Virus record (IMG/VR): IMGVR_UViG_3300009788_000152
Span: 1-45,829 of that record
DNA: 45,829 nucleotides
Origin: a virus
Direction: 5' to 3' (one strand)
Within the stretch, counting starts at the first letter, position 1; every line of letters begins with the position of its first letter. The position numbers and the translations under genes were made by a program. Below, in pieces: positions 1 to 45,829 of the stretch. Below the pieces are notes generated by a model, which did not search any database, was not told where the DNA came from, and saw only the letters and a list, made by a program, of their open reading frames with translations.

Positions 1-1
1 C

Positions 2-412
2 TATGGAAGCATTAAAGCCGTTGACAATGCCGTAGTGCAGGCCATGACAGCTGCAACTCCAGCGAAGGTGACAAACTATACCAAGAACGGATTAGCTGTA
101 GGCACCACCCCGGACTATGCCAATAACCAGATTGCTCTACCAAATGGGGGAACCTACCTCCTGTATGCTCAGGCATCGATTAAATCCAGCGTTGCGGATG
201 TAGCCCTCAATGGCCGATTGGCTATCGACGGAAGTGCAATTGACGGGCGTTTCGATATGGAACTGGTCAATGCAGACGAGGTTGCCTCGGGCCTCTGCTT
301 AGATGTGATTGCTATCACCGCAGCCCAAGTATTAAGTCTGAGAATAGAAACTGATAAAATTACCAACCTCACGATGACCAACGGCCAACTGATGGCCTGT
401 AGAATAGGTTAG
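2..412 (+). CDS. Virion surface protein with C1q/TNF-like beta sandwich, 5' partial
   Basis: The frame is open to the left edge, so the N-terminus is missing; a GTG at 35 is an internal codon rather than a convincing start. About 136 residues are visible. Alternating hydrophobic/polar strands, an early 'LPNGGTYLLYAQASI' block and a closing 'MTNGQLMACRIG' strand resemble the jelly-roll domains that decorate phage heads or end tail fibres. The gene sits just before two other structural-looking genes and 8 bases upstream of the next start (GGAGAAA ribosome site). Role inferred: decoration or adhesion on the virion. The fold call rests on strand pattern only. Confidence 0.6.
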   Translation, partial: YGSIKAVDNAVVQAMTAATPAKVTNYTKNGLAVGTTPDYANNQIALPNGGTYLLYAQASIKSSVADVALNGRLAIDGSAIDGRFDMELVNADEVASGLCLDVIAITAAQVLSLRIETDKITNLTMTNGQLMACRIG

Positions 413-421
413 GAGAAAATC

Positions 422-1138
422 ATGGCACGTGGACACCACACGACAGTAGCAACCTTGTTGATGCCGCTGGCAAATGTTGAATATCCCTTTGAGTTTCCGA
501 AGGATGTCGAACGGTTCAGAATTCAGTTGCGGGACGCGACGAAGGTCCTGCATATTGGAACCAAGACAGGCAAGGTTGGAGTTAGCTATTTAATAACCGC
601 CTCAGCCCTTGCAATTGGCACCACAAAGCCGAATGTGGCCAACGGTGCATGTACGGTCTCCATTGGTGGAGTTCGGGCCGCAGTGGCCGGTGTAGCAGCT
701 GGCACGGCTCTGTCGGGTGATAATGTCCCGCAGGATAAATACGGCGCGTGGGCAATAGATGTAACTGCGGGGGATTCAAAAAGCATCACCCCAGCGGCAG
801 ACAATGCAACGGGATATGATTCGGCGGCTGAAGCTATTGCAGCGATCCCCGCAGTGGCGAAGGACAAAGCCCGGTTAGGGGTAGTGACTGCAATCAGTGA
901 TACCGGAGTATTCGATCCCGGTACTACCGACCTGGATGATGGGGCAGTGACCGATACTTACACAGATGCAGACCTGAAGGATGAAACCAACTATCCGTAC
1001 ATGACTCAATTTGCAGCCGGGGTGTGGAACGAGGATGACATTACGGAGTTGATTGACCGGGAAGTTTATTTTTCATCACCAACAGCGGCCCAATATCTCG
1101 AAATCATGTATTGGACTGGGAGGGAAAGAATTTCCTAA
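422..1138 (+). CDS. Putative virion structural protein (decoration-like, with inserted repeat-type domain)
   Basis: 238 residues, starting at ATG 422 behind AGGAGAAA. The first ~48 residues and the last ~35 ('FSSPTAAQYLEIMYW') look like the two halves of a small beta protein of the kind found in phage capsid-associated proteins. Between them is an Ala/Gly/Thr-rich segment (residues ~55-180) with the pattern 'VPQDKYGAWAIDV', 'ATGYDSAAEAIAAIPAV' and 'LGVVTAIS', which I associate with a domain repeated in many phage virion proteins. No enzyme motif is seen. It lies between two other likely surface proteins and overlaps the next gene's ATG by one base. Confidence 0.55.
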   Translation: MARGHHTTVATLLMPLANVEYPFEFPKDVERFRIQLRDATKVLHIGTKTGKVGVSYLITASALAIGTTKPNVANGACTVSIGGVRAAVAGVAAGTALSGDNVPQDKYGAWAIDVTAGDSKSITPAADNATGYDSAAEAIAAIPAVAKDKARLGVVTAISDTGVFDPGTTDLDDGAVTDTYTDADLKDETNYPYMTQFAAGVWNEDDITELIDREVYFSSPTAAQYLEIMYWTGRERIS

Positions 1139-1857
1139 TGGGAGGATTTTCCTATAGAGGGGTTTACGAGCCTGTAGGCAGCCTCCAGTTTCTGGAGGAG
1201 GCGATCATTCCCATTCATTCGGAGGGATTGGTCTTCTACGATCCTAACGAGAAGACCCTCGCGGTCTATAATAACGAGTCGGATGTCACTCTTCAATTGG
1301 GGCAGGAAATATATGTCCGTGCCACGAATAAATCTGGCAATCCGATATTGAATGGCACTCTCGTTTATGTGACGGGAGCGCAGGGAAGTCGGCCAACTAT
1401 TGCCCCGGCTAAGGCGAATGCCGCAGAAACTTGTACGGTACTCGCTATTGCTACACACGATATTGGGGATAATTTAACGGGCTTCTGTACTTCCTTTGGA
1501 TTGGTGCGCGGACTTAATACATCTAATGAAAACGCTGGAGACCCGGTTTATTTATCAGCCGCCGATGCAGGTGAATGGACAAAGGTAGCACCCTCAGAGC
1601 CTAATTTTGCAATACAGGTTGGTACGGTGTTATTCTCAAATAATGAGGGGGGTGTCATATTCGTGAATATGGGGCCGACCGATGTTGTGGGGCACATGAT
1701 TATTAGTTCAATTGCCTTACTCAATCAATTGAATATGAAGGAAATAACAACTCCGACGGCAGTTCCCGATTATGGGGCTGTTTATGCCAAGGCGGATAAC
1801 AAACTATATTTCCAAGATGGTGCAGGAGTAGAGCACGAGGTCGCATTTACGGCATAG
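1138..1857 (+). CDS. Putative virion structural protein (beta-rich, fibre-like)
   Basis: ATG 1138 overlaps the previous stop (TAATG) and has GGGAGG about 13 bases upstream; a TTG at 1111 in the same frame is less likely because it lies wholly inside the upstream gene. 239 residues. The middle carries 'GQEIYVRATNKSG', 'GDPVYLSAADAGEWT' and 'VGTVLFSNNEGGVIFVNM', a pattern of short beta repeats common in phage surface and fibre proteins. The C-terminal ~50 residues ('MKEITTPTAVPDYGAVYAK', 'LYFQDGAGVEHEV') resemble the small region that often ends such proteins. No catalytic motif. Function as a surface protein is inferred from composition and position. Confidence 0.5.
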   Translation: MGGFSYRGVYEPVGSLQFLEEAIIPIHSEGLVFYDPNEKTLAVYNNESDVTLQLGQEIYVRATNKSGNPILNGTLVYVTGAQGSRPTIAPAKANAAETCTVLAIATHDIGDNLTGFCTSFGLVRGLNTSNENAGDPVYLSAADAGEWTKVAPSEPNFAIQVGTVLFSNNEGGVIFVNMGPTDVVGHMIISSIALLNQLNMKEITTPTAVPDYGAVYAKADNKLYFQDGAGVEHEVAFTA

Positions 1858-1893
1858 GGGAAAATCATAAATGATGCGAATCAGAGGTAAGAT

Positions 1894-2447
1894 ATGAGCA
1901 ACACTGGAATCCAAGTAGACGATCTCCGGCACATGATTAAGTCAGTGCTGGAAGGACTGGCCGCCGGTGCAAGGAATGGCAAAAGCATGGCGTCCAAGGA
2001 TGCTGTGAGCTGGTCCTGCGGACAATCGTATGCGAAGGTCTGATTGGCAACAATTTTCATCTCCGGCAGAAAAAGAGTGGTGGCCGGATCGGAGTGGCCC
2101 GTGGGATCGCCCAGTTCGAGCCGTGGGTGGCCCGGTCGGTCATCAACGATTATCTGGCTTATCGCCGTTCATTGAGAGAGGACATTGAGGCGGTATGCCT
2201 ATGCGATCTATCCATGATCAATGACGATACCCCGGAGGAAATGAAATTGATGGACCTGCAACTTCAAGGCAATATGCTTTTGAATATTGCTTTATGCAGG
2301 ATGAAGTATCGCCCCGTACCCCGTCCAATACCGCCCCATGAGAATGTACCCGCGCAAGCCAGATACTGGCTGAAGTATTACAATGCGGGCGGTAAGGGCA
2401 CGGTAGCAAAATTCCGCAGCGCAGCGAACAGGACGGCGCAGCAATGA
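1894..2447 (+). pseudogene. Lysozyme-like lytic transglycosylase, interrupted by an apparent -1 frameshift
   Basis: The first part reads from ATG 1894 (AGAGGTAAGAT upstream) and stops at TGA 2043 after 49 codons. The rest reads in the -1 frame to TGA 2447; its only start is a weak GTG at 2094. Joining the frames at about base 2007 (GTG 2005-2007 followed by GAG 2007-2009) gives one protein of about 184 residues. It runs from a helical N-terminus through 'ELVLRTIVCEG', 'ARGIAQFEPW' and 'NYLAYRRSL'-like blocks to 'ALCRMKYRPVPRPIPP' and 'ARYWLKYYNAGGKGT'. That order matches a phage SLT/lysozyme-like family; the Glu in 'VCEG' (about residue 48 of the joined product) would be the catalytic acid. 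No slippery heptamer is present, so a lost base or sequencing error is likelier than programmed shifting. The gene overlaps the next start (ATGA). Confidence 0.7.
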
Positions 2448-2941
2448 ACCAAGTAGGTGGCAATGTATTGATCGTAGACGGGGACCAGCCATCCCGGCAG
2501 GTCCTGTCCCAACTGCTGAGCACGAAGCTGCCGGGGGTGCGCGTGGATCGAGTGCCCCATGCTCATGCGGCAATCGATCATGCCAGCAGGATGCAATACG
2601 ATTTATTTATTATCGATCTGGGGCTACCAGACATCGATGGCCTTGACACCGCATCAGCTCTGGGCGGCATCGATGACTATGGGGACACCCCAATGATATT
2701 CATTTCCAAGCCCGGCGGGAAAAAGCGGCTGTGCGGCAAGTATCCCGGCATTGATTATTTCCAGAAGCCGATCCGTGGCCGGGGGGACTATTTTGTCAGC
2801 AGGGTAGAGCGCCTGCTGATCCTGATGCACAATCTTACGATGGTGAACAATTCCGTGGCCCGAGTCACAGCAACCAAACATAAATTGGAGCAGCACCTTG
2901 GCACCGCCAACGGAATCGGACTTAATCAAGCAGCTATTTGA
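2444..2941 (+). CDS. Response-regulator receiver (CheY-like) domain protein
   Basis: 165 residues; ATG 2444 overlaps the previous stop. Residues 6-115 form a complete receiver domain: 'NVLIVDGDQPSRQVL' with acidic D12 and D14, phospho-acceptor D58 in 'YDLFIIDLGLPDIDG', switch S88 in 'PMIFISKP', and invariant K108 in 'YFQKPI'. The second acidic residue normally at position 13 is Gly, with Asp shifted to 14. The C-terminal ~50 residues are helical and hold no recognisable output domain. Receivers pass phosphoryl signals from histidine kinases; none is encoded nearby. Its place between a lysozyme-like gene and membrane proteins is unusual for such a gene. Fold assignment is firm, role unknown. 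Confidence 0.85.
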   Translation: MNQVGGNVLIVDGDQPSRQVLSQLLSTKLPGVRVDRVPHAHAAIDHASRMQYDLFIIDLGLPDIDGLDTASALGGIDDYGDTPMIFISKPGGKKRLCGKYPGIDYFQKPIRGRGDYFVSRVERLLILMHNLTMVNNSVARVTATKHKLEQHLGTANGIGLNQAAI

Positions 2942-3227
2942 TGCGATTGAGAAGCAAGGGGAGGGGGTTGACGCCCTTTGCAAAATGATCAGCGGGGACC
3001 CCTTCGATCCCAACGACACCGGCATGAAGGGCAGCCTGCTCAAAGCAGTAGAGGAGCTGGAGGATTTTAATGCTGGGGATCACAAATCCAATACGGCATT
3101 CCGCACTGCGAAGGAAGCCGAGATGTCCCGGCTATGGTTGGGGTTGATAATTTTGATTGGAACCGGCGTAGTGACCCTTGTGGTAAATCTACTGCTGGCA
3201 GGACTAACAACAACGGGAGGACCGTAA
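2898..3227 (+). CDS. Small membrane protein with C-terminal transmembrane helix (holin/lysis candidate)
   Basis: 109 residues from TTG 2898, which has GGAG seven bases upstream and overlaps the end of the receiver gene by 44 bases. Residues 1-75 are soluble and charged, with helical stretches; residues ~79-102 form one hydrophobic segment ('LWLGLIILIGTGVVTLVVNL'); the tail is short and polar. This layout resembles XhlA-type hemolysin/holin accessory proteins. The neighbour just downstream is also a small membrane protein, and a lysozyme-like gene lies 0.9 kb upstream, which fits a lysis cassette. No sequence family is certain. Confidence 0.5.
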   Translation: MAPPTESDLIKQLFDAIEKQGEGVDALCKMISGDPFDPNDTGMKGSLLKAVEELEDFNAGDHKSNTAFRTAKEAEMSRLWLGLIILIGTGVVTLVVNLLLAGLTTTGGP

Positions 3228-3228
3228 G

Positions 3229-3540
3229 ATGAAGCGATTCTATCTAATAGGGTTACTGGTGATCCTAGTGCCGGTAATGTTGCTCGGGGCTGATGGAACA
3301 GTCTGGACATGGTTCACGGATCGATGGGGAACCATCGTAGCAATGATAGGGATCACACTTGGTGCATTCGCTGTTCCGGGGCTTCGCACCCTCATGGTGC
3401 TGGCCCTGAAGACGCTGGTCAGTGAGGCGGTTTTGAAGAAAATCTTTCTCCTGGTGGCAAAGAAATTTGTCCTCAGCACTAAAACCAAGGTCGATGATAT
3501 TTGGTTAGAGGAGCTGGAGAAGCAGCTTAAAAAGAAATAA
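3229..3540 (+). CDS. Small membrane protein (holin candidate)
   Basis: 103 residues, ATG 3229, two bases after the previous stop. Residues 5-21 ('YLIGLLVILVPVMLLG') form a first hydrophobic segment that could be a signal anchor. Residues ~36-60 form a second ('IVAMIGITLGAFAVPGL' onward). The C-terminal third is amphipathic and ends in a lysine cluster, with the 'TKTKVDDIWLEELEKQL' pattern common at the ends of small phage membrane proteins. Small size, two membrane segments and a charged tail fit a holin. Sequence alone does not prove it. Confidence 0.5.
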   Translation: MKRFYLIGLLVILVPVMLLGADGTVWTWFTDRWGTIVAMIGITLGAFAVPGLRTLMVLALKTLVSEAVLKKIFLLVAKKFVLSTKTKVDDIWLEELEKQLKKK

Positions 3541-3543
3541 CCA

Positions 3544-4434
3544 ATGCCCTCTCCTGATCCACTGACGAACTTTATAGCCAATGCCCACCCGCTCGGGCAG
3601 GAAATCGAGCTGGTATGGACACTTCCTCTGACTATGCCCGAGGGGTGGCGCATTGTTGTATTTCGCAGGCAGGGATCGGATGTAACTCAGGGAGAGATCG
3701 ACAACTATTTTGCTGATCCGGCCAGTCTACCATCGGACATCACGGTGGAGACCGTTGATAATGTTCAATATGAGGGGGACCTTCACGGCCTCTCGGATTA
3801 TGCGGTCGAAAACTCCAAGCAGTATTATTATCAGCTCGTATTGCAGGACAGCAGCGATGACGCGGTATCGACCATCGCAGGGGCCAACGCCACGGCCAAC
3901 GCCACGGTCGAAACCAAAATTATCGATGCCAAGGTTATTGTTCTGGCTTTGGTGGAACGGGTGATGAAAGCCTATGGCATGATCAAGGATCAACACTATC
4001 AATTGATGCGTGAATATGCACTTCCGGGGATGCAGACACCCACGATCTATGTGACTCGCGTAGGTGGGCAAGTGCTCCATAGATACATTGGCCAATTCCA
4101 GTCAACAGCGGCGGACCTCAAAGCCGTATATGGCAGTCTGGAGATGGATAATATTCAGGTGGTCTGGGAAGACCCGAACGCAATCCGCCGGGATACGATC
4201 ACCAATATGTTCCGCGAGTCCAAAGAATTTATCGACCGATACCTCCATACAGAGGAGGGGGGCGATATGGCCTACACAAATATTGTAATCGAGGGAGACG
4301 TTATCAATGAGGCGGTTAGGGATAGGGTCCAAGTGGGGGGGATGATGATTATCTCCTGCGCTATCGCCACAGAGGTAAAAATGCAATCCACTCTGGCTTC
4401 ATGGCTGGAGGGTGAAGGTCTACCTCAAAATTAG
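3544..4434 (+). CDS. Putative tail completion / neck protein with fibronectin-III-like N-terminus
   Basis: 296 residues, ATG 3544, three bases after the previous stop. Residues ~1-115 look like a fibronectin type III sandwich ('IELVWTLPLTMPEGWRIVVFRR', with 'QYYYQLVLQD' as a late strand). The rest mixes helices and strands ('VIVLALVERVMKAYGMI', 'PTIYVTRVGGQVLH', 'VGGMMIISCAIATEVKM') like tail terminator or neck proteins that dock on the sheath and tube. It lies one gene before the sheath, where such proteins sit in myoviruses. A 12-bp tandem duplication encodes its 'NATANAT' linker. Function is inferred from position. Confidence 0.45.
   Translation: MPSPDPLTNFIANAHPLGQEIELVWTLPLTMPEGWRIVVFRRQGSDVTQGEIDNYFADPASLPSDITVETVDNVQYEGDLHGLSDYAVENSKQYYYQLVLQDSSDDAVSTIAGANATANATVETKIIDAKVIVLALVERVMKAYGMIKDQHYQLMREYALPGMQTPTIYVTRVGGQVLHRYIGQFQSTAADLKAVYGSLEMDNIQVVWEDPNAIRRDTITNMFRESKEFIDRYLHTEEGGDMAYTNIVIEGDVINEAVRDRVQVGGMMIISCAIATEVKMQSTLASWLEGEGLPQN
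3882..3905 (+). repeat. Two perfect tandem copies of a 12-bp unit
   Basis: GGCCAACGCCAC occurs twice end to end. It adds four codons per copy in frame to the linker between the fibronectin-like and C-terminal parts of the surrounding gene. Copy number could vary without breaking the frame. Confidence 0.8.
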
Positions 4435-4445
4435 GGGACAGAAGC

Positions 4446-4769
4446 ATGGTAGAAAACGATGATACAAAGGGACAGCAGCAACTTGGTACAGCCAGCGAGG
4501 CGGCCACCGCAGCAGCGGAGCCAACTTCAAAGGCCACTCCGAAGAAAACTGGCGGAGGCAAAAAAGTTGCCATGAAACCAGCGGCCCAGCAGGACTCAAA
4601 GCTATTGATCTCATTTTCGGAGTATCGGGCTACCACTGATCGAGTCGAAGTAACATCCGTCCTGGAGCAAGGCTTCAGGGTCTGGATGAAGACGGTGAAG
4701 CAGGAGCCGCTGAGGTCCCGGACATTTTCCGAATGGGATAAACTCATCGATGAATACTTAAAGTCATAA
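4446..4769 (+). CDS. Small tail-region protein of unknown function
   Basis: 107 residues, ATG 4446 with GGGGACAG upstream. Residues 1-50 are low complexity, rich in Ala, Thr, Lys and Gln, and probably disordered. Residues 50-107 form a compact helical domain ('LISFSEYRATTDRVEVTSVLEQGFRVW', ending 'SEWDKLIDEYLKS'). The small gene directly before the sheath is often a tail completion or assembly factor, but I recognise no family. It lies 10 bases before the sheath start. Confidence 0.5.
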   Translation: MVENDDTKGQQQLGTASEAATAAAEPTSKATPKKTGGGKKVAMKPAAQQDSKLLISFSEYRATTDRVEVTSVLEQGFRVWMKTVKQEPLRSRTFSEWDKLIDEYLKS

Positions 4770-4779
4770 GGAGCGAATT

Positions 4780-6504
4780 ATGAGCCAACGGAAATTTGGA
4801 AATCAAATTCTGATTGAGCCGCAGGCAAAAAGCAAGCTCACTGTCGGGATCACCCCACGGGCAAACCCCCTGGCCACTGGCCGGGTGATCGTAATCGGTG
4901 AAAGCGAGGGGGGTGCCCCCAGCGAGGTTCACTGGTTTACCGACAAGTCGGGCGCTAAGGATGTTCTCCGGGGCGGTGATGCCCTGAGAGCGATGGGATT
5001 CATTTTCAATCCCTCTCCACAGCATAGCGGCGCACCATATTGCGGATTCGTCCGCGCACAAACATCCACTACCGCCGAGCACGACGGGACCAGCGCGAAG
5101 ATCGTATCGAAGGATTACGGCACGTGGCCCAATGGTATCAAGATCAAGATCGAGGACGGTACCACCGCCAACTCGAACAAGATCAGCGTTGACTATCAGG
5201 GCGAAACGGAGGTCTTTGATAACCTTGATCTGGCTGCCACGATCCAGTATGTAGGAGCGGAAACTTCCGGTCTATTGGAAATAACGGCGGGGAATCACAT
5301 CATTGGCCAAGCGGGGGACCTCGCATCAGAGGTAACGGAGTTCGATTTCGACTTCGCTCTATCCGATTACAACAATATCTCCAAGGTAGTGGCCGCCATC
5401 GATGCCCTGGCCGACTGGGAGTGTTCGATCTTCAGCCTCGCACCGGCGGGGATTGGTACCCTCAACAGCACCAATCTGAATACGCTGGCGGAGGGCGATG
5501 CGAAGACAGCAGCATTGAACCTACAAGCCTATCCGCATATCTGCAAACATGCGCTGGATAATCTCAGCGCCTTTGTGGATGGAACGGTCGAAGTTGACGG
5601 TACCCAGATAAGCAATCAGACTACATGGGCCTTCCTGGCCGGGGGTACAGCTGCCAGCATGGATACGGCGGCCATCGCTGCCGCCCTGACGCTGATAGAG
5701 GAGGCCAACTGTCAGATAATCTGGATTGACTCCGAGACAGCGGCAGATCATGCACTGGTCACAGCTCACTGTCAGACGAATCAGTATTTCCGCATGGGCT
5801 TCTTCGGGCTGGCGACTCAGGCCACAGCTGCCCTGGCCGTGTCTACGACGCTGGCCGGGGGGAAGCTGATGAATACTGCCTATGGTGCTTTGGTAGCCTG
5901 CGGTATTGACGACTTTGCGGAAAATGGCTCGGGGGTGGAGGCCCTTGCGCCGAAATGGTTTGCCGCGAAGTGCGCCGGATTGGCCGCTGGACTGCCGGTT
6001 CAGGAACCTCTGACTCACAAGGTATTCAGTGCTCAGGGATTGCAGTATGAATTCACCAAGGCTCAGCGGGAACAGATGATCCGTGGAGGTGTACTCGCAC
6101 CGCGCAACATGGACGGAATCGGGCTGCTGGTGAATCATGGCGTATGCACTCTACAGAACAATCTGAATCTATGGGACGCCGGTGTTGCCGCATCCCCCGA
6201 GATTTCGCTCAATCGTTCCGCTGGGCAGTTCAATAAAGAACTGGTCGTGGCCGCAGAACGGGAATTCATCGGGGGGACTGTGGGAGTTGGACGGGCTACA
6301 ATAGTCGCCTTTGTTGAGGCCCACTGCAAGGCCAAGGAAGCTGAGGGGGTTCTGGCCGAAAACGACTCCGATCCTGACAATGTACTCCCGGCATGGGAAA
6401 GCGTTGCCGCCACACGAGAGGCGGACGGCTGGAGTGTGAAGGTGTCTATTCGACTGAATAACCCCTTCAATTATTTCTTAATCGAAACCGTGGCGGTCCT
6501 GTAA
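4780..6504 (+). CDS. Contractile tail sheath protein
   Basis: 574 residues, ATG 4780 behind AAGGAGCG. Sheath subunits stack around the tail tube and contract to drive it into the host. The N-terminus has the typical 'ATGRVIVIGESEGGAPSEVHWF' lead and the central part is a large variable beta domain. The C-terminus shows the conserved sheath end: 'RATIVAFVEAHCKAKEAEGVL', 'AATREADGWSVKVSIRLNNP' and a final 'FNYFLIETVAVL' strand that locks subunits together. The tube gene follows 30 bases later, the invariant neighbour in myoviruses. Length is normal for the family. Confidence 0.9.
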   Translation: MSQRKFGNQILIEPQAKSKLTVGITPRANPLATGRVIVIGESEGGAPSEVHWFTDKSGAKDVLRGGDALRAMGFIFNPSPQHSGAPYCGFVRAQTSTTAEHDGTSAKIVSKDYGTWPNGIKIKIEDGTTANSNKISVDYQGETEVFDNLDLAATIQYVGAETSGLLEITAGNHIIGQAGDLASEVTEFDFDFALSDYNNISKVVAAIDALADWECSIFSLAPAGIGTLNSTNLNTLAEGDAKTAALNLQAYPHICKHALDNLSAFVDGTVEVDGTQISNQTTWAFLAGGTAASMDTAAIAAALTLIEEANCQIIWIDSETAADHALVTAHCQTNQYFRMGFFGLATQATAALAVSTTLAGGKLMNTAYGALVACGIDDFAENGSGVEALAPKWFAAKCAGLAAGLPVQEPLTHKVFSAQGLQYEFTKAQREQMIRGGVLAPRNMDGIGLLVNHGVCTLQNNLNLWDAGVAASPEISLNRSAGQFNKELVVAAEREFIGGTVGVGRATIVAFVEAHCKAKEAEGVLAENDSDPDNVLPAWESVAATREADGWSVKVSIRLNNPFNYFLIETVAVL

Positions 6505-6534
6505 AACCCCCGGAAAATTTAGGAGACTATTCAC

Positions 6535-6969
6535 ATGGCTAAGAAAATAGTACACGGTGCCAGAGTGCTGGTTTTCTTCGGTGCTAAAAAGATTGGTGTA
6601 ATGAACACCATCACCGAGAATGAAGACTACGGGCTTCAGGGGGCTTATGCCATCGGGCAGATGGAACCTTACGAGATCGTAGCCCTGCGCTTTTCTGGTA
6701 ATTTCAATTTCACGGCACTTGTCCTGACCGAGAGCACTGTCGCTGACCTAATGCTCGGTGAGAGGGCTGGCAAAACGGTCAAGCAGATCGTCAAGTCGAT
6801 CCTCACGCAAATAGGTTTCACACTCGTTATTCAGGATAAGTACACCAGTGAAAATATCGCAACCATCTCCGGCTGTAAGATTGGCGGCACAAGCCTGACT
6901 GTAGGCGAGAACGCTATCTCCCAACGGAGCGGTTCCGGTATGTACGGCGATCCACAAGATTCGCCGTAG
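6535..6969 (+). CDS. Tail tube protein
   Basis: 144 residues, ATG 6535 with TTAGGAGAC upstream. Small beta-barrel protein that stacks in hexamers to form the inner tube. The 'GARVLVFFGAKKIGVMNTITENEDYGLQGAYAIGQMEP' opening, 'ALRFSGNFNFTAL' strand and the closing 'GCKIGGTSLTVGENAISQR' strand fit the tube fold of Mu/XkdM-like phages. It sits immediately after the sheath and before the assembly chaperones. Confidence 0.85.
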   Translation: MAKKIVHGARVLVFFGAKKIGVMNTITENEDYGLQGAYAIGQMEPYEIVALRFSGNFNFTALVLTESTVADLMLGERAGKTVKQIVKSILTQIGFTLVIQDKYTSENIATISGCKIGGTSLTVGENAISQRSGSGMYGDPQDSP

Positions 6970-6999
6970 GACAACAATCAAAAATAGGGGATGATCGGA

Positions 7000-7362
7000 A
7001 TGGATAAAACCTGTTCGGTGAAGGTATCTTTTGGTGAATTCACTTTCAAAAATATACTCGCCATAGGGGAGCAAAATCAGATTGCAGCTCATCGGTCCAC
7101 AGTGTCCAATGGGATGTATGGTCAGATGGTGGAATCGCCCAATCCCGCAGAGGTGAATGCGGCGTTGACTATCTTTAGGTCCAGCGAGATGCAAGGTAGG
7201 ATCATAAAATACCCGGAGGACTGGATGGGCTGTGACGCATTGATGTCCGAGGAGTTTGACGAGCTCTGGAAGGCGTGGACTGAAAAGTCCGGGTTGTTTC
7301 GCCGGACAAAGCCAGATGCCGCTCCAGACCCCGGCGATGGCGACGGAGAGGATCAAAGCTGA
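7000..7362 (+). CDS. Tail assembly chaperone, first frame (G-like)
   Basis: 120 residues from ATG 7000, chosen because AGGGG lies nine bases upstream; an in-frame ATG at 6991 is too close to that site. The 'VSFGEFTFKNILAIGEQNQIAAHRS' start and compact alpha/beta pattern, with a disordered acidic end ('PDPGDGDGEDQS'), fit the short chaperone that precedes the tape measure. A second frame overlaps its 3' end, the arrangement in which many phages make a longer frameshift product that binds the tape measure during assembly. Assignment rests mainly on position and architecture. Confidence 0.6.
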   Translation: MDKTCSVKVSFGEFTFKNILAIGEQNQIAAHRSTVSNGMYGQMVESPNPAEVNAALTIFRSSEMQGRIIKYPEDWMGCDALMSEEFDELWKAWTEKSGLFRRTKPDAAPDPGDGDGEDQS

Positions 7363-7726
7363 GGCGTTATCGCTCCTTGAAACTGACGCGGCTCGGCTAT
7401 GGTTCAGGCGGAGATTCAACCTTCCGCCGACCGATCAACGCTATTTGGACATGACAGATGAAGGGATTCACCTCGAATTCTATATTCATCAGGAGTTAGA
7501 CCGCCAGCTTGAGGCAAGACGCAAGGCCCTCACAGCTCATTGTGATGACTGTGGTTATGAAGGGTCGCCTCATCACCTGACGGCGAAGACCTGCCCGCAG
7601 TGCGGTGCTGAAATGAAGATGCCTGAAGAGGACTCCGATCAGACCGTGTACCGCGATGACGACTTTGCTCAAACCGTGAGAGAAGAACTCGGTATTGAGC
7701 TCCCTAAACACCTTAAACCGCAATGA
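7337..7726 (+). CDS. Tail assembly chaperone, second frame (T-like) with zinc ribbon
   Basis: 129 codons from ATG 7337, which has no good ribosome site; the frame is open further upstream to 7256. It overlaps the previous gene in the +1 (equal to -2) frame, so it may be made as a frameshift extension. The first half is helical ('LETDAARLWFRRRFNLPPTD', 'EFYIHQELDRQLEARRKAL'). The middle has a four-Cys zinc ribbon ('CDDCGYEG' then 'CPQCGAE'); the end is acidic. It lies 13 bases before the tape measure gene, the standard place for the T part of the G/GT pair. Confidence 0.6.
   Translation: MATERIKAEALSLLETDAARLWFRRRFNLPPTDQRYLDMTDEGIHLEFYIHQELDRQLEARRKALTAHCDDCGYEGSPHHLTAKTCPQCGAEMKMPEEDSDQTVYRDDDFAQTVREELGIELPKHLKPQ
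7345..7350 (+). promoter_or_regulatory. Candidate -2 translational frameshift site
   Basis: GGAGAG reads as GGA-GAG in the first chaperone frame. A tRNA on GAG can re-pair with the GAG two bases upstream, moving into the second frame (then AGG ATC AAA). The site lies four codons before the first frame's stop. -2 shifting is reported for phage Mu tail chaperones. Unproven here. Confidence 0.3.
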
Positions 7727-7739
7727 TCAAAGGGATTGA

Positions 7740-9638
7740 ATGGTTGATAACCGCATAGGAATTCAGATAGCTACCCAGACTACTGGGAACGAGGGTATGC
7801 GAGAGCATATCCAGTCGTTGCAGCAGCTTAATGCGGGGTGGTCACAATTCAACGATCTACGACGGGATGCTGCTGAGGCATATCCCGATGATCTCAAAAG
7901 GCAGAATACCTATATTCAGCAGCAGCTCAATCTGCTTCAAAAGCTGGAAAACGTAGGCTCCCGAGAGCGGATCAAGAAGCTACAAGATGAACGGTCGCTG
8001 GTCCGCGAGCAGTATGCCGGTCGAAGGATGGGCACGGCAGCCCGAGAAGAGGTTGCTGCGATCAATCGTCGGATTCGCAGCGAAGAACGGGAGCATATTG
8101 AATGGCGTGGTCATGCCGCCGAAGCAACCTCTCACCGAATGCAGTGGTCGATGGATCAGGGGATTGGGGAACCATCCCAAGCGGACCTGCTCACCGATCT
8201 GGCCGGGATGGGCATCAGGGGAGCCGGACCAAGTGGTATGGCCCAGATGGGACTGGGTAAACTTGCCCGTGGGGTCACTGGCCGGATGGCCACAATGAGT
8301 ACACTGGGGAAGCTCGGAATGGGTACAGGCGCGGGGCTATTGGCCTTCGGGGGCTACAAATTTGTTACCGGCGCACTGGAGGGGAAGGAAGCCTATAAGC
8401 AAATCGCACCTGACCTGATGCAGATACAGGCAATGACCGGCAGGCTGGGAGGTGACGCCAGAGCGTTCCGGGAAGAGTTTGAAGCTATAGCAATAGTCAC
8501 GGGGACCACTCTGAAGGAAATGAGTGGCCTGGAACAATCATATATCAGGCTCACGGGGGGCCGATTAAATAGTTACGTGATGGATGATGTCATCAACATC
8601 GCGCAAAGCTTCGGGATAAACAAAGGTCTGGGAGTCGAGTTCGTGGGCCGAATGGGAATGACAGGCTACCGGCCCGATCCACTTCCAGACTGGAGACTCA
8701 AGGAAGCGATTACTGCGGGCATCGGTTCAGGCATAGGCTTGGGGAGACTACCGGAATTCTTACAGGGCATAATGAGTCTCACCGATGCCGTTATGCGTAC
8801 TTCAGTGACGGCTGATCCATCCCTGATGGGCAGTTACGCCGGACGGATGGGGGTCCTGGGTACGCCGTTCCAAGGTCAGCGGGGAATCCAGCAACTAACC
8901 GGATTCAATCAGGCCATCACCCAAGGGGGTATGGGATTTCAGGCGGCCCGGCGGATACTGGATAGGACCGAGGGAGCAGGCAACTACTCCATTGGCCAAG
9001 TCATAGCGCTACAGGAGCAGGGCATCAATGATCCCCGATTACTGGAAGAGCTATTCGCAATAGCTGGCGAGCTCGGGGGAGCCGACCCTTGGAATAGAGC
9101 CATGCTGCTCAACAAGTGGACAGGTGTTCCGATGAAAGCCCTATATAATCCAGCCTCAATTAGCGGGAATGAGGAAATTGATAGCTGGCTGGAGCTGCAA
9201 GGCGCTATGGGGGGCCGGATGCGGATCGGCAGCATGACCAAAAAGGACTTCGCAGCCAAGACCGCTGGCATCGAGCTGTCCGCCGAGAGTCGCCGGATGA
9301 TGGAAGAGATGGCAACCGATCCAGAGGCTTTCTCTAAACGGGTAAAGGAAATGATGGGGACCACCGGTTTCGAGGTCCAGATGCGGGCCGTGGCCACGGA
9401 GATCGGGAAGATTGAAACTGCTGCCGCTACCTTCGAGCGAGCAAATGAACTATTCCTGAAGGGAGCACTGGCTATTGCAGGGATGGGACTTGGCTCTGCT
9501 GCTGGCTCAGAGATTATGGAGGGTCTGAGAGAATTGTTAAAAGCCAGTCCGATCATAATAGATGAAGCTGCTCAGAGGCGGGTAGACGAGGCTAATGTTG
9601 GGGGTAATCCCGTGAGACCGGGGACGATACACCAGTAA
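7740..9638 (+). CDS. Tail tape measure protein
   Basis: 632 residues, ATG 7740 behind AAGGG. It sets tail length and is threaded into the tube. The N-terminal ~160 residues are charged, coiled-coil helices ('LQQQLNLLQKLENV'-type). A Gly/Met-rich part (155-205) leads into a hydrophobic stretch ('LGKLGMGTGAGLLAFGGYKF'). The C-terminal region is Ala/Gly-rich with a second hydrophobic segment near residue 580 ('FLKGALAIAGMGLGSAAG'). At about 1.5 angstrom per residue this would predict a tail of roughly 95 nm. It is short for the family but in the right place between the chaperones and the baseplate hub. Confidence 0.8.
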   Translation: MVDNRIGIQIATQTTGNEGMREHIQSLQQLNAGWSQFNDLRRDAAEAYPDDLKRQNTYIQQQLNLLQKLENVGSRERIKKLQDERSLVREQYAGRRMGTAAREEVAAINRRIRSEEREHIEWRGHAAEATSHRMQWSMDQGIGEPSQADLLTDLAGMGIRGAGPSGMAQMGLGKLARGVTGRMATMSTLGKLGMGTGAGLLAFGGYKFVTGALEGKEAYKQIAPDLMQIQAMTGRLGGDARAFREEFEAIAIVTGTTLKEMSGLEQSYIRLTGGRLNSYVMDDVINIAQSFGINKGLGVEFVGRMGMTGYRPDPLPDWRLKEAITAGIGSGIGLGRLPEFLQGIMSLTDAVMRTSVTADPSLMGSYAGRMGVLGTPFQGQRGIQQLTGFNQAITQGGMGFQAARRILDRTEGAGNYSIGQVIALQEQGINDPRLLEELFAIAGELGGADPWNRAMLLNKWTGVPMKALYNPASISGNEEIDSWLELQGAMGGRMRIGSMTKKDFAAKTAGIELSAESRRMMEEMATDPEAFSKRVKEMMGTTGFEVQMRAVATEIGKIETAAATFERANELFLKGALAIAGMGLGSAAGSEIMEGLRELLKASPIIIDEAAQRRVDEANVGGNPVRPGTIHQ

Positions 9639-11020
9639 TGGCTGGTTACACCAAAAGACGCCCCAGCCCCCGGTTATTATTCCACACGAAAAAAGAGCGG
9701 GATTTCGGGATCGGTGCGGATTTCGCAGCGGCATTTCCTACCTTTCCTGCCCGCCATATTACCCGGATCACGACCAGTAATGCGATGGGGAATGCGTCCG
9801 GTAGCTTCGGCATCAGTTTGGTCTACTGGAAGATGAACCCGGATGATGTGCAGCCGTATTATTATGAGAAAATTAAACCGCTGGATTTAGTAGAGATCGA
9901 ACTCGAACCGGGCATCACGACAATGATGGGCATAGTCGATAAGGTATCAAAATCAACAACGATTGGCCCCAAGAATGTCAATCAATCGGTGGAGATCACT
10001 GGGCGATCATTGGGAGCCATTTGGGAATTCGACCTGATTAAGTATTTCACCAACGCGCTGGGCTTGTCTCCCTCTATGCAGGAACGCAATCTCTTCCTGC
10101 AACAGGGGGAGGAGCTGTTTGAGTTTATGGGGCAACCGCCCTACGATGCGGTGAAGGCCATATTTGAGCACTTGCCAATGTTCGACATGGAAGTCTTTGG
10201 CCGCAAAACGGTGAGTGAATTTCTGGATGTAGGATCGGAGCTCTTCTGTCGGAAGGATGAGAAGATATTTGCGAGGGGAATCAGCCCCTACTCAGGTCGG
10301 GTCTGGGATTACTACAAAACCTATATCCAAGAGCCATTCAACGAACTCTGGACAGACTCGAAGGATGGCAAACTATTCATTCGTTGCAGGCCGACACCAT
10401 TCAGTCACGGGGACCACGACCCGGAGGAGTCCGTAAATCCGCTGGGCGAAACCCGGAAGTCGAGCTGGCACGATATAAAAAACTGGATCGATGGCAAGCC
10501 GCACCATGTAATATGGCCCGAGGTCATCAGGGATGAGAAACTGTCCGTAGATCATGCCAGTGGCTATTCGGTATTCACAGTCGTCTCATCGGACAAGTTC
10601 ACAGGGGCGGACTCGGAGTACTCCACATTTCATCCACTGGTAGATTCACCGCTGGTGGAGGAGATCGGCACCAGAGACCGGCAGATAGCTCTGAATTATA
10701 TTCCATTGGTTGGAGATGGCGAAACAAATGACAGTAGCCTGGAACGCTACGAATACTACCGCAACAAGCTGTACCTATGGAACCGGGATAATCATAGGAT
10801 GGAAAGCGGAACGATGACCATCCGTGGTAATTCAAACATCCGAGTGGGAGATAAGGTTCATCGCCATTTTCTGGATACGGATTTCTATGTCACGGCGGTA
10901 ATGAATACCTGGGCATTCGGCCAGCCTTACGTCACCCAGATCAGTGTTGACCGGGGCCTGCGCCGGGATATTCGCAATGACCTTTATAAAGCGGGAATGG
11001 ACTTCCTGAAGGGTATATAA
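9638..11020 (+). CDS. Baseplate hub protein (gp27/gpD-like)
   Basis: 460 residues; ATG 9638 overlaps the tape measure stop (TAATG). The N-terminal 'GNASGSFGISLVYWKMNP', 'LDLVEIELEPGITTMMGIVDKV' and 'SVEITGRSLGAIWEFDLI' blocks are the strand-turn pattern of the first hub barrel. The C-terminal 'GTMTIRGNSNIRVGDKVHRH' and 'DFYVTAVMNTWAFGQPYVTQI' form the second. Hub trimers join the tube to the spike. The spike gene follows immediately, supporting the call. Confidence 0.8.
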   Translation: MAGYTKRRPSPRLLFHTKKERDFGIGADFAAAFPTFPARHITRITTSNAMGNASGSFGISLVYWKMNPDDVQPYYYEKIKPLDLVEIELEPGITTMMGIVDKVSKSTTIGPKNVNQSVEITGRSLGAIWEFDLIKYFTNALGLSPSMQERNLFLQQGEELFEFMGQPPYDAVKAIFEHLPMFDMEVFGRKTVSEFLDVGSELFCRKDEKIFARGISPYSGRVWDYYKTYIQEPFNELWTDSKDGKLFIRCRPTPFSHGDHDPEESVNPLGETRKSSWHDIKNWIDGKPHHVIWPEVIRDEKLSVDHASGYSVFTVVSSDKFTGADSEYSTFHPLVDSPLVEEIGTRDRQIALNYIPLVGDGETNDSSLERYEYYRNKLYLWNRDNHRMESGTMTIRGNSNIRVGDKVHRHFLDTDFYVTAVMNTWAFGQPYVTQISVDRGLRRDIRNDLYKAGMDFLKGI

Positions 11021-11655
11021 TGTTCAAGGATGCCAGAGTCATAAGGGTCAACCCAGAGCATCACAGTGTTGATATTGAATACCGGTCTACCACCGAGCGA
11101 ATCCGGGATGTAAAGTGCATGGGGCGGGTGTACTGGAACCTCCAGCCGGGAGATTATGTCCTGGTGGGCTTTATCGATAATATCACCAATCCGGTGGTGA
11201 TCGATAAGGTACTCCTCCGAGACGATCCACGGATTACGGGATCGAAATTGGATGACATCCATCTGATCCATGAAGTAGGCCCCCGTGATGACAAAGGCAT
11301 CTTGACAGAAATTACCGGGCGGATCGAGTTGCATACCGATAAGAACGGCAACATGACGCTCGATATATCCGGCGCAGTGGGCGATTTGAAGGTCATGGCC
11401 AGTGGCAATGTCTATGTGGGGGCGGACGGGAATGCAACCGTGGCGGCCAAAGGCAATGCAAGTGTGACCGCCGACGGGGATATAAGCGCCGTGGCCGGAG
11501 GTAAATTGGAGGCCACCGCTGGTGGTGCTGTGAAGGTGGACGGTGCCTCGGTGGAGCTGGGAGCAAATTTGCTGAAGCAATTGGTCAATAATTTCCCGGT
11601 CTGCCTGTTCACAGGGGCGGCACATGCAGTCGGAAATACTAACGTGAAGGCGTGA
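11020..11655 (+). CDS. Baseplate spike protein (gpV/gp45-like)
   Basis: 211 residues; ATG 11020 overlaps the hub stop. Residues 1-65 form an OB-like barrel ('ARVIRVNPEHHSVDIEY', 'LQPGDYVLVGFIDN'). Residues ~105-180 are a run of short strands with the repeating pattern 'G-N-V-Y-V / G-N-A-T-V / G-N-A-S-V / G-D-I-S-A-V / G-G-K-L-E-A', a triple-stranded beta-helix that punctures the outer envelope or wall. The tip ('FPVCLFTGAAHAVGN', then 'VKA') keeps a Cys and a His in a pattern like the metal-bound point of PAAR/gpV-type spikes. No lysozyme domain is inserted. Confidence 0.8.
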   Translation: MFKDARVIRVNPEHHSVDIEYRSTTERIRDVKCMGRVYWNLQPGDYVLVGFIDNITNPVVIDKVLLRDDPRITGSKLDDIHLIHEVGPRDDKGILTEITGRIELHTDKNGNMTLDISGAVGDLKVMASGNVYVGADGNATVAAKGNASVTADGDISAVAGGKLEATAGGAVKVDGASVELGANLLKQLVNNFPVCLFTGAAHAVGNTNVKA

Positions 11656-11656
11656 T

Positions 11657-11896
11657 ATGAGCATATCGAAAGCCGGTCTCAAAGCAGCGCTGCTGGCGGC
11701 GATGGACCCAGATAACCCACCCGCCAATAAAGAGGATGCGATGGATGCCCTTGCCGATGCCATTGTGACTTATCTACTGGATAACCTGGAGGTAAAAATC
11801 CCGATTGCAGGAGTGGTTGACACTGTTTCGGGAGGGTCGGGTGCTCCAGCGGTGGGAATCGCCAATCTTAAAACGATTTCATGTGAGGTCTCCTGA
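11657..11896 (+). CDS. Small baseplate-cluster protein
   Basis: 79 residues, ATG 11657 one base after the spike stop. A helical first half ('AGLKAALLAAMDPDNPP', 'AMDALADAIVTYLLDNLEV') is followed by a Gly/Ser-rich beta end ('VDTVSGGSGAPAVGIANL'). Proteins of this size and shape recur between spike and wedge genes of myoviruses; their exact role is unknown. It overlaps the next ATG by one base. Confidence 0.55.
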   Translation: MSISKAGLKAALLAAMDPDNPPANKEDAMDALADAIVTYLLDNLEVKIPIAGVVDTVSGGSGAPAVGIANLKTISCEVS

Positions 11897-12489
11897 TGAC
11901 AGTCGTCCCCCCAATTGTTTATGGGGCAAATAGTCGCCAGCCGCCTAATTTCCTGACCCTGGTCGTGTGGATAAAGAAATTGGGGATACCGATACCGGTA
12001 TCATTGCATTTCCCTGTAATGCCAGAATCCATAATGTTCCTAAAGCAGTACCTCACCACTGTAACCCCTACCCAGCAAGGTGGCTGGGTGGATGATTTTG
12101 GCTTTGCCCCGTCACCCATCGACATAAGTGGAACCTTCGGCTATAATACAAAAGGCTTTTTCAACGGGGGAGAATATACCGGGTTTGGATGGGTAAAATA
12201 TTTGGAGTGGATAGTTGATCTATCGCATGATAGACTCGATGATGGTAGCCTACCGGAAGTATGGCTGATGAGTCATCTATCCCAGCACTTTTACGAGGTG
12301 GAACTGATGACCTTCAACATGGGTGAGAGTACCAGCCGGAATATGCTCTGGACCTATGCAGTGAAGGCCACGATCTTGGGACCAATCGCAGGTACTCCAG
12401 TGCTTGATTCGGTATTGGCCATTGTAGCGGCGGTGGCGCTTGAGAATAAATCGACTATCGCTGAGGCAATCGGAAAGGTTAAGATATAA
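11896..12489 (+). CDS. Baseplate structural protein
   Basis: 197 residues; ATG 11896 overlaps the previous stop. The core 'PVSLHFPVMPESIMFLKQYLTT' then 'GGWVDDFGFAPSPIDISGTFGYN' is the pattern seen near the start of XkdP-type baseplate proteins, where a tag-like strand is followed by 'G-fv-D-d-fG ... i-i-sGTf'. The second half has 'YEVELMTFNMGESTSRNMLWTY' and a hydrophobic C-terminus. Position between spike and wedge genes supports a baseplate hub-wedge connector. Confidence 0.6.
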   Translation: MTVVPPIVYGANSRQPPNFLTLVVWIKKLGIPIPVSLHFPVMPESIMFLKQYLTTVTPTQQGGWVDDFGFAPSPIDISGTFGYNTKGFFNGGEYTGFGWVKYLEWIVDLSHDRLDDGSLPEVWLMSHLSQHFYEVELMTFNMGESTSRNMLWTYAVKATILGPIAGTPVLDSVLAIVAAVALENKSTIAEAIGKVKI

Positions 12490-13793
12490 TGATCGGGGCA
12501 TCAACAAGCGGCGGCGGCGAACGCAGAAGGCCACAGCCTACTCCTAATCAGCCGGAGATCGAACTTGAACAGGAGATGGCCAGCCGGGAGCCGATAGCCT
12601 CTAATATCTTCGCAGCCACAATTGTCCGGGCAGGAGTGAGAAGAAGGTTCCAGCAGCTACAGGTCCTGTTGCTTCAGATCACGGCCTCGGAAGGAGATAT
12701 TCGGGCCTATGGAAGTGGAGAGCTATTCAATGATCTCATTGCCCTCTTCGAGGCCCCGGCGGAGAAGAATCCATTCAACGATCTAACCTTATTTGGAACA
12801 ACCGATCCACCCAGCCACACCACGGTAATTGAGGAAACCCGGAAGGCGTTACGACGGGTCACAAATGCAATGGACATGCTCCAGCGAGCGCGGAGGCTAA
12901 TCAGGGACATCTACAACTATGTGGATAAGCAGGTACAGGATACAGATTCAGAGTTCATCAGCCTTGAACAACGGACTGAAGACCTGCTGGCGTGGGCATT
13001 CCGAACCGGTGGAGTTCTCAGCCCGGAGTTTACCGGCGCTTACAGATTGAGCCTCCAGACCAAGGCTGTCCCCGCCACGACCAATTTGCATGGTCTACTT
13101 AATCTATTAGACGACCTCCTGCTGGAGATTGAAACCTTGCAAAATATCCCCGCCTACTATCGCACGGCCACCAATAGCGATACCAGCAAGATAGAAGTAC
13201 CGGTGAAAACGGTCTATGTCCGCACGGGGGAATCTCTGGAGAGGTTAGCCCGGCGGGTACTGGGGGACGCCGATAAGGCCCCCTTGATTATGGAATTCAA
13301 CGACATAGTTCCCACGGATATACATGCCGATGATTGGGATGGCCGGGCACTTAGCGTTCCCTATACTGAGGTTGTTGATGGGGAGAGGTTGCGGGATAAT
13401 TTTGTGCTCGACGCTCAGAATGGAATCAGTGTTCTGGGCCGCGATCTGACCAACGACATCGATGTCAATAATGGTGATTTGGTCCTTACGCAGTACGTTG
13501 ACAATTTGCGGCAGGCCCTCGACAATGTGATCCAGACACCGGTGGGAGCGATTCCTGAGCAGCCGGAATACGGCAGTAATATCCTCCAGCTCGAAAACGG
13601 TTCTATTCCGCAGGTTGTAGGCCAGATGGTTTCTGTAGAGGTGCAGCGAGCGGTGATGACTAATCCGCGAGTTTCGACAGTGGAAGGAACCACAGCTATC
13701 CGGGAGAAAGACGCCTTCAAAGTGAGGTATCAGATCACGACGGTAAACCATTTAACCGAAGCAGAATTAGAAGCAAATTTGAGGTTAGAATGA
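12489..13793 (+). CDS. Baseplate wedge protein: LysM domain fused to gp25/GPW-like domain
   Basis: 434 residues; ATG 12489 overlaps the previous stop (TAATG). Residues 1-235 are helical and unassigned. Residues ~238-292 form a LysM-like unit ('VYVRTGESLERLARRVLGDAD' to 'RALSVPY'), as in T4 gp53-type wedge proteins. Residues ~310-434 match the gp25/GPW fold ('GISVLGRDLTNDIDVNNGDL', 'LRQALDNVIQTPVGAIPEQPEYGS', 'FKVRYQITTVNHLTEAEL'). In many phages these are separate genes; here one polypeptide carries both. The baseplate J gene follows with a 4-base overlap, the usual order. Confidence 0.75.
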   Translation: MIGASTSGGGERRRPQPTPNQPEIELEQEMASREPIASNIFAATIVRAGVRRRFQQLQVLLLQITASEGDIRAYGSGELFNDLIALFEAPAEKNPFNDLTLFGTTDPPSHTTVIEETRKALRRVTNAMDMLQRARRLIRDIYNYVDKQVQDTDSEFISLEQRTEDLLAWAFRTGGVLSPEFTGAYRLSLQTKAVPATTNLHGLLNLLDDLLLEIETLQNIPAYYRTATNSDTSKIEVPVKTVYVRTGESLERLARRVLGDADKAPLIMEFNDIVPTDIHADDWDGRALSVPYTEVVDGERLRDNFVLDAQNGISVLGRDLTNDIDVNNGDLVLTQYVDNLRQALDNVIQTPVGAIPEQPEYGSNILQLENGSIPQVVGQMVSVEVQRAVMTNPRVSTVEGTTAIREKDAFKVRYQITTVNHLTEAELEANLRLE

Positions 13794-14860
13794 TCACCAA
13801 AACGAGAAAACAGATTTTATCCGATATGATCACGTGGACACGGAACAACAATTCTTCCCTCACCGATTTCAATGAGGGTAGCGTGATCCGCAGTATCTAT
13901 AATGCGGTGGCAGCTATCCTGGCCCAGCTGTATTACAATTTGCATCGCCTCTATCGGGCGGCCCGGATTATCTATGCCAATGGTCCCGACCTGGATATTG
14001 CAGTGGCTCCCCGCTCGATTACCCGCCGAGGTGCTACGAAGGCATCAAAAACCGTGACCTTTACCGGCACCAGTACCACGGTGGTCCCGCTGGGGATGAA
14101 GCTGGCCACCCCTGACGGAATTGAATTCGTAACCACTGAAAGCGATACTGTCCCTGCGAGCGGTAGCCTGGATGTCGATATTGAATCTGTAGTGGCCGGG
14201 ACGACTGGGATGGTAAATGCTGGTGAGGTCACAGTCATGGTGGACTTGGTAGGCGGCCTGACAGCCGTGACCAATGCTGCGCCTACAGATGGTGGCTTCG
14301 ATGCCGAGACGGATGAACAATTAAGGAATCGTGCTATCACGCAGTTGGCCACACTGTCACAGGGGATCGAAGCCAGCTACGAGGCGTGGGCACTTGAAGC
14401 CCGTTCGGACGTGGCCAGAGCCAAGCCGCAGTATGGTCACACCAGCTACAGTGACAAAACAATCGTGGTGAATCTGGTAAGGGACAATGCTGGAATATTT
14501 ACCGATGCCGACCTTAACCAAATAGCCAATTATATCCAGAGCAAAGCCCCGTTAGGGGTGGTGATCAAGTGCTTGAATATCGTATGGGTGGGAATCGACC
14601 TCGTGGCTCAGGTACGCAGGGCCACTGGTTATGATCTGGTAACAGTGCGGGCGAATATCACCAACAATCTCAGGCTCTATCTTGATTATAGACAGTGGGA
14701 GTGGGGGGCGGACCTTGATTGGAGCGATCTATATGCTCTAACGGGGACTACATTGGGGGTTGATGAGGTAAGCCTATCGGCATTCTCCCCGTCATCGAAT
14801 GTGGTTGTTGGGGCATATACCCTGCCGCGATTTTCATCATTGGTAGTGACGGACTGGTAA
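13790..14860 (+). CDS. Baseplate J family protein (Mu gp47/XkdT-like)
   Basis: 356 residues; ATG 13790 overlaps the previous stop (ATGA). Family hallmarks are in order: 'DFNEGSVIRSIYNAVAAILAQLYYNL' near the N-terminus, a beta domain starting 'TRRGATKASKTVTFTG', and 'AAPTDGGFDAETDEQLRNRAI' leading to the central region. A C-terminal 'VKIPLGV'-type segment appears as 'SKAPLGVVIKCLNIVWVGIDL'. J forms the wedge arms around the hub. Length is normal. Confidence 0.85.
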   Translation: MITKTRKQILSDMITWTRNNNSSLTDFNEGSVIRSIYNAVAAILAQLYYNLHRLYRAARIIYANGPDLDIAVAPRSITRRGATKASKTVTFTGTSTTVVPLGMKLATPDGIEFVTTESDTVPASGSLDVDIESVVAGTTGMVNAGEVTVMVDLVGGLTAVTNAAPTDGGFDAETDEQLRNRAITQLATLSQGIEASYEAWALEARSDVARAKPQYGHTSYSDKTIVVNLVRDNAGIFTDADLNQIANYIQSKAPLGVVIKCLNIVWVGIDLVAQVRRATGYDLVTVRANITNNLRLYLDYRQWEWGADLDWSDLYALTGTTLGVDEVSLSAFSPSSNVVVGAYTLPRFSSLVVTDW

Positions 14861-15849
14861 TGGGCATAGTCGATAACATTAAAGCGAAACTGCCGGTGTT
14901 TATCACCCGGAATCAAACCCTTGAACAACTCCTGGGTCCAATTGGCAATGCCATAGAGGTGTATAATACAGACGCTGAGACGTTCAGGGATGCCCTGAGC
15001 GTCGAAAGTGGCAACCCCGCTATGTTGGATGCCCTTGCAGCCGATTACGGCCTTGTGAGGCATTATAACGACACCGACAGGATCATGGCCATCCGCATAA
15101 TGAACGCTATCCAAACCCACCAGCAGCGGGGGACTCAGGCCGGGCTGGAAAATGAAGGCCGCGAGATAGCACTGGCGACACCGTATAATCAGAGGATGCG
15201 GTTTGTGATCGGAGTTTCCGGGATCGGTACCGGCTGGGCACTGGGGGGGATAGGTTCCGAATGGATTCAGTACTGGATTGATACCCCGGAGGAACAGGCC
15301 GATCTCGAAGCCATGTTGGTGAAGGTAATCCCCCTGCATGTGAAACAGGGTGTTGATGCCATTGATGCCGATGGGGCCACCGCCGGTTATCAATCTATCC
15401 GGGGAAGCGAGCTCACAGATACCGTCACCTATACAATCACCAACACCGGTTTCTATGCGGACAAGGACACTTTGATACCCCGAAATGTAACCGCCACGTA
15501 TCAGTTTGAAAATATTGATCTTTTGGCCACCTACACGAATTATCAGTGGCTGGTGGACTGGGTGGACTATGCGGCATGGGATGTAGATTTTGACCTGCTG
15601 GTGGAGGTCCGGTTCAGCTCAAACGAATCGGACTGGAACGCATGGACCCCCTACCAGCGGAACCAGTGGGTACAGGGATCACAGCTGGAGCGCTATGCCC
15701 AGTTCAAGATCACCCTGACCATGAACAGTTATCGCAATTTGAACCATTATGTCTTCAGGAGTTTTATATTGAAAGACCTGACTACGGCGCAGCAACGCTA
15801 TGGTGAGGCAGAAAAATCAATCGTAGTCTTGCCATACGTTGGCAATTAG
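14860..15849 (+). CDS. Tail protein I-like wedge protein with extra C-terminal domain
   Basis: 329 residues; ATG 14860 overlaps the J stop. The N-terminal ~170 residues fit P2 gpI/Mu gp48-like proteins: 'IGNAIEVYNTDAETFRDALSV', 'PAMLDALAADYGL', and 'QQRGTQAGLENEGREIALAT'. They are followed by 'LVKVIPLHVKQGVDAI', the usual end of that domain. Residues ~180-329 form an added beta-rich domain with many aromatic residues ('NYQWLVDWVDYAAWDVDFDLL'), likely for attaching fibres. It directly precedes the fibre genes. Confidence 0.75.
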   Translation: MGIVDNIKAKLPVFITRNQTLEQLLGPIGNAIEVYNTDAETFRDALSVESGNPAMLDALAADYGLVRHYNDTDRIMAIRIMNAIQTHQQRGTQAGLENEGREIALATPYNQRMRFVIGVSGIGTGWALGGIGSEWIQYWIDTPEEQADLEAMLVKVIPLHVKQGVDAIDADGATAGYQSIRGSELTDTVTYTITNTGFYADKDTLIPRNVTATYQFENIDLLATYTNYQWLVDWVDYAAWDVDFDLLVEVRFSSNESDWNAWTPYQRNQWVQGSQLERYAQFKITLTMNSYRNLNHYVFRSFILKDLTTAQQRYGEAEKSIVVLPYVGN

Positions 15850-15861
15850 AAAGGTTTGAAA

Positions 15862-17196
15862 ATGGGTACAGTAGCAGCACCAAACTTAGTCATTGCCCTG
15901 ATTGATTTGTCCACAGGCGGATCGGACGACGGCGAAACTGTGGAAGTGGTTTTGCACGGGGATTCTTACCCTGGCGATGCGGTCGCGGTCCCCGAGATAG
16001 GAAGCTCGGGGAAATATAAAATCGAAACAGCTGGGGGTAACGCGGCGCTGGCTCAGGGCATCTATGAAGTATATGTCGGGGGAACTTTCAAAAGTGTCAT
16101 TACCCACGGGTACACAGGCCTTCAGGATCACGTTGTCAGTGTATCCGATCCGCATGCAGTTGCAGCTGCTCAGGTCGCAATCGTGGATGCCGGGGGCTAC
16201 ATCTCTGGGTCTGAAGTGGAGGCGGCGATTCAGGAGCTGGGAGCTGCCCTGGCGGCTAAGGCCGATGCGTCGGGAACGATCCTCACAGACAATAGCGACC
16301 AGTCCGTGAATGCGGCCAAACCCAAGGTGGATAACCTGGATGCGGACCAAGTGGACGGGGCAGACGCAGGCAATTCGGCCAACAACGTCCTGAAGTTGGA
16401 TAGCGACGGACTGGTGCCCCTGGCGAATATACCCGATACCCTCACCGGCAAGAATGCCGATTCAGTTGATGGTGCGGACGTAGGTACTGGCGCTGGAGAT
16501 ATTCCCCAACTCTCAGCAACGGAACAGGCAGGAAAATTGGATACTACTGTTCTGGGAAAGAAGGTTGGGGGGGCTGACGATAATATTGCTCAGGTCGCAG
16601 TGGGTGTTGCAGACGCCAACAAAATACATTCGACCCTATTGGCAAAAAAGGTTGGGGCGGCGAATGATAACATCCCTCAAATTTCTACTGACGATCCCCC
16701 GGAAGCGGGAAAGGTTCACAGCTCGTTGCTCGGGATGGCAGCGCACCGTACTGCGAGCAGGAATGTGGGGGATTCTCCAGCCCCGGACCCGACGGGTGGT
16801 GGCTCATTGTGGGTTGAGGCCAGTGTCCCGAACAATACCGATCAGATTACCCTCGATGCCAATCTCGATTGGAAGGGCCGAATGATTCTGATCAAAGGAT
16901 ATGCGCTTGAGCCAGCTAATGACACCCTGCCGGGGGGAGCCAATGATGATACTATCGAATTTGACAAAAACGATGCGCTCAACGATCTTTCGGCGGGATT
17001 CTATTCGCAGGATGGTCGGGAAGGTCCTGGGAACGCTCCGGGGGTAGATGTTGACATCAGCGCGACAGAAGACAGTTTATTTTTCTGGGTGGATGCCAGC
17101 GATGGCTACCTAAAATGTGGAAAATCGGCCACTGCGTTTTCAACAACCTTCGATCTATTTCTGAGGGTCGAGTACAGTCCGCAGCAAAACCATTAG
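15862..17196 (+). CDS. Tail fibre protein with short internal repeats
   Basis: 444 residues from ATG 15862 (AAGG seven bases upstream; a TTG at 15856 is less well placed). Residues 1-90 form a beta domain. The middle has fibre-type repeats: 'NLDADQVDGADAGNS' echoes 'NADSVDGADVGTG', and 'LGKKVGGADDNIAQ' echoes 'LAKKVGAANDNIPQI'. A C-terminal globular domain of about 150 residues ('DGREGPGNAPGVDVDISATED' and 'YLKCGKSATAFSTTFDLFLRV') probably binds a partner or receptor. Confidence 0.65.
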   Translation: MGTVAAPNLVIALIDLSTGGSDDGETVEVVLHGDSYPGDAVAVPEIGSSGKYKIETAGGNAALAQGIYEVYVGGTFKSVITHGYTGLQDHVVSVSDPHAVAAAQVAIVDAGGYISGSEVEAAIQELGAALAAKADASGTILTDNSDQSVNAAKPKVDNLDADQVDGADAGNSANNVLKLDSDGLVPLANIPDTLTGKNADSVDGADVGTGAGDIPQLSATEQAGKLDTTVLGKKVGGADDNIAQVAVGVADANKIHSTLLAKKVGAANDNIPQISTDDPPEAGKVHSSLLGMAAHRTASRNVGDSPAPDPTGGGSLWVEASVPNNTDQITLDANLDWKGRMILIKGYALEPANDTLPGGANDDTIEFDKNDALNDLSAGFYSQDGREGPGNAPGVDVDISATEDSLFFWVDASDGYLKCGKSATAFSTTFDLFLRVEYSPQQNH

Positions 17197-17212
17197 GACG
17201 GGAGAGTAAGCA

Positions 17213-19207
17213 ATGACAGTAGGAAAAATTCCAAGTGGTCAATTCCCCACGGGCCTGACGGATAACGTCTTCAATACCAACCGGGATCAGATCACCGCAG
17301 CTATCTTGGCTCGGATCACAGACATCATGGCGACGGATGGCGGAGTGGTGATCGACAGTACAGCCGAAACCGACCTTCAAGTCGTGGATGCTGGCGGCGG
17401 CGTGGTGAATATCAAGGCAGGAGTCGGATACGATAAGTTCGGCCAGCGCCTTTACCTCTCAGCGGATGACTCAGCATCCGGCCTATACGTGGGTACGGTC
17501 AATATCTCCGGCACCCTCGATCTATCCACGAATTTTCTTGTCAAGATCGACATAGATAATGACGGAGCGGTGGAGATCGACTGTCAGGGAGCTAACCCGG
17601 CGGCCACAACCATTGACGAGATTGTGGCGGCGATCAATGCGGCGGGGTTTGGCACAATCGCTTACCGGGTAGACTCAGTGGGCAATCCCATTGCAGCAGG
17701 CACCTATATTCTGGTCAAGTCGAGTACCACAGGAGGCAGCTCCGAAGTGGAATTCGTGGCCCCCAGTGCAACAGATGCTACCAATGAGATTTTCGGCCTG
17801 AGCGAAGGGGCCTATCCCCACACCTACAACGGTGGCGGCGGATATGCGATCCCGGATTCATCCGGGGCCACCCCATACGACGTAATTATCGAATACCTCA
17901 GTGTTGAAAGCAACGTAGGGAATTTCGAGGGGGGGTATCCTACCGGCAGCGATACGGAATTAACCCAGCGTGATGACTCCTATGTGGTCACGGTCCAGCT
18001 CTCCAGTGTGGGAGCGATCAACGACGCGGATCAGCATGAGCTCTGGTTGGCTCAGGTCACTAATGATGGTGGGACCCTGACTATCCTTGACAAGCGTGGC
18101 GAGATAATGCTGCGGTTGAAGGGCCAGCGACAGGTGGACATCACTCCGCCTCCAGCGCCAGTGTTGGTCAGCTTGCTATATGAAGCGATTTCGGGAACTG
18201 GTTCTGGTGGCATTGCGAATACTGGTAATATCATCCCACGATGGGAAGCTGTCACAGACGCATCCGGTATTCGGGAGTATATCATTCAACTGGTCCTCAC
18301 AGAGCGGGACGGAACGGCGGTAGCGAATGCCGATCCACAGGAATACACCTTGCAGGGATTTGATTCAACCGCCAGCGAACTTCAGATGAAGATCGAGCTC
18401 CCGCTGGGGAATAAGTATCAAGTGTATGTGGCAGCCAAGGACAATTCCCTCAGCCAGAATGTCAGTCCCTTTACCGATCTGGGCAATATTCAAGTGGGAT
18501 CAGTGGCGGCTGATGATGCGGCGGTTATGCCATCAATTACTGCTGCCTCTATCACCAACGGAGTAGCGGTGGACTGGCCTACGATTGAGGAGGCTATCCA
18601 TTCGTATGAATATTGCTATGCCGTTGGGGGGGGGACGCCCGACTGGGCGGGACCCAACACACAAAACACAATCAACAGCGAGTTTATTGTCAGTGCTGCT
18701 CCCGGAATAGAGGTAGCAGTCCGAGTTCGGATACGCCGGAAAAATCAGACCCTTTCAAATGAGGTTCAGGCGCAGAGCGTTGCCGGGGGATCGGTTATTG
18801 GGGATAACGAAAAAGTCTTCCCCGTCCTCGATATAGCAGTGCTAAATACAGACGATGGTAAGGCTGCTCGATTCCAGCGGAATCAATTTCTCCCGCAACC
18901 GGCTACCATCAAAAAACTGGTGGTAGATGTCAAGACCCTCACCCTCAATGATTCAGATGTTGGGATGGTTAGGATTTATCGCAACAATCAGGAAGCGGGA
19001 TTTGTCGCCATTACTTTCACTGAGACGGGGCAGCACGAAATTGAGATTACGGACAAGGCCATATTCACATCAGGCATTGTGATCTGTGATTGTTATGATA
19101 GCGCCGAATCGGGGTCCAATCAGGCGGCCTTCACTGCCGACTTATTTGTGGTCTATGCTGAGGGAGTCGTACTCATACCACCCAAGTTTTTAAGCCCCAA
19201 ACTATAA
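17213..19207 (+). CDS. Large tail/baseplate fibre protein with fibronectin-like domains
   Basis: 664 residues, ATG 17213 behind GGGAGAGTAAGCA. Residues 1-60 ('GQFPTGLTDNVFNTNRDQIT') look like a baseplate-binding tip. A long beta region follows. From 'ITPPPAPVLVSLLYEAISG' (~residue 310) come at least two fibronectin-III-like sandwiches ('GIREYIIQLVLTERDG' and 'NKYQVYVAAKDNSLSQ', then 'EYCYAVGGGTPDWAG'). The last ~130 residues form another beta domain. It resembles host-attachment or baseplate appendage proteins; no enzymatic motif is seen. Confidence 0.6.
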   Translation: MTVGKIPSGQFPTGLTDNVFNTNRDQITAAILARITDIMATDGGVVIDSTAETDLQVVDAGGGVVNIKAGVGYDKFGQRLYLSADDSASGLYVGTVNISGTLDLSTNFLVKIDIDNDGAVEIDCQGANPAATTIDEIVAAINAAGFGTIAYRVDSVGNPIAAGTYILVKSSTTGGSSEVEFVAPSATDATNEIFGLSEGAYPHTYNGGGGYAIPDSSGATPYDVIIEYLSVESNVGNFEGGYPTGSDTELTQRDDSYVVTVQLSSVGAINDADQHELWLAQVTNDGGTLTILDKRGEIMLRLKGQRQVDITPPPAPVLVSLLYEAISGTGSGGIANTGNIIPRWEAVTDASGIREYIIQLVLTERDGTAVANADPQEYTLQGFDSTASELQMKIELPLGNKYQVYVAAKDNSLSQNVSPFTDLGNIQVGSVAADDAAVMPSITAASITNGVAVDWPTIEEAIHSYEYCYAVGGGTPDWAGPNTQNTINSEFIVSAAPGIEVAVRVRIRRKNQTLSNEVQAQSVAGGSVIGDNEKVFPVLDIAVLNTDDGKAARFQRNQFLPQPATIKKLVVDVKTLTLNDSDVGMVRIYRNNQEAGFVAITFTETGQHEIEITDKAIFTSGIVICDCYDSAESGSNQAAFTADLFVVYAEGVVLIPPKFLSPKL

Positions 19208-19218
19208 GGAGCTGAGAG

Positions 19219-19617
19219 ATGAGAGTATTAGGTGATCTGATTTTTCAAATGGAAGCCGAAGGCTCCGAGATAGGGGGTGTTCGTGCTCAAGGCAGTTACA
19301 AAATTGAAAAAACAGGCTTGGAGATGCCCATGAAGACCGACATCACGCTGGCAAAAGATGGTGCCGCTGTGGTGGTCGGTCTGGGGGGGATCACTACGGT
19401 CAAATTCCTGCATATCAAGGCGGTATTTCCCCCGACTTATACCGAGACGGATGCCAAGATCGAGATGCTGATCAACGATGGCGGCGGCGAAATAACAATG
19501 ACCGGACTGGAATTCATGCTGGTGGATACCGATATTACATCGATCAAGCTGACCAACAATTCCGATGACTCCACCGGCAGCGCTGCCAAGATTTATATCG
19601 ATCTGGCCGGGGACTAA
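19219..19617 (+). CDS. Small fibre-associated structural protein
   Basis: 132 residues, ATG 19219 behind AAGGAGCTGAG. Almost all beta strands, with the tail 'ITSIKLTNNSDDSTGSAAKIYIDLAGD' typical of small phage surface proteins. It sits between two fibre genes and is separated from the next start by only three bases. I recognise no named family; a fibre or collar component is inferred. Confidence 0.5.
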   Translation: MRVLGDLIFQMEAEGSEIGGVRAQGSYKIEKTGLEMPMKTDITLAKDGAAVVVGLGGITTVKFLHIKAVFPPTYTETDAKIEMLINDGGGEITMTGLEFMLVDTDITSIKLTNNSDDSTGSAAKIYIDLAGD

Positions 19618-19620
19618 GCT

Positions 19621-22600
19621 TTGGCCCGATTAGAAAATATCTTCGGTAACATCCGCAACCCGCAGGGCGTTGGCCTGTCCGGCGTAACTGTTACGCTGAA
19701 GGATTTCGAGACCCAAGCAGTTGTTGATAAGACCCATTCGGTAGAGGATGGCTACTGGGAATTCATTGAGCCGGGGACCGGCAAGTATAATATCATATTC
19801 AGGGGCCGGAACACGACCATTGATGACAATATCTTCGGCCATGAGATCGTGGATATGTCCGAGTTCGAGGACACCGAGCAGTTTCGCAATGATACTCCCC
19901 CAGCTGGAATATTCTCCGCCGGTGCTGCCCCCATTGCCCACGTTACCAACAGGCTCGAAGCGGTGGCTCAAGTTCAATGGGTCTATACGCCCAATGCGAC
20001 AGATAAACATCACGGGTTTGTAGTCCGATGGGAACATGGTCCCAGCTCCGGCCAAGCCATTTCGGCTACATCGCCCAGCCGGAAGATCGACAGCACTGCC
20101 AGAGACTTTGCGATCCAGATACCCGCAGACGATTACATAACCATCAAGGTCTACGCCTATTATATCGGGGTGAGCGGAACCAACGAAGATTCTGGGTATC
20201 AACATGCCAACTGGGTGGATAGTCGAGCAACGGCCTTAGCAACCCTCTCCGGGTGGGATTCCAATCCAACATCCCTCTCGAAAAATAACGCAATCCTGCA
20301 CAGTGACGGCTATCTGGTACTGGGCACTGGAGATGATGTTGTCCGCGTAGATGCAACTCATGCCACCTACCGGGAATGGATAGGGCATGCCACCATTCCA
20401 ACCCTGGCGGCCTATGCCGTAGAGAAGACAGGAGTACTCCATGCAGCTGGGGCGATTATAGAGGGAGATATAACGGCTTCGTCCGGTAGTATCCTTGGCA
20501 CACTATACGTAGGAGCAACTTCGTCCCGGATAGTGATAGATGGAGCTGCCAAGACTATTGGAATGGAGGATTTTGTCTCGGGAGTAACTGGCTGGCAAAT
20601 TGATGGTGCGGGCAATGCGGAGATCAATAATGTTGTTGCAAGGGGAGTCTTCGCAGCTGAGACGCTACTATTGCAGGAAGCGGCGATTACCCGTGGGACA
20701 CAGTTAATAGTCACGTCGGGGGCGGAATTATTCGAGCCAGCAGTTACTACTGGATCGGGAACATTCACGCTGAAAGTAACCGTGCCCCCAAGTGGGGGGA
20801 ATCCTTTGGGAGCAACTTCTATTTGTGTCCTAGACAATGGGACAAATGAAGTATGGTTCACTCCCGGTGCGGGAGTCCTGACAGGGGGGACCCATTATGT
20901 ATATACCGCAACATGGCTGGATGGGGCCTCTCATACCTTCGGGATAGGTACCGCAATAGCCGATTATGGGGCCTCTGGAGCAGGAGGACTCCTCCTAACC
21001 GCTGACCGTGCCAACGCGCCCTATATGGATGTGTTTACCCACTCGGGAGACCCATATACGACATTAAATACCCACGTCAGGATAGGGGACCTAACAGGCA
21101 TTGTTGATACGGATTTTGGAATTAGTCCCTCTGGGTTTGGGCTCTATACGGATAATGTTTATCTGAAAGGATCAGTCGTCACTTCTACCGGGGCTGGGCA
21201 GCGGATCACGATCAATGAATATGTGGGCGCTGCTTTTAACAATGCGTTTTTATTCTATGATTCCGGAAACAATGTGGTATTGATAATCGATGATAATATA
21301 GATGTATCGTTGCCGGGGATCGGTATGCCACTAGGTGGGACTGTTGTCATTGGTGATGGAGCTGGTAATGATACTATTGTATCACACCGGCAAATTAGTA
21401 TTCAGAACATCTCTAACACTACTAGACTAATTCAGTCGAACCATAGCTACGAGGCTGACAACGATGGGACGGCTGTCTGGGCTATAATTATTGACGAGTC
21501 TGTCAATACTCATGCTAGACAAAGAACTGCAATATCTGGTGAATCTCAAATTAGTCAGGCGGCAAACGACTCCATCCCAATAGGCGTTTATGGCACCGCC
21601 ACTACTGCCAATGGAGCCATTGCCGCCTACGCAGGCTACTTCGACGATGGCGATGTCTACATCAAGGAAAAACTGGCAATCGGAAAATTGATTCCCGTTG
21701 CAACGCTGGACGTGGTTGGTACATTCGCCGTCACCGGCCTAGCTTCAGGTATTACCCCAGTATCTGATGGCGACTTCGCCATAAAATCTTATGTGGATGA
21801 TCTGGTTATCCCCGTTGATTACGTGCCAAATAATATCAACGTGGCAACTGGGACAACTGACGCAGGCAATGTAGCGTCACTACAAACCCTTGATGATGGC
21901 GATTCTCTCGACATTAGCGAGGTCACCGGTGTTCCTGGTTATAACATCGAGATTAATTATGCTTCAGTGACGGAAATTCCCACCCGCCTGGACCTTCACG
22001 TTTATTATGACGGCTCGCTCAGCCATACGGTCAATGTGCAAATATATGATCAGGTCGGTATGGGTTGGGACACCCTTGGCACCATCCCGGACGACGGGAT
22101 AGATTTTATTTATTACACGTATGCCATTACGAACGGGGCCAAATACATCAAGGGTGACAACACTGTCGAAACGAGAATATATCACGCGACCAGCGGGAAT
22201 GTGACTCACAATATTTTTATAGACTATGCGGCCATCAGAAAAATTCCGATTGGCGGCGGTGGCGGAGTTACTGATCATTCTGGCTTGAGCGGGTTAGGGG
22301 ACAACGACCACCCTCAATATCTTTTAGTGGCTGATATTGATGATACCCCTGTAAACGGGGAGACGGCCCAACCCATTTCTAGCAACTGGGCTTATGACCA
22401 TGACGTAGCCGACGATCATATTACCCATGCTGGCGTGTCGATTATTGCTGGAGCTGGGCTTTCAGGTGGAGGTAATATATCAGCATCTCGGACAATAAAT
22501 ATAGGTGCTGGGTCGGGGATTCTTGTTTCCCCGGACTTTATCGCTGTAGATGTCACGGACTTTATGGCAAATGGGTCCATCAACAGGATTGTGACATCTA

Positions 22601-23241
22601 CCGGTGCAACCGCTATGAATGCGGAGGCAAATTTAACCTTCGATGGTAGCACTCTTGATGTCACGGGAGATATTACTGTATCAGGTACAGTAGATGGTGT
22701 TGACATTGCAGGACGAGATCATGCAAGATATGCTGATGCAGAAGCAATCGCAGCGGTAGAAGGTGAAGCAACACTTGCTTTAACCGGGTTAGTAACAAAC
22801 GCAAATCACCCCTCATTTTTTGCATGGAAGAATGCGAACCAAAATGATATAGCTAAAGACTCTGAGGTGACAGTAACATGGCCCTCTGAACTCTTTGATA
22901 GAGGGAACGATTTTGCCAGTAACACATTTACAGCCCCAGTGGCAGGGTTGTACTATTTTACAGTTTCTCTTAGACTTGAGAATCTTGATAGTGGAGCCGC
23001 CTATTATTTACTTCGCTTTGTTACAAGTGTAGGGGGGAACTATGATACAGGGTTGATTGACCCAAATTTTACTGCTGATCTTAATTATTTCAATTTTATA
23101 GCATCAGCCTTTATACCTTTGACTTTTGAGGAGACTGTCCATGTTACTATATACCAATCATCGGGCACCCAACAGACGGATATAGGTGGCTCGGCAACAG
23201 GTTCAAAAAAGTCATTTTTCAGTGGTTTTTTGGTAGCATAA
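19621..23241 (+). CDS. Receptor-binding tail fibre with C1q-like C-terminal domain
   Basis: 1206 residues from TTG 19621, which follows a GGGGA motif. Residues ~1-75 resemble a carboxypeptidase-regulatory-like sandwich ('IFGNIRNPQGVGLSGVTVTL', 'DGYWEF', 'GKYNIIF'). A fibronectin-like part follows (to ~200). Then come long fibre repeats, including a 'GDNDHPQYLL' motif near residue 895 and 'GAGLSGGGNISASRTINI', both common in trimeric fibres. The last ~150 residues fit a C1q/TNF jelly roll ('TFTAPVAGLYYFTVSLRLENL', 'VHVTIYQSSG', 'KKSFFSGFLVA'). Base composition drops in this end (about 37% G+C over 22921-23160 by hand count, against about 50-60% in other lines sampled), a sign of exchange. Confidence 0.75.
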   Translation: MARLENIFGNIRNPQGVGLSGVTVTLKDFETQAVVDKTHSVEDGYWEFIEPGTGKYNIIFRGRNTTIDDNIFGHEIVDMSEFEDTEQFRNDTPPAGIFSAGAAPIAHVTNRLEAVAQVQWVYTPNATDKHHGFVVRWEHGPSSGQAISATSPSRKIDSTARDFAIQIPADDYITIKVYAYYIGVSGTNEDSGYQHANWVDSRATALATLSGWDSNPTSLSKNNAILHSDGYLVLGTGDDVVRVDATHATYREWIGHATIPTLAAYAVEKTGVLHAAGAIIEGDITASSGSILGTLYVGATSSRIVIDGAAKTIGMEDFVSGVTGWQIDGAGNAEINNVVARGVFAAETLLLQEAAITRGTQLIVTSGAELFEPAVTTGSGTFTLKVTVPPSGGNPLGATSICVLDNGTNEVWFTPGAGVLTGGTHYVYTATWLDGASHTFGIGTAIADYGASGAGGLLLTADRANAPYMDVFTHSGDPYTTLNTHVRIGDLTGIVDTDFGISPSGFGLYTDNVYLKGSVVTSTGAGQRITINEYVGAAFNNAFLFYDSGNNVVLIIDDNIDVSLPGIGMPLGGTVVIGDGAGNDTIVSHRQISIQNISNTTRLIQSNHSYEADNDGTAVWAIIIDESVNTHARQRTAISGESQISQAANDSIPIGVYGTATTANGAIAAYAGYFDDGDVYIKEKLAIGKLIPVATLDVVGTFAVTGLASGITPVSDGDFAIKSYVDDLVIPVDYVPNNINVATGTTDAGNVASLQTLDDGDSLDISEVTGVPGYNIEINYASVTEIPTRLDLHVYYDGSLSHTVNVQIYDQVGMGWDTLGTIPDDGIDFIYYTYAITNGAKYIKGDNTVETRIYHATSGNVTHNIFIDYAAIRKIPIGGGGGVTDHSGLSGLGDNDHPQYLLVADIDDTPVNGETAQPISSNWAYDHDVADDHITHAGVSIIAGAGLSGGGNISASRTINIGAGSGILVSPDFIAVDVTDFMANGSINRIVTSTGATAMNAEANLTFDGSTLDVTGDITVSGTVDGVDIAGRDHARYADAEAIAAVEGEATLALTGLVTNANHPSFFAWKNANQNDIAKDSEVTVTWPSELFDRGNDFASNTFTAPVAGLYYFTVSLRLENLDSGAAYYLLRFVTSVGGNYDTGLIDPNFTADLNYFNFIASAFIPLTFEETVHVTIYQSSGTQQTDIGGSATGSKKSFFSGFLVA

Positions 23242-23282
23242 GAGCAATAGTGAGGATCAACTAAAAGGGGGGATATAGAACA

Positions 23283-23777
23283 ATGGTTACGAAAAAAACA
23301 GAAACGGGGAATCCAAACACGATCACCGTGACGTTGAGAGATTTGGTAAACGCTGAGGCAGCAATGCTTGAGTTGTCTGTCATGCCTCTGACGGGGAAGG
23401 TGTCTTACCGGATAGGCAAGGCAATAAAAAAAGCCGAGTCCGAGGTGGAGATTTTCAGGTTAGGGGTCTCGAAACTGCTTAGGGTTCTTGGCGCACAACC
23501 GAACAAGCAAGGGGGCCTTACACTTGACGAGACGGACGAGAAATATGATAAAAACTGGAAGAAACTCACAGATCACCGTCAGAATGCCCTGGATGAAACA
23601 GTCACATTGGAAGGGGTCGTGACCGTTACGGTTGAGGAACTAATGGCTGCAATGCCCCTCCCGGAGGTAAAGTGCCTCAAATGCGATCTTGTCACGGAAT
23701 ACACAGATGAAGAGAAAGCTGATAAATCAATCAAGCCGTTCATCTTGGGTGCTCTGGGCTGGCTGATCGTGGAGTAG
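23283..23777 (+). CDS. Conserved phage protein, DUF1617-like
   Basis: 164 residues, ATG 23283 behind GGGGGGATATAGAACA. The helical core 'MPLTGKVSYRIGKAIKKAESE' followed by 'FRLGVSKLLRVLGAQPNKQGG' matches a small phage family that I place near DUF1617. An 'EELMAAMPLPEV' segment follows. The end carries a 'CLKCDLVTEY' pair of Cys and a hydrophobic tail. It is the last gene of the tail operon; its role, perhaps in fibre or tail assembly, is not known. Confidence 0.45.
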   Translation: MVTKKTETGNPNTITVTLRDLVNAEAAMLELSVMPLTGKVSYRIGKAIKKAESEVEIFRLGVSKLLRVLGAQPNKQGGLTLDETDEKYDKNWKKLTDHRQNALDETVTLEGVVTVTVEELMAAMPLPEVKCLKCDLVTEYTDEEKADKSIKPFILGALGWLIVE

Positions 23778-23841
23778 GGATCATTTTTTTGGGGGACGCT
23801 GGCAATGCCCTTGGAACTTAAATGCCGTGCTTCCCTGAATA

Positions 23842-23886
23842 CCCGGCGGTGGGGTTTACCCTATTCCCTGCCGTCGGGATTTTTTT
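23842..23886 (+). terminator. Intrinsic terminator of the tail operon
   Basis: CCCGGCGG (23842-23849) pairs with CCGTCGGG (23871-23878), eight pairs including one G-U, with a 21-base loop that can pair further. It is followed by a run of seven T (23880-23886). It lies 65 bases after the last + strand tail gene. The T run overlaps the stop codon of the converging minus-strand gene, so the hairpin separates the two units. Confidence 0.8.
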
Positions 23887-24247
23887 AGACTGATCCGTCG
23901 GAAGTGTTGGAGTGTGGGGATTGCTGACCAGAGGAGGGATAGTGATATTGATTATAATTGAGATTCACCCGGAACGCTGAGAAACTGATTATCACCACGT
24001 CCTGCCGCTGAGGTAGCGAAGGTCGTACCTGCTGAAATTCTTCCCAAGCCTGAAGTAACGATTTCATAATCTCGGGATCGCCACCCTTGTCCGGGTGGTG
24101 TTTCAACGATAGCCGCCGGAAGTTCTTCTTCCCAGTGTCCTTCAAACGCCGAAAATGGTCAACGGACGCAGCGGGAGAGAGGCCCGGCGGAACAGTTTGA
24201 AGGTCTGTGGGGATTTGGAGAAGATGGAAGATGGAGGGAACGTCCAT
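23885..24247 (-). CDS. J-domain (DnaJ-like) protein
   Basis: 120 residues from the ATG whose complement ends at 24247; the frame continues to a possible TTG start at 24283. It is the only convincing minus-strand gene. Residues ~28-75 carry the heart of a J domain: 'KKNFRRLSLKHHPDKGGDPE' with the HPD triad at 51-53 and a following helix ('IMKSLLQAWEEFQQV'). The HPD triad stimulates Hsp70 (DnaK) ATPase, so the protein may recruit host DnaK, as phages do for replication or assembly. The tail end is basic to polar and unassigned. No strong ribosome site is seen for either start. Confidence 0.7.
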   Translation of the reverse strand: MDVPSIFHLLQIPTDLQTVPPGLSPAASVDHFRRLKDTGKKNFRRLSLKHHPDKGGDPEIMKSLLQAWEEFQQVRPSLPQRQDVVIISFSAFRVNLNYNQYHYPSSGQQSPHSNTSDGSV

Positions 24248-24294
24248 GCGCCACAACTTAGGCGAAAAGTATTTCTTGCACAACGCTTTATACA

Positions 24295-24311
24295 GTGTTT
24301 AGATTAAACAC
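24295..24311. promoter_or_regulatory. Perfect inverted repeat, operator candidate
   Basis: GTGTTTA-GAT-TAAACAC, two 7-bp arms around three bases, lies in the short divergent region between the J-domain gene and the ribbon-helix-helix gene, 27 bases before the latter's start. A symmetric site of this size suits a dimeric repressor controlling both directions. A TATACA/TATAAA-like box beside it on either strand (24289-24294) suggests that it overlaps promoters. Confidence 0.55.
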
Positions 24312-24337
24312 CCCGTCACACAAACATGGAGACAACA

Positions 24338-24529
24338 ATGACCTCACAGAAAATACCATTAACTCACTTGTCCATCAGGATACCGACGGAGGATTACGAT
24401 GCTCTGGTGGTAATGGCACGTGAGGGAGAACGCAATTTGACACAAGAGACGCGCAAGGCCATCAAGGCTCATATCAGCAAACAGCGGCAGTTGCGTAGTC
24501 TTGGAAAGCCCGGCCCCAATACCTCATAA
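24338..24529 (+). CDS. Ribbon-helix-helix (Arc/CopG-like) DNA-binding protein
   Basis: 63 residues from ATG 24338, preceded by GGAG with six bases spacing; an in-frame ATG at 24326 has no such site. 'THLSIRIPTEDYDALVVMAREGERNLTQETRKAIKAHI' is the classical order: a beta strand with alternating residues that enters the DNA groove, then two helices. These proteins bind as dimers or tetramers to short inverted repeats, and one lies just upstream. It leads the early operon, so it is a likely autoregulator of the early/late switch. Confidence 0.75.
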   Translation: MTSQKIPLTHLSIRIPTEDYDALVVMAREGERNLTQETRKAIKAHISKQRQLRSLGKPGPNTS

Positions 24530-24533
24530 TGGC

Positions 24534-24583
24534 ACATCCAGCGAAATTCTGTACCGAGTGTACGGAATGGTTTCGTTGGATGT
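24534..24583 (+). promoter_or_regulatory. Long imperfect hairpin in the leader of the recombination operon
   Basis: ACATCCAGCGAAA (24534-24546) pairs with TTTCGTTGGATGT (24571-24583), and TTCTGTAC (24547-24554) pairs with GTACGGAA (24560-24567). The loop is CGAGT and a 3-base bulge (TGG) lies on the 3' side. Each arm has a single G-U pair and otherwise full pairing, 21 pairs in all. No T tract follows, so it is not a standard terminator. It could be an RNA control element, an RNase site or a protein/origin site; which one cannot be told. Confidence 0.6.
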
Positions 24584-24630
24584 ATAGGGTAGTTGGAACC
24601 GTTTAATAACAATCGACTGGAGATGATGCA

Positions 24631-25806
24631 ATGACCCCCAAAACTAATCCCAAAAAAACAACCGCGCTGATTACAGTGGAATCCTTCGATGAGAGGTATC
24701 CCGACGACAAGTTCAATCAGCTCCTGCCATCCAAAACAATAATTGAGAGTGTGCAGAGATTCAGCAAGCTGTCGGTGGAAACTGTCAAGATCAATCCCGA
24801 TCCGCAGCAGCAGGAAGTCTTCTCATTGGGGAAGACCAAGATCGTGGACGCGAAGGGTAATGACAAATGGGTAGATAAACTCTGCCCCACTAAGACTGCT
24901 CTCGATAAGCTCTGGTTCGCAATGGGAATCGAATCGGTGCCGGAGAAATCTGGCCGGGTAGACAACCGCAGCGACAAGGACTACTTCGAGTACGTGATTG
25001 TGGTTCGGATCACGAAACCCGATGGCAGCAAAATGGAAGTAGCTGCCACAAAAGGAATCGACGTACAAACCTACGTCGAGGAAATGTTCGAGAACCTGTC
25101 CGCTACCCATCTGGCTGGCAACCTGGGAGAATGGCGGACACCGACGAGTGGCCAGAGCAAGAAAAAGGTTTTCCACAAATTCACCGATGTCGAGGCCGAC
25201 AGGCATATTGCCAAAAAGACCCGCCAGCGGGAGATCGAAATGCGGAAGCATGGCCTGCAACTGGCGGAGACTGGAGCGAAGAATCGGCTGGTGCGCCAGA
25301 TTACCAACCTGAAGCCGTGGTACACAGCGGATGAGCTGAAGAATCCCTTTGTAGTGGCGCGGATTGACAGGAACGTGGAGGACTTAGCAGCCGATCCCCA
25401 GACTCGCGCCGACATCTACCGGCAAGGATCACATGCACGTGATCTGGCATATCCCCGTGAGAGGGATGTCCAAACTACTCCCCTCCCGCATATTCAGGAG
25501 GCGGAGTTCGCGGAGGCTGATAATGGGGAAGAGGCCGAGCAGCCAGAGCCTGCGGCGGAAGCTGATCCTAGCGATGAGCCGAAACTCCTGCGAAAGGAAT
25601 TCGAGGAGCAGTGTAGGGAGATGGACATCACTGCCCGGTTCCGGCAGATGGAACACTTGATCGAAAAGCGCCAGATCAAGGCGGGCGAGACCGGAGAATT
25701 GATGGTACTCGATCACTCCGACTGGGAGAAGAAGAGCGACAAAGATCAGTTGAAAAACCTGATGTGGGGCTACGACCAACCCAAACCTAACGGCTTGCCA
25801 TACTAA
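24631..25806 (+). CDS. Conserved phage DNA-metabolism protein (recombination/repair associated)
   Basis: 391 residues, ATG 24631 behind GGAGATGATGCA. The order 'DDKFNQLLPSKTIIESVQRFS', 'VKINPDPQQQEVFSLG', 'CPTKTALDKLWFAMGIE', then 'AETGAKNRLVRQITNLKPWYT' and 'LKNPFVVARIDRNVED' matches a family I know from phage replication/recombination clusters. The second half of that pattern is shared with single-strand annealing type proteins. The C-terminal ~110 residues are acidic and probably flexible. Exact biochemistry is not established. It heads the operon containing SbcDC, RuvC and polymerase-X-like genes. Confidence 0.55.
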   Translation: MTPKTNPKKTTALITVESFDERYPDDKFNQLLPSKTIIESVQRFSKLSVETVKINPDPQQQEVFSLGKTKIVDAKGNDKWVDKLCPTKTALDKLWFAMGIESVPEKSGRVDNRSDKDYFEYVIVVRITKPDGSKMEVAATKGIDVQTYVEEMFENLSATHLAGNLGEWRTPTSGQSKKKVFHKFTDVEADRHIAKKTRQREIEMRKHGLQLAETGAKNRLVRQITNLKPWYTADELKNPFVVARIDRNVEDLAADPQTRADIYRQGSHARDLAYPRERDVQTTPLPHIQEAEFAEADNGEEAEQPEPAAEADPSDEPKLLRKEFEEQCREMDITARFRQMEHLIEKRQIKAGETGELMVLDHSDWEKKSDKDQLKNLMWGYDQPKPNGLPY

Positions 25807-25808
25807 GT

Positions 25809-26024
25809 ATGAAGACCGTGGAGGATAGCACGAGAACCAGAGACCGTTTAATAAGAAACGGAGTATGTCCCGGTTGTGGCAATAAGCTAACAACCTTTGT
25901 GCTGCCTAAAGAGTATCTGGAGGCACATGAATGCCCTCCGTGCGAGATTCTATACTATTTAGACGGTCCAAACGATTGGTTCCTGTCGGGGCGGATGTCA
26001 ACTAATAATCAAGAGGGAAATTGA
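25809..26024 (+). CDS. Small zinc-ribbon protein
   Basis: 71 residues, ATG 25809 two bases after the previous stop. 'CPGCGNKLTTF' and 'HECPPCEILYY' supply two CxxC knuckles, a zinc ribbon that could bind nucleic acid or protein. The rest is unstructured. It is squeezed between two DNA-metabolism genes. Function unknown. Confidence 0.55.
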   Translation: MKTVEDSTRTRDRLIRNGVCPGCGNKLTTFVLPKEYLEAHECPPCEILYYLDGPNDWFLSGRMSTNNQEGN

Positions 26025-26027
26025 TCC

Positions 26028-29000
26028 ATGCGAATACTACACACAGCTGACTGGCATCATTGCGATGCCCTGGGCGACGTAACCGGCCCGGCGATGGACT
26101 TCATCGTACAACAGGCTACTGAGATCGAACCTGATGCAATCGTGATTGCAGGTGATCTCATTGTGAAGCGGGGCTTCATCACACCGCAGGAGTCACTGGT
26201 GATCCGCGAAACGGTCCTTAGATTGGCCGAGATTGCCCCTGTACTGGCGATTCCTGGCAATCACGACATCTCTAACAGGTATGACCGAGTTGATGCCGTC
26301 ACGGGGCTGCTGGGGCGGCTGAAAGCCGAAACTCCAACACTCCATGACCGGCTATTCATCAGTATCAGTCCGGGTTGTATCCACATTCCGACCGAAGCAC
26401 TGCGGGGTGTCCGCTTCTTCACCCTGCCACATCCATCGAAGTATCTATATCTGAGCAGGGAAGATGAAACCAAGCCCAGCGAGATAGACTCGAAGTTGAC
26501 CGAACTCATGCGCCGGATCGCGGAAGAATTTGCCACGGAATGTATTGACCTCCGGGCGACTGGGATCAAGCCGATCCTGGTGGGGCATGGCACGGTGGCC
26601 GGTGGCGTGGCCGACAGTGAAAAGGTCCTCACGCAGGAGAACGATCTGGCCATCGACCGGCACTGGCTGGCAGGTCATTTCGACGCAATCATGTATGGCC
26701 ACCTGCATAAGCGCCAGAGCGTGGGAGAGGTATTCTACAGCGGAGCCATAGCTCCACTGACCTTTGGGCAGGAGAAGATGGTACCCAGTATCGAGCTCTG
26801 GGACCTTGTGACAGGGCAGCACGTGCCAATCGAGATACCGGTCGCCCATCAGATGCTGACAGTGGAAATCACCAAGGATCAGTTTGCCGACAAGATGGAT
26901 GATCCGGTGGACGTGGTTTTCAATGCACTGAAGCCAATAGCGATCAAGGATGCCAAGGTCCGGGTCCGAGTGGAAATCCATCGGGAGCGCCGGAGTTTAT
27001 TGAACCGGGAGATGATAGAGGACTGGCTGACTAAGCAGGGAGTCCACAGCCATAAGTTGGTGATTGATACGGTGGACCCGGTTCGCATCCGGGCTGATGA
27101 GATGGATACCGATCTGGATATGGAAGGAATGCTCAGGGTCTGGTCCGAACTGGACGAGGACCGGGCGGCCAGCCTCCCGTTGATGAACGAAATCAACCGG
27201 GGTGTGTCAGCGGCCATCCCCCCGGATGTCCTGCATCAGCTTCAAGGCACTAACTATACGATCCAGCGCATCAAGGCGACGAATTTCAAGCCGCTAATCG
27301 ACGTGGACATCAACTTCGATGACCTGGGCAGTATCATCTGTATCATCGGGCGCAACCATGTGGGTAAATCTCAGTTGGCGGAGATACCGAGCTTCGCATT
27401 TTGGAAGAAACTGCGGAAGGGGACCCAGCTTGTCCATGCTATCCGCCGTGGCTGCAAGGAGACAGACGTATCGATCTGGTTCAAAGCCCAGCAGCCGGGT
27501 GGCCAGATGGAAAATTTCCGGGTGAGACGATCTCTCAAGCTGGGCACCGACGGCAATGCCAGTGGCACGGTAGTCCTGAGCAAGCAAGTTGGCGAACAGT
27601 GGCTGCCTATTAACGAAGGTGATGCCAAGGAAACTCAGGTCTCCATCGAAAAAATGGTGGGCAGCTACAATATGTACCTGTCTACCCGGTACGGTTCCCA
27701 GCAGGGGATAGATCACCTATGCAGCCTGACGGCAGCGGAGATGAAAGATACCCTGCAAGAGGCGATGAACTTCACAGCGTTTGACCTGCGGAAGAAGGCC
27801 GCTGAGGAGCAGTTGAGGATACTCCGGGGTGACTACGAAAACGTCACCATGAAGATGGAGAGGCTGGAAGAGGAACTGAAGCAGGAGAACCACATAAAGG
27901 ATTCACTGAAACAGCTCGAAGGGACCAAATCCCTGAAATACACGGAGATGGAGGACCTGCGGAAACAGCGGGATGAAATCCAGCAAAAGATCACCAATTC
28001 TCAGGCCCTGGTCCAGCAGCGTACCGATCTGAATCTCAAAAGCGCCAACCTCCGGGAGAGTATCGAGGCTGAGGAAGGCACGATCCGGGAGATGACCGCA
28101 GCCCTGGAGAAAAAGGATCAGGTCACCGCCGGTATCCAACGGGTAGCAGCCCTCGAATCTCAGATCGAGAGCAAACAGATTGAGCATGACCGGCAATCCG
28201 ATGAGATTGCGACCATAATGAATGAACGTGAAGAAAAGGTCAATCGGATACACCATCTTCAGGGTGACTCATCGACGCACAAGACGGTCATCGATGCCTG
28301 TAAGAACACCATCGAAAATGAGACGTTCAACCACAATGCCAAAATCGACCAGCAAACCGAGAGGATCAGGACCGCCGAGCGGGCCGCAGAGTTGACGAAG
28401 GAAGTTCCCTGCGATGGAACGGACCTTCAGAGCCAGTGCAAGTTGCTGGAGGATGCTAACGCGGCCTCGGCCACGATAGCTACCCTGGAGGAAGAGCTGG
28501 CCCAGCTGGAAGCCAACCCCCCAGATCACGCGGGGAACGAGGCCGCCGTCAAGCGTCAAGAGAAAAGCAAGGCCACGGTTGATGCTGAGATCGAACTTTT
28601 GGCTCCCCAGATAGAAAAAATAAAAACGGATGTCGATACTAAGCGAAGCCAGTTCGAGGCAACCAAATCAGCGTTGAACACTGTGAAGGCTGACTTGCAA
28701 ACAGAGAGGGGCCACGACTGGCCGAGGGTGCAGGAAAAGGTGGCGGTGGCGGATACCAATCTGAGGAATGCTGAGACCAACCGGGACCGGCTTAGTACGG
28801 AACGCCTTGAAGTGACTCAGGAGTTGGAGAAACTGGGAGAGTCGGTGGATACCATTGATCTTCAAATGCAGTCGGACAGCCTCAACACCAATCTCACCAA
28901 CATGCAGAACCAATATGATGAAAACGTCCGCCAGATCGGTGTGATGCAGCAGAACCTGGAGCGCATGGATACGGTAAAGGCCGCCCTGGAAGGGTTGAAG

Positions 29001-29552
29001 CAAGTAAACAGCTCGGGGCTGGCCAAGATCAATGCCTTTGTCCACTATATCGCAGCAGTCAGCCGGGATGGTATCCCATACCTGTTAATGGAAAAGGCCC
29101 TGCCGCGCTTTGCAGAGTACTCCAACGAATTCCTATGCGTTGATGAAGGTTTCGATAGTGCGCTCCGGGTAAAAGTCGATCCGGTGAAGGATACCCAGAG
29201 CGGGAAGGAAAAAGATGAGGTCGTGATCATGTTCACGGATGATCGTGGCACTCACCCCCTGGGGGAAGCTTCAGGATTCCAGCGCGTGGCCATTGGCTAT
29301 TCGCTGCGGGCGGGGATGGCCAAGATACAGGCCGAGTCAACCGGAGTCATCATCAACCACTGCATATTCGATGAAGGCTGGGGAGCCTTCGACGAGACGA
29401 ACCTGCTGCTGGCCAAGCGAATGATCCAGAAGCTGGGAGACGAGTTTGGCAAGTTCATCTACATTACCCATGTCCCGGTATTGCAGGAAGTGTGCGATAC
29501 CACTATCCATGTTCAATCAGCCGACGGCGGAGCGACAGTAGAAATAGTATGA
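26028..29552 (+). CDS. SbcD-SbcC (Mre11-Rad50) fusion: nuclease and SMC-type ATPase in one chain
   Basis: 1174 residues, ATG 26028 three bases after the previous stop. Residues 1-~390 form an SbcD/Mre11 phosphoesterase with all motifs: D8/H10 ('ADWHHCD'), D43 ('AGDL'), 77-80 GNHD, H187 ('VGHG') and 224-227 GHLH. Residues ~405-1174 form SbcC/Rad50: Walker A GRNHVGKS (441-448), long coiled coils around a hook with C795 and C804 ('VPCDGTDLQSQC'), signature-like 'GEASGFQR' (~1079-1086) and Walker B 'CIFDE' (1112-1116), then a His-loop 'YITHV'. In bacteria and in T4 (gp47/gp46) these are separate proteins. No stop or start interrupts the join. The complex processes DNA ends for recombination. Confidence 0.9.
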   Translation: MRILHTADWHHCDALGDVTGPAMDFIVQQATEIEPDAIVIAGDLIVKRGFITPQESLVIRETVLRLAEIAPVLAIPGNHDISNRYDRVDAVTGLLGRLKAETPTLHDRLFISISPGCIHIPTEALRGVRFFTLPHPSKYLYLSREDETKPSEIDSKLTELMRRIAEEFATECIDLRATGIKPILVGHGTVAGGVADSEKVLTQENDLAIDRHWLAGHFDAIMYGHLHKRQSVGEVFYSGAIAPLTFGQEKMVPSIELWDLVTGQHVPIEIPVAHQMLTVEITKDQFADKMDDPVDVVFNALKPIAIKDAKVRVRVEIHRERRSLLNREMIEDWLTKQGVHSHKLVIDTVDPVRIRADEMDTDLDMEGMLRVWSELDEDRAASLPLMNEINRGVSAAIPPDVLHQLQGTNYTIQRIKATNFKPLIDVDINFDDLGSIICIIGRNHVGKSQLAEIPSFAFWKKLRKGTQLVHAIRRGCKETDVSIWFKAQQPGGQMENFRVRRSLKLGTDGNASGTVVLSKQVGEQWLPINEGDAKETQVSIEKMVGSYNMYLSTRYGSQQGIDHLCSLTAAEMKDTLQEAMNFTAFDLRKKAAEEQLRILRGDYENVTMKMERLEEELKQENHIKDSLKQLEGTKSLKYTEMEDLRKQRDEIQQKITNSQALVQQRTDLNLKSANLRESIEAEEGTIREMTAALEKKDQVTAGIQRVAALESQIESKQIEHDRQSDEIATIMNEREEKVNRIHHLQGDSSTHKTVIDACKNTIENETFNHNAKIDQQTERIRTAERAAELTKEVPCDGTDLQSQCKLLEDANAASATIATLEEELAQLEANPPDHAGNEAAVKRQEKSKATVDAEIELLAPQIEKIKTDVDTKRSQFEATKSALNTVKADLQTERGHDWPRVQEKVAVADTNLRNAETNRDRLSTERLEVTQELEKLGESVDTIDLQMQSDSLNTNLTNMQNQYDENVRQIGVMQQNLERMDTVKAALEGLKQVNSSGLAKINAFVHYIAAVSRDGIPYLLMEKALPRFAEYSNEFLCVDEGFDSALRVKVDPVKDTQSGKEKDEVVIMFTDDRGTHPLGEASGFQRVAIGYSLRAGMAKIQAESTGVIINHCIFDEGWGAFDETNLLLAKRMIQKLGDEFGKFIYITHVPVLQEVCDTTIHVQSADGGATVEIV

Positions 29553-29568
29553 GGGGCTGTCGTAAACA

Positions 29569-29594
29569 GGGGGGTGGGCTAACGTCCGCCCCCC
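29569..29594 (+). promoter_or_regulatory. GC-rich hairpin between the SbcDC fusion and the replication gene
   Basis: GGGGGGTGGGC and GTCCGCCCCCC can form 11 pairs, two of them G-U, around the loop TAAC. It ends 13 bases before the next ATG and close to its AGGGAG ribosome site. No T run follows. It might tune translation or protect the upstream message end. Confidence 0.45.
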
Positions 29595-29607
29595 ACAGGG
29601 AGAATCT

Positions 29608-30573
29608 ATGACCAAGGATGAATCCTTCCCCCTGAAAATCTGGAGTGGATTATTCAAGGAAAAGCATTGGAGGGCGATGGGCAGCGCTATCTGGCTGTTT
29701 GGAATGCTGCTCGATAAGGTCACAAAAGAGGGTGGTACCAATGGTAAAGGCTATGTCCTGGGCGGAGCGCCTATCACATATGAGACCTTCGCAAAAGATA
29801 TAGCATTCTCGGAACGCCAATATTATCGGTACATCGATAAGCTCCGCAAAGCGGGATATATCCACACCCACAACAGCCATCGGGGGCTTCAAATAGTTAT
29901 CAACAAATCCAAGAAGTTCAAGCGTAGGGGTGACAAAGTTGACAGCCCCCCCCCGACGGAAACGGCAGGACCCCCTGACAAAAGTGGCAGTGCTGTGCTG
30001 CCAGATATGGCAGCTCCTCTTATAGACACTAAAGAAGACTATACAGAGATAGAGGTTCCTCCCCAGCAGTATATGCAGATTTGGAAAATGATTCACGGGA
30101 TTTTCAAGTTACCCGAAGGGTCCTATGGAGCCTACAAAAGCGACATCATTGAAACCATCCAGCGCCTGGGCCTCAAGATCACCAAGAAAGCCTGCGAAGT
30201 ATTCATTGAGGCCGTCGATGATCATCCACCAAACGGGAAGGTCAACTCGATTTCACAATTCCTGCATTGGAAGAAGATCGACGAATATGTAACCATGATC
30301 CCCCCGGAGAAAAAGATGAGATATTATGCCTGCTTGGTCTGTGAGCGGGTGATCCAGCTCGAAGACCGGGGGAATATTGATCAGGTGCTCAGTCTACCAT
30401 CGGGTAAATGTTCCGGGCCGGTCGATAAACCGGAAAAGGCGCATGAGGAGAAGCCCTATGTCGAGGTTACAGCGACGGTGGTTGATTGCAAGAACAAAGG
30501 CATGACTGATCCCCAGATCAGGGCTGTGATTGATAAGCGCATCAAAACAATTAGAAAAGAGGGGGGGTCCTAA
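29608..30573 (+). CDS. Winged-helix replication initiation-type protein
   Basis: 321 residues, ATG 29608 behind AGGGAGAATCT. The N-terminal ~110 residues look like a phage replication O-protein/helix-turn-helix domain: 'SAIWLFGMLLDKVTKEGG', 'ITYETFAKDIAFSERQYYRYIDKLRKAGYIHT'. A linker is encoded over a run of nine C. A second helical domain (~150-230) follows, and a tail with a 'CLVCERVIQLEDRG' Cys pair and basic helix. Such proteins bind the origin and load helicase; no helicase is encoded in this window. It overlaps the next gene by one base. Confidence 0.6.
   Translation: MTKDESFPLKIWSGLFKEKHWRAMGSAIWLFGMLLDKVTKEGGTNGKGYVLGGAPITYETFAKDIAFSERQYYRYIDKLRKAGYIHTHNSHRGLQIVINKSKKFKRRGDKVDSPPPTETAGPPDKSGSAVLPDMAAPLIDTKEDYTEIEVPPQQYMQIWKMIHGIFKLPEGSYGAYKSDIIETIQRLGLKITKKACEVFIEAVDDHPPNGKVNSISQFLHWKKIDEYVTMIPPEKKMRYYACLVCERVIQLEDRGNIDQVLSLPSGKCSGPVDKPEKAHEEKPYVEVTATVVDCKNKGMTDPQIRAVIDKRIKTIRKEGGS
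29946..29954 (+). repeat. Run of nine C inside the replication gene
   Basis: A mononucleotide tract codes for consecutive prolines in the linker between the winged helix and the second domain. A gain or loss of one C would truncate the protein after its DNA-binding half. Confidence 0.85.
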
Positions 30574-31205
30574 TGCGGATTCTGGCGATAGACTCATCGA
30601 TAAGGAATATCGGCTGGGCCATCCTGGAGACGGATGCCGATATTGATCATGGCGAAGGGCTACTGGGATCGGGAACACTCCGTACCAAGGAAGTAAACGA
30701 TCCAGATTTAGTTTATGAGATTCGGGACCTTCTGAAGAATTTAATCAAACTGAATAATCAGGATTTCCCCGAGATCGCTCCACTCGTTGATGTGGACCCT
30801 GCGGCAGCACCTTACAGTAAATTGAATGCTGAGGCCCTGGCGGGGCTACGGATCAGGTTTGCAGTGATCGAGAAAGCTGAAGGGTTCACCTACAGTCGCA
30901 GCACAAAAGGCGGTGGCAGGCTTCCTGGTAAAACGCTGAATGCAAAAGAGATGCAGCGGAACCATTTTGCGGTGGGGATCATCGCGGCCACTCTGGCTGA
31001 GATGGTGGAGACTATTCAATTTGTAACCCCCAAGGAATGGAAGGGCAGCACGTCGAAGGCCACCACCCGGCTGGTCGTGAACAACACCTTCAGCCTGAAG
31101 CTCCTCGACTACCATAATGACCAAGCGGATGCCATTGCAATCGGCTGCTGGTGGATCAGGCGTTGGACACTGGATCAGAAAATAGCGGCTCAGGAAAATG
31201 AGTAG
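30573..31205 (+). CDS. RuvC-like Holliday junction resolvase
   Basis: 210 residues; ATG 30573 overlaps the previous stop (TAATG). RNase H-fold signatures are present: 'RILAIDSSIRNIGWAIL' with catalytic D7 in the first strand, 'RFAVIEKAEGF' with an acidic second strand, and 'DYHNDQADAIAIGCWW' with the closing Asp pair before the last helix. RuvC cuts four-way junctions formed in recombination. Its place next to an end-processing nuclease supports branch resolution before packaging. Slightly longer than E. coli RuvC. Confidence 0.75.
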   Translation: MRILAIDSSIRNIGWAILETDADIDHGEGLLGSGTLRTKEVNDPDLVYEIRDLLKNLIKLNNQDFPEIAPLVDVDPAAAPYSKLNAEALAGLRIRFAVIEKAEGFTYSRSTKGGGRLPGKTLNAKEMQRNHFAVGIIAATLAEMVETIQFVTPKEWKGSTSKATTRLVVNNTFSLKLLDYHNDQADAIAIGCWWIRRWTLDQKIAAQENE

Positions 31206-31470
31206 TTCCCCCCCAATGCCGATACTAACCATACCAGTGCCGAATAGGACACGGGAATTCCTTACCGGACTGATAGAGCAATGGGGCAGAGAATACCCGG
31301 AAGGTATTGGGGATCATGCGATGGCTGAGATCATGGAAGCGGTAGTGACGTGCATAGACAAAACACTCGAAGACCTTGATTATGGTAGGTTTATGATGCT
31401 GTTTCAAATCATAGAGGAGCGCTATCACAACCGGAAACGGAGAGAGAGATTATCCGGGGGGCCGGTATGA
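31198..31470 (+). CDS. Hypothetical protein
   Basis: 90 residues; ATG 31198 overlaps the resolvase end by eight bases, with GGA just upstream. Predicted helical ('TREFLTGLIEQWGREYPEG', 'MAEIMEAVVTCIDKTLEDL') with a basic C-terminus. No family recognised. The next gene starts on its stop codon. Confidence 0.5.
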   Translation: MSSSPPMPILTIPVPNRTREFLTGLIEQWGREYPEGIGDHAMAEIMEAVVTCIDKTLEDLDYGRFMMLFQIIEERYHNRKRRERLSGGPV

Positions 31471-31832
31471 AGATAATCAGGGAACATTCAGTCCCAGTCA
31501 AACGGCCCGAGACACTGCCGGTGAAAGATGACATGCCGTGGTGCGAGGATCACGAAGAATATTACGAAGTCTGCATGTGCCCCAAACCGTACTCTACACC
31601 AGAGGAAGATGGCTGGCTGGTGGAGCAGACCCCATCCGGCCCGGTGGGATTCCCTACGGAAGAGCTCTACAAGGAACTATCGATGTGGATTCAGCGCCGG
31701 GGGCAATACCTGATTTGCGCCAGATGCAACGGGAGAATATCGTTTCCCGAGGGCCACGTGATTTCCGAGAGCGAGTCACAGGACATGGTGGAAGCATTTT
31801 TCGATATACATACACAGTGCGAAGGGAGCTGA
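31467..31832 (+). CDS. Hypothetical Cys/His-containing protein
   Basis: 121 residues; ATG 31467 overlaps the previous stop (ATGA). A first Cys/His cluster ('PWCEDHEEYYEVCMCP') and a later 'LICARCNGRISFPEGH' CxxC suggest one or two zinc sites. The pattern resembles small DNA-associated phage proteins, but I recognise no family. Confidence 0.5.
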   Translation: MKIIREHSVPVKRPETLPVKDDMPWCEDHEEYYEVCMCPKPYSTPEEDGWLVEQTPSGPVGFPTEELYKELSMWIQRRGQYLICARCNGRISFPEGHVISESESQDMVEAFFDIHTQCEGS

Positions 31833-31833
31833 T

Positions 31834-32355
31834 ATGCCAAGGGGATTTGACGAATACGACGGTCATACTGTTAATGCCGAATCGCGGCTGAGGTGGCTGG
31901 TGCTGGAACTGATGGCCCACACCAATCCCGAGAATCCCATGCTCGCCAGCAAGATCAAGGAAAAAACTACCTGGGGAGGGAAGTGGGACCCCGCCAAGGA
32001 AGCTATGACTGGTGCGCGGAAGGGATTGTCGGGGCAGGAGGTCCGGGCAATGGTGAATTATCTCCGCCGGGAATGGAAGTATCCCATCGGCTCCGGGGTC
32101 AAGGGCTATTTCTGGTGCAAGTCGAAGGAAGCACTACAGCCGACAATGGATCACCTGGAGGACAGGAGAAATGCCATTGAACACGCACTCGATGGTCTCA
32201 AGGGAGCCACAATCGATGTCGATCCCAACACAATTTTGGATCAGGCCACTCCCGGCCAGCAAGAATTCCTGAGAGAGTTCACGACCTTGGGTGATTTGGC
32301 AGCGATAGAACTGAGCCATGCCCCTGTATATCAACACGGGCTGCCGGGAGGATGA
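31834..32355 (+). CDS. Winged-helix phage protein
   Basis: 173 residues, ATG 31834 one base after the previous stop. Residues ~60-110 carry the phage winged-helix pattern 'LSGQEVRAMVNYLRREWKYPI' followed by 'GVKGYFWCKSKEALQPTMDHL', i.e. recognition helix, wing and a long helix. An N-terminal helix bundle precedes it. This combination is common next to phage replication genes; DNA binding is inferred, the site is unknown. Confidence 0.55.
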   Translation: MPRGFDEYDGHTVNAESRLRWLVLELMAHTNPENPMLASKIKEKTTWGGKWDPAKEAMTGARKGLSGQEVRAMVNYLRREWKYPIGSGVKGYFWCKSKEALQPTMDHLEDRRNAIEHALDGLKGATIDVDPNTILDQATPGQQEFLREFTTLGDLAAIELSHAPVYQHGLPGG

Positions 32356-32356
32356 C

Positions 32357-32920
32357 ATGAAAGAGAGAGTTGATTTGCACGTAGCCCAGCACGTGGCTGG
32401 GAAATATATCGACCTGCTGAAGCCGTTCTGCGACAGGATTCAGGTAGCAGGATCGGTGCGGCGCAAGCGCCCACGGGTAGGCGATATTGAGATTGTCTGC
32501 ATACCGAAAACGGTAGTGACGAAAGACGGTATGTTCCACGAACAGACCGTGCGAGCGCCGGGATTCGCAAAGGCCCTCAGCGATGCAAATGTCAATCTCC
32601 TGAAGGGCGATCCCCGGACGGGGAAATATACCCAGATGATGACCACGGAGGGGATTCAGATTGATCTATTCATGCCCAACAAGGATAATTGGGGCCGTAT
32701 CTATATGATCCGCACTGGCTCGTCGGAGTTCTCCCAGTTCATGGCAGGGCGCTGGGTGAAGTGGGGATATAAAGCCATCGATGGCGTACTATGGGAAGTG
32801 GATGAGTTTAAGAATCCCTTGAGGATTGTGACCACCCCAACGGAAAAAAGCATCTTCGAGCTCCTGTCCCTGAAGGTGGTTCCCCCGCACAAGCGGAACC
32901 AGAAGGGGCTACCAAGATGA
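32357..32920 (+). CDS. DNA polymerase X-like nucleotidyltransferase
   Basis: 187 residues from ATG 32357 (GGGAGG six bases upstream; an upstream in-frame ATG at 32318 lacks this). 'IQVAGSVRRKRPRVGDIEIV' is the pol-beta type GS...D-x-E motif (D43, E45) and 'GIQIDLFMP' brings the third acidic residue. 'RTGSSEFSQFMAGRWVKWGY' and 'DGVLWEV' match the thumb of family X polymerases, and 'TPTEKSIFELLSLKVVPP' the usual end. The helix-hairpin-helix 8 kDa domain is absent. It probably fills short gaps during end joining or recombination. Confidence 0.75.
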   Translation: MKERVDLHVAQHVAGKYIDLLKPFCDRIQVAGSVRRKRPRVGDIEIVCIPKTVVTKDGMFHEQTVRAPGFAKALSDANVNLLKGDPRTGKYTQMMTTEGIQIDLFMPNKDNWGRIYMIRTGSSEFSQFMAGRWVKWGYKAIDGVLWEVDEFKNPLRIVTTPTEKSIFELLSLKVVPPHKRNQKGLPR

Positions 32921-33618
32921 AGATCACAAAAGCTCATATCCGCCGGGAGGGACACTATCCCAGCGAGGACCCCTTCGATTATACGGCAGAGATAGAATAC
33001 AGTACCTACGCGAAATCGTTCTATATCCGAATCCCCGAAAAGATCAAGGGATTCAAGTGCCACGACGAAATAGATCAGGATCGGCTGGTGGGCAGGGTGA
33101 AACTGCGGAGCGCTGGATTCTATGGCTATATCGGGGACACTGAAAAGGAAGTAATTGCCAAGGCACGGGAACACCTTTCGCTATTTGCTGCGGAGTCTCC
33201 AGACACCCGGAAAGTGATCCTGTACCAATTCAGATACGGGGTCAAAGATGTCCGGCGAAGTGGTGGCAGCGCAGCAAGTCACTTGGCATCCGAAAATGCA
33301 GCATCGCTGACCATCGATTATATCGTATGCTATGAGACTATCCACGGCAGGGGAAAAACCTACGAGCGCCGGATCGAAAAGGGCGGCAAGATCGAGCGGC
33401 AGTGCATCTCCAACCTGACCTTCAAGGGATATGGCCTCGACCGGGACCCGGACTACTTCGTGATGGAATGGACCGAAGAGCGGGAGGAATACTTTGACAA
33501 TCTGGTGAGCCAGATGGAAACCCTGATAGGGCGGATCAATGAATACGTGACCGATGAAACGGCATTCACTGCCCTGGTGGATAGTGGCGGCCAGAACTTA
33601 CTAACTGAAGGGGAATGA
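32917..33618 (+). CDS. Hypothetical protein in the recombination operon
   Basis: 233 residues; ATG 32917 overlaps the previous stop (ATGA). Mixed alpha/beta with 'AEIEYSTYAKSFYIRIPEKIKG', 'ILYQFRYGVKDVRRS' and a long C-terminal helix ('YFDNLVSQMETLIGRINEYV'). No catalytic motif is recognised. It is followed one base later by an acidic zinc-ribbon gene, and both may form a unit with the Toprim gene. Confidence 0.45.
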   Translation: MKITKAHIRREGHYPSEDPFDYTAEIEYSTYAKSFYIRIPEKIKGFKCHDEIDQDRLVGRVKLRSAGFYGYIGDTEKEVIAKAREHLSLFAAESPDTRKVILYQFRYGVKDVRRSGGSAASHLASENAASLTIDYIVCYETIHGRGKTYERRIEKGGKIERQCISNLTFKGYGLDRDPDYFVMEWTEEREEYFDNLVSQMETLIGRINEYVTDETAFTALVDSGGQNLLTEGE

Positions 33619-33619
33619 C

Positions 33620-34054
33620 ATGAGATGTCCAGACTGTGCAATATTTGTCTCCTATGGAGGGGACTTAGAGCCGGAGATCGAATCTGAGGAAATCAACGAG
33701 GATGAGTTGACGGGGAGTGTCCGGGTAGTCCTGGATTGCGCCGAATGCGGAGGGGAGCTCAAGGAATCATCGATGGAATACGAGGTCCAGATCGAGCATG
33801 AATGCTCCGACGCCAACGAGGAAGATTCCGACGCCGACGGCGAGGACCAATTCGAGATTCATTCCACCGCGACCAGTTTCACCGAGCGTCGGCAGACCAA
33901 GGATCGGCATGGTAAGCCGATCACCAACTACCGGTACCAGCGGACCTACTACGGGGCCGAGATCACCACGACCATCAAATGCACCCGCTGCGAGGAAGAG
34001 TTCGACGTGGAGACCACTGTCGAAGAGCAGGCCAGCAGCTTCGAGGAAATGTGA
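33620..34054 (+). CDS. Acidic zinc-ribbon protein, conserved in phages
   Basis: 144 residues, ATG 33620 one base after the previous stop. Three CxxC pairs are visible: 'MRCPDCAIFVSYGG', 'LDCAECGGELKESS' and 'IKCTRCEEEFDVETTV'. The middle is very acidic ('EEDSDADGEDQ'). The opening followed by 'GSVRVVLDCAECG' matches a small family I have seen beside Toprim or recombination genes in phages. Role unknown; metal binding is likely. Confidence 0.6.
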   Translation: MRCPDCAIFVSYGGDLEPEIESEEINEDELTGSVRVVLDCAECGGELKESSMEYEVQIEHECSDANEEDSDADGEDQFEIHSTATSFTERRQTKDRHGKPITNYRYQRTYYGAEITTTIKCTRCEEEFDVETTVEEQASSFEEM

Positions 34055-35037
34055 TGCCAACGATCCCGTACATAGAGAAAGATTTCGGGCAGACTGCGCT
34101 CTACATAATCGAAGAGGCGGTCAAAATCCTGAATGAGTATCAGAGGCAGGGATTCACCATGACCCTGCGGCAGCTCTACTATCAGTTTGTGGCCCGCGAC
34201 CTATTCCCGGAGAATCGCCGGTGGAGCCGGGTGCCAAACACGAAAAGGTGGATCAAGGACCCCAACGGGACCAAGAATGCTGATCCGAATTACAAATGGA
34301 TGGGCGGGATCGTGAATGATGCCCGGCTGGCTGGCTACATCGACTGGAAAAGGATGGAAGACGTTACCCGGAAACTCGAAGAGGAAAACCACTGGAGCAA
34401 CCCCCGCGAGTTTATGGACACGGTGTACCAGTATCACCTAAACCGCTGGAAGGAACAGCAGTACCGGCCTGAGATATGGATCGAGAAAGACGCACTGATA
34501 GGCGTGATCGAACCGATCTGCAAAAGGCTGGACGTGCCATATTTCTCCTGCCGGGGCTATAACTCTCAATCCGCGATGTGGGAAGCTGCCCAGAGGCTGA
34601 TCGAGCATATTCACGACGATCACGCTCCCTATATTTTCCACATGGGAGACCATGACCCATCAGGGATCGATATGAGCCACGACATCCAAAACCGACTGAG
34701 CCTATTCCTGGAATATGAGGGCTTTGAGATGGAAGCGGATTGGCACTTCAAGCGGATCGCGCTGAGCATGGATCAGATCAATGCGCTGAATCCACCTTCG
34801 GACCCGGCCAAGCTGAGCGATAGCCGGGGGAAAGAATACATCAAAAAATATGGCGACAGGTCATGGGAACTGGATGCCCTATCCCCCGCGACTCTGGCCG
34901 AGCTGATCCAGAATCATGTGGAAGAGATCACCGATGACAACGTGCTATTTGAGGTCGAGGAGCGGGAAGCGAAGCACAAGGAAATCATGCAGGCCGCTGT
35001 CGATGGAATGGATTTTAACGACGAGGAGAAAGAGTAA
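34054..35037 (+). CDS. Toprim protein resembling topoisomerase VI subunit A / Spo11
   Basis: 327 residues; ATG 34054 overlaps the previous stop by one base and is preferred to an upstream in-frame start inside the zinc-ribbon gene. The N-terminal winged-helix part has 'TMTLRQLYYQFVARDLFPEN', with an R-x-x-Y-Y pattern (Y42, Y43) like the catalytic Tyr site of Spo11/TopoVIA. A Toprim domain follows: E144 in 'WIEKDAL' and D199/D201 in 'GDHDPSGIDMS'. 'FSCRGYNSQSAMW' and 'NPAKLSDSRGKEYI' are family-conserved. No partner B (GHKL ATPase) subunit is seen. It may cut or nick DNA, with Tyr chemistry unproven. Confidence 0.7.
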   Translation: MPTIPYIEKDFGQTALYIIEEAVKILNEYQRQGFTMTLRQLYYQFVARDLFPENRRWSRVPNTKRWIKDPNGTKNADPNYKWMGGIVNDARLAGYIDWKRMEDVTRKLEEENHWSNPREFMDTVYQYHLNRWKEQQYRPEIWIEKDALIGVIEPICKRLDVPYFSCRGYNSQSAMWEAAQRLIEHIHDDHAPYIFHMGDHDPSGIDMSHDIQNRLSLFLEYEGFEMEADWHFKRIALSMDQINALNPPSDPAKLSDSRGKEYIKKYGDRSWELDALSPATLAELIQNHVEEITDDNVLFEVEEREAKHKEIMQAAVDGMDFNDEEKE

Positions 35038-35186
35038 TGGCAAAATCACGACCGATACCACCAAGACCAGACCCCTACAAGTATTCAAGCAATGAGAGGA
35101 ATATGCGGGCGCAGAACCGATATTTCTGGCCGCCACTATGGCTAAAAATCGGGTGGTGGCTCAAAGGATATGCGTGGATGACATGA
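35037..35186 (+). CDS. Small Trp-rich protein
   Basis: 49 residues from ATG 35037, overlapping the Toprim gene stop (TAATG). Proline-rich start ('RPIPPRPDPYKYSS') and an aromatic end with six Trp ('FWPPLWLKIGWWLKGYAW'), possibly membrane-interacting. The next gene starts on its stop. No family recognised. Confidence 0.45.
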   Translation: MAKSRPIPPRPDPYKYSSNERNMRAQNRYFWPPLWLKIGWWLKGYAWMT

Positions 35187-35350
35187 GAGCTACCCAGCTC
35201 ATAGAATACCTCAATATGAAAAAAGCGCCCACAGCGGATGAAGAGCTGACGCTGACCCATCTCACCCTCAGGGAGCGCCTGAAGGCAGTGCGTAAAAAAC
35301 ACCGCCAAAAACTAAAGGCCGAGAAACCGAAAGGACTATTTGACAAATGA
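35183..35350 (+). CDS. Small basic protein
   Basis: 55 residues from ATG 35183, overlapping the previous stop (ATGA); an upstream in-frame ATG (35138) lies inside the previous gene. Helical and Lys/Arg-rich at the end ('RERLKAVRKKHRQKLKAEK'). Nucleic-acid contact is possible. Unknown function. Confidence 0.5.
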   Translation: MRATQLIEYLNMKKAPTADEELTLTHLTLRERLKAVRKKHRQKLKAEKPKGLFDK

Positions 35351-35766
35351 AAGCAATCACCCTCTGGCAGCCGTGGGCCTCCCTGGTGGCGCTGAGGATC
35401 AAGCGCTGGGAGACCCGGAACTGGTGGACCAACTACCGGGGACCACTGGCGATCCATGCAGCCGGGAAGAAATCATTCCACAGCCACTATATGAATGCTG
35501 CCCAGACCAGCATCACGGCCCCGGACCTGAAGATCGAGGGCCTACCGTTCGGGGCAATCGTGGCGGTATGCGACCTCACGGATTGCATCGAGATGACCCA
35601 CCAGATGATCATGGAGATGACCGGGCATGAGCGGATGTTGGGCGACTGGTTTGAGGGGCGCTACGCCTGGAAACTGGAGAATGTCCGGGCGCTCGATAAG
35701 CCGATAGTGGTCCTTGGTAAACAGGGCCTATGGTCACTACCACCGTCAATAGAGGAGCAGTTATGA
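35347..35766 (+). CDS. ASCH-domain protein
   Basis: 139 residues; ATG 35347 overlaps the previous stop (ATGA). 'ITLWQPWASLVALRIKRWETRNW' followed by 'YRGPLAIHAAGK' is the hallmark of the ASCH fold, related to the PUA domain and found in RNA-binding and base-modifying proteins (E. coli YqfB removes acetyl groups from N4-acetylcytidine). 'GAIVAVCDLTDCIEM' and a C-terminal 'YAWKLENVRALDKPI' complete the domain. The chain is essentially one domain. A role with modified nucleosides is only inferred. Confidence 0.75.
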   Translation: MKAITLWQPWASLVALRIKRWETRNWWTNYRGPLAIHAAGKKSFHSHYMNAAQTSITAPDLKIEGLPFGAIVAVCDLTDCIEMTHQMIMEMTGHERMLGDWFEGRYAWKLENVRALDKPIVVLGKQGLWSLPPSIEEQL

Positions 35767-36092
35767 ACGACTTACCAACACATATTCAGCGGAGCCACTA
35801 CGTCCCTGACGTTGGCCAGCGGCAGCGGGATAAGCACCTACAGCCCGAGGACATTGAACAATTTAGGCGATCCGAGCGCATGGTCCTGAGAGGGCCGGGA
35901 GCGATAGGGCACCAAGGCTGCAACGTGGTGGCCGTCTTCAAGCACTGCCCGGATGACCTGATGAAAGCGTTCATCCATCGATATAACCAGCACAATTACC
36001 TGATGGATAAGATCGAGCGCCTACAGGCCCACGGCAGGAAAAGGATCAGGCTAACCTTGGCTGCCGCACTCACGCGGAGGCCCCGGCCATGA
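35763..36092 (+). CDS. Hypothetical protein
   Basis: 109 residues from ATG 35763, overlapping the ASCH stop (ATGA). Charged N-terminus ('VGQRQRDKHLQPEDIEQF'), a central 'GCNVVAVFKHCPDD' and a basic helical end. No family recognised. The next gene overlaps by four bases. Confidence 0.45.
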   Translation: MNDLPTHIQRSHYVPDVGQRQRDKHLQPEDIEQFRRSERMVLRGPGAIGHQGCNVVAVFKHCPDDLMKAFIHRYNQHNYLMDKIERLQAHGRKRIRLTLAAALTRRPRP

Positions 36093-36397
36093 GCGTATCC
36101 CTCAACGGGGCTACGAAATGGATGGGGGTCAATTTTCCATTCTTTTGCAGGCGGGTATGCAAACTGTGTATCAAAACCGACGCGACAGAAGTGATGCTGT
36201 TGGCTTGTCCAGTTATCAGGATGGATGCCTATAGGTACCTGCACGGGAGGCTTAGTCCTGCCCGGATACCGGCGGCATTGGGGGACGCGATTTCCGAGAG
36301 CGTGACAGAAGAATTGGTGGGAGCAGTCTTGCATGAAACACCGGGGCCGCGAAGCAACGGACACGACTTTTCTCAACATCGGAAGGAACTCAAATGA
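36089..36397 (+). CDS. Cys-motif protein, copy 1 of a tandem pair
   Basis: 102 residues; ATG 36089 overlaps the previous stop (ATGA). Contains 'FFCRRVCKLCIKTDATE' and 'ACPVIRMDAYRYL', a CxxxCxxC...C set likely to hold a metal, followed by 'ISESVTEELVGAVLH'. The next gene repeats the same blocks, so the two arose by duplication. Its last ~20 residues are extra. Role unknown. Confidence 0.55.
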   Translation: MSVSLNGATKWMGVNFPFFCRRVCKLCIKTDATEVMLLACPVIRMDAYRYLHGRLSPARIPAALGDAISESVTEELVGAVLHETPGPRSNGHDFSQHRKELK

Positions 36398-36426
36398 AAT
36401 ATTATGGAGCTCCTGGAATCGAATGA
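36394..36426 (+). CDS. Possible 10-residue coupling minicistron
   Basis: An ATG at 36394 overlaps the previous stop (ATGA), reads ten codons (MKYYGAPGIE) and ends in a TGA that overlaps the ATG of the next gene in the same ATGA way. It bridges a 25-base gap by two overlaps, so ribosomes could pass from one paralogue to the other. Could be chance. Confidence 0.25.
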   Translation: MKYYGAPGIE

Positions 36427-36743
36427 ACAACGGCGTAGAATTGGTGAACGGGCACCAGCACCGAAAGAATGCCGCCCCAGAGGAAAAGACCTTCGCCTTT
36501 TTCTGCCGCCGGGTATGTAAGCAATGCAACAGGACTCCGGGCGATTCCACTACCCAGCTATTAGAGCAATGTCCAGTTATCCGGTTGGACGCCTACCTAC
36601 AGCTGAGGAAGGAAAACAGCACGGCTAAGGTAGCAGTGCTCATGGGACCATATATCACGGAAACAATCACCCCCGAGCTGGTTGCCTGCGTGAGCTACGT
36701 CCCCGCCAATGATCTGAGGAAACCGAAGGGAGATACTGGATGA
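36423..36743 (+). CDS. Cys-motif protein, copy 2 of a tandem pair
   Basis: 106 residues from ATG 36423; the frame is open further upstream, but that part lies inside copy 1. 'FFCRRVCKQCNRTPGDST', 'QCPVIRLDAYLQL' and 'ITETITPELVACVSY' align with the copy 1 blocks in order. The spacer between the Cys motif and 'CPVIR' is a few residues longer. It keeps the same putative metal ligands. Function unknown. Confidence 0.55.
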   Translation: MNNGVELVNGHQHRKNAAPEEKTFAFFCRRVCKQCNRTPGDSTTQLLEQCPVIRLDAYLQLRKENSTAKVAVLMGPYITETITPELVACVSYVPANDLRKPKGDTG

Positions 36744-37150
36744 CCGTAGGCGAATACACAATCGCGTCCCACGACGCCTGTGCTGACTGCGGCATCTGCT
36801 GTCAGGTGTTCTTCAAGGGGAAAAATACCAATGGCTCAGCAAATCTAACACCCCGGTCAAAACGGTGGGTCGAGCAGGAGATGGAGCCACTGACCCCTGA
36901 GCAGGCCATTGCACTGGACCTGCTGGCCTTCACTCCAGAGCAGATAATGGAATATACCGCCGAAGGCTATGAGCTGGCGCGGTGTATCCTACTTGACCCG
37001 GAAACCAAGAGATGCACAGACTATGAAAATCGACCGTCGGGGTGCGTGGATTATCCAACCTACTGCACAGTGAAGCAGCACAAGCATTGCCCCCTATACG
37101 ATCTGATAATTGCCGAACGAGAAGCAGAGGAGCCGGTGACCAGTGAGTGA
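36740..37150 (+). CDS. YkgJ-type Cys-cluster protein
   Basis: 136 residues; ATG 36740 overlaps the previous stop (ATGA). 'CADCGICCQVFF' (C14, C17, C20, C21) followed by 'CILLDPETKRCTDYENRPSGC' and 'DYPTYC' is the CxxCGxCC ... C ... C-x-x-Y-x-x-RP-x-x-C pattern of the YkgJ family, described as zinc- or iron-chelating. These domains accompany oxidoreductase or modification systems in bacteria. The substrate is unknown. The next gene overlaps by eight bases. Confidence 0.7.
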   Translation: MTVGEYTIASHDACADCGICCQVFFKGKNTNGSANLTPRSKRWVEQEMEPLTPEQAIALDLLAFTPEQIMEYTAEGYELARCILLDPETKRCTDYENRPSGCVDYPTYCTVKQHKHCPLYDLIIAEREAEEPVTSE

Positions 37151-37862
37151 TTTCAAGGAAGCGGACCTTGGCCCCTTGGTGGTGCAGTTCCTCCAGCAGC
37201 AGGGCTATGAGATTTATCAGGAAGTGCGGATGGGCGGAGTTGGAACCTCGATTGTGGACTTAATAGGGAAGCGCGGCTCCCTGCTCCACGGAGTAGAGCT
37301 CAAAAAGAACCTGAGCATGGCGGTGATCCGTCAGGCCCACAGGAACCGGGAGGATGTTCACTTCTCCAGCGTAGCTATCTCCGCCCGCCGTCATCGCTAT
37401 GGCCACGTGATCCGCACAGAGGACCGGGAGTTCGCCATTAATGTCTGCCGGGATTATAGGTTGGGGGTCTTTGAAGTATTTATGGAGGATGACAAGATCA
37501 CCGAAACTGTCCCCGCCCAGCGGATCAAGGGTCACGAAGAGCACGTGGAAAATACAGTAATTCCCTTGCTCCACGATAACCAACGGTTAAATTCAGGCTT
37601 CGCCAATGCTGGAACTAAAGGGGGCGGCTACCACACCCCCTATAAAGAGATGATAGGAATAGTCAAATCCTACATACAAGATAATCCTGGGTGCGAGATC
37701 ATGTCGATCCTCGCGCACCTGGGAGAAGAGCTCCGGCAATCCCGAATAACATACGTCCCACGAAGCAGCACCCTCATGGCGAACTTGAAAAGCGTCGAGG
37801 GGAGTTGGTGCATTATCAAAAGGCCGAAGGGCAAGAGGACCAATGCCTTTTTCTGCATGTGA
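37143..37862 (+). CDS. PD-(D/E)XK nuclease-like protein with C-terminal helical domain
   Basis: 239 residues; the start at 37143 overlaps the previous end. 'YEIYQEVRMGGVGTSIVDLIG' and 'GVELKKNLSMAVIRQAHRN' supply D39, E52 and K54, the active-site spacing of restriction-type nucleases, and a basic 'ARRHRYGHVIRTED' segment follows. Residues ~165-239 look like a winged helix ('YKEMIGIVKSYIQDNPGCEI', 'SRITYVPRSSTLMANLKSV'). It may be a structure-specific or recombination nuclease, or act in exclusion. Cleavage specificity unknown. Confidence 0.65.
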   Translation: MSDFKEADLGPLVVQFLQQQGYEIYQEVRMGGVGTSIVDLIGKRGSLLHGVELKKNLSMAVIRQAHRNREDVHFSSVAISARRHRYGHVIRTEDREFAINVCRDYRLGVFEVFMEDDKITETVPAQRIKGHEEHVENTVIPLLHDNQRLNSGFANAGTKGGGYHTPYKEMIGIVKSYIQDNPGCEIMSILAHLGEELRQSRITYVPRSSTLMANLKSVEGSWCIIKRPKGKRTNAFFCM

Positions 37863-37884
37863 GGCTACCCGAGAGGGGGAGATT

Positions 37885-38478
37885 TTGGAACGGAAAAAAT
37901 TCATAATAGGTGGAGCTGTATTCATGCTGATGCCCAAGCTCCTGTTGCCTAAGCAGGAGGAGGAGCCACTGACACCGAAGGAAGAGTGGGATAAGTGGGC
38001 CACCCCAGAGCAGAAAGCATTCGCCCTGAAGTGCATCCAGTATGGCCAGCAAGCAATGATCCCACGGGGTCATTCCCTGGCGGGGCTGGCATGGATGGAG
38101 TCATCGCTGGGAGCGAAGACAGACCACGGCGAGGAGCGATCCTACGGCCCGTTTGGGATGGGACTGGTCACTGCTAACCATGTCCGGCAGAAGCTGCGGA
38201 AAGACTTCAGCCTGAGCGACCTGGAAGACTGGAGCGATGAAGCAGTCATCGCCCTGCTGGAAGACGATTTCGAGTATGCCGCCGATATGGCGATCTGGCT
38301 ATTCGAGTATCACAGGATATGGTTCATCGCCCAAAAGTACAGCCCGCAACAGAGCTGGAAATTTGCTGCCCAGAAGTATGCAGGTTGGAAGCGCTGGCGG
38401 GGCCGGAAGAGCTATGGCCGGGTATTCAACGCCCGAGTGAAATTCCTAAAATCCAATACTGACTGGGGTGAGATATGA
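37885..38478 (+). CDS. Signal-anchored lytic transglycosylase (SLT-like)
   Basis: 197 residues from TTG 37885, chosen because AGGGGGAG stands just upstream and gives a short charged N-terminus before the membrane segment; an ATG at 37843 is in frame but overlaps the nuclease gene. Residues ~6-22 ('FIIGGAVFMLMPKLLLP') form a signal anchor. The SLT core has 'GHSLAGLAWMESSLGAKTDH' with the catalytic Glu at 72 and 'SYGPFGMGLVT', the usual second motif. It cuts peptidoglycan glycan strands. It sits in the early region, away from the lysis block, where a related-function gene is frameshifted. Confidence 0.7.
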   Translation: MERKKFIIGGAVFMLMPKLLLPKQEEEPLTPKEEWDKWATPEQKAFALKCIQYGQQAMIPRGHSLAGLAWMESSLGAKTDHGEERSYGPFGMGLVTANHVRQKLRKDFSLSDLEDWSDEAVIALLEDDFEYAADMAIWLFEYHRIWFIAQKYSPQQSWKFAAQKYAGWKRWRGRKSYGRVFNARVKFLKSNTDWGEI

Positions 38479-38819
38479 TTTCGGTAAAGAATGTTGGGAA
38501 GCTGGAGCCGGGCACGATCCTATACAGGATCGACCGGGACGTGGACGAGATGAAAATTCTAACGACTCCCCCGGTCCAGAGGCGCACCGCACATAGGGTC
38601 TACTTTGAAGGTCTAAACAGAGCTACCAGCTGGTCTACTTGGCGAGGCAAAACGGTAGTCGAAAACGATTATTTTCTCACGGAGAGAGAAGCCTTCATCG
38701 AATCCATCCATCAACTGCGGCTACATCAGTTCGACGCCGAGGACAGAGCCAAGGAGCTGTCCGATCTGCTGAATCTCGCTGAGGCGGCGGCCAAAAAGGA
38801 AGGCTGGATCGATGGGTAA
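38475..38819 (+). CDS. Hypothetical protein
   Basis: 114 residues; ATG 38475 overlaps the previous stop (ATGA). Beta-rich first half ('LEPGTILYRIDRDVDEMKI') and a helical second half ('LSDLLNLAEAAAKKEGW'). No family recognised. Ends eight bases into the next gene. Confidence 0.45.
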   Translation: MISVKNVGKLEPGTILYRIDRDVDEMKILTTPPVQRRTAHRVYFEGLNRATSWSTWRGKTVVENDYFLTEREAFIESIHQLRLHQFDAEDRAKELSDLLNLAEAAAKKEGWIDG

Positions 38820-39240
38820 AATAGTCAATGCCAAGGGACTGCGGATATTTATCGAGGGTAAAGAGGTCAACCATAAGCTACCCGATCCACTGGACAATTT
38901 GAAGGAAGACCCCTGTGCCCCGACAGGCTGCATCTACTACACTACTGGCGAGGCGAGGGATTACTGTGCGATCCGTTATGAGGTCTGTCCCTATGGGAAT
39001 CAGCGGTTTGCGACCACCGGTGACATCAAACGGGCAATAAAGGCTTGGGGACATCGGGCGAGAATCCAGCTAATCCACATAGAAAAAGAGAAGCGGGCTG
39101 TGCTCACGATCTGGACAAGTCCCAAAAGCATCCTGTGGTTGAGCAAAAGTCTATCGAATCGGTTGTCGGGAAACGTGGAATTAAAAATACGACCCCTGTC
39201 CTGGTGGCGCTGCTGGCTCAGGAAGGTGCAGGTTATATGA
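38812..39240 (+). CDS. Hypothetical Cys-containing protein
   Basis: 142 residues; ATG 38812 overlaps the previous end. Cys residues cluster in 'DPCAPTGCIYYT', 'DYCAIRYEVCPYG' and near the end ('WWRCWLRK'). The middle holds a strand-helix pattern ('ARIQLIHIEKEKRAVLTIW'). Function unknown. Confidence 0.4.
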   Translation: MGKIVNAKGLRIFIEGKEVNHKLPDPLDNLKEDPCAPTGCIYYTTGEARDYCAIRYEVCPYGNQRFATTGDIKRAIKAWGHRARIQLIHIEKEKRAVLTIWTSPKSILWLSKSLSNRLSGNVELKIRPLSWWRCWLRKVQVI

Positions 39241-39431
39241 AAGCAGTGAAGCCGCCCCCAGAGATCAACGGGGCTAAGGACCTGGAACCGGTGGAGCCGG
39301 AGGAGGTCGAGGGGATTATTGGGACTGCCGATCAAGCGGTCGTGGAATTGGAAATTATTCAATCAAGGGGGGGTGACATATCTGTCAGTACCCCCCTGAC
39401 AGAAACGGCAGACCATCGAGGGGAGAAATAA
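39237..39431 (+). CDS. Small hypothetical protein
   Basis: 64 residues from ATG 39237, overlapping the previous stop (ATGA), with GGAAGG upstream. Pro/Glu-rich ('EPVEPEEVEGIIGTADQAV'), probably flexible. The same frame continues far upstream inside the previous gene, but no better start is seen. Confidence 0.4.
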   Translation: MKAVKPPPEINGAKDLEPVEPEEVEGIIGTADQAVVELEIIQSRGGDISVSTPLTETADHRGEK

Positions 39432-39451
39432 GGAATGAGGAGGCAGGATTT

Positions 39452-39778
39452 ATGAACGATACAATCAAAACCAGCGTAGCCTACCCGTGGGCCTTGGCAA
39501 TGTACGGGGGGTTGGAGCTGGGGAAACGCTTCAGGACCAGACTGATGTTTTTGACCCGAGAGGAAGTCACCGACGGCATCGTCACCGGCTACTTTGGCCG
39601 ATCTGCGAAGCGCTTCCCCAATGGTACCGTACAGTTGGCCAAGAGGGACCGGCGGATACCGGTCAGGTGTGTATTCGAGGACTGGCGGCACCGGCCCTCA
39701 CCTCATCAGGTCCGGGAAGCCAAGAAAAAGGTCCCGGTCTGTTCAGCGGTGTATGAGTATGAGGAGCGACTGAAGTGA
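39452..39778 (+). CDS. Hypothetical basic protein
   Basis: 108 residues, ATG 39452 behind GGAGGCAGGATTT. 'SVAYPWALAMYGGLELGKRFRT' then a strongly basic second half ('RRIPVRCVFEDWRHRPSPHQVREAKKK'). Not recognised. It follows a 20-base gap and precedes a 40-base one. Confidence 0.45.
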   Translation: MNDTIKTSVAYPWALAMYGGLELGKRFRTRLMFLTREEVTDGIVTGYFGRSAKRFPNGTVQLAKRDRRIPVRCVFEDWRHRPSPHQVREAKKKVPVCSAVYEYEERLK

Positions 39779-39818
39779 GAGGTATCCCGATCAGTGAACA
39801 AACCAAGAGGACAATTTT

Positions 39819-40169
39819 ATGAAGGTCAATAAAAAACAGTGGCACTTGATTACCAATGTCTTCGCCCGGATCACCACCTTATTCCAGATCGCCGGGGAGC
39901 GAATTCAGGACATAATACGGGTGCTGAAGTTCATGGCCCGGATCGAATTCGAGGTCGAGCGAGAAGTGGCCCAATGCAGCTCCTGCCTATTTGGGTATAG
40001 TGGCGACACTGACAACGGCCACATCCTTCTGGGGGGCGACTGCCGGGAAAGTCCACCGGTTCAGCTGGTCCAGCCTTATACCGAGAATGCTGCTTCTATC
40101 GAGACAAGTTTTCCCAAAGTCAATGCCGCTGAATGGTGCGGCCACTTCCGCCGGAGAAATCCAAAATGA
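39819..40169 (+). CDS. Hypothetical protein with Cys pair
   Basis: 116 residues, ATG 39819 behind AAGAGGACAATTTT. Helical first half; 'VAQCSSCLFGYSGDTD' and 'AEWCGHFRRR' could bind metal. No family recognised. Confidence 0.4.
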   Translation: MKVNKKQWHLITNVFARITTLFQIAGERIQDIIRVLKFMARIEFEVEREVAQCSSCLFGYSGDTDNGHILLGGDCRESPPVQLVQPYTENAASIETSFPKVNAAEWCGHFRRRNPK

Positions 40170-40279
40170 GTAGACTGAAAATGATCCTCTATATTCTCCT
40201 CATTGCTGCCATATTCCTGTCAGCCGTGGTCTGGAGTATCATGGAAGTGATGGTAGCAAAAAAGGTCCTCTTTCCATGA
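40166..40279 (+). CDS. 37-residue single-pass membrane peptide
   Basis: ATG 40166 overlaps the previous stop (ATGA) and the stop overlaps the next ATG. A hydrophobic helix ('MILYILLIAAIFLSAVVW') fills the middle, with basic residues on both sides. It could be a small regulator of a host membrane protein. Function unknown. Confidence 0.5.
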   Translation: MSRLKMILYILLIAAIFLSAVVWSIMEVMVAKKVLFP

Positions 40280-40998
40280 TGGAGAATATCCATGTCCGGG
40301 TGGTGAACGGCGTCCTGAAGTTCTACTTCGGGGAATTAGACGTGACACCGTTCGCTACTGGGCCAAGTCCCTCGACTGGCCAGAAGCAGCGCTATCCGGG
40401 CCGATTCCTGCCCTACCTGAATGCCCACTATCACTTGATGGATCAGCGGATACTGGAGATGTTTTCCGGCAGTGGCCAGCTCAAGGAATACCGCCTTGAA
40501 CTGGATATGAAGCAGGACTTCGAGGAGTACAACCGGGTAGTGACTGCGGACTTCAGGGCGGAGACTGGGGCAGACATTATCGCGCCGTATGATGCCCTGA
40601 ACTGGAAGGGTAGCAACTTCGATGTTGTGTTGGCCGATCCGCCGTACAACGCAGGCTACAGCAGCGAATGGACCAAACATGCCGACCACCTGCCAAAGCC
40701 GATGCGGATTCAGGCTGAAGCGGTCAAGGTCCTACGGATGGGCGGCCTGTGCATGATTATGCACGTTATCCAAGTTCCCACCTACAAAAAGAACGGGGTC
40801 AAGGCCATTGCTTACCATCCCCTGTTCACCGGCCCGAACAATGCCCACAGGCTCCTGAGTGTGTTCGAGAAAGTCATGGAGTGGGACGAGGCACAGGATA
40901 AGTACCGGGATGAGCCGGAACCGGATATGCCTGTCGAGCACAACGCGATGCAGACCATGTTCGGTTTTGGCGAGCGGCAGGCGGAGCGCCAGCCATGA
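40276..40998 (+). CDS. DPPY-type DNA methyltransferase-like protein
   Basis: 240 residues; ATG 40276 overlaps the previous stop. The SAM-binding motif I is 'LEMFSGSG' (62-67 region) and the amino-methyltransferase motif IV is 'VVLADPPYNAGYSSEW' with DPPY at 121-124, so it would methylate adenine N6 or cytosine N4. No target-recognition domain stands out and the chain is short. It could protect phage DNA from host restriction or mark replicated DNA. Sequence preference unknown. Confidence 0.75.
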   Translation: MMENIHVRVVNGVLKFYFGELDVTPFATGPSPSTGQKQRYPGRFLPYLNAHYHLMDQRILEMFSGSGQLKEYRLELDMKQDFEEYNRVVTADFRAETGADIIAPYDALNWKGSNFDVVLADPPYNAGYSSEWTKHADHLPKPMRIQAEAVKVLRMGGLCMIMHVIQVPTYKKNGVKAIAYHPLFTGPNNAHRLLSVFEKVMEWDEAQDKYRDEPEPDMPVEHNAMQTMFGFGERQAERQP

Positions 40999-41288
40999 GC
41001 ATCTGCTTTGATCCCGTGGATGGTCCCCCGGTGAACTGCATGAATGGGAAGCCATTCACGCTCGTCGATGGTCCCTTTGATGGCTCGTCGGGACGCTGTT
41101 GTATAAATGGTAGCGATGAAGATGGCCAGATGCAACACAAGGATGGGATTTACCGGGATGATATTGTGTTGCAGGATAATAATGCAATATATGTGGGAGA
41201 TCAACAGCCGGTGCTCCACGAATACCTATTGGATGACATAGATGGAACATATCTATACTCCAGAAAGCTGGAGGAATCGGAGTGTTAA
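40995..41288 (+). CDS. Hypothetical protein
   Basis: 97 residues; ATG 40995 overlaps the methyltransferase stop (ATGA). Acidic, with 'DGSSGRCCINGSDEDG' and a strand-rich end ('DIDGTYLYSRKL'). Not recognised. It may belong functionally to its upstream neighbour. Confidence 0.45.
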   Translation: MSICFDPVDGPPVNCMNGKPFTLVDGPFDGSSGRCCINGSDEDGQMQHKDGIYRDDIVLQDNNAIYVGDQQPVLHEYLLDDIDGTYLYSRKLEESEC

Positions 41289-41289
41289 A

Positions 41290-41586
41290 ATGAAGCCCAA
41301 ACGAGTCCAGCGGAAGAGAACCAAGGGGTATAAAATGCCAAAGGGAGCGGTCTACGTAGGCCGCCCAACGAAGTTTGCCAATCCCTACAAGGTAGATACC
41401 CAGCTGCCGAAGACAGTGAGGTACAAGGCAGCCGTGGACATATTCAGGACCTTTGCCGAGCTCATGCTGAAAAGTGATCCGCACTGGCTGGACCCCCTGA
41501 AGGGGAAGGACTTGGCCTGCTGGTGTGCCCCGGACCTACCGTGCCATGTTGACGTGCTGCTGGAGTTGGCCAATGCGGAGGGGTAA
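41290..41586 (+). CDS. DUF4326 protein
   Basis: 98 residues from ATG 41290, with GGAG eight bases upstream. 'GAVYVGRPTKFANPYKV' and the Cys/His end 'DLACWCAPDLPCHVDVLLEL' are the defining motifs of DUF4326, a small domain common in phages and bacteria near nucleic-acid enzymes. Metal binding by the CWC...CH set is likely. Its biochemical role is unknown. Confidence 0.8.
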   Translation: MKPKRVQRKRTKGYKMPKGAVYVGRPTKFANPYKVDTQLPKTVRYKAAVDIFRTFAELMLKSDPHWLDPLKGKDLACWCAPDLPCHVDVLLELANAEG

Positions 41587-41728
41587 GCTCAAGCTGCCGA
41601 GGATCATCTGTCCCTATTGCAAGCGGAATATCCGGGTCAGCAAAAAAGGATTGATCCATTCTCATACTAAGGTGGCCGGGGAACGGACCCCCTGCCCCGC
41701 ATCGGATACTAAACCGGAGAACTGGTGA
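41573..41728 (+). CDS. Zinc mini-protein, copy 1 of a tandem pair
   Basis: 51 residues from ATG 41573, overlapping the DUF4326 gene by 14 bases. 'ICPYCKRNIRV', then two His ('IHSHTKV') and 'TPCPASDTKPENW'. The adjacent 49-residue gene repeats the frame of these motifs. Probable metal site; function unknown. Confidence 0.5.
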   Translation: MRRGKLKLPRIICPYCKRNIRVSKKGLIHSHTKVAGERTPCPASDTKPENW

Positions 41729-41734
41729 GGAAGG

Positions 41735-41884
41735 ATGAAGAGCACCCGGATTAGATGCCCTGCATGTAAACGGATCATCCGCATGAAATGGATAGGGGAA
41801 AAGGTTTTTATCCAACTACATGCTTTCACCAAGGGGAAGAAATCCCCATGCCCGGCGTCTGACACCTACAGGGAGAACTGGTGA
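41735..41884 (+). CDS. Zinc mini-protein, copy 2 of a tandem pair
   Basis: 49 residues from ATG 41735 (GGTGAGGAAGG upstream). 'RCPACKRIIRM', then a His ('QLHAFTK') and 'SPCPASDTYRENW'. The alignment with the preceding gene is clear, and both end in PCPASDT-x-x-ENW. It supports a recent local duplication. Role unknown. Confidence 0.5.
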   Translation: MKSTRIRCPACKRIIRMKWIGEKVFIQLHAFTKGKKSPCPASDTYRENW

Positions 41885-41885
41885 G

Positions 41886-42386
41886 ATGAGATACGCCGAA
41901 TTCCTGAAGATGGCCAAGGCCCTGAAGCCGGAAGAGGCTGGGGACTATACCAAGTTGTTGCCGTGGGCCGGACTGGATCGAGTTAGCATCGATGTGATCA
42001 TACCTGATGCGGAGAATCCAGAAAACAGTTTGATCAAGATCACCTGCAAGCATATTATACTGAAAACGATCCGCTTGAAGTATTTCCGCACCGGTGATAC
42101 TGACGAGGTTTACCTACATTCAGATATTTATGAGCGCTATGACCCGGAGTTCCGGCAGCAGCGCCACCGGGCAAAGAGGGCCGAGATCGAGCAGGAGCTG
42201 GTGGATCACAAAAGGGCCTTCATAGACGCTGAGGGGGAATCATCGATCCCCACAAGGTCACCAGAACCGCCTCTCCCGGACATTGATCCGCTCACGGCCA
42301 CGGGAAAAGACCTGCGGATGATAATGGATCATAACCAATGGCTCCGGGAGCAGGAGCGGGGCGACGAGGAGATAATTCCATTCTAA
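41886..42386 (+). CDS. Hypothetical protein
   Basis: 166 residues from ATG 41886, one base after the previous stop. An N-terminal alpha/beta domain ('SLIKITCKHIILKTIRLKYF') is followed by a charged coiled helix ('RRHRAKRAEIEQELVDHKRAF'-like) and a proline-rich tail. No family recognised. The start chosen avoids overlap with the mini-protein; a longer in-frame form would begin inside it. Confidence 0.5.
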   Translation: MRYAEFLKMAKALKPEEAGDYTKLLPWAGLDRVSIDVIIPDAENPENSLIKITCKHIILKTIRLKYFRTGDTDEVYLHSDIYERYDPEFRQQRHRAKRAEIEQELVDHKRAFIDAEGESSIPTRSPEPPLPDIDPLTATGKDLRMIMDHNQWLREQERGDEEIIPF

Positions 42387-42401
42387 AAATAGGGTACCAC
42401 C

Positions 42402-42455
42402 ATGAGCAAATTGAGTGAGCAGGACCGAGCGCTCCTGCCCCTCCCCCTGATATAA
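42402..42455 (+). CDS. 17-residue remnant resembling the start of the gene at 42746
   Basis: ATG 42402 reads MSKLSEQDRALLPLPLI then stops. The first ~11 residues echo the start of the gene at 42746 (MSRLSEQGQAILEEF) and, more weakly, of the gene at 45405 (MNKISEQKMIEF). It may be a truncated copy or a short leader. No other gene fills 42387-42548. Confidence 0.3.
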   Translation: MSKLSEQDRALLPLPLI

Positions 42456-42465
42456 CGTAATAGAG

Positions 42466-42503
42466 AGAAGTGTTGCGTAACGGAGCGTTACGCCCTAACT
42501 TCT
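42466..42503 (+). promoter_or_regulatory. Hairpin / inverted repeat before a small DNA-binding-like gene
   Basis: GCGTAACG-GAG-CGTTACGC is a perfect 8-bp inverted repeat (42475-42493). Outer AGAAGT/ACTTCT arms (42466-42471, 42498-42503) add six pairs across a small internal loop. It ends 45 bases before the next ATG. No T run follows. It may be an operator or an RNA structure. Confidence 0.5.
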
Positions 42504-42548
42504 ATTTGGCTAAATCGTAGATAGGGATCAATCCCAAGGAAGGAAAAA

Positions 42549-42749
42549 ATGCCTAAAGCAAATAAGAAGACCATGATAAACCTGGGTGCCGTAACCCCTG
42601 ATACAGCCCGGCGGTGGGAGAATCTAAAGTTGCAGGTATCAGCAGCCGCACAAAAGCAGTTGACGAACTCTGAGGTTTTCACCCTGTTGGTTGATTATGC
42701 GGACCTGAATGAGACCCAGATGATTGACAAAATAAGGGAAGCCAAATGA
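42549..42749 (+). CDS. Small DNA-binding-like protein
   Basis: 66 residues, ATG 42549 behind AAGGAAGG. 'MINLGAVTPDTARRWENLKLQ' and 'LTNSEVFTLLVDYADLNETQM' suggest a strand followed by two helices, as in ribbon-helix-helix or related repressors. The inverted repeat upstream fits a self-binding site. Family not certain. The next gene overlaps the stop (ATGA). Confidence 0.45.
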   Translation: MPKANKKTMINLGAVTPDTARRWENLKLQVSAAAQKQLTNSEVFTLLVDYADLNETQMIDKIREAK

Positions 42750-43060
42750 GTAGGCTGAGTGAGCAGGGGCAGGCGATCCTTGAAGAGTTCGATCTCACCA
42801 TCATGCCCGACATCACCTTTGACCGGCGTTTCCAGACGGACCCGGAGACCGGCTACCCAATTCCGCGCTACAGTACGAAACTGAAAAGGATGGATCACGG
42901 GATGATCGAGGTATTTTATATTGGGATACCGACGGAACTTGCTGCTGGGATCACTGGCGGATCACTGGCCTGTAGCCCTACGCTCAGGAGTGAGCACGAC
43001 CTACTGGTCTGGGCAGCCAAGAATGAATCAACAATCAGAGAGGAAATGGGCGATGAGTAA
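42746..43060 (+). CDS. Hypothetical protein
   Basis: 104 residues; ATG 42746 overlaps the previous stop. The first ten residues are shared with the short remnant at 42402. 'PDITFDRRFQTDPETGYPIPRY' and 'GMIEVFYIGIPTELA' show no known family. Overlaps the next start by eight bases. Confidence 0.45.
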   Translation: MSRLSEQGQAILEEFDLTIMPDITFDRRFQTDPETGYPIPRYSTKLKRMDHGMIEVFYIGIPTELAAGITGGSLACSPTLRSEHDLLVWAAKNESTIREEMGDE

Positions 43061-43520
43061 GAAATTCTGCGAGCATGAATACAAAGGGGTCAAGGTCTGG
43101 TATAATGAGCACAGTGAGAAGTGGGAGTGTCTGCTCAACGAGGATTCCCCTCGGATCAGCGAGACTCAGAATCTGGCCGACCTGCGGAAGCGGATCGATG
43201 CCCATGTGAAACGGGAAAAGAATTTCAAGCGCTTCGAGGTCATTGAGCTTAGTCAGAGCTGGCGACGGCACGGCGAGCACTATCAGGTCCTGACGGTGAC
43301 ATCGATCACAGCCAACGGCGAATATTGGTGCGTCGATGCCAAAGGCAGTCGCACCAAGGAACGCCCCAAAGGCTTGGCCCGCAACACTCCCGAGAATCAG
43401 GAGATCGTGCGGAAGGCCAAAGAGACCGACGCCAACGCCGAAGTCCTGAAAAAGCAGGTCAGAGCTCTGCGGGAGAGTATCCAGATCGAGCGGGATGAGC
43501 CGGAAGAGGACGATGAGTAA
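43053..43520 (+). CDS. Hypothetical charged protein
   Basis: 155 residues from ATG 43053 (GAGAGG about ten bases upstream). Lys/Glu/Arg-rich with an aromatic beta core ('VKVWYNEHSEKWECLL', 'YWCVDAKGSRTKERP') and a C-terminal coiled helix ('VLKKQVRALRESIQIERDE'). An upstream in-frame start would lie inside the previous gene. Not recognised. Confidence 0.45.
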   Translation: MSKKFCEHEYKGVKVWYNEHSEKWECLLNEDSPRISETQNLADLRKRIDAHVKREKNFKRFEVIELSQSWRRHGEHYQVLTVTSITANGEYWCVDAKGSRTKERPKGLARNTPENQEIVRKAKETDANAEVLKKQVRALRESIQIERDEPEEDDE

Positions 43521-43758
43521 GTATCAGGACCTGCTGGGCTGCGTCGATGTGCTCATGTACGGGGAAAACGATCTATACACGATCCTACCGGGCTGGGAGG
43601 ACCTGCCCCGGCCCAACGTGAAGCTGGTCACAGATCAGGCCGCCATGCTGGAATGCGACACCATCCCCGAGACGTGGATACCCCTGAGCCTGCTGCGGTG
43701 CGATACTGAGGGCAACCTGCATCTGGTGAATTGGAAATATGAGGAGCTGGCGCAATGA
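43513..43758 (+). CDS. Hypothetical protein
   Basis: 81 residues from ATG 43513, overlapping the previous end by eight bases. Beta-rich ('DVLMYGENDLYTILPGW', 'NLHLVNWKYEEL'). Unknown. The next gene starts on its stop. Confidence 0.4.
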   Translation: MSKYQDLLGCVDVLMYGENDLYTILPGWEDLPRPNVKLVTDQAAMLECDTIPETWIPLSLLRCDTEGNLHLVNWKYEELAQ

Positions 43759-43943
43759 CAAATCGAATAGAAGAGAAGTTTGGCAAACCACCGGCAGAGG
43801 TGGCGAGCGTTATGATCCTGGGCTTTCCCATTCAGGAGCTGACGAGAGAAGAATTGATCAGCGCCCTGATCCTCGCAATCATGCGGGGTGCCGAGGCATC
43901 ACAGCAGCATCTCGAAGACCTGCGGAACCTGAGGGGATTATGA
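43755..43943 (+). CDS. Small hypothetical protein
   Basis: 62 residues; ATG 43755 overlaps the previous stop (ATGA). Helical ('LTREELISALILAIMRGAEAS'). Not recognised. Confidence 0.4.
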   Translation: MTNRIEEKFGKPPAEVASVMILGFPIQELTREELISALILAIMRGAEASQQHLEDLRNLRGL

Positions 43944-44137
43944 AGGTCCTGAACGAAGCCGACATCGACAGCAGGGGCAAATCCAAGCCGGGCAATACCT
44001 ACGTGCTGATTATGAGCAGGCAGGAAGCCATGACACTGGTGGAGATCGCAGAGGCGGCCTACATGGCTAATAAGCGCAAGACCACATTCCGCCGGTGGTG
44101 GAAGAGGATCGAGGGCTGCATGGAGTGCTACAGGTAA
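43940..44137 (+). CDS. Small basic hypothetical protein
   Basis: 65 residues from ATG 43940, overlapping the previous stop. 'NTYVLIMSRQEAMTLVEIAEAAYMA' then a basic tail with Trp and Cys ('FRRWWKRIEGCMECYR'). Unknown. Confidence 0.4.
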   Translation: MKVLNEADIDSRGKSKPGNTYVLIMSRQEAMTLVEIAEAAYMANKRKTTFRRWWKRIEGCMECYR

Positions 44138-44343
44138 TGGCCCGGAAGGGACAGGTGATAGATCAGGAGGCTTTCCCTATCTGTGAAGAGGCGGATCACC
44201 AACTTACAGTCGAGGGAGTCTGCCTCTGTAGAGCGGCCCGGACAGTATGGGGATTAATTGAAATACGGGACCGGCGAGGGAGACTATTGGAATCGTTATC
44301 CCCCCCGATGATGGTCGCTGGCCGGAACGAATTATTGGTATAA
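44137..44343 (+). CDS. Small hypothetical protein with Cys
   Basis: 68 residues from ATG 44137, overlapping the previous stop (TAATG). 'FPICEEADHQLTVEGVCLC' could hold a metal. The rest is beta ('WGLIEIRDRRGRLLE'). Unknown. Confidence 0.4.
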   Translation: MARKGQVIDQEAFPICEEADHQLTVEGVCLCRAARTVWGLIEIRDRRGRLLESLSPPMMVAGRNELLV

Positions 44344-44615
44344 TGGGGCAGATTGAAATAAGGCTGACGGATGAGAACTGCGGCACCTGTGAGTTCTTTT
44401 ACTATTGGGAGTGCATCCTCACCCGCCGGAAACGGTGGAAGGTCACACCTGAGACGTATGCCTGTGACGAGCATTCAGAGGATGAGAGCCAGAAGCCATT
44501 GGAAACATTAACACTGCGAGAGCTGGGATTCAGGCCGGACCCGTCGGTGGGCCTGAGTCTCCAGTTGCTCGGATTTCGAGATAGTAACCTGAAAATAGGA
44601 GATGGAAATGGATAA
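44343..44615 (+). CDS. Small Cys-containing protein
   Basis: 90 residues; ATG 44343 overlaps the previous stop. 'CGTCEFFYYWECILTRR' then 'TYACDEH' supply four Cys near an aromatic patch, suggesting a metal site. The C-terminal half is ordinary. Not recognised. Confidence 0.45.
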   Translation: MGQIEIRLTDENCGTCEFFYYWECILTRRKRWKVTPETYACDEHSEDESQKPLETLTLRELGFRPDPSVGLSLQLLGFRDSNLKIGDGNG

Positions 44616-45042
44616 TTCAGATACCAACGATCTGGTGAGAGCCGCCGGACTTAATTATACGATGGAAGCCATAACGGAGCTCAGTGAGTTGTTGGATGGG
44701 CAGCGCGAAAGGGACCGCCGGATATTCGACAGCACAGCAATAGCGGTGCGAAGGATGATAGTCGCGGCTATCCGTAAGGGCTACAGTCATGTTGGTGGCC
44801 GGGAAGCCGTCATCGGCCTGAAGAATGATCTACTACAGTTTGGCATCCTCACTATATCAGACGGGGACCGGTTGAATGAGTCCTTGGATGATTGCTATGA
44901 CAGGGCCTATAAGATGGGCATAGCCACTGAGACAATGGGCTGTAATACTGAGGCTGACTGGCGGCTCGAAATGTTCAAAGCGGTCTGCGAAGCCGAGACC
45001 CTGATGGCCATCTATGGGGTCAAGGTTGAGGCCAAAGAGTAG
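44608..45042 (+). CDS. Hypothetical helical protein
   Basis: 144 residues from ATG 44608 (AGGAG seven bases upstream; ATG 44602 is too close). All-helical with 'LSELLDGQRERDRRIFDSTAIAV' and 'MFKAVCEAETLMAIYGVKV'. No family recognised. Confidence 0.45.
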   Translation: MDNSDTNDLVRAAGLNYTMEAITELSELLDGQRERDRRIFDSTAIAVRRMIVAAIRKGYSHVGGREAVIGLKNDLLQFGILTISDGDRLNESLDDCYDRAYKMGIATETMGCNTEADWRLEMFKAVCEAETLMAIYGVKVEAKE

Positions 45043-45096
45043 GCCGCTGACGGCAGTTGAAATTCACTTATAAGTTAATCTGAGGAGATCAGACCA

Positions 45097-45402
45097 ATGG
45101 CAAAGACGAAAAAAACCGATCAGCAGTTGAAGGATAAACTGGAGGAGCTGCAACATGCTATGCAATCCGGTGTAGCGATGGAAGCGACCTTCGACCACAG
45201 CCCCACAACCGGCAAGTCCCTTCGGGTAGGGATCAATGCCGAGATGGTCTTCCACGGCGCACTGGTGGCGCTGCTGGTGAAAAAGGGCGTGATCACCGAC
45301 CGGGAATACCTCGAAGCGATGGTCGATGGCATGGCCCAAGAGGTCGAGCAGTACGAAAAACGGATCAGCAACCGGATGGGGAAATCAATCAAACTGGGGT
45401 AG
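45097..45402 (+). CDS. Hypothetical protein
   Basis: 101 residues, ATG 45097 behind GAGGAGATCAGACCA. A charged helical start, then 'INAEMVFHGALVALLVKKGVIT' and a Met-rich helix. Not recognised. The 54 bases before it hold only the ribosome site and an AT-rich stretch. Confidence 0.45.
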   Translation: MAKTKKTDQQLKDKLEELQHAMQSGVAMEATFDHSPTTGKSLRVGINAEMVFHGALVALLVKKGVITDREYLEAMVDGMAQEVEQYEKRISNRMGKSIKLG

Positions 45403-45404
45403 CC

Positions 45405-45829
45405 ATGAATAAGATAAGCGAACAGAAAATGATCGAGTTCACCCAGCGGCACCAGATGACCGAGCCAGAGGTAATGATCCTTTCCCACCTGCGGGACATG
45501 GGTCACAATCCTGACAGCCCGACCGCGAAAGCGATTATGCAGCATGTGGCCTTGATACCTCTACTGGTACTGGACAAGGCCATTGAATATGTTAAAGGGT
45601 GGGCAGACCATATCGATGACAGAATCCAAACTGGTAAGACTCCGGGGAAATCGGGTGAAGATGGACTAGCGGATTTTCTGGGGTATTTAGCCACCGAAGA
45701 TGTCGAGGCCCTGGAGGAAATGAAAAGTAAGGAAGGACTCCGGCTTGGCCGTGCGTGGGGTGAGCTGTTTGTCCACGATGCCGACCGTGAACCACCGGCC
45801 ACACAGGCAGCCGCTGGGATGAAGGTCGA
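45405..45829 (+). CDS. Hypothetical protein, 3' partial
   Basis: Starts at ATG 45405, two bases after the previous stop, and runs off the right edge after about 141 codons. It begins MNKISEQKMIEF, echoing the starts of the genes at 42402 and 42746. Helical, with 'MTEPEVMILSHLRDMGH' and a charged middle. No family recognised; the C-terminus is not visible. Confidence 0.45.
   Translation, partial: MNKISEQKMIEFTQRHQMTEPEVMILSHLRDMGHNPDSPTAKAIMQHVALIPLLVLDKAIEYVKGWADHIDDRIQTGKTPGKSGEDGLADFLGYLATEDVEALEEMKSKEGLRLGRAWGELFVHDADREPPATQAAAGMKV

Follow-up and report, generated by a model that had tools for sequence, protein, structure and literature searches.

The Mre11-Rad50 complex is a dimer of dimers, M2R2, comprising two Mre11 and two Rad50 subunits (PMC7260605). 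In T4 (gp47-gp46) and in bacteria (SbcD-SbcC), the nuclease and the ATPase are two chains, with a CXXC hook in the ATPase, and among jumbo phages SbcC and SbcD were found to be practically universal in a 2021 survey (PMC7824862). The two activities can also reside in one chain. 'Mre11/Rad50 fusion proteins' were described by Yoshida, Claverie and Ogata in 2011 in a survey of 13 proteins, among them Mimivirus R555 and proteins of Bacillus phage 0305phi8-36, a C. kluyveri plasmid, a Deferribacter megaplasmid, and several eukaryotes; such fusions were abundant in viral metagenomes and were concluded to have arisen repeatedly, and the hook was not discussed (PMC3175470).

Here, we analyzed a stretch of viral DNA of 45,829 nucleotides (IMG/VR record IMGVR_UViG_3300009788_000152; hereafter the window), in which positions 26028-29552 (+) form a single open reading frame with an ATG start, 1174 codons, and no internal stops. 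The encoded protein of 1174 aa comprises a complete SbcD/Mre11-type nuclease followed by a complete SbcC/Rad50-type ATPase. It matches the PHROGs families SbcD (phrog_100) at residues 1-373 (E 4e-18) and SbcC (phrog_77) at residues 408-1172 (E 3e-42), as well as the Pfam Metallophos (calcineurin-like phosphoesterase) family at residues 1-228 (E 1e-12), and a search of PDB sequences returned Staphylococcus SbcD, Thermotoga Mre11, and archaeal Rad50. Scores against the curated NCBIfam models fell below their cut-offs, both for SbcD (TIGR00619; 55.9 bits against 77.65) and for SbcC/Rad50 (best 63.4 bits against 700). The initial annotation had described an SbcD-SbcC fusion in one uninterrupted frame, with the domains ordered as in T4 gp47-gp46; the reading frame and the matches of both halves in PHROGs and Pfam bear this out, the order agrees on comparison, and every motif position that had been given proved correct.

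The nuclease motifs are D8-W-H10, G42-D43, GNHD at residues 77-80, H187, and GHLH at residues 224-227. Those of the ATPase are a Walker A motif (GRNHVGKS, residues 441-448), Q558 of the Q-loop, the signature ASGFQ (residues 1081-1085), a Walker B motif ending in D1115-E1116, and H1148 of the H-switch. In an alignment of 26 fused chains that includes the window protein, the nuclease metal ligands D8/H10, D43, N78, H79, H187, H225, and H227 are invariant in all 26 rows, as are the Walker A Gly/Lys/Ser, the signature Ser-Gly, the Walker B Asp-Glu, and H1148. A close relative is encoded on a viral contig of 101.5 kb (L002), where a fused chain of 1173 aa is in frame and shares 61% protein identity with the window protein end to end.

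An AlphaFold2 model built from the 26-row alignment had a mean pLDDT of 77 and was confident over most of both domains, whereas with two sequences the pLDDT was 42. In the 26-row model, the domains are judged reliable and the relative placement of heads and arms unreliable (pTM 0.43). The calcineurin-like nuclease domain (residues 1-250; 26028-26777, +) is identified by its motifs and by a match of the modelled nuclease part to the core of Mre11, with an rmsd of 3.9 and a TM-score of 0.80 normalised by target length; E. coli SbcD is a further match of this part. It is followed by a capping-domain-like region at residues of about 251-350 (26778-27077, +), assigned from the modelled secondary structure and the match to SbcD/Mre11 crystal structures, with a putative boundary. 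The next segment (27078-27254, +) is a helical tail resembling the Rad50-binding region of Mre11, with modelled helices at residues 365-373, 377-396, and 399-406 and a joint at 407-409, and it aligns with the SbcD C-terminus of a related phage locus in which the two genes are split (L013). In the model, the SbcD part finishes its final helix at residue 406, and the ATPase opens with a strand from residue 410. Were the Rad50-binding helices to stop at 396, the bridge to the ATPase would be about 13 residues long, which is close to the linker of 9-12 residues estimated by Yoshida et al. (PMC3175470). The ATPase N-lobe (residues 410-580; 27255-27767, +) includes Walker A (27348-27371) and Q558 and is defined by alignment and model, as is the C-lobe (29073-29549, +) with ASGFQ (29268-29282), D1115-E1116, and H1148. 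Between the lobes, the model places an outgoing coiled-coil arm (residues 583-788; 27774-28391, +) and a returning arm (residues 808-1011; 28449-29060, +), the modelled helices of the latter spanning 805-1011. The modelled ATPase and arms match Rad50 of the Chaetomium MRN complex.

The features by which fusions were recognized in 2011 are also found in the window protein: similarity to SbcD (COG0420-type) and SbcC (COG0419-type) with the nuclease first; the motifs DXH, GD, and GNHD and the later metal-binding His; ATPase segments on both sides of the coiled coil; and, as judged from the model, a region between nuclease and ATPase (residues of about 251-406) of the length of a capping plus helix-loop-helix region. 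As described in the paper (PMC3175470), the 2011 set thus shares with the window protein an N-terminal Mre11-like nuclease, a helical region, and a Rad50-like ATPase, along with an occurrence in viruses and mobile DNA. Mimivirus R555 has replacements of nuclease residues, whereas those of the window protein are all intact, and the CX8C hook is a feature of the window protein.

Single-chain proteins proved to be common among viral contigs. Once identical chains had been removed, two scans left 69 different chains of 1,100 aa or more, each in a single frame that starts with the SbcD motif, and all 26 of the aligned fused chains match the SbcD PHROG as well as that of SbcC; a scan with the SbcC half alone returned known relatives only. 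Two named phages also encode single-chain proteins that resemble the window protein in this respect but have CXXC hooks. In Microcystis phage Mel-JY01 (PP395634.1, L134:2283-5483), WWT39521.1 is a full single-chain SbcD-SbcC of 1066 aa. It is annotated just as an 'AAA domain containing protein' and, besides its CXXC hook, has a variant P-loop, APNASGKS. In Listeria phage LMTA-57 (L216:2495-5524), YP_009793404.1 is a single-chain SbcD-SbcC of 1009 aa with a TTG start, annotated as a recombination exonuclease. This chain may reflect a recent joining of frames or a sequencing slip, as its SbcC part starts at an internal Met. In a Foldseek search of viral models, the top-ranked matches were long proteins, of 866-1417 aa, whose alignments spanned more than 1,200 columns, including those of Tupanvirus, Harvfovirus, Yasminevirus, and Tenacibaculum phages pT24 and PTm1; their fused state is inferred from these lengths and alignment spans. 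Among genome contigs, a scan with the 26-row alignment returned mostly split SbcD, with about 10 of 80 loci fused, while a scan with a 2-row alignment gave no matches. Fused genome-contig copies were found in Clostridia-type MAGs and Blautia sp. An249, and one of 11 loci called fused, L199, lacked a Walker A match and is possibly not a true fusion. Collectively, the 2011 description, the 69 viral chains, the named phages, and the viral-model matches led us to reject the uniqueness of the fusion. The novelty of architecture that the initial annotation implied therefore does not hold.

The phylogenetic position of the window protein was evaluated with 30 rows covering the nuclease and both ATPase lobes (866 columns), in a tree that contains long branches. 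The architecture and the catalytic residues are shared with a large clade of fused chains of about 1240-1290 aa from viral contigs and Clostridia-type genomes (L006-L048, L136-L148, and others), in which a wide hook (CX7C) is likewise conserved. However, its members are only ~20% identical to the window protein, and the window and L002 proteins fall outside this main fused clade (support 100/100). They group instead with the split pairs L013, L041, L047, and that of Leptospira phage LE1 (94/88), each encoded by two genes. The tree requires three changes of state between fused and split. The placement of the window lineage near split pairs points to a likely separate fusion event there, but a single origin of fusion was not rejected by the AU test (p 0.055-0.058). 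L013 further shares with the window protein the hook context EVPC...QC.LL (CX9C in L013) and the SbcD tail IP.DVL, while no hook Cys pair was found in a scan of the LE1 protein. The end of the split L013 SbcD (IPADVLGLAGDVERSVVS) aligns where the window protein has IPPDVLHQLQGTNYTIQ, which has the look expected if two such genes had been joined directly.

At the apex of the coiled coil (28401-28448, +), the alignment places C795 (28410-28412) and C804 (28437-28439) in a CX8C arrangement, and the canonical CXXC zinc hook of Rad50 is absent from this position. Between residues 576 and 1015, just four columns of the alignment are invariant in all 26 rows, namely C795, C804, L807, and A810, and these sit in the middle of a poorly conserved coiled coil. 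Of the 69 fused chains, 66 have a CX7C spacing; the two with CX8C make up the window lineage, and the remaining one has CX6C. Split phage SbcC proteins also have wide spacings (CX7C in a Moorella phage, CX9C in L013, CX5C in L041), and CXXC occurs in T4, Moonbeam, a Staphylococcus phage, and the fused Mel-JY01 protein. Since wide spacing is found in split SbcC and CXXC in a fused chain, hook width and fusion vary independently, and we rejected the idea that fusion widened the hook. Thus, the CX8C hook to which the initial annotation drew attention is real and conserved but is not a consequence of the fusion.

The genes that surround the fusion are mostly shared with L002, where the order is likewise the phrog_13782 gene, the fusion, the helicase loader, the RuvC-like gene, and Mini-A. 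Upstream lies a conserved gene of 391 aa without known function (phrog_13782; 24631-25806, +; 62% identical in L002). The pattern of its product loosely resembles phage single-strand annealing proteins, an impression for which no match was found. A 71-aa open reading frame with a weak zinc-ribbon-like match (25809-26024, +) ends just before the fusion start, and in L002 the gap between the corresponding neighbours is too short for it. Downstream, PHROGs matches identify a DnaD-like helicase loader/replication initiation protein (29608-30573, +; 49% identical in L002) and a RuvC-like Holliday-junction resolvase (30573-31205, +; 55%). Farther on, positions 32318-32920 (+) encode a 200-aa protein with a DNA polymerase beta thumb (E 5e-6), a weak palm match, and the motif GSVRRKRPRVGDIEIV; it is apparently a minimal PolX-like nucleotidyltransferase, is 60% identical in L002, and had no match in the phage collection. 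A protein with a CxxCxxCC putative zinc-/iron-chelating domain (Pfam PF03692, E 3e-10) is encoded at 36740-37150 (+). The window also encodes tail sheath, baseplate, and tail lysin proteins, indicating a contractile-tailed phage.

Taken together, the window protein is most likely a dimeric, ATP-gated, single-chain nuclease of the Mre11/Rad50 type that processes DNA ends in replication-recombination. In the scheme that we infer, two chains would dimerise through their nuclease and ATPase heads into a machine with two nucleases and two ATPases, and the single gene would guarantee equal numbers of both subunits. The heads would close over the nuclease site on binding ATP, and the site would become accessible upon hydrolysis, such that DNA ends and hairpins are cut, while the coiled-coil arms would meet at the cysteine-pair apex with its wider than usual spacing. 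During infection, its task would be that of T4 gp46/gp47, namely the trimming of DNA ends in end repair and in replication that depends on recombination, and the helicase loader and Holliday-junction resolvase encoded next to it would act alongside it.

This reading presupposes that the frame is genuine and not the product of a sequencing or assembly error that joined adjacent sbcD and sbcC genes. Such an error would be in keeping with the split neighbouring genes usual in bacteria and T4 and with the split loci of certain related phages (L013, L041), and LMTA-57, with an internal Met ahead of its SbcC part, is possibly an instance of it. In the window, however, the same joint recurs in a second viral contig (L001) that is identical to positions 25397-35549 over 10,153 bp. 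L001 may derive from the same virus population and so rules out a one-off join without being deep evidence. The decisive observation is that the joint is in frame and conserved in L002 at 61% identity (AASLPLMNEINRGVSAAIPPDVLHQLQGTNYTIQRIK in the window against AASLPLMKEINQAVAANIPPDVLHQLQGVNYKLQRIK), so that conservation extends to the junction itself, and the gene order is kept there as well. Moreover, codon-position GC is uniform throughout the frame and continuous across the joint, and dozens of further fused chains exist. On these grounds we rejected an artefact, which is exceedingly improbable, and the concern raised in the initial annotation that the frame might be an assembly join or that homologs might all be split is answered. 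The same annotation proposed that a fixed 1:1 chain would change the usual M2R2 assembly. This does not follow, because M2R2 contains two Mre11 and two Rad50 subunits and is already 1:1 (PMC7260605), and a dimerising 1:1 fusion keeps that stoichiometry. An altered assembly, in which single chains act as monomers or are connected by their arms only in place of an M2R2 head dimer, could be favoured by the short joint after the last helix (407-409), which could limit head motion, but no direct support was found for it. We regard it as very unlikely, given that the order of nuclease then ATPase and the linker length were argued to suit the known complex (PMC3175470) and that the Walker and signature motifs of the ATPase, whose action spans the dimer, are invariant.

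As for the role of a dimeric chain, host-DNA degradation would fit the sequence equally well as resection. T4 gp46/gp47 are annotated as needed for both recombination and host-DNA degradation, and some cellular fused copies lie on plasmids or beside transposases in genomes that have normal split pairs elsewhere (PMC3175470), as might be expected if the single chain were mainly a weapon that degrades host or competing DNA and not a recombination-replication nuclease. However, the helicase loader and the RuvC-like resolvase adjoin the fusion in both the window and L002, favouring replication-recombination, and the two roles are not mutually exclusive. A predominant role as a weapon is therefore rather unlikely. 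A further lead concerned a Top6A/Spo11-like 'Mini-A' protein (33979-35037, +; 62% identical in L002), which carries the motifs TLRQLYYQF, including the 5Y-CAP-type TLRQLYY, and IEKDAL/GDHDPSG, of which GDHDPSG is of the Toprim type. Mini-A proteins are truncated Top6A homologs known from phages (PMC7614492), and Spo11 is a member of the Topo VI family (PMC8185306); relatives of this one occur in 75 phage records, and the gene is also present in L007. The Mini-A and fusion genes are codirectional and lie 4.4 kb apart, both in the window and in L002. Conceivably, Mini-A might cut DNA and stay attached to the end until the single-chain SbcD-SbcC clips it off, as in meiotic Spo11 with Mre11-Rad50; if true, the phage would couple break formation to break processing. 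This seems very improbable. Only one of 15 other SbcD-carrying contigs searched whole contained Mini-A, and no annotated SbcCD was seen within the stretches viewed of four Mini-A phages, and we rejected a systematic Mini-A/SbcCD partnership on this basis.

The single-chain SbcD-SbcC architecture of the window protein is confirmed as genuine, but it was already known, and the protein adds one well-supported phage lineage to those that carry it. Its apex raises a small question of hook chemistry, namely that of the conserved CX7-8C pair in fused and in some split phage proteins. One polypeptide with a strict 1:1 ratio of nuclease to ATPase would be convenient for biochemistry and cryo-EM. More broadly, these findings indicate that single-chain Mre11/Rad50 enzymes are far more widespread in viruses than the 2011 survey of 13 proteins showed.
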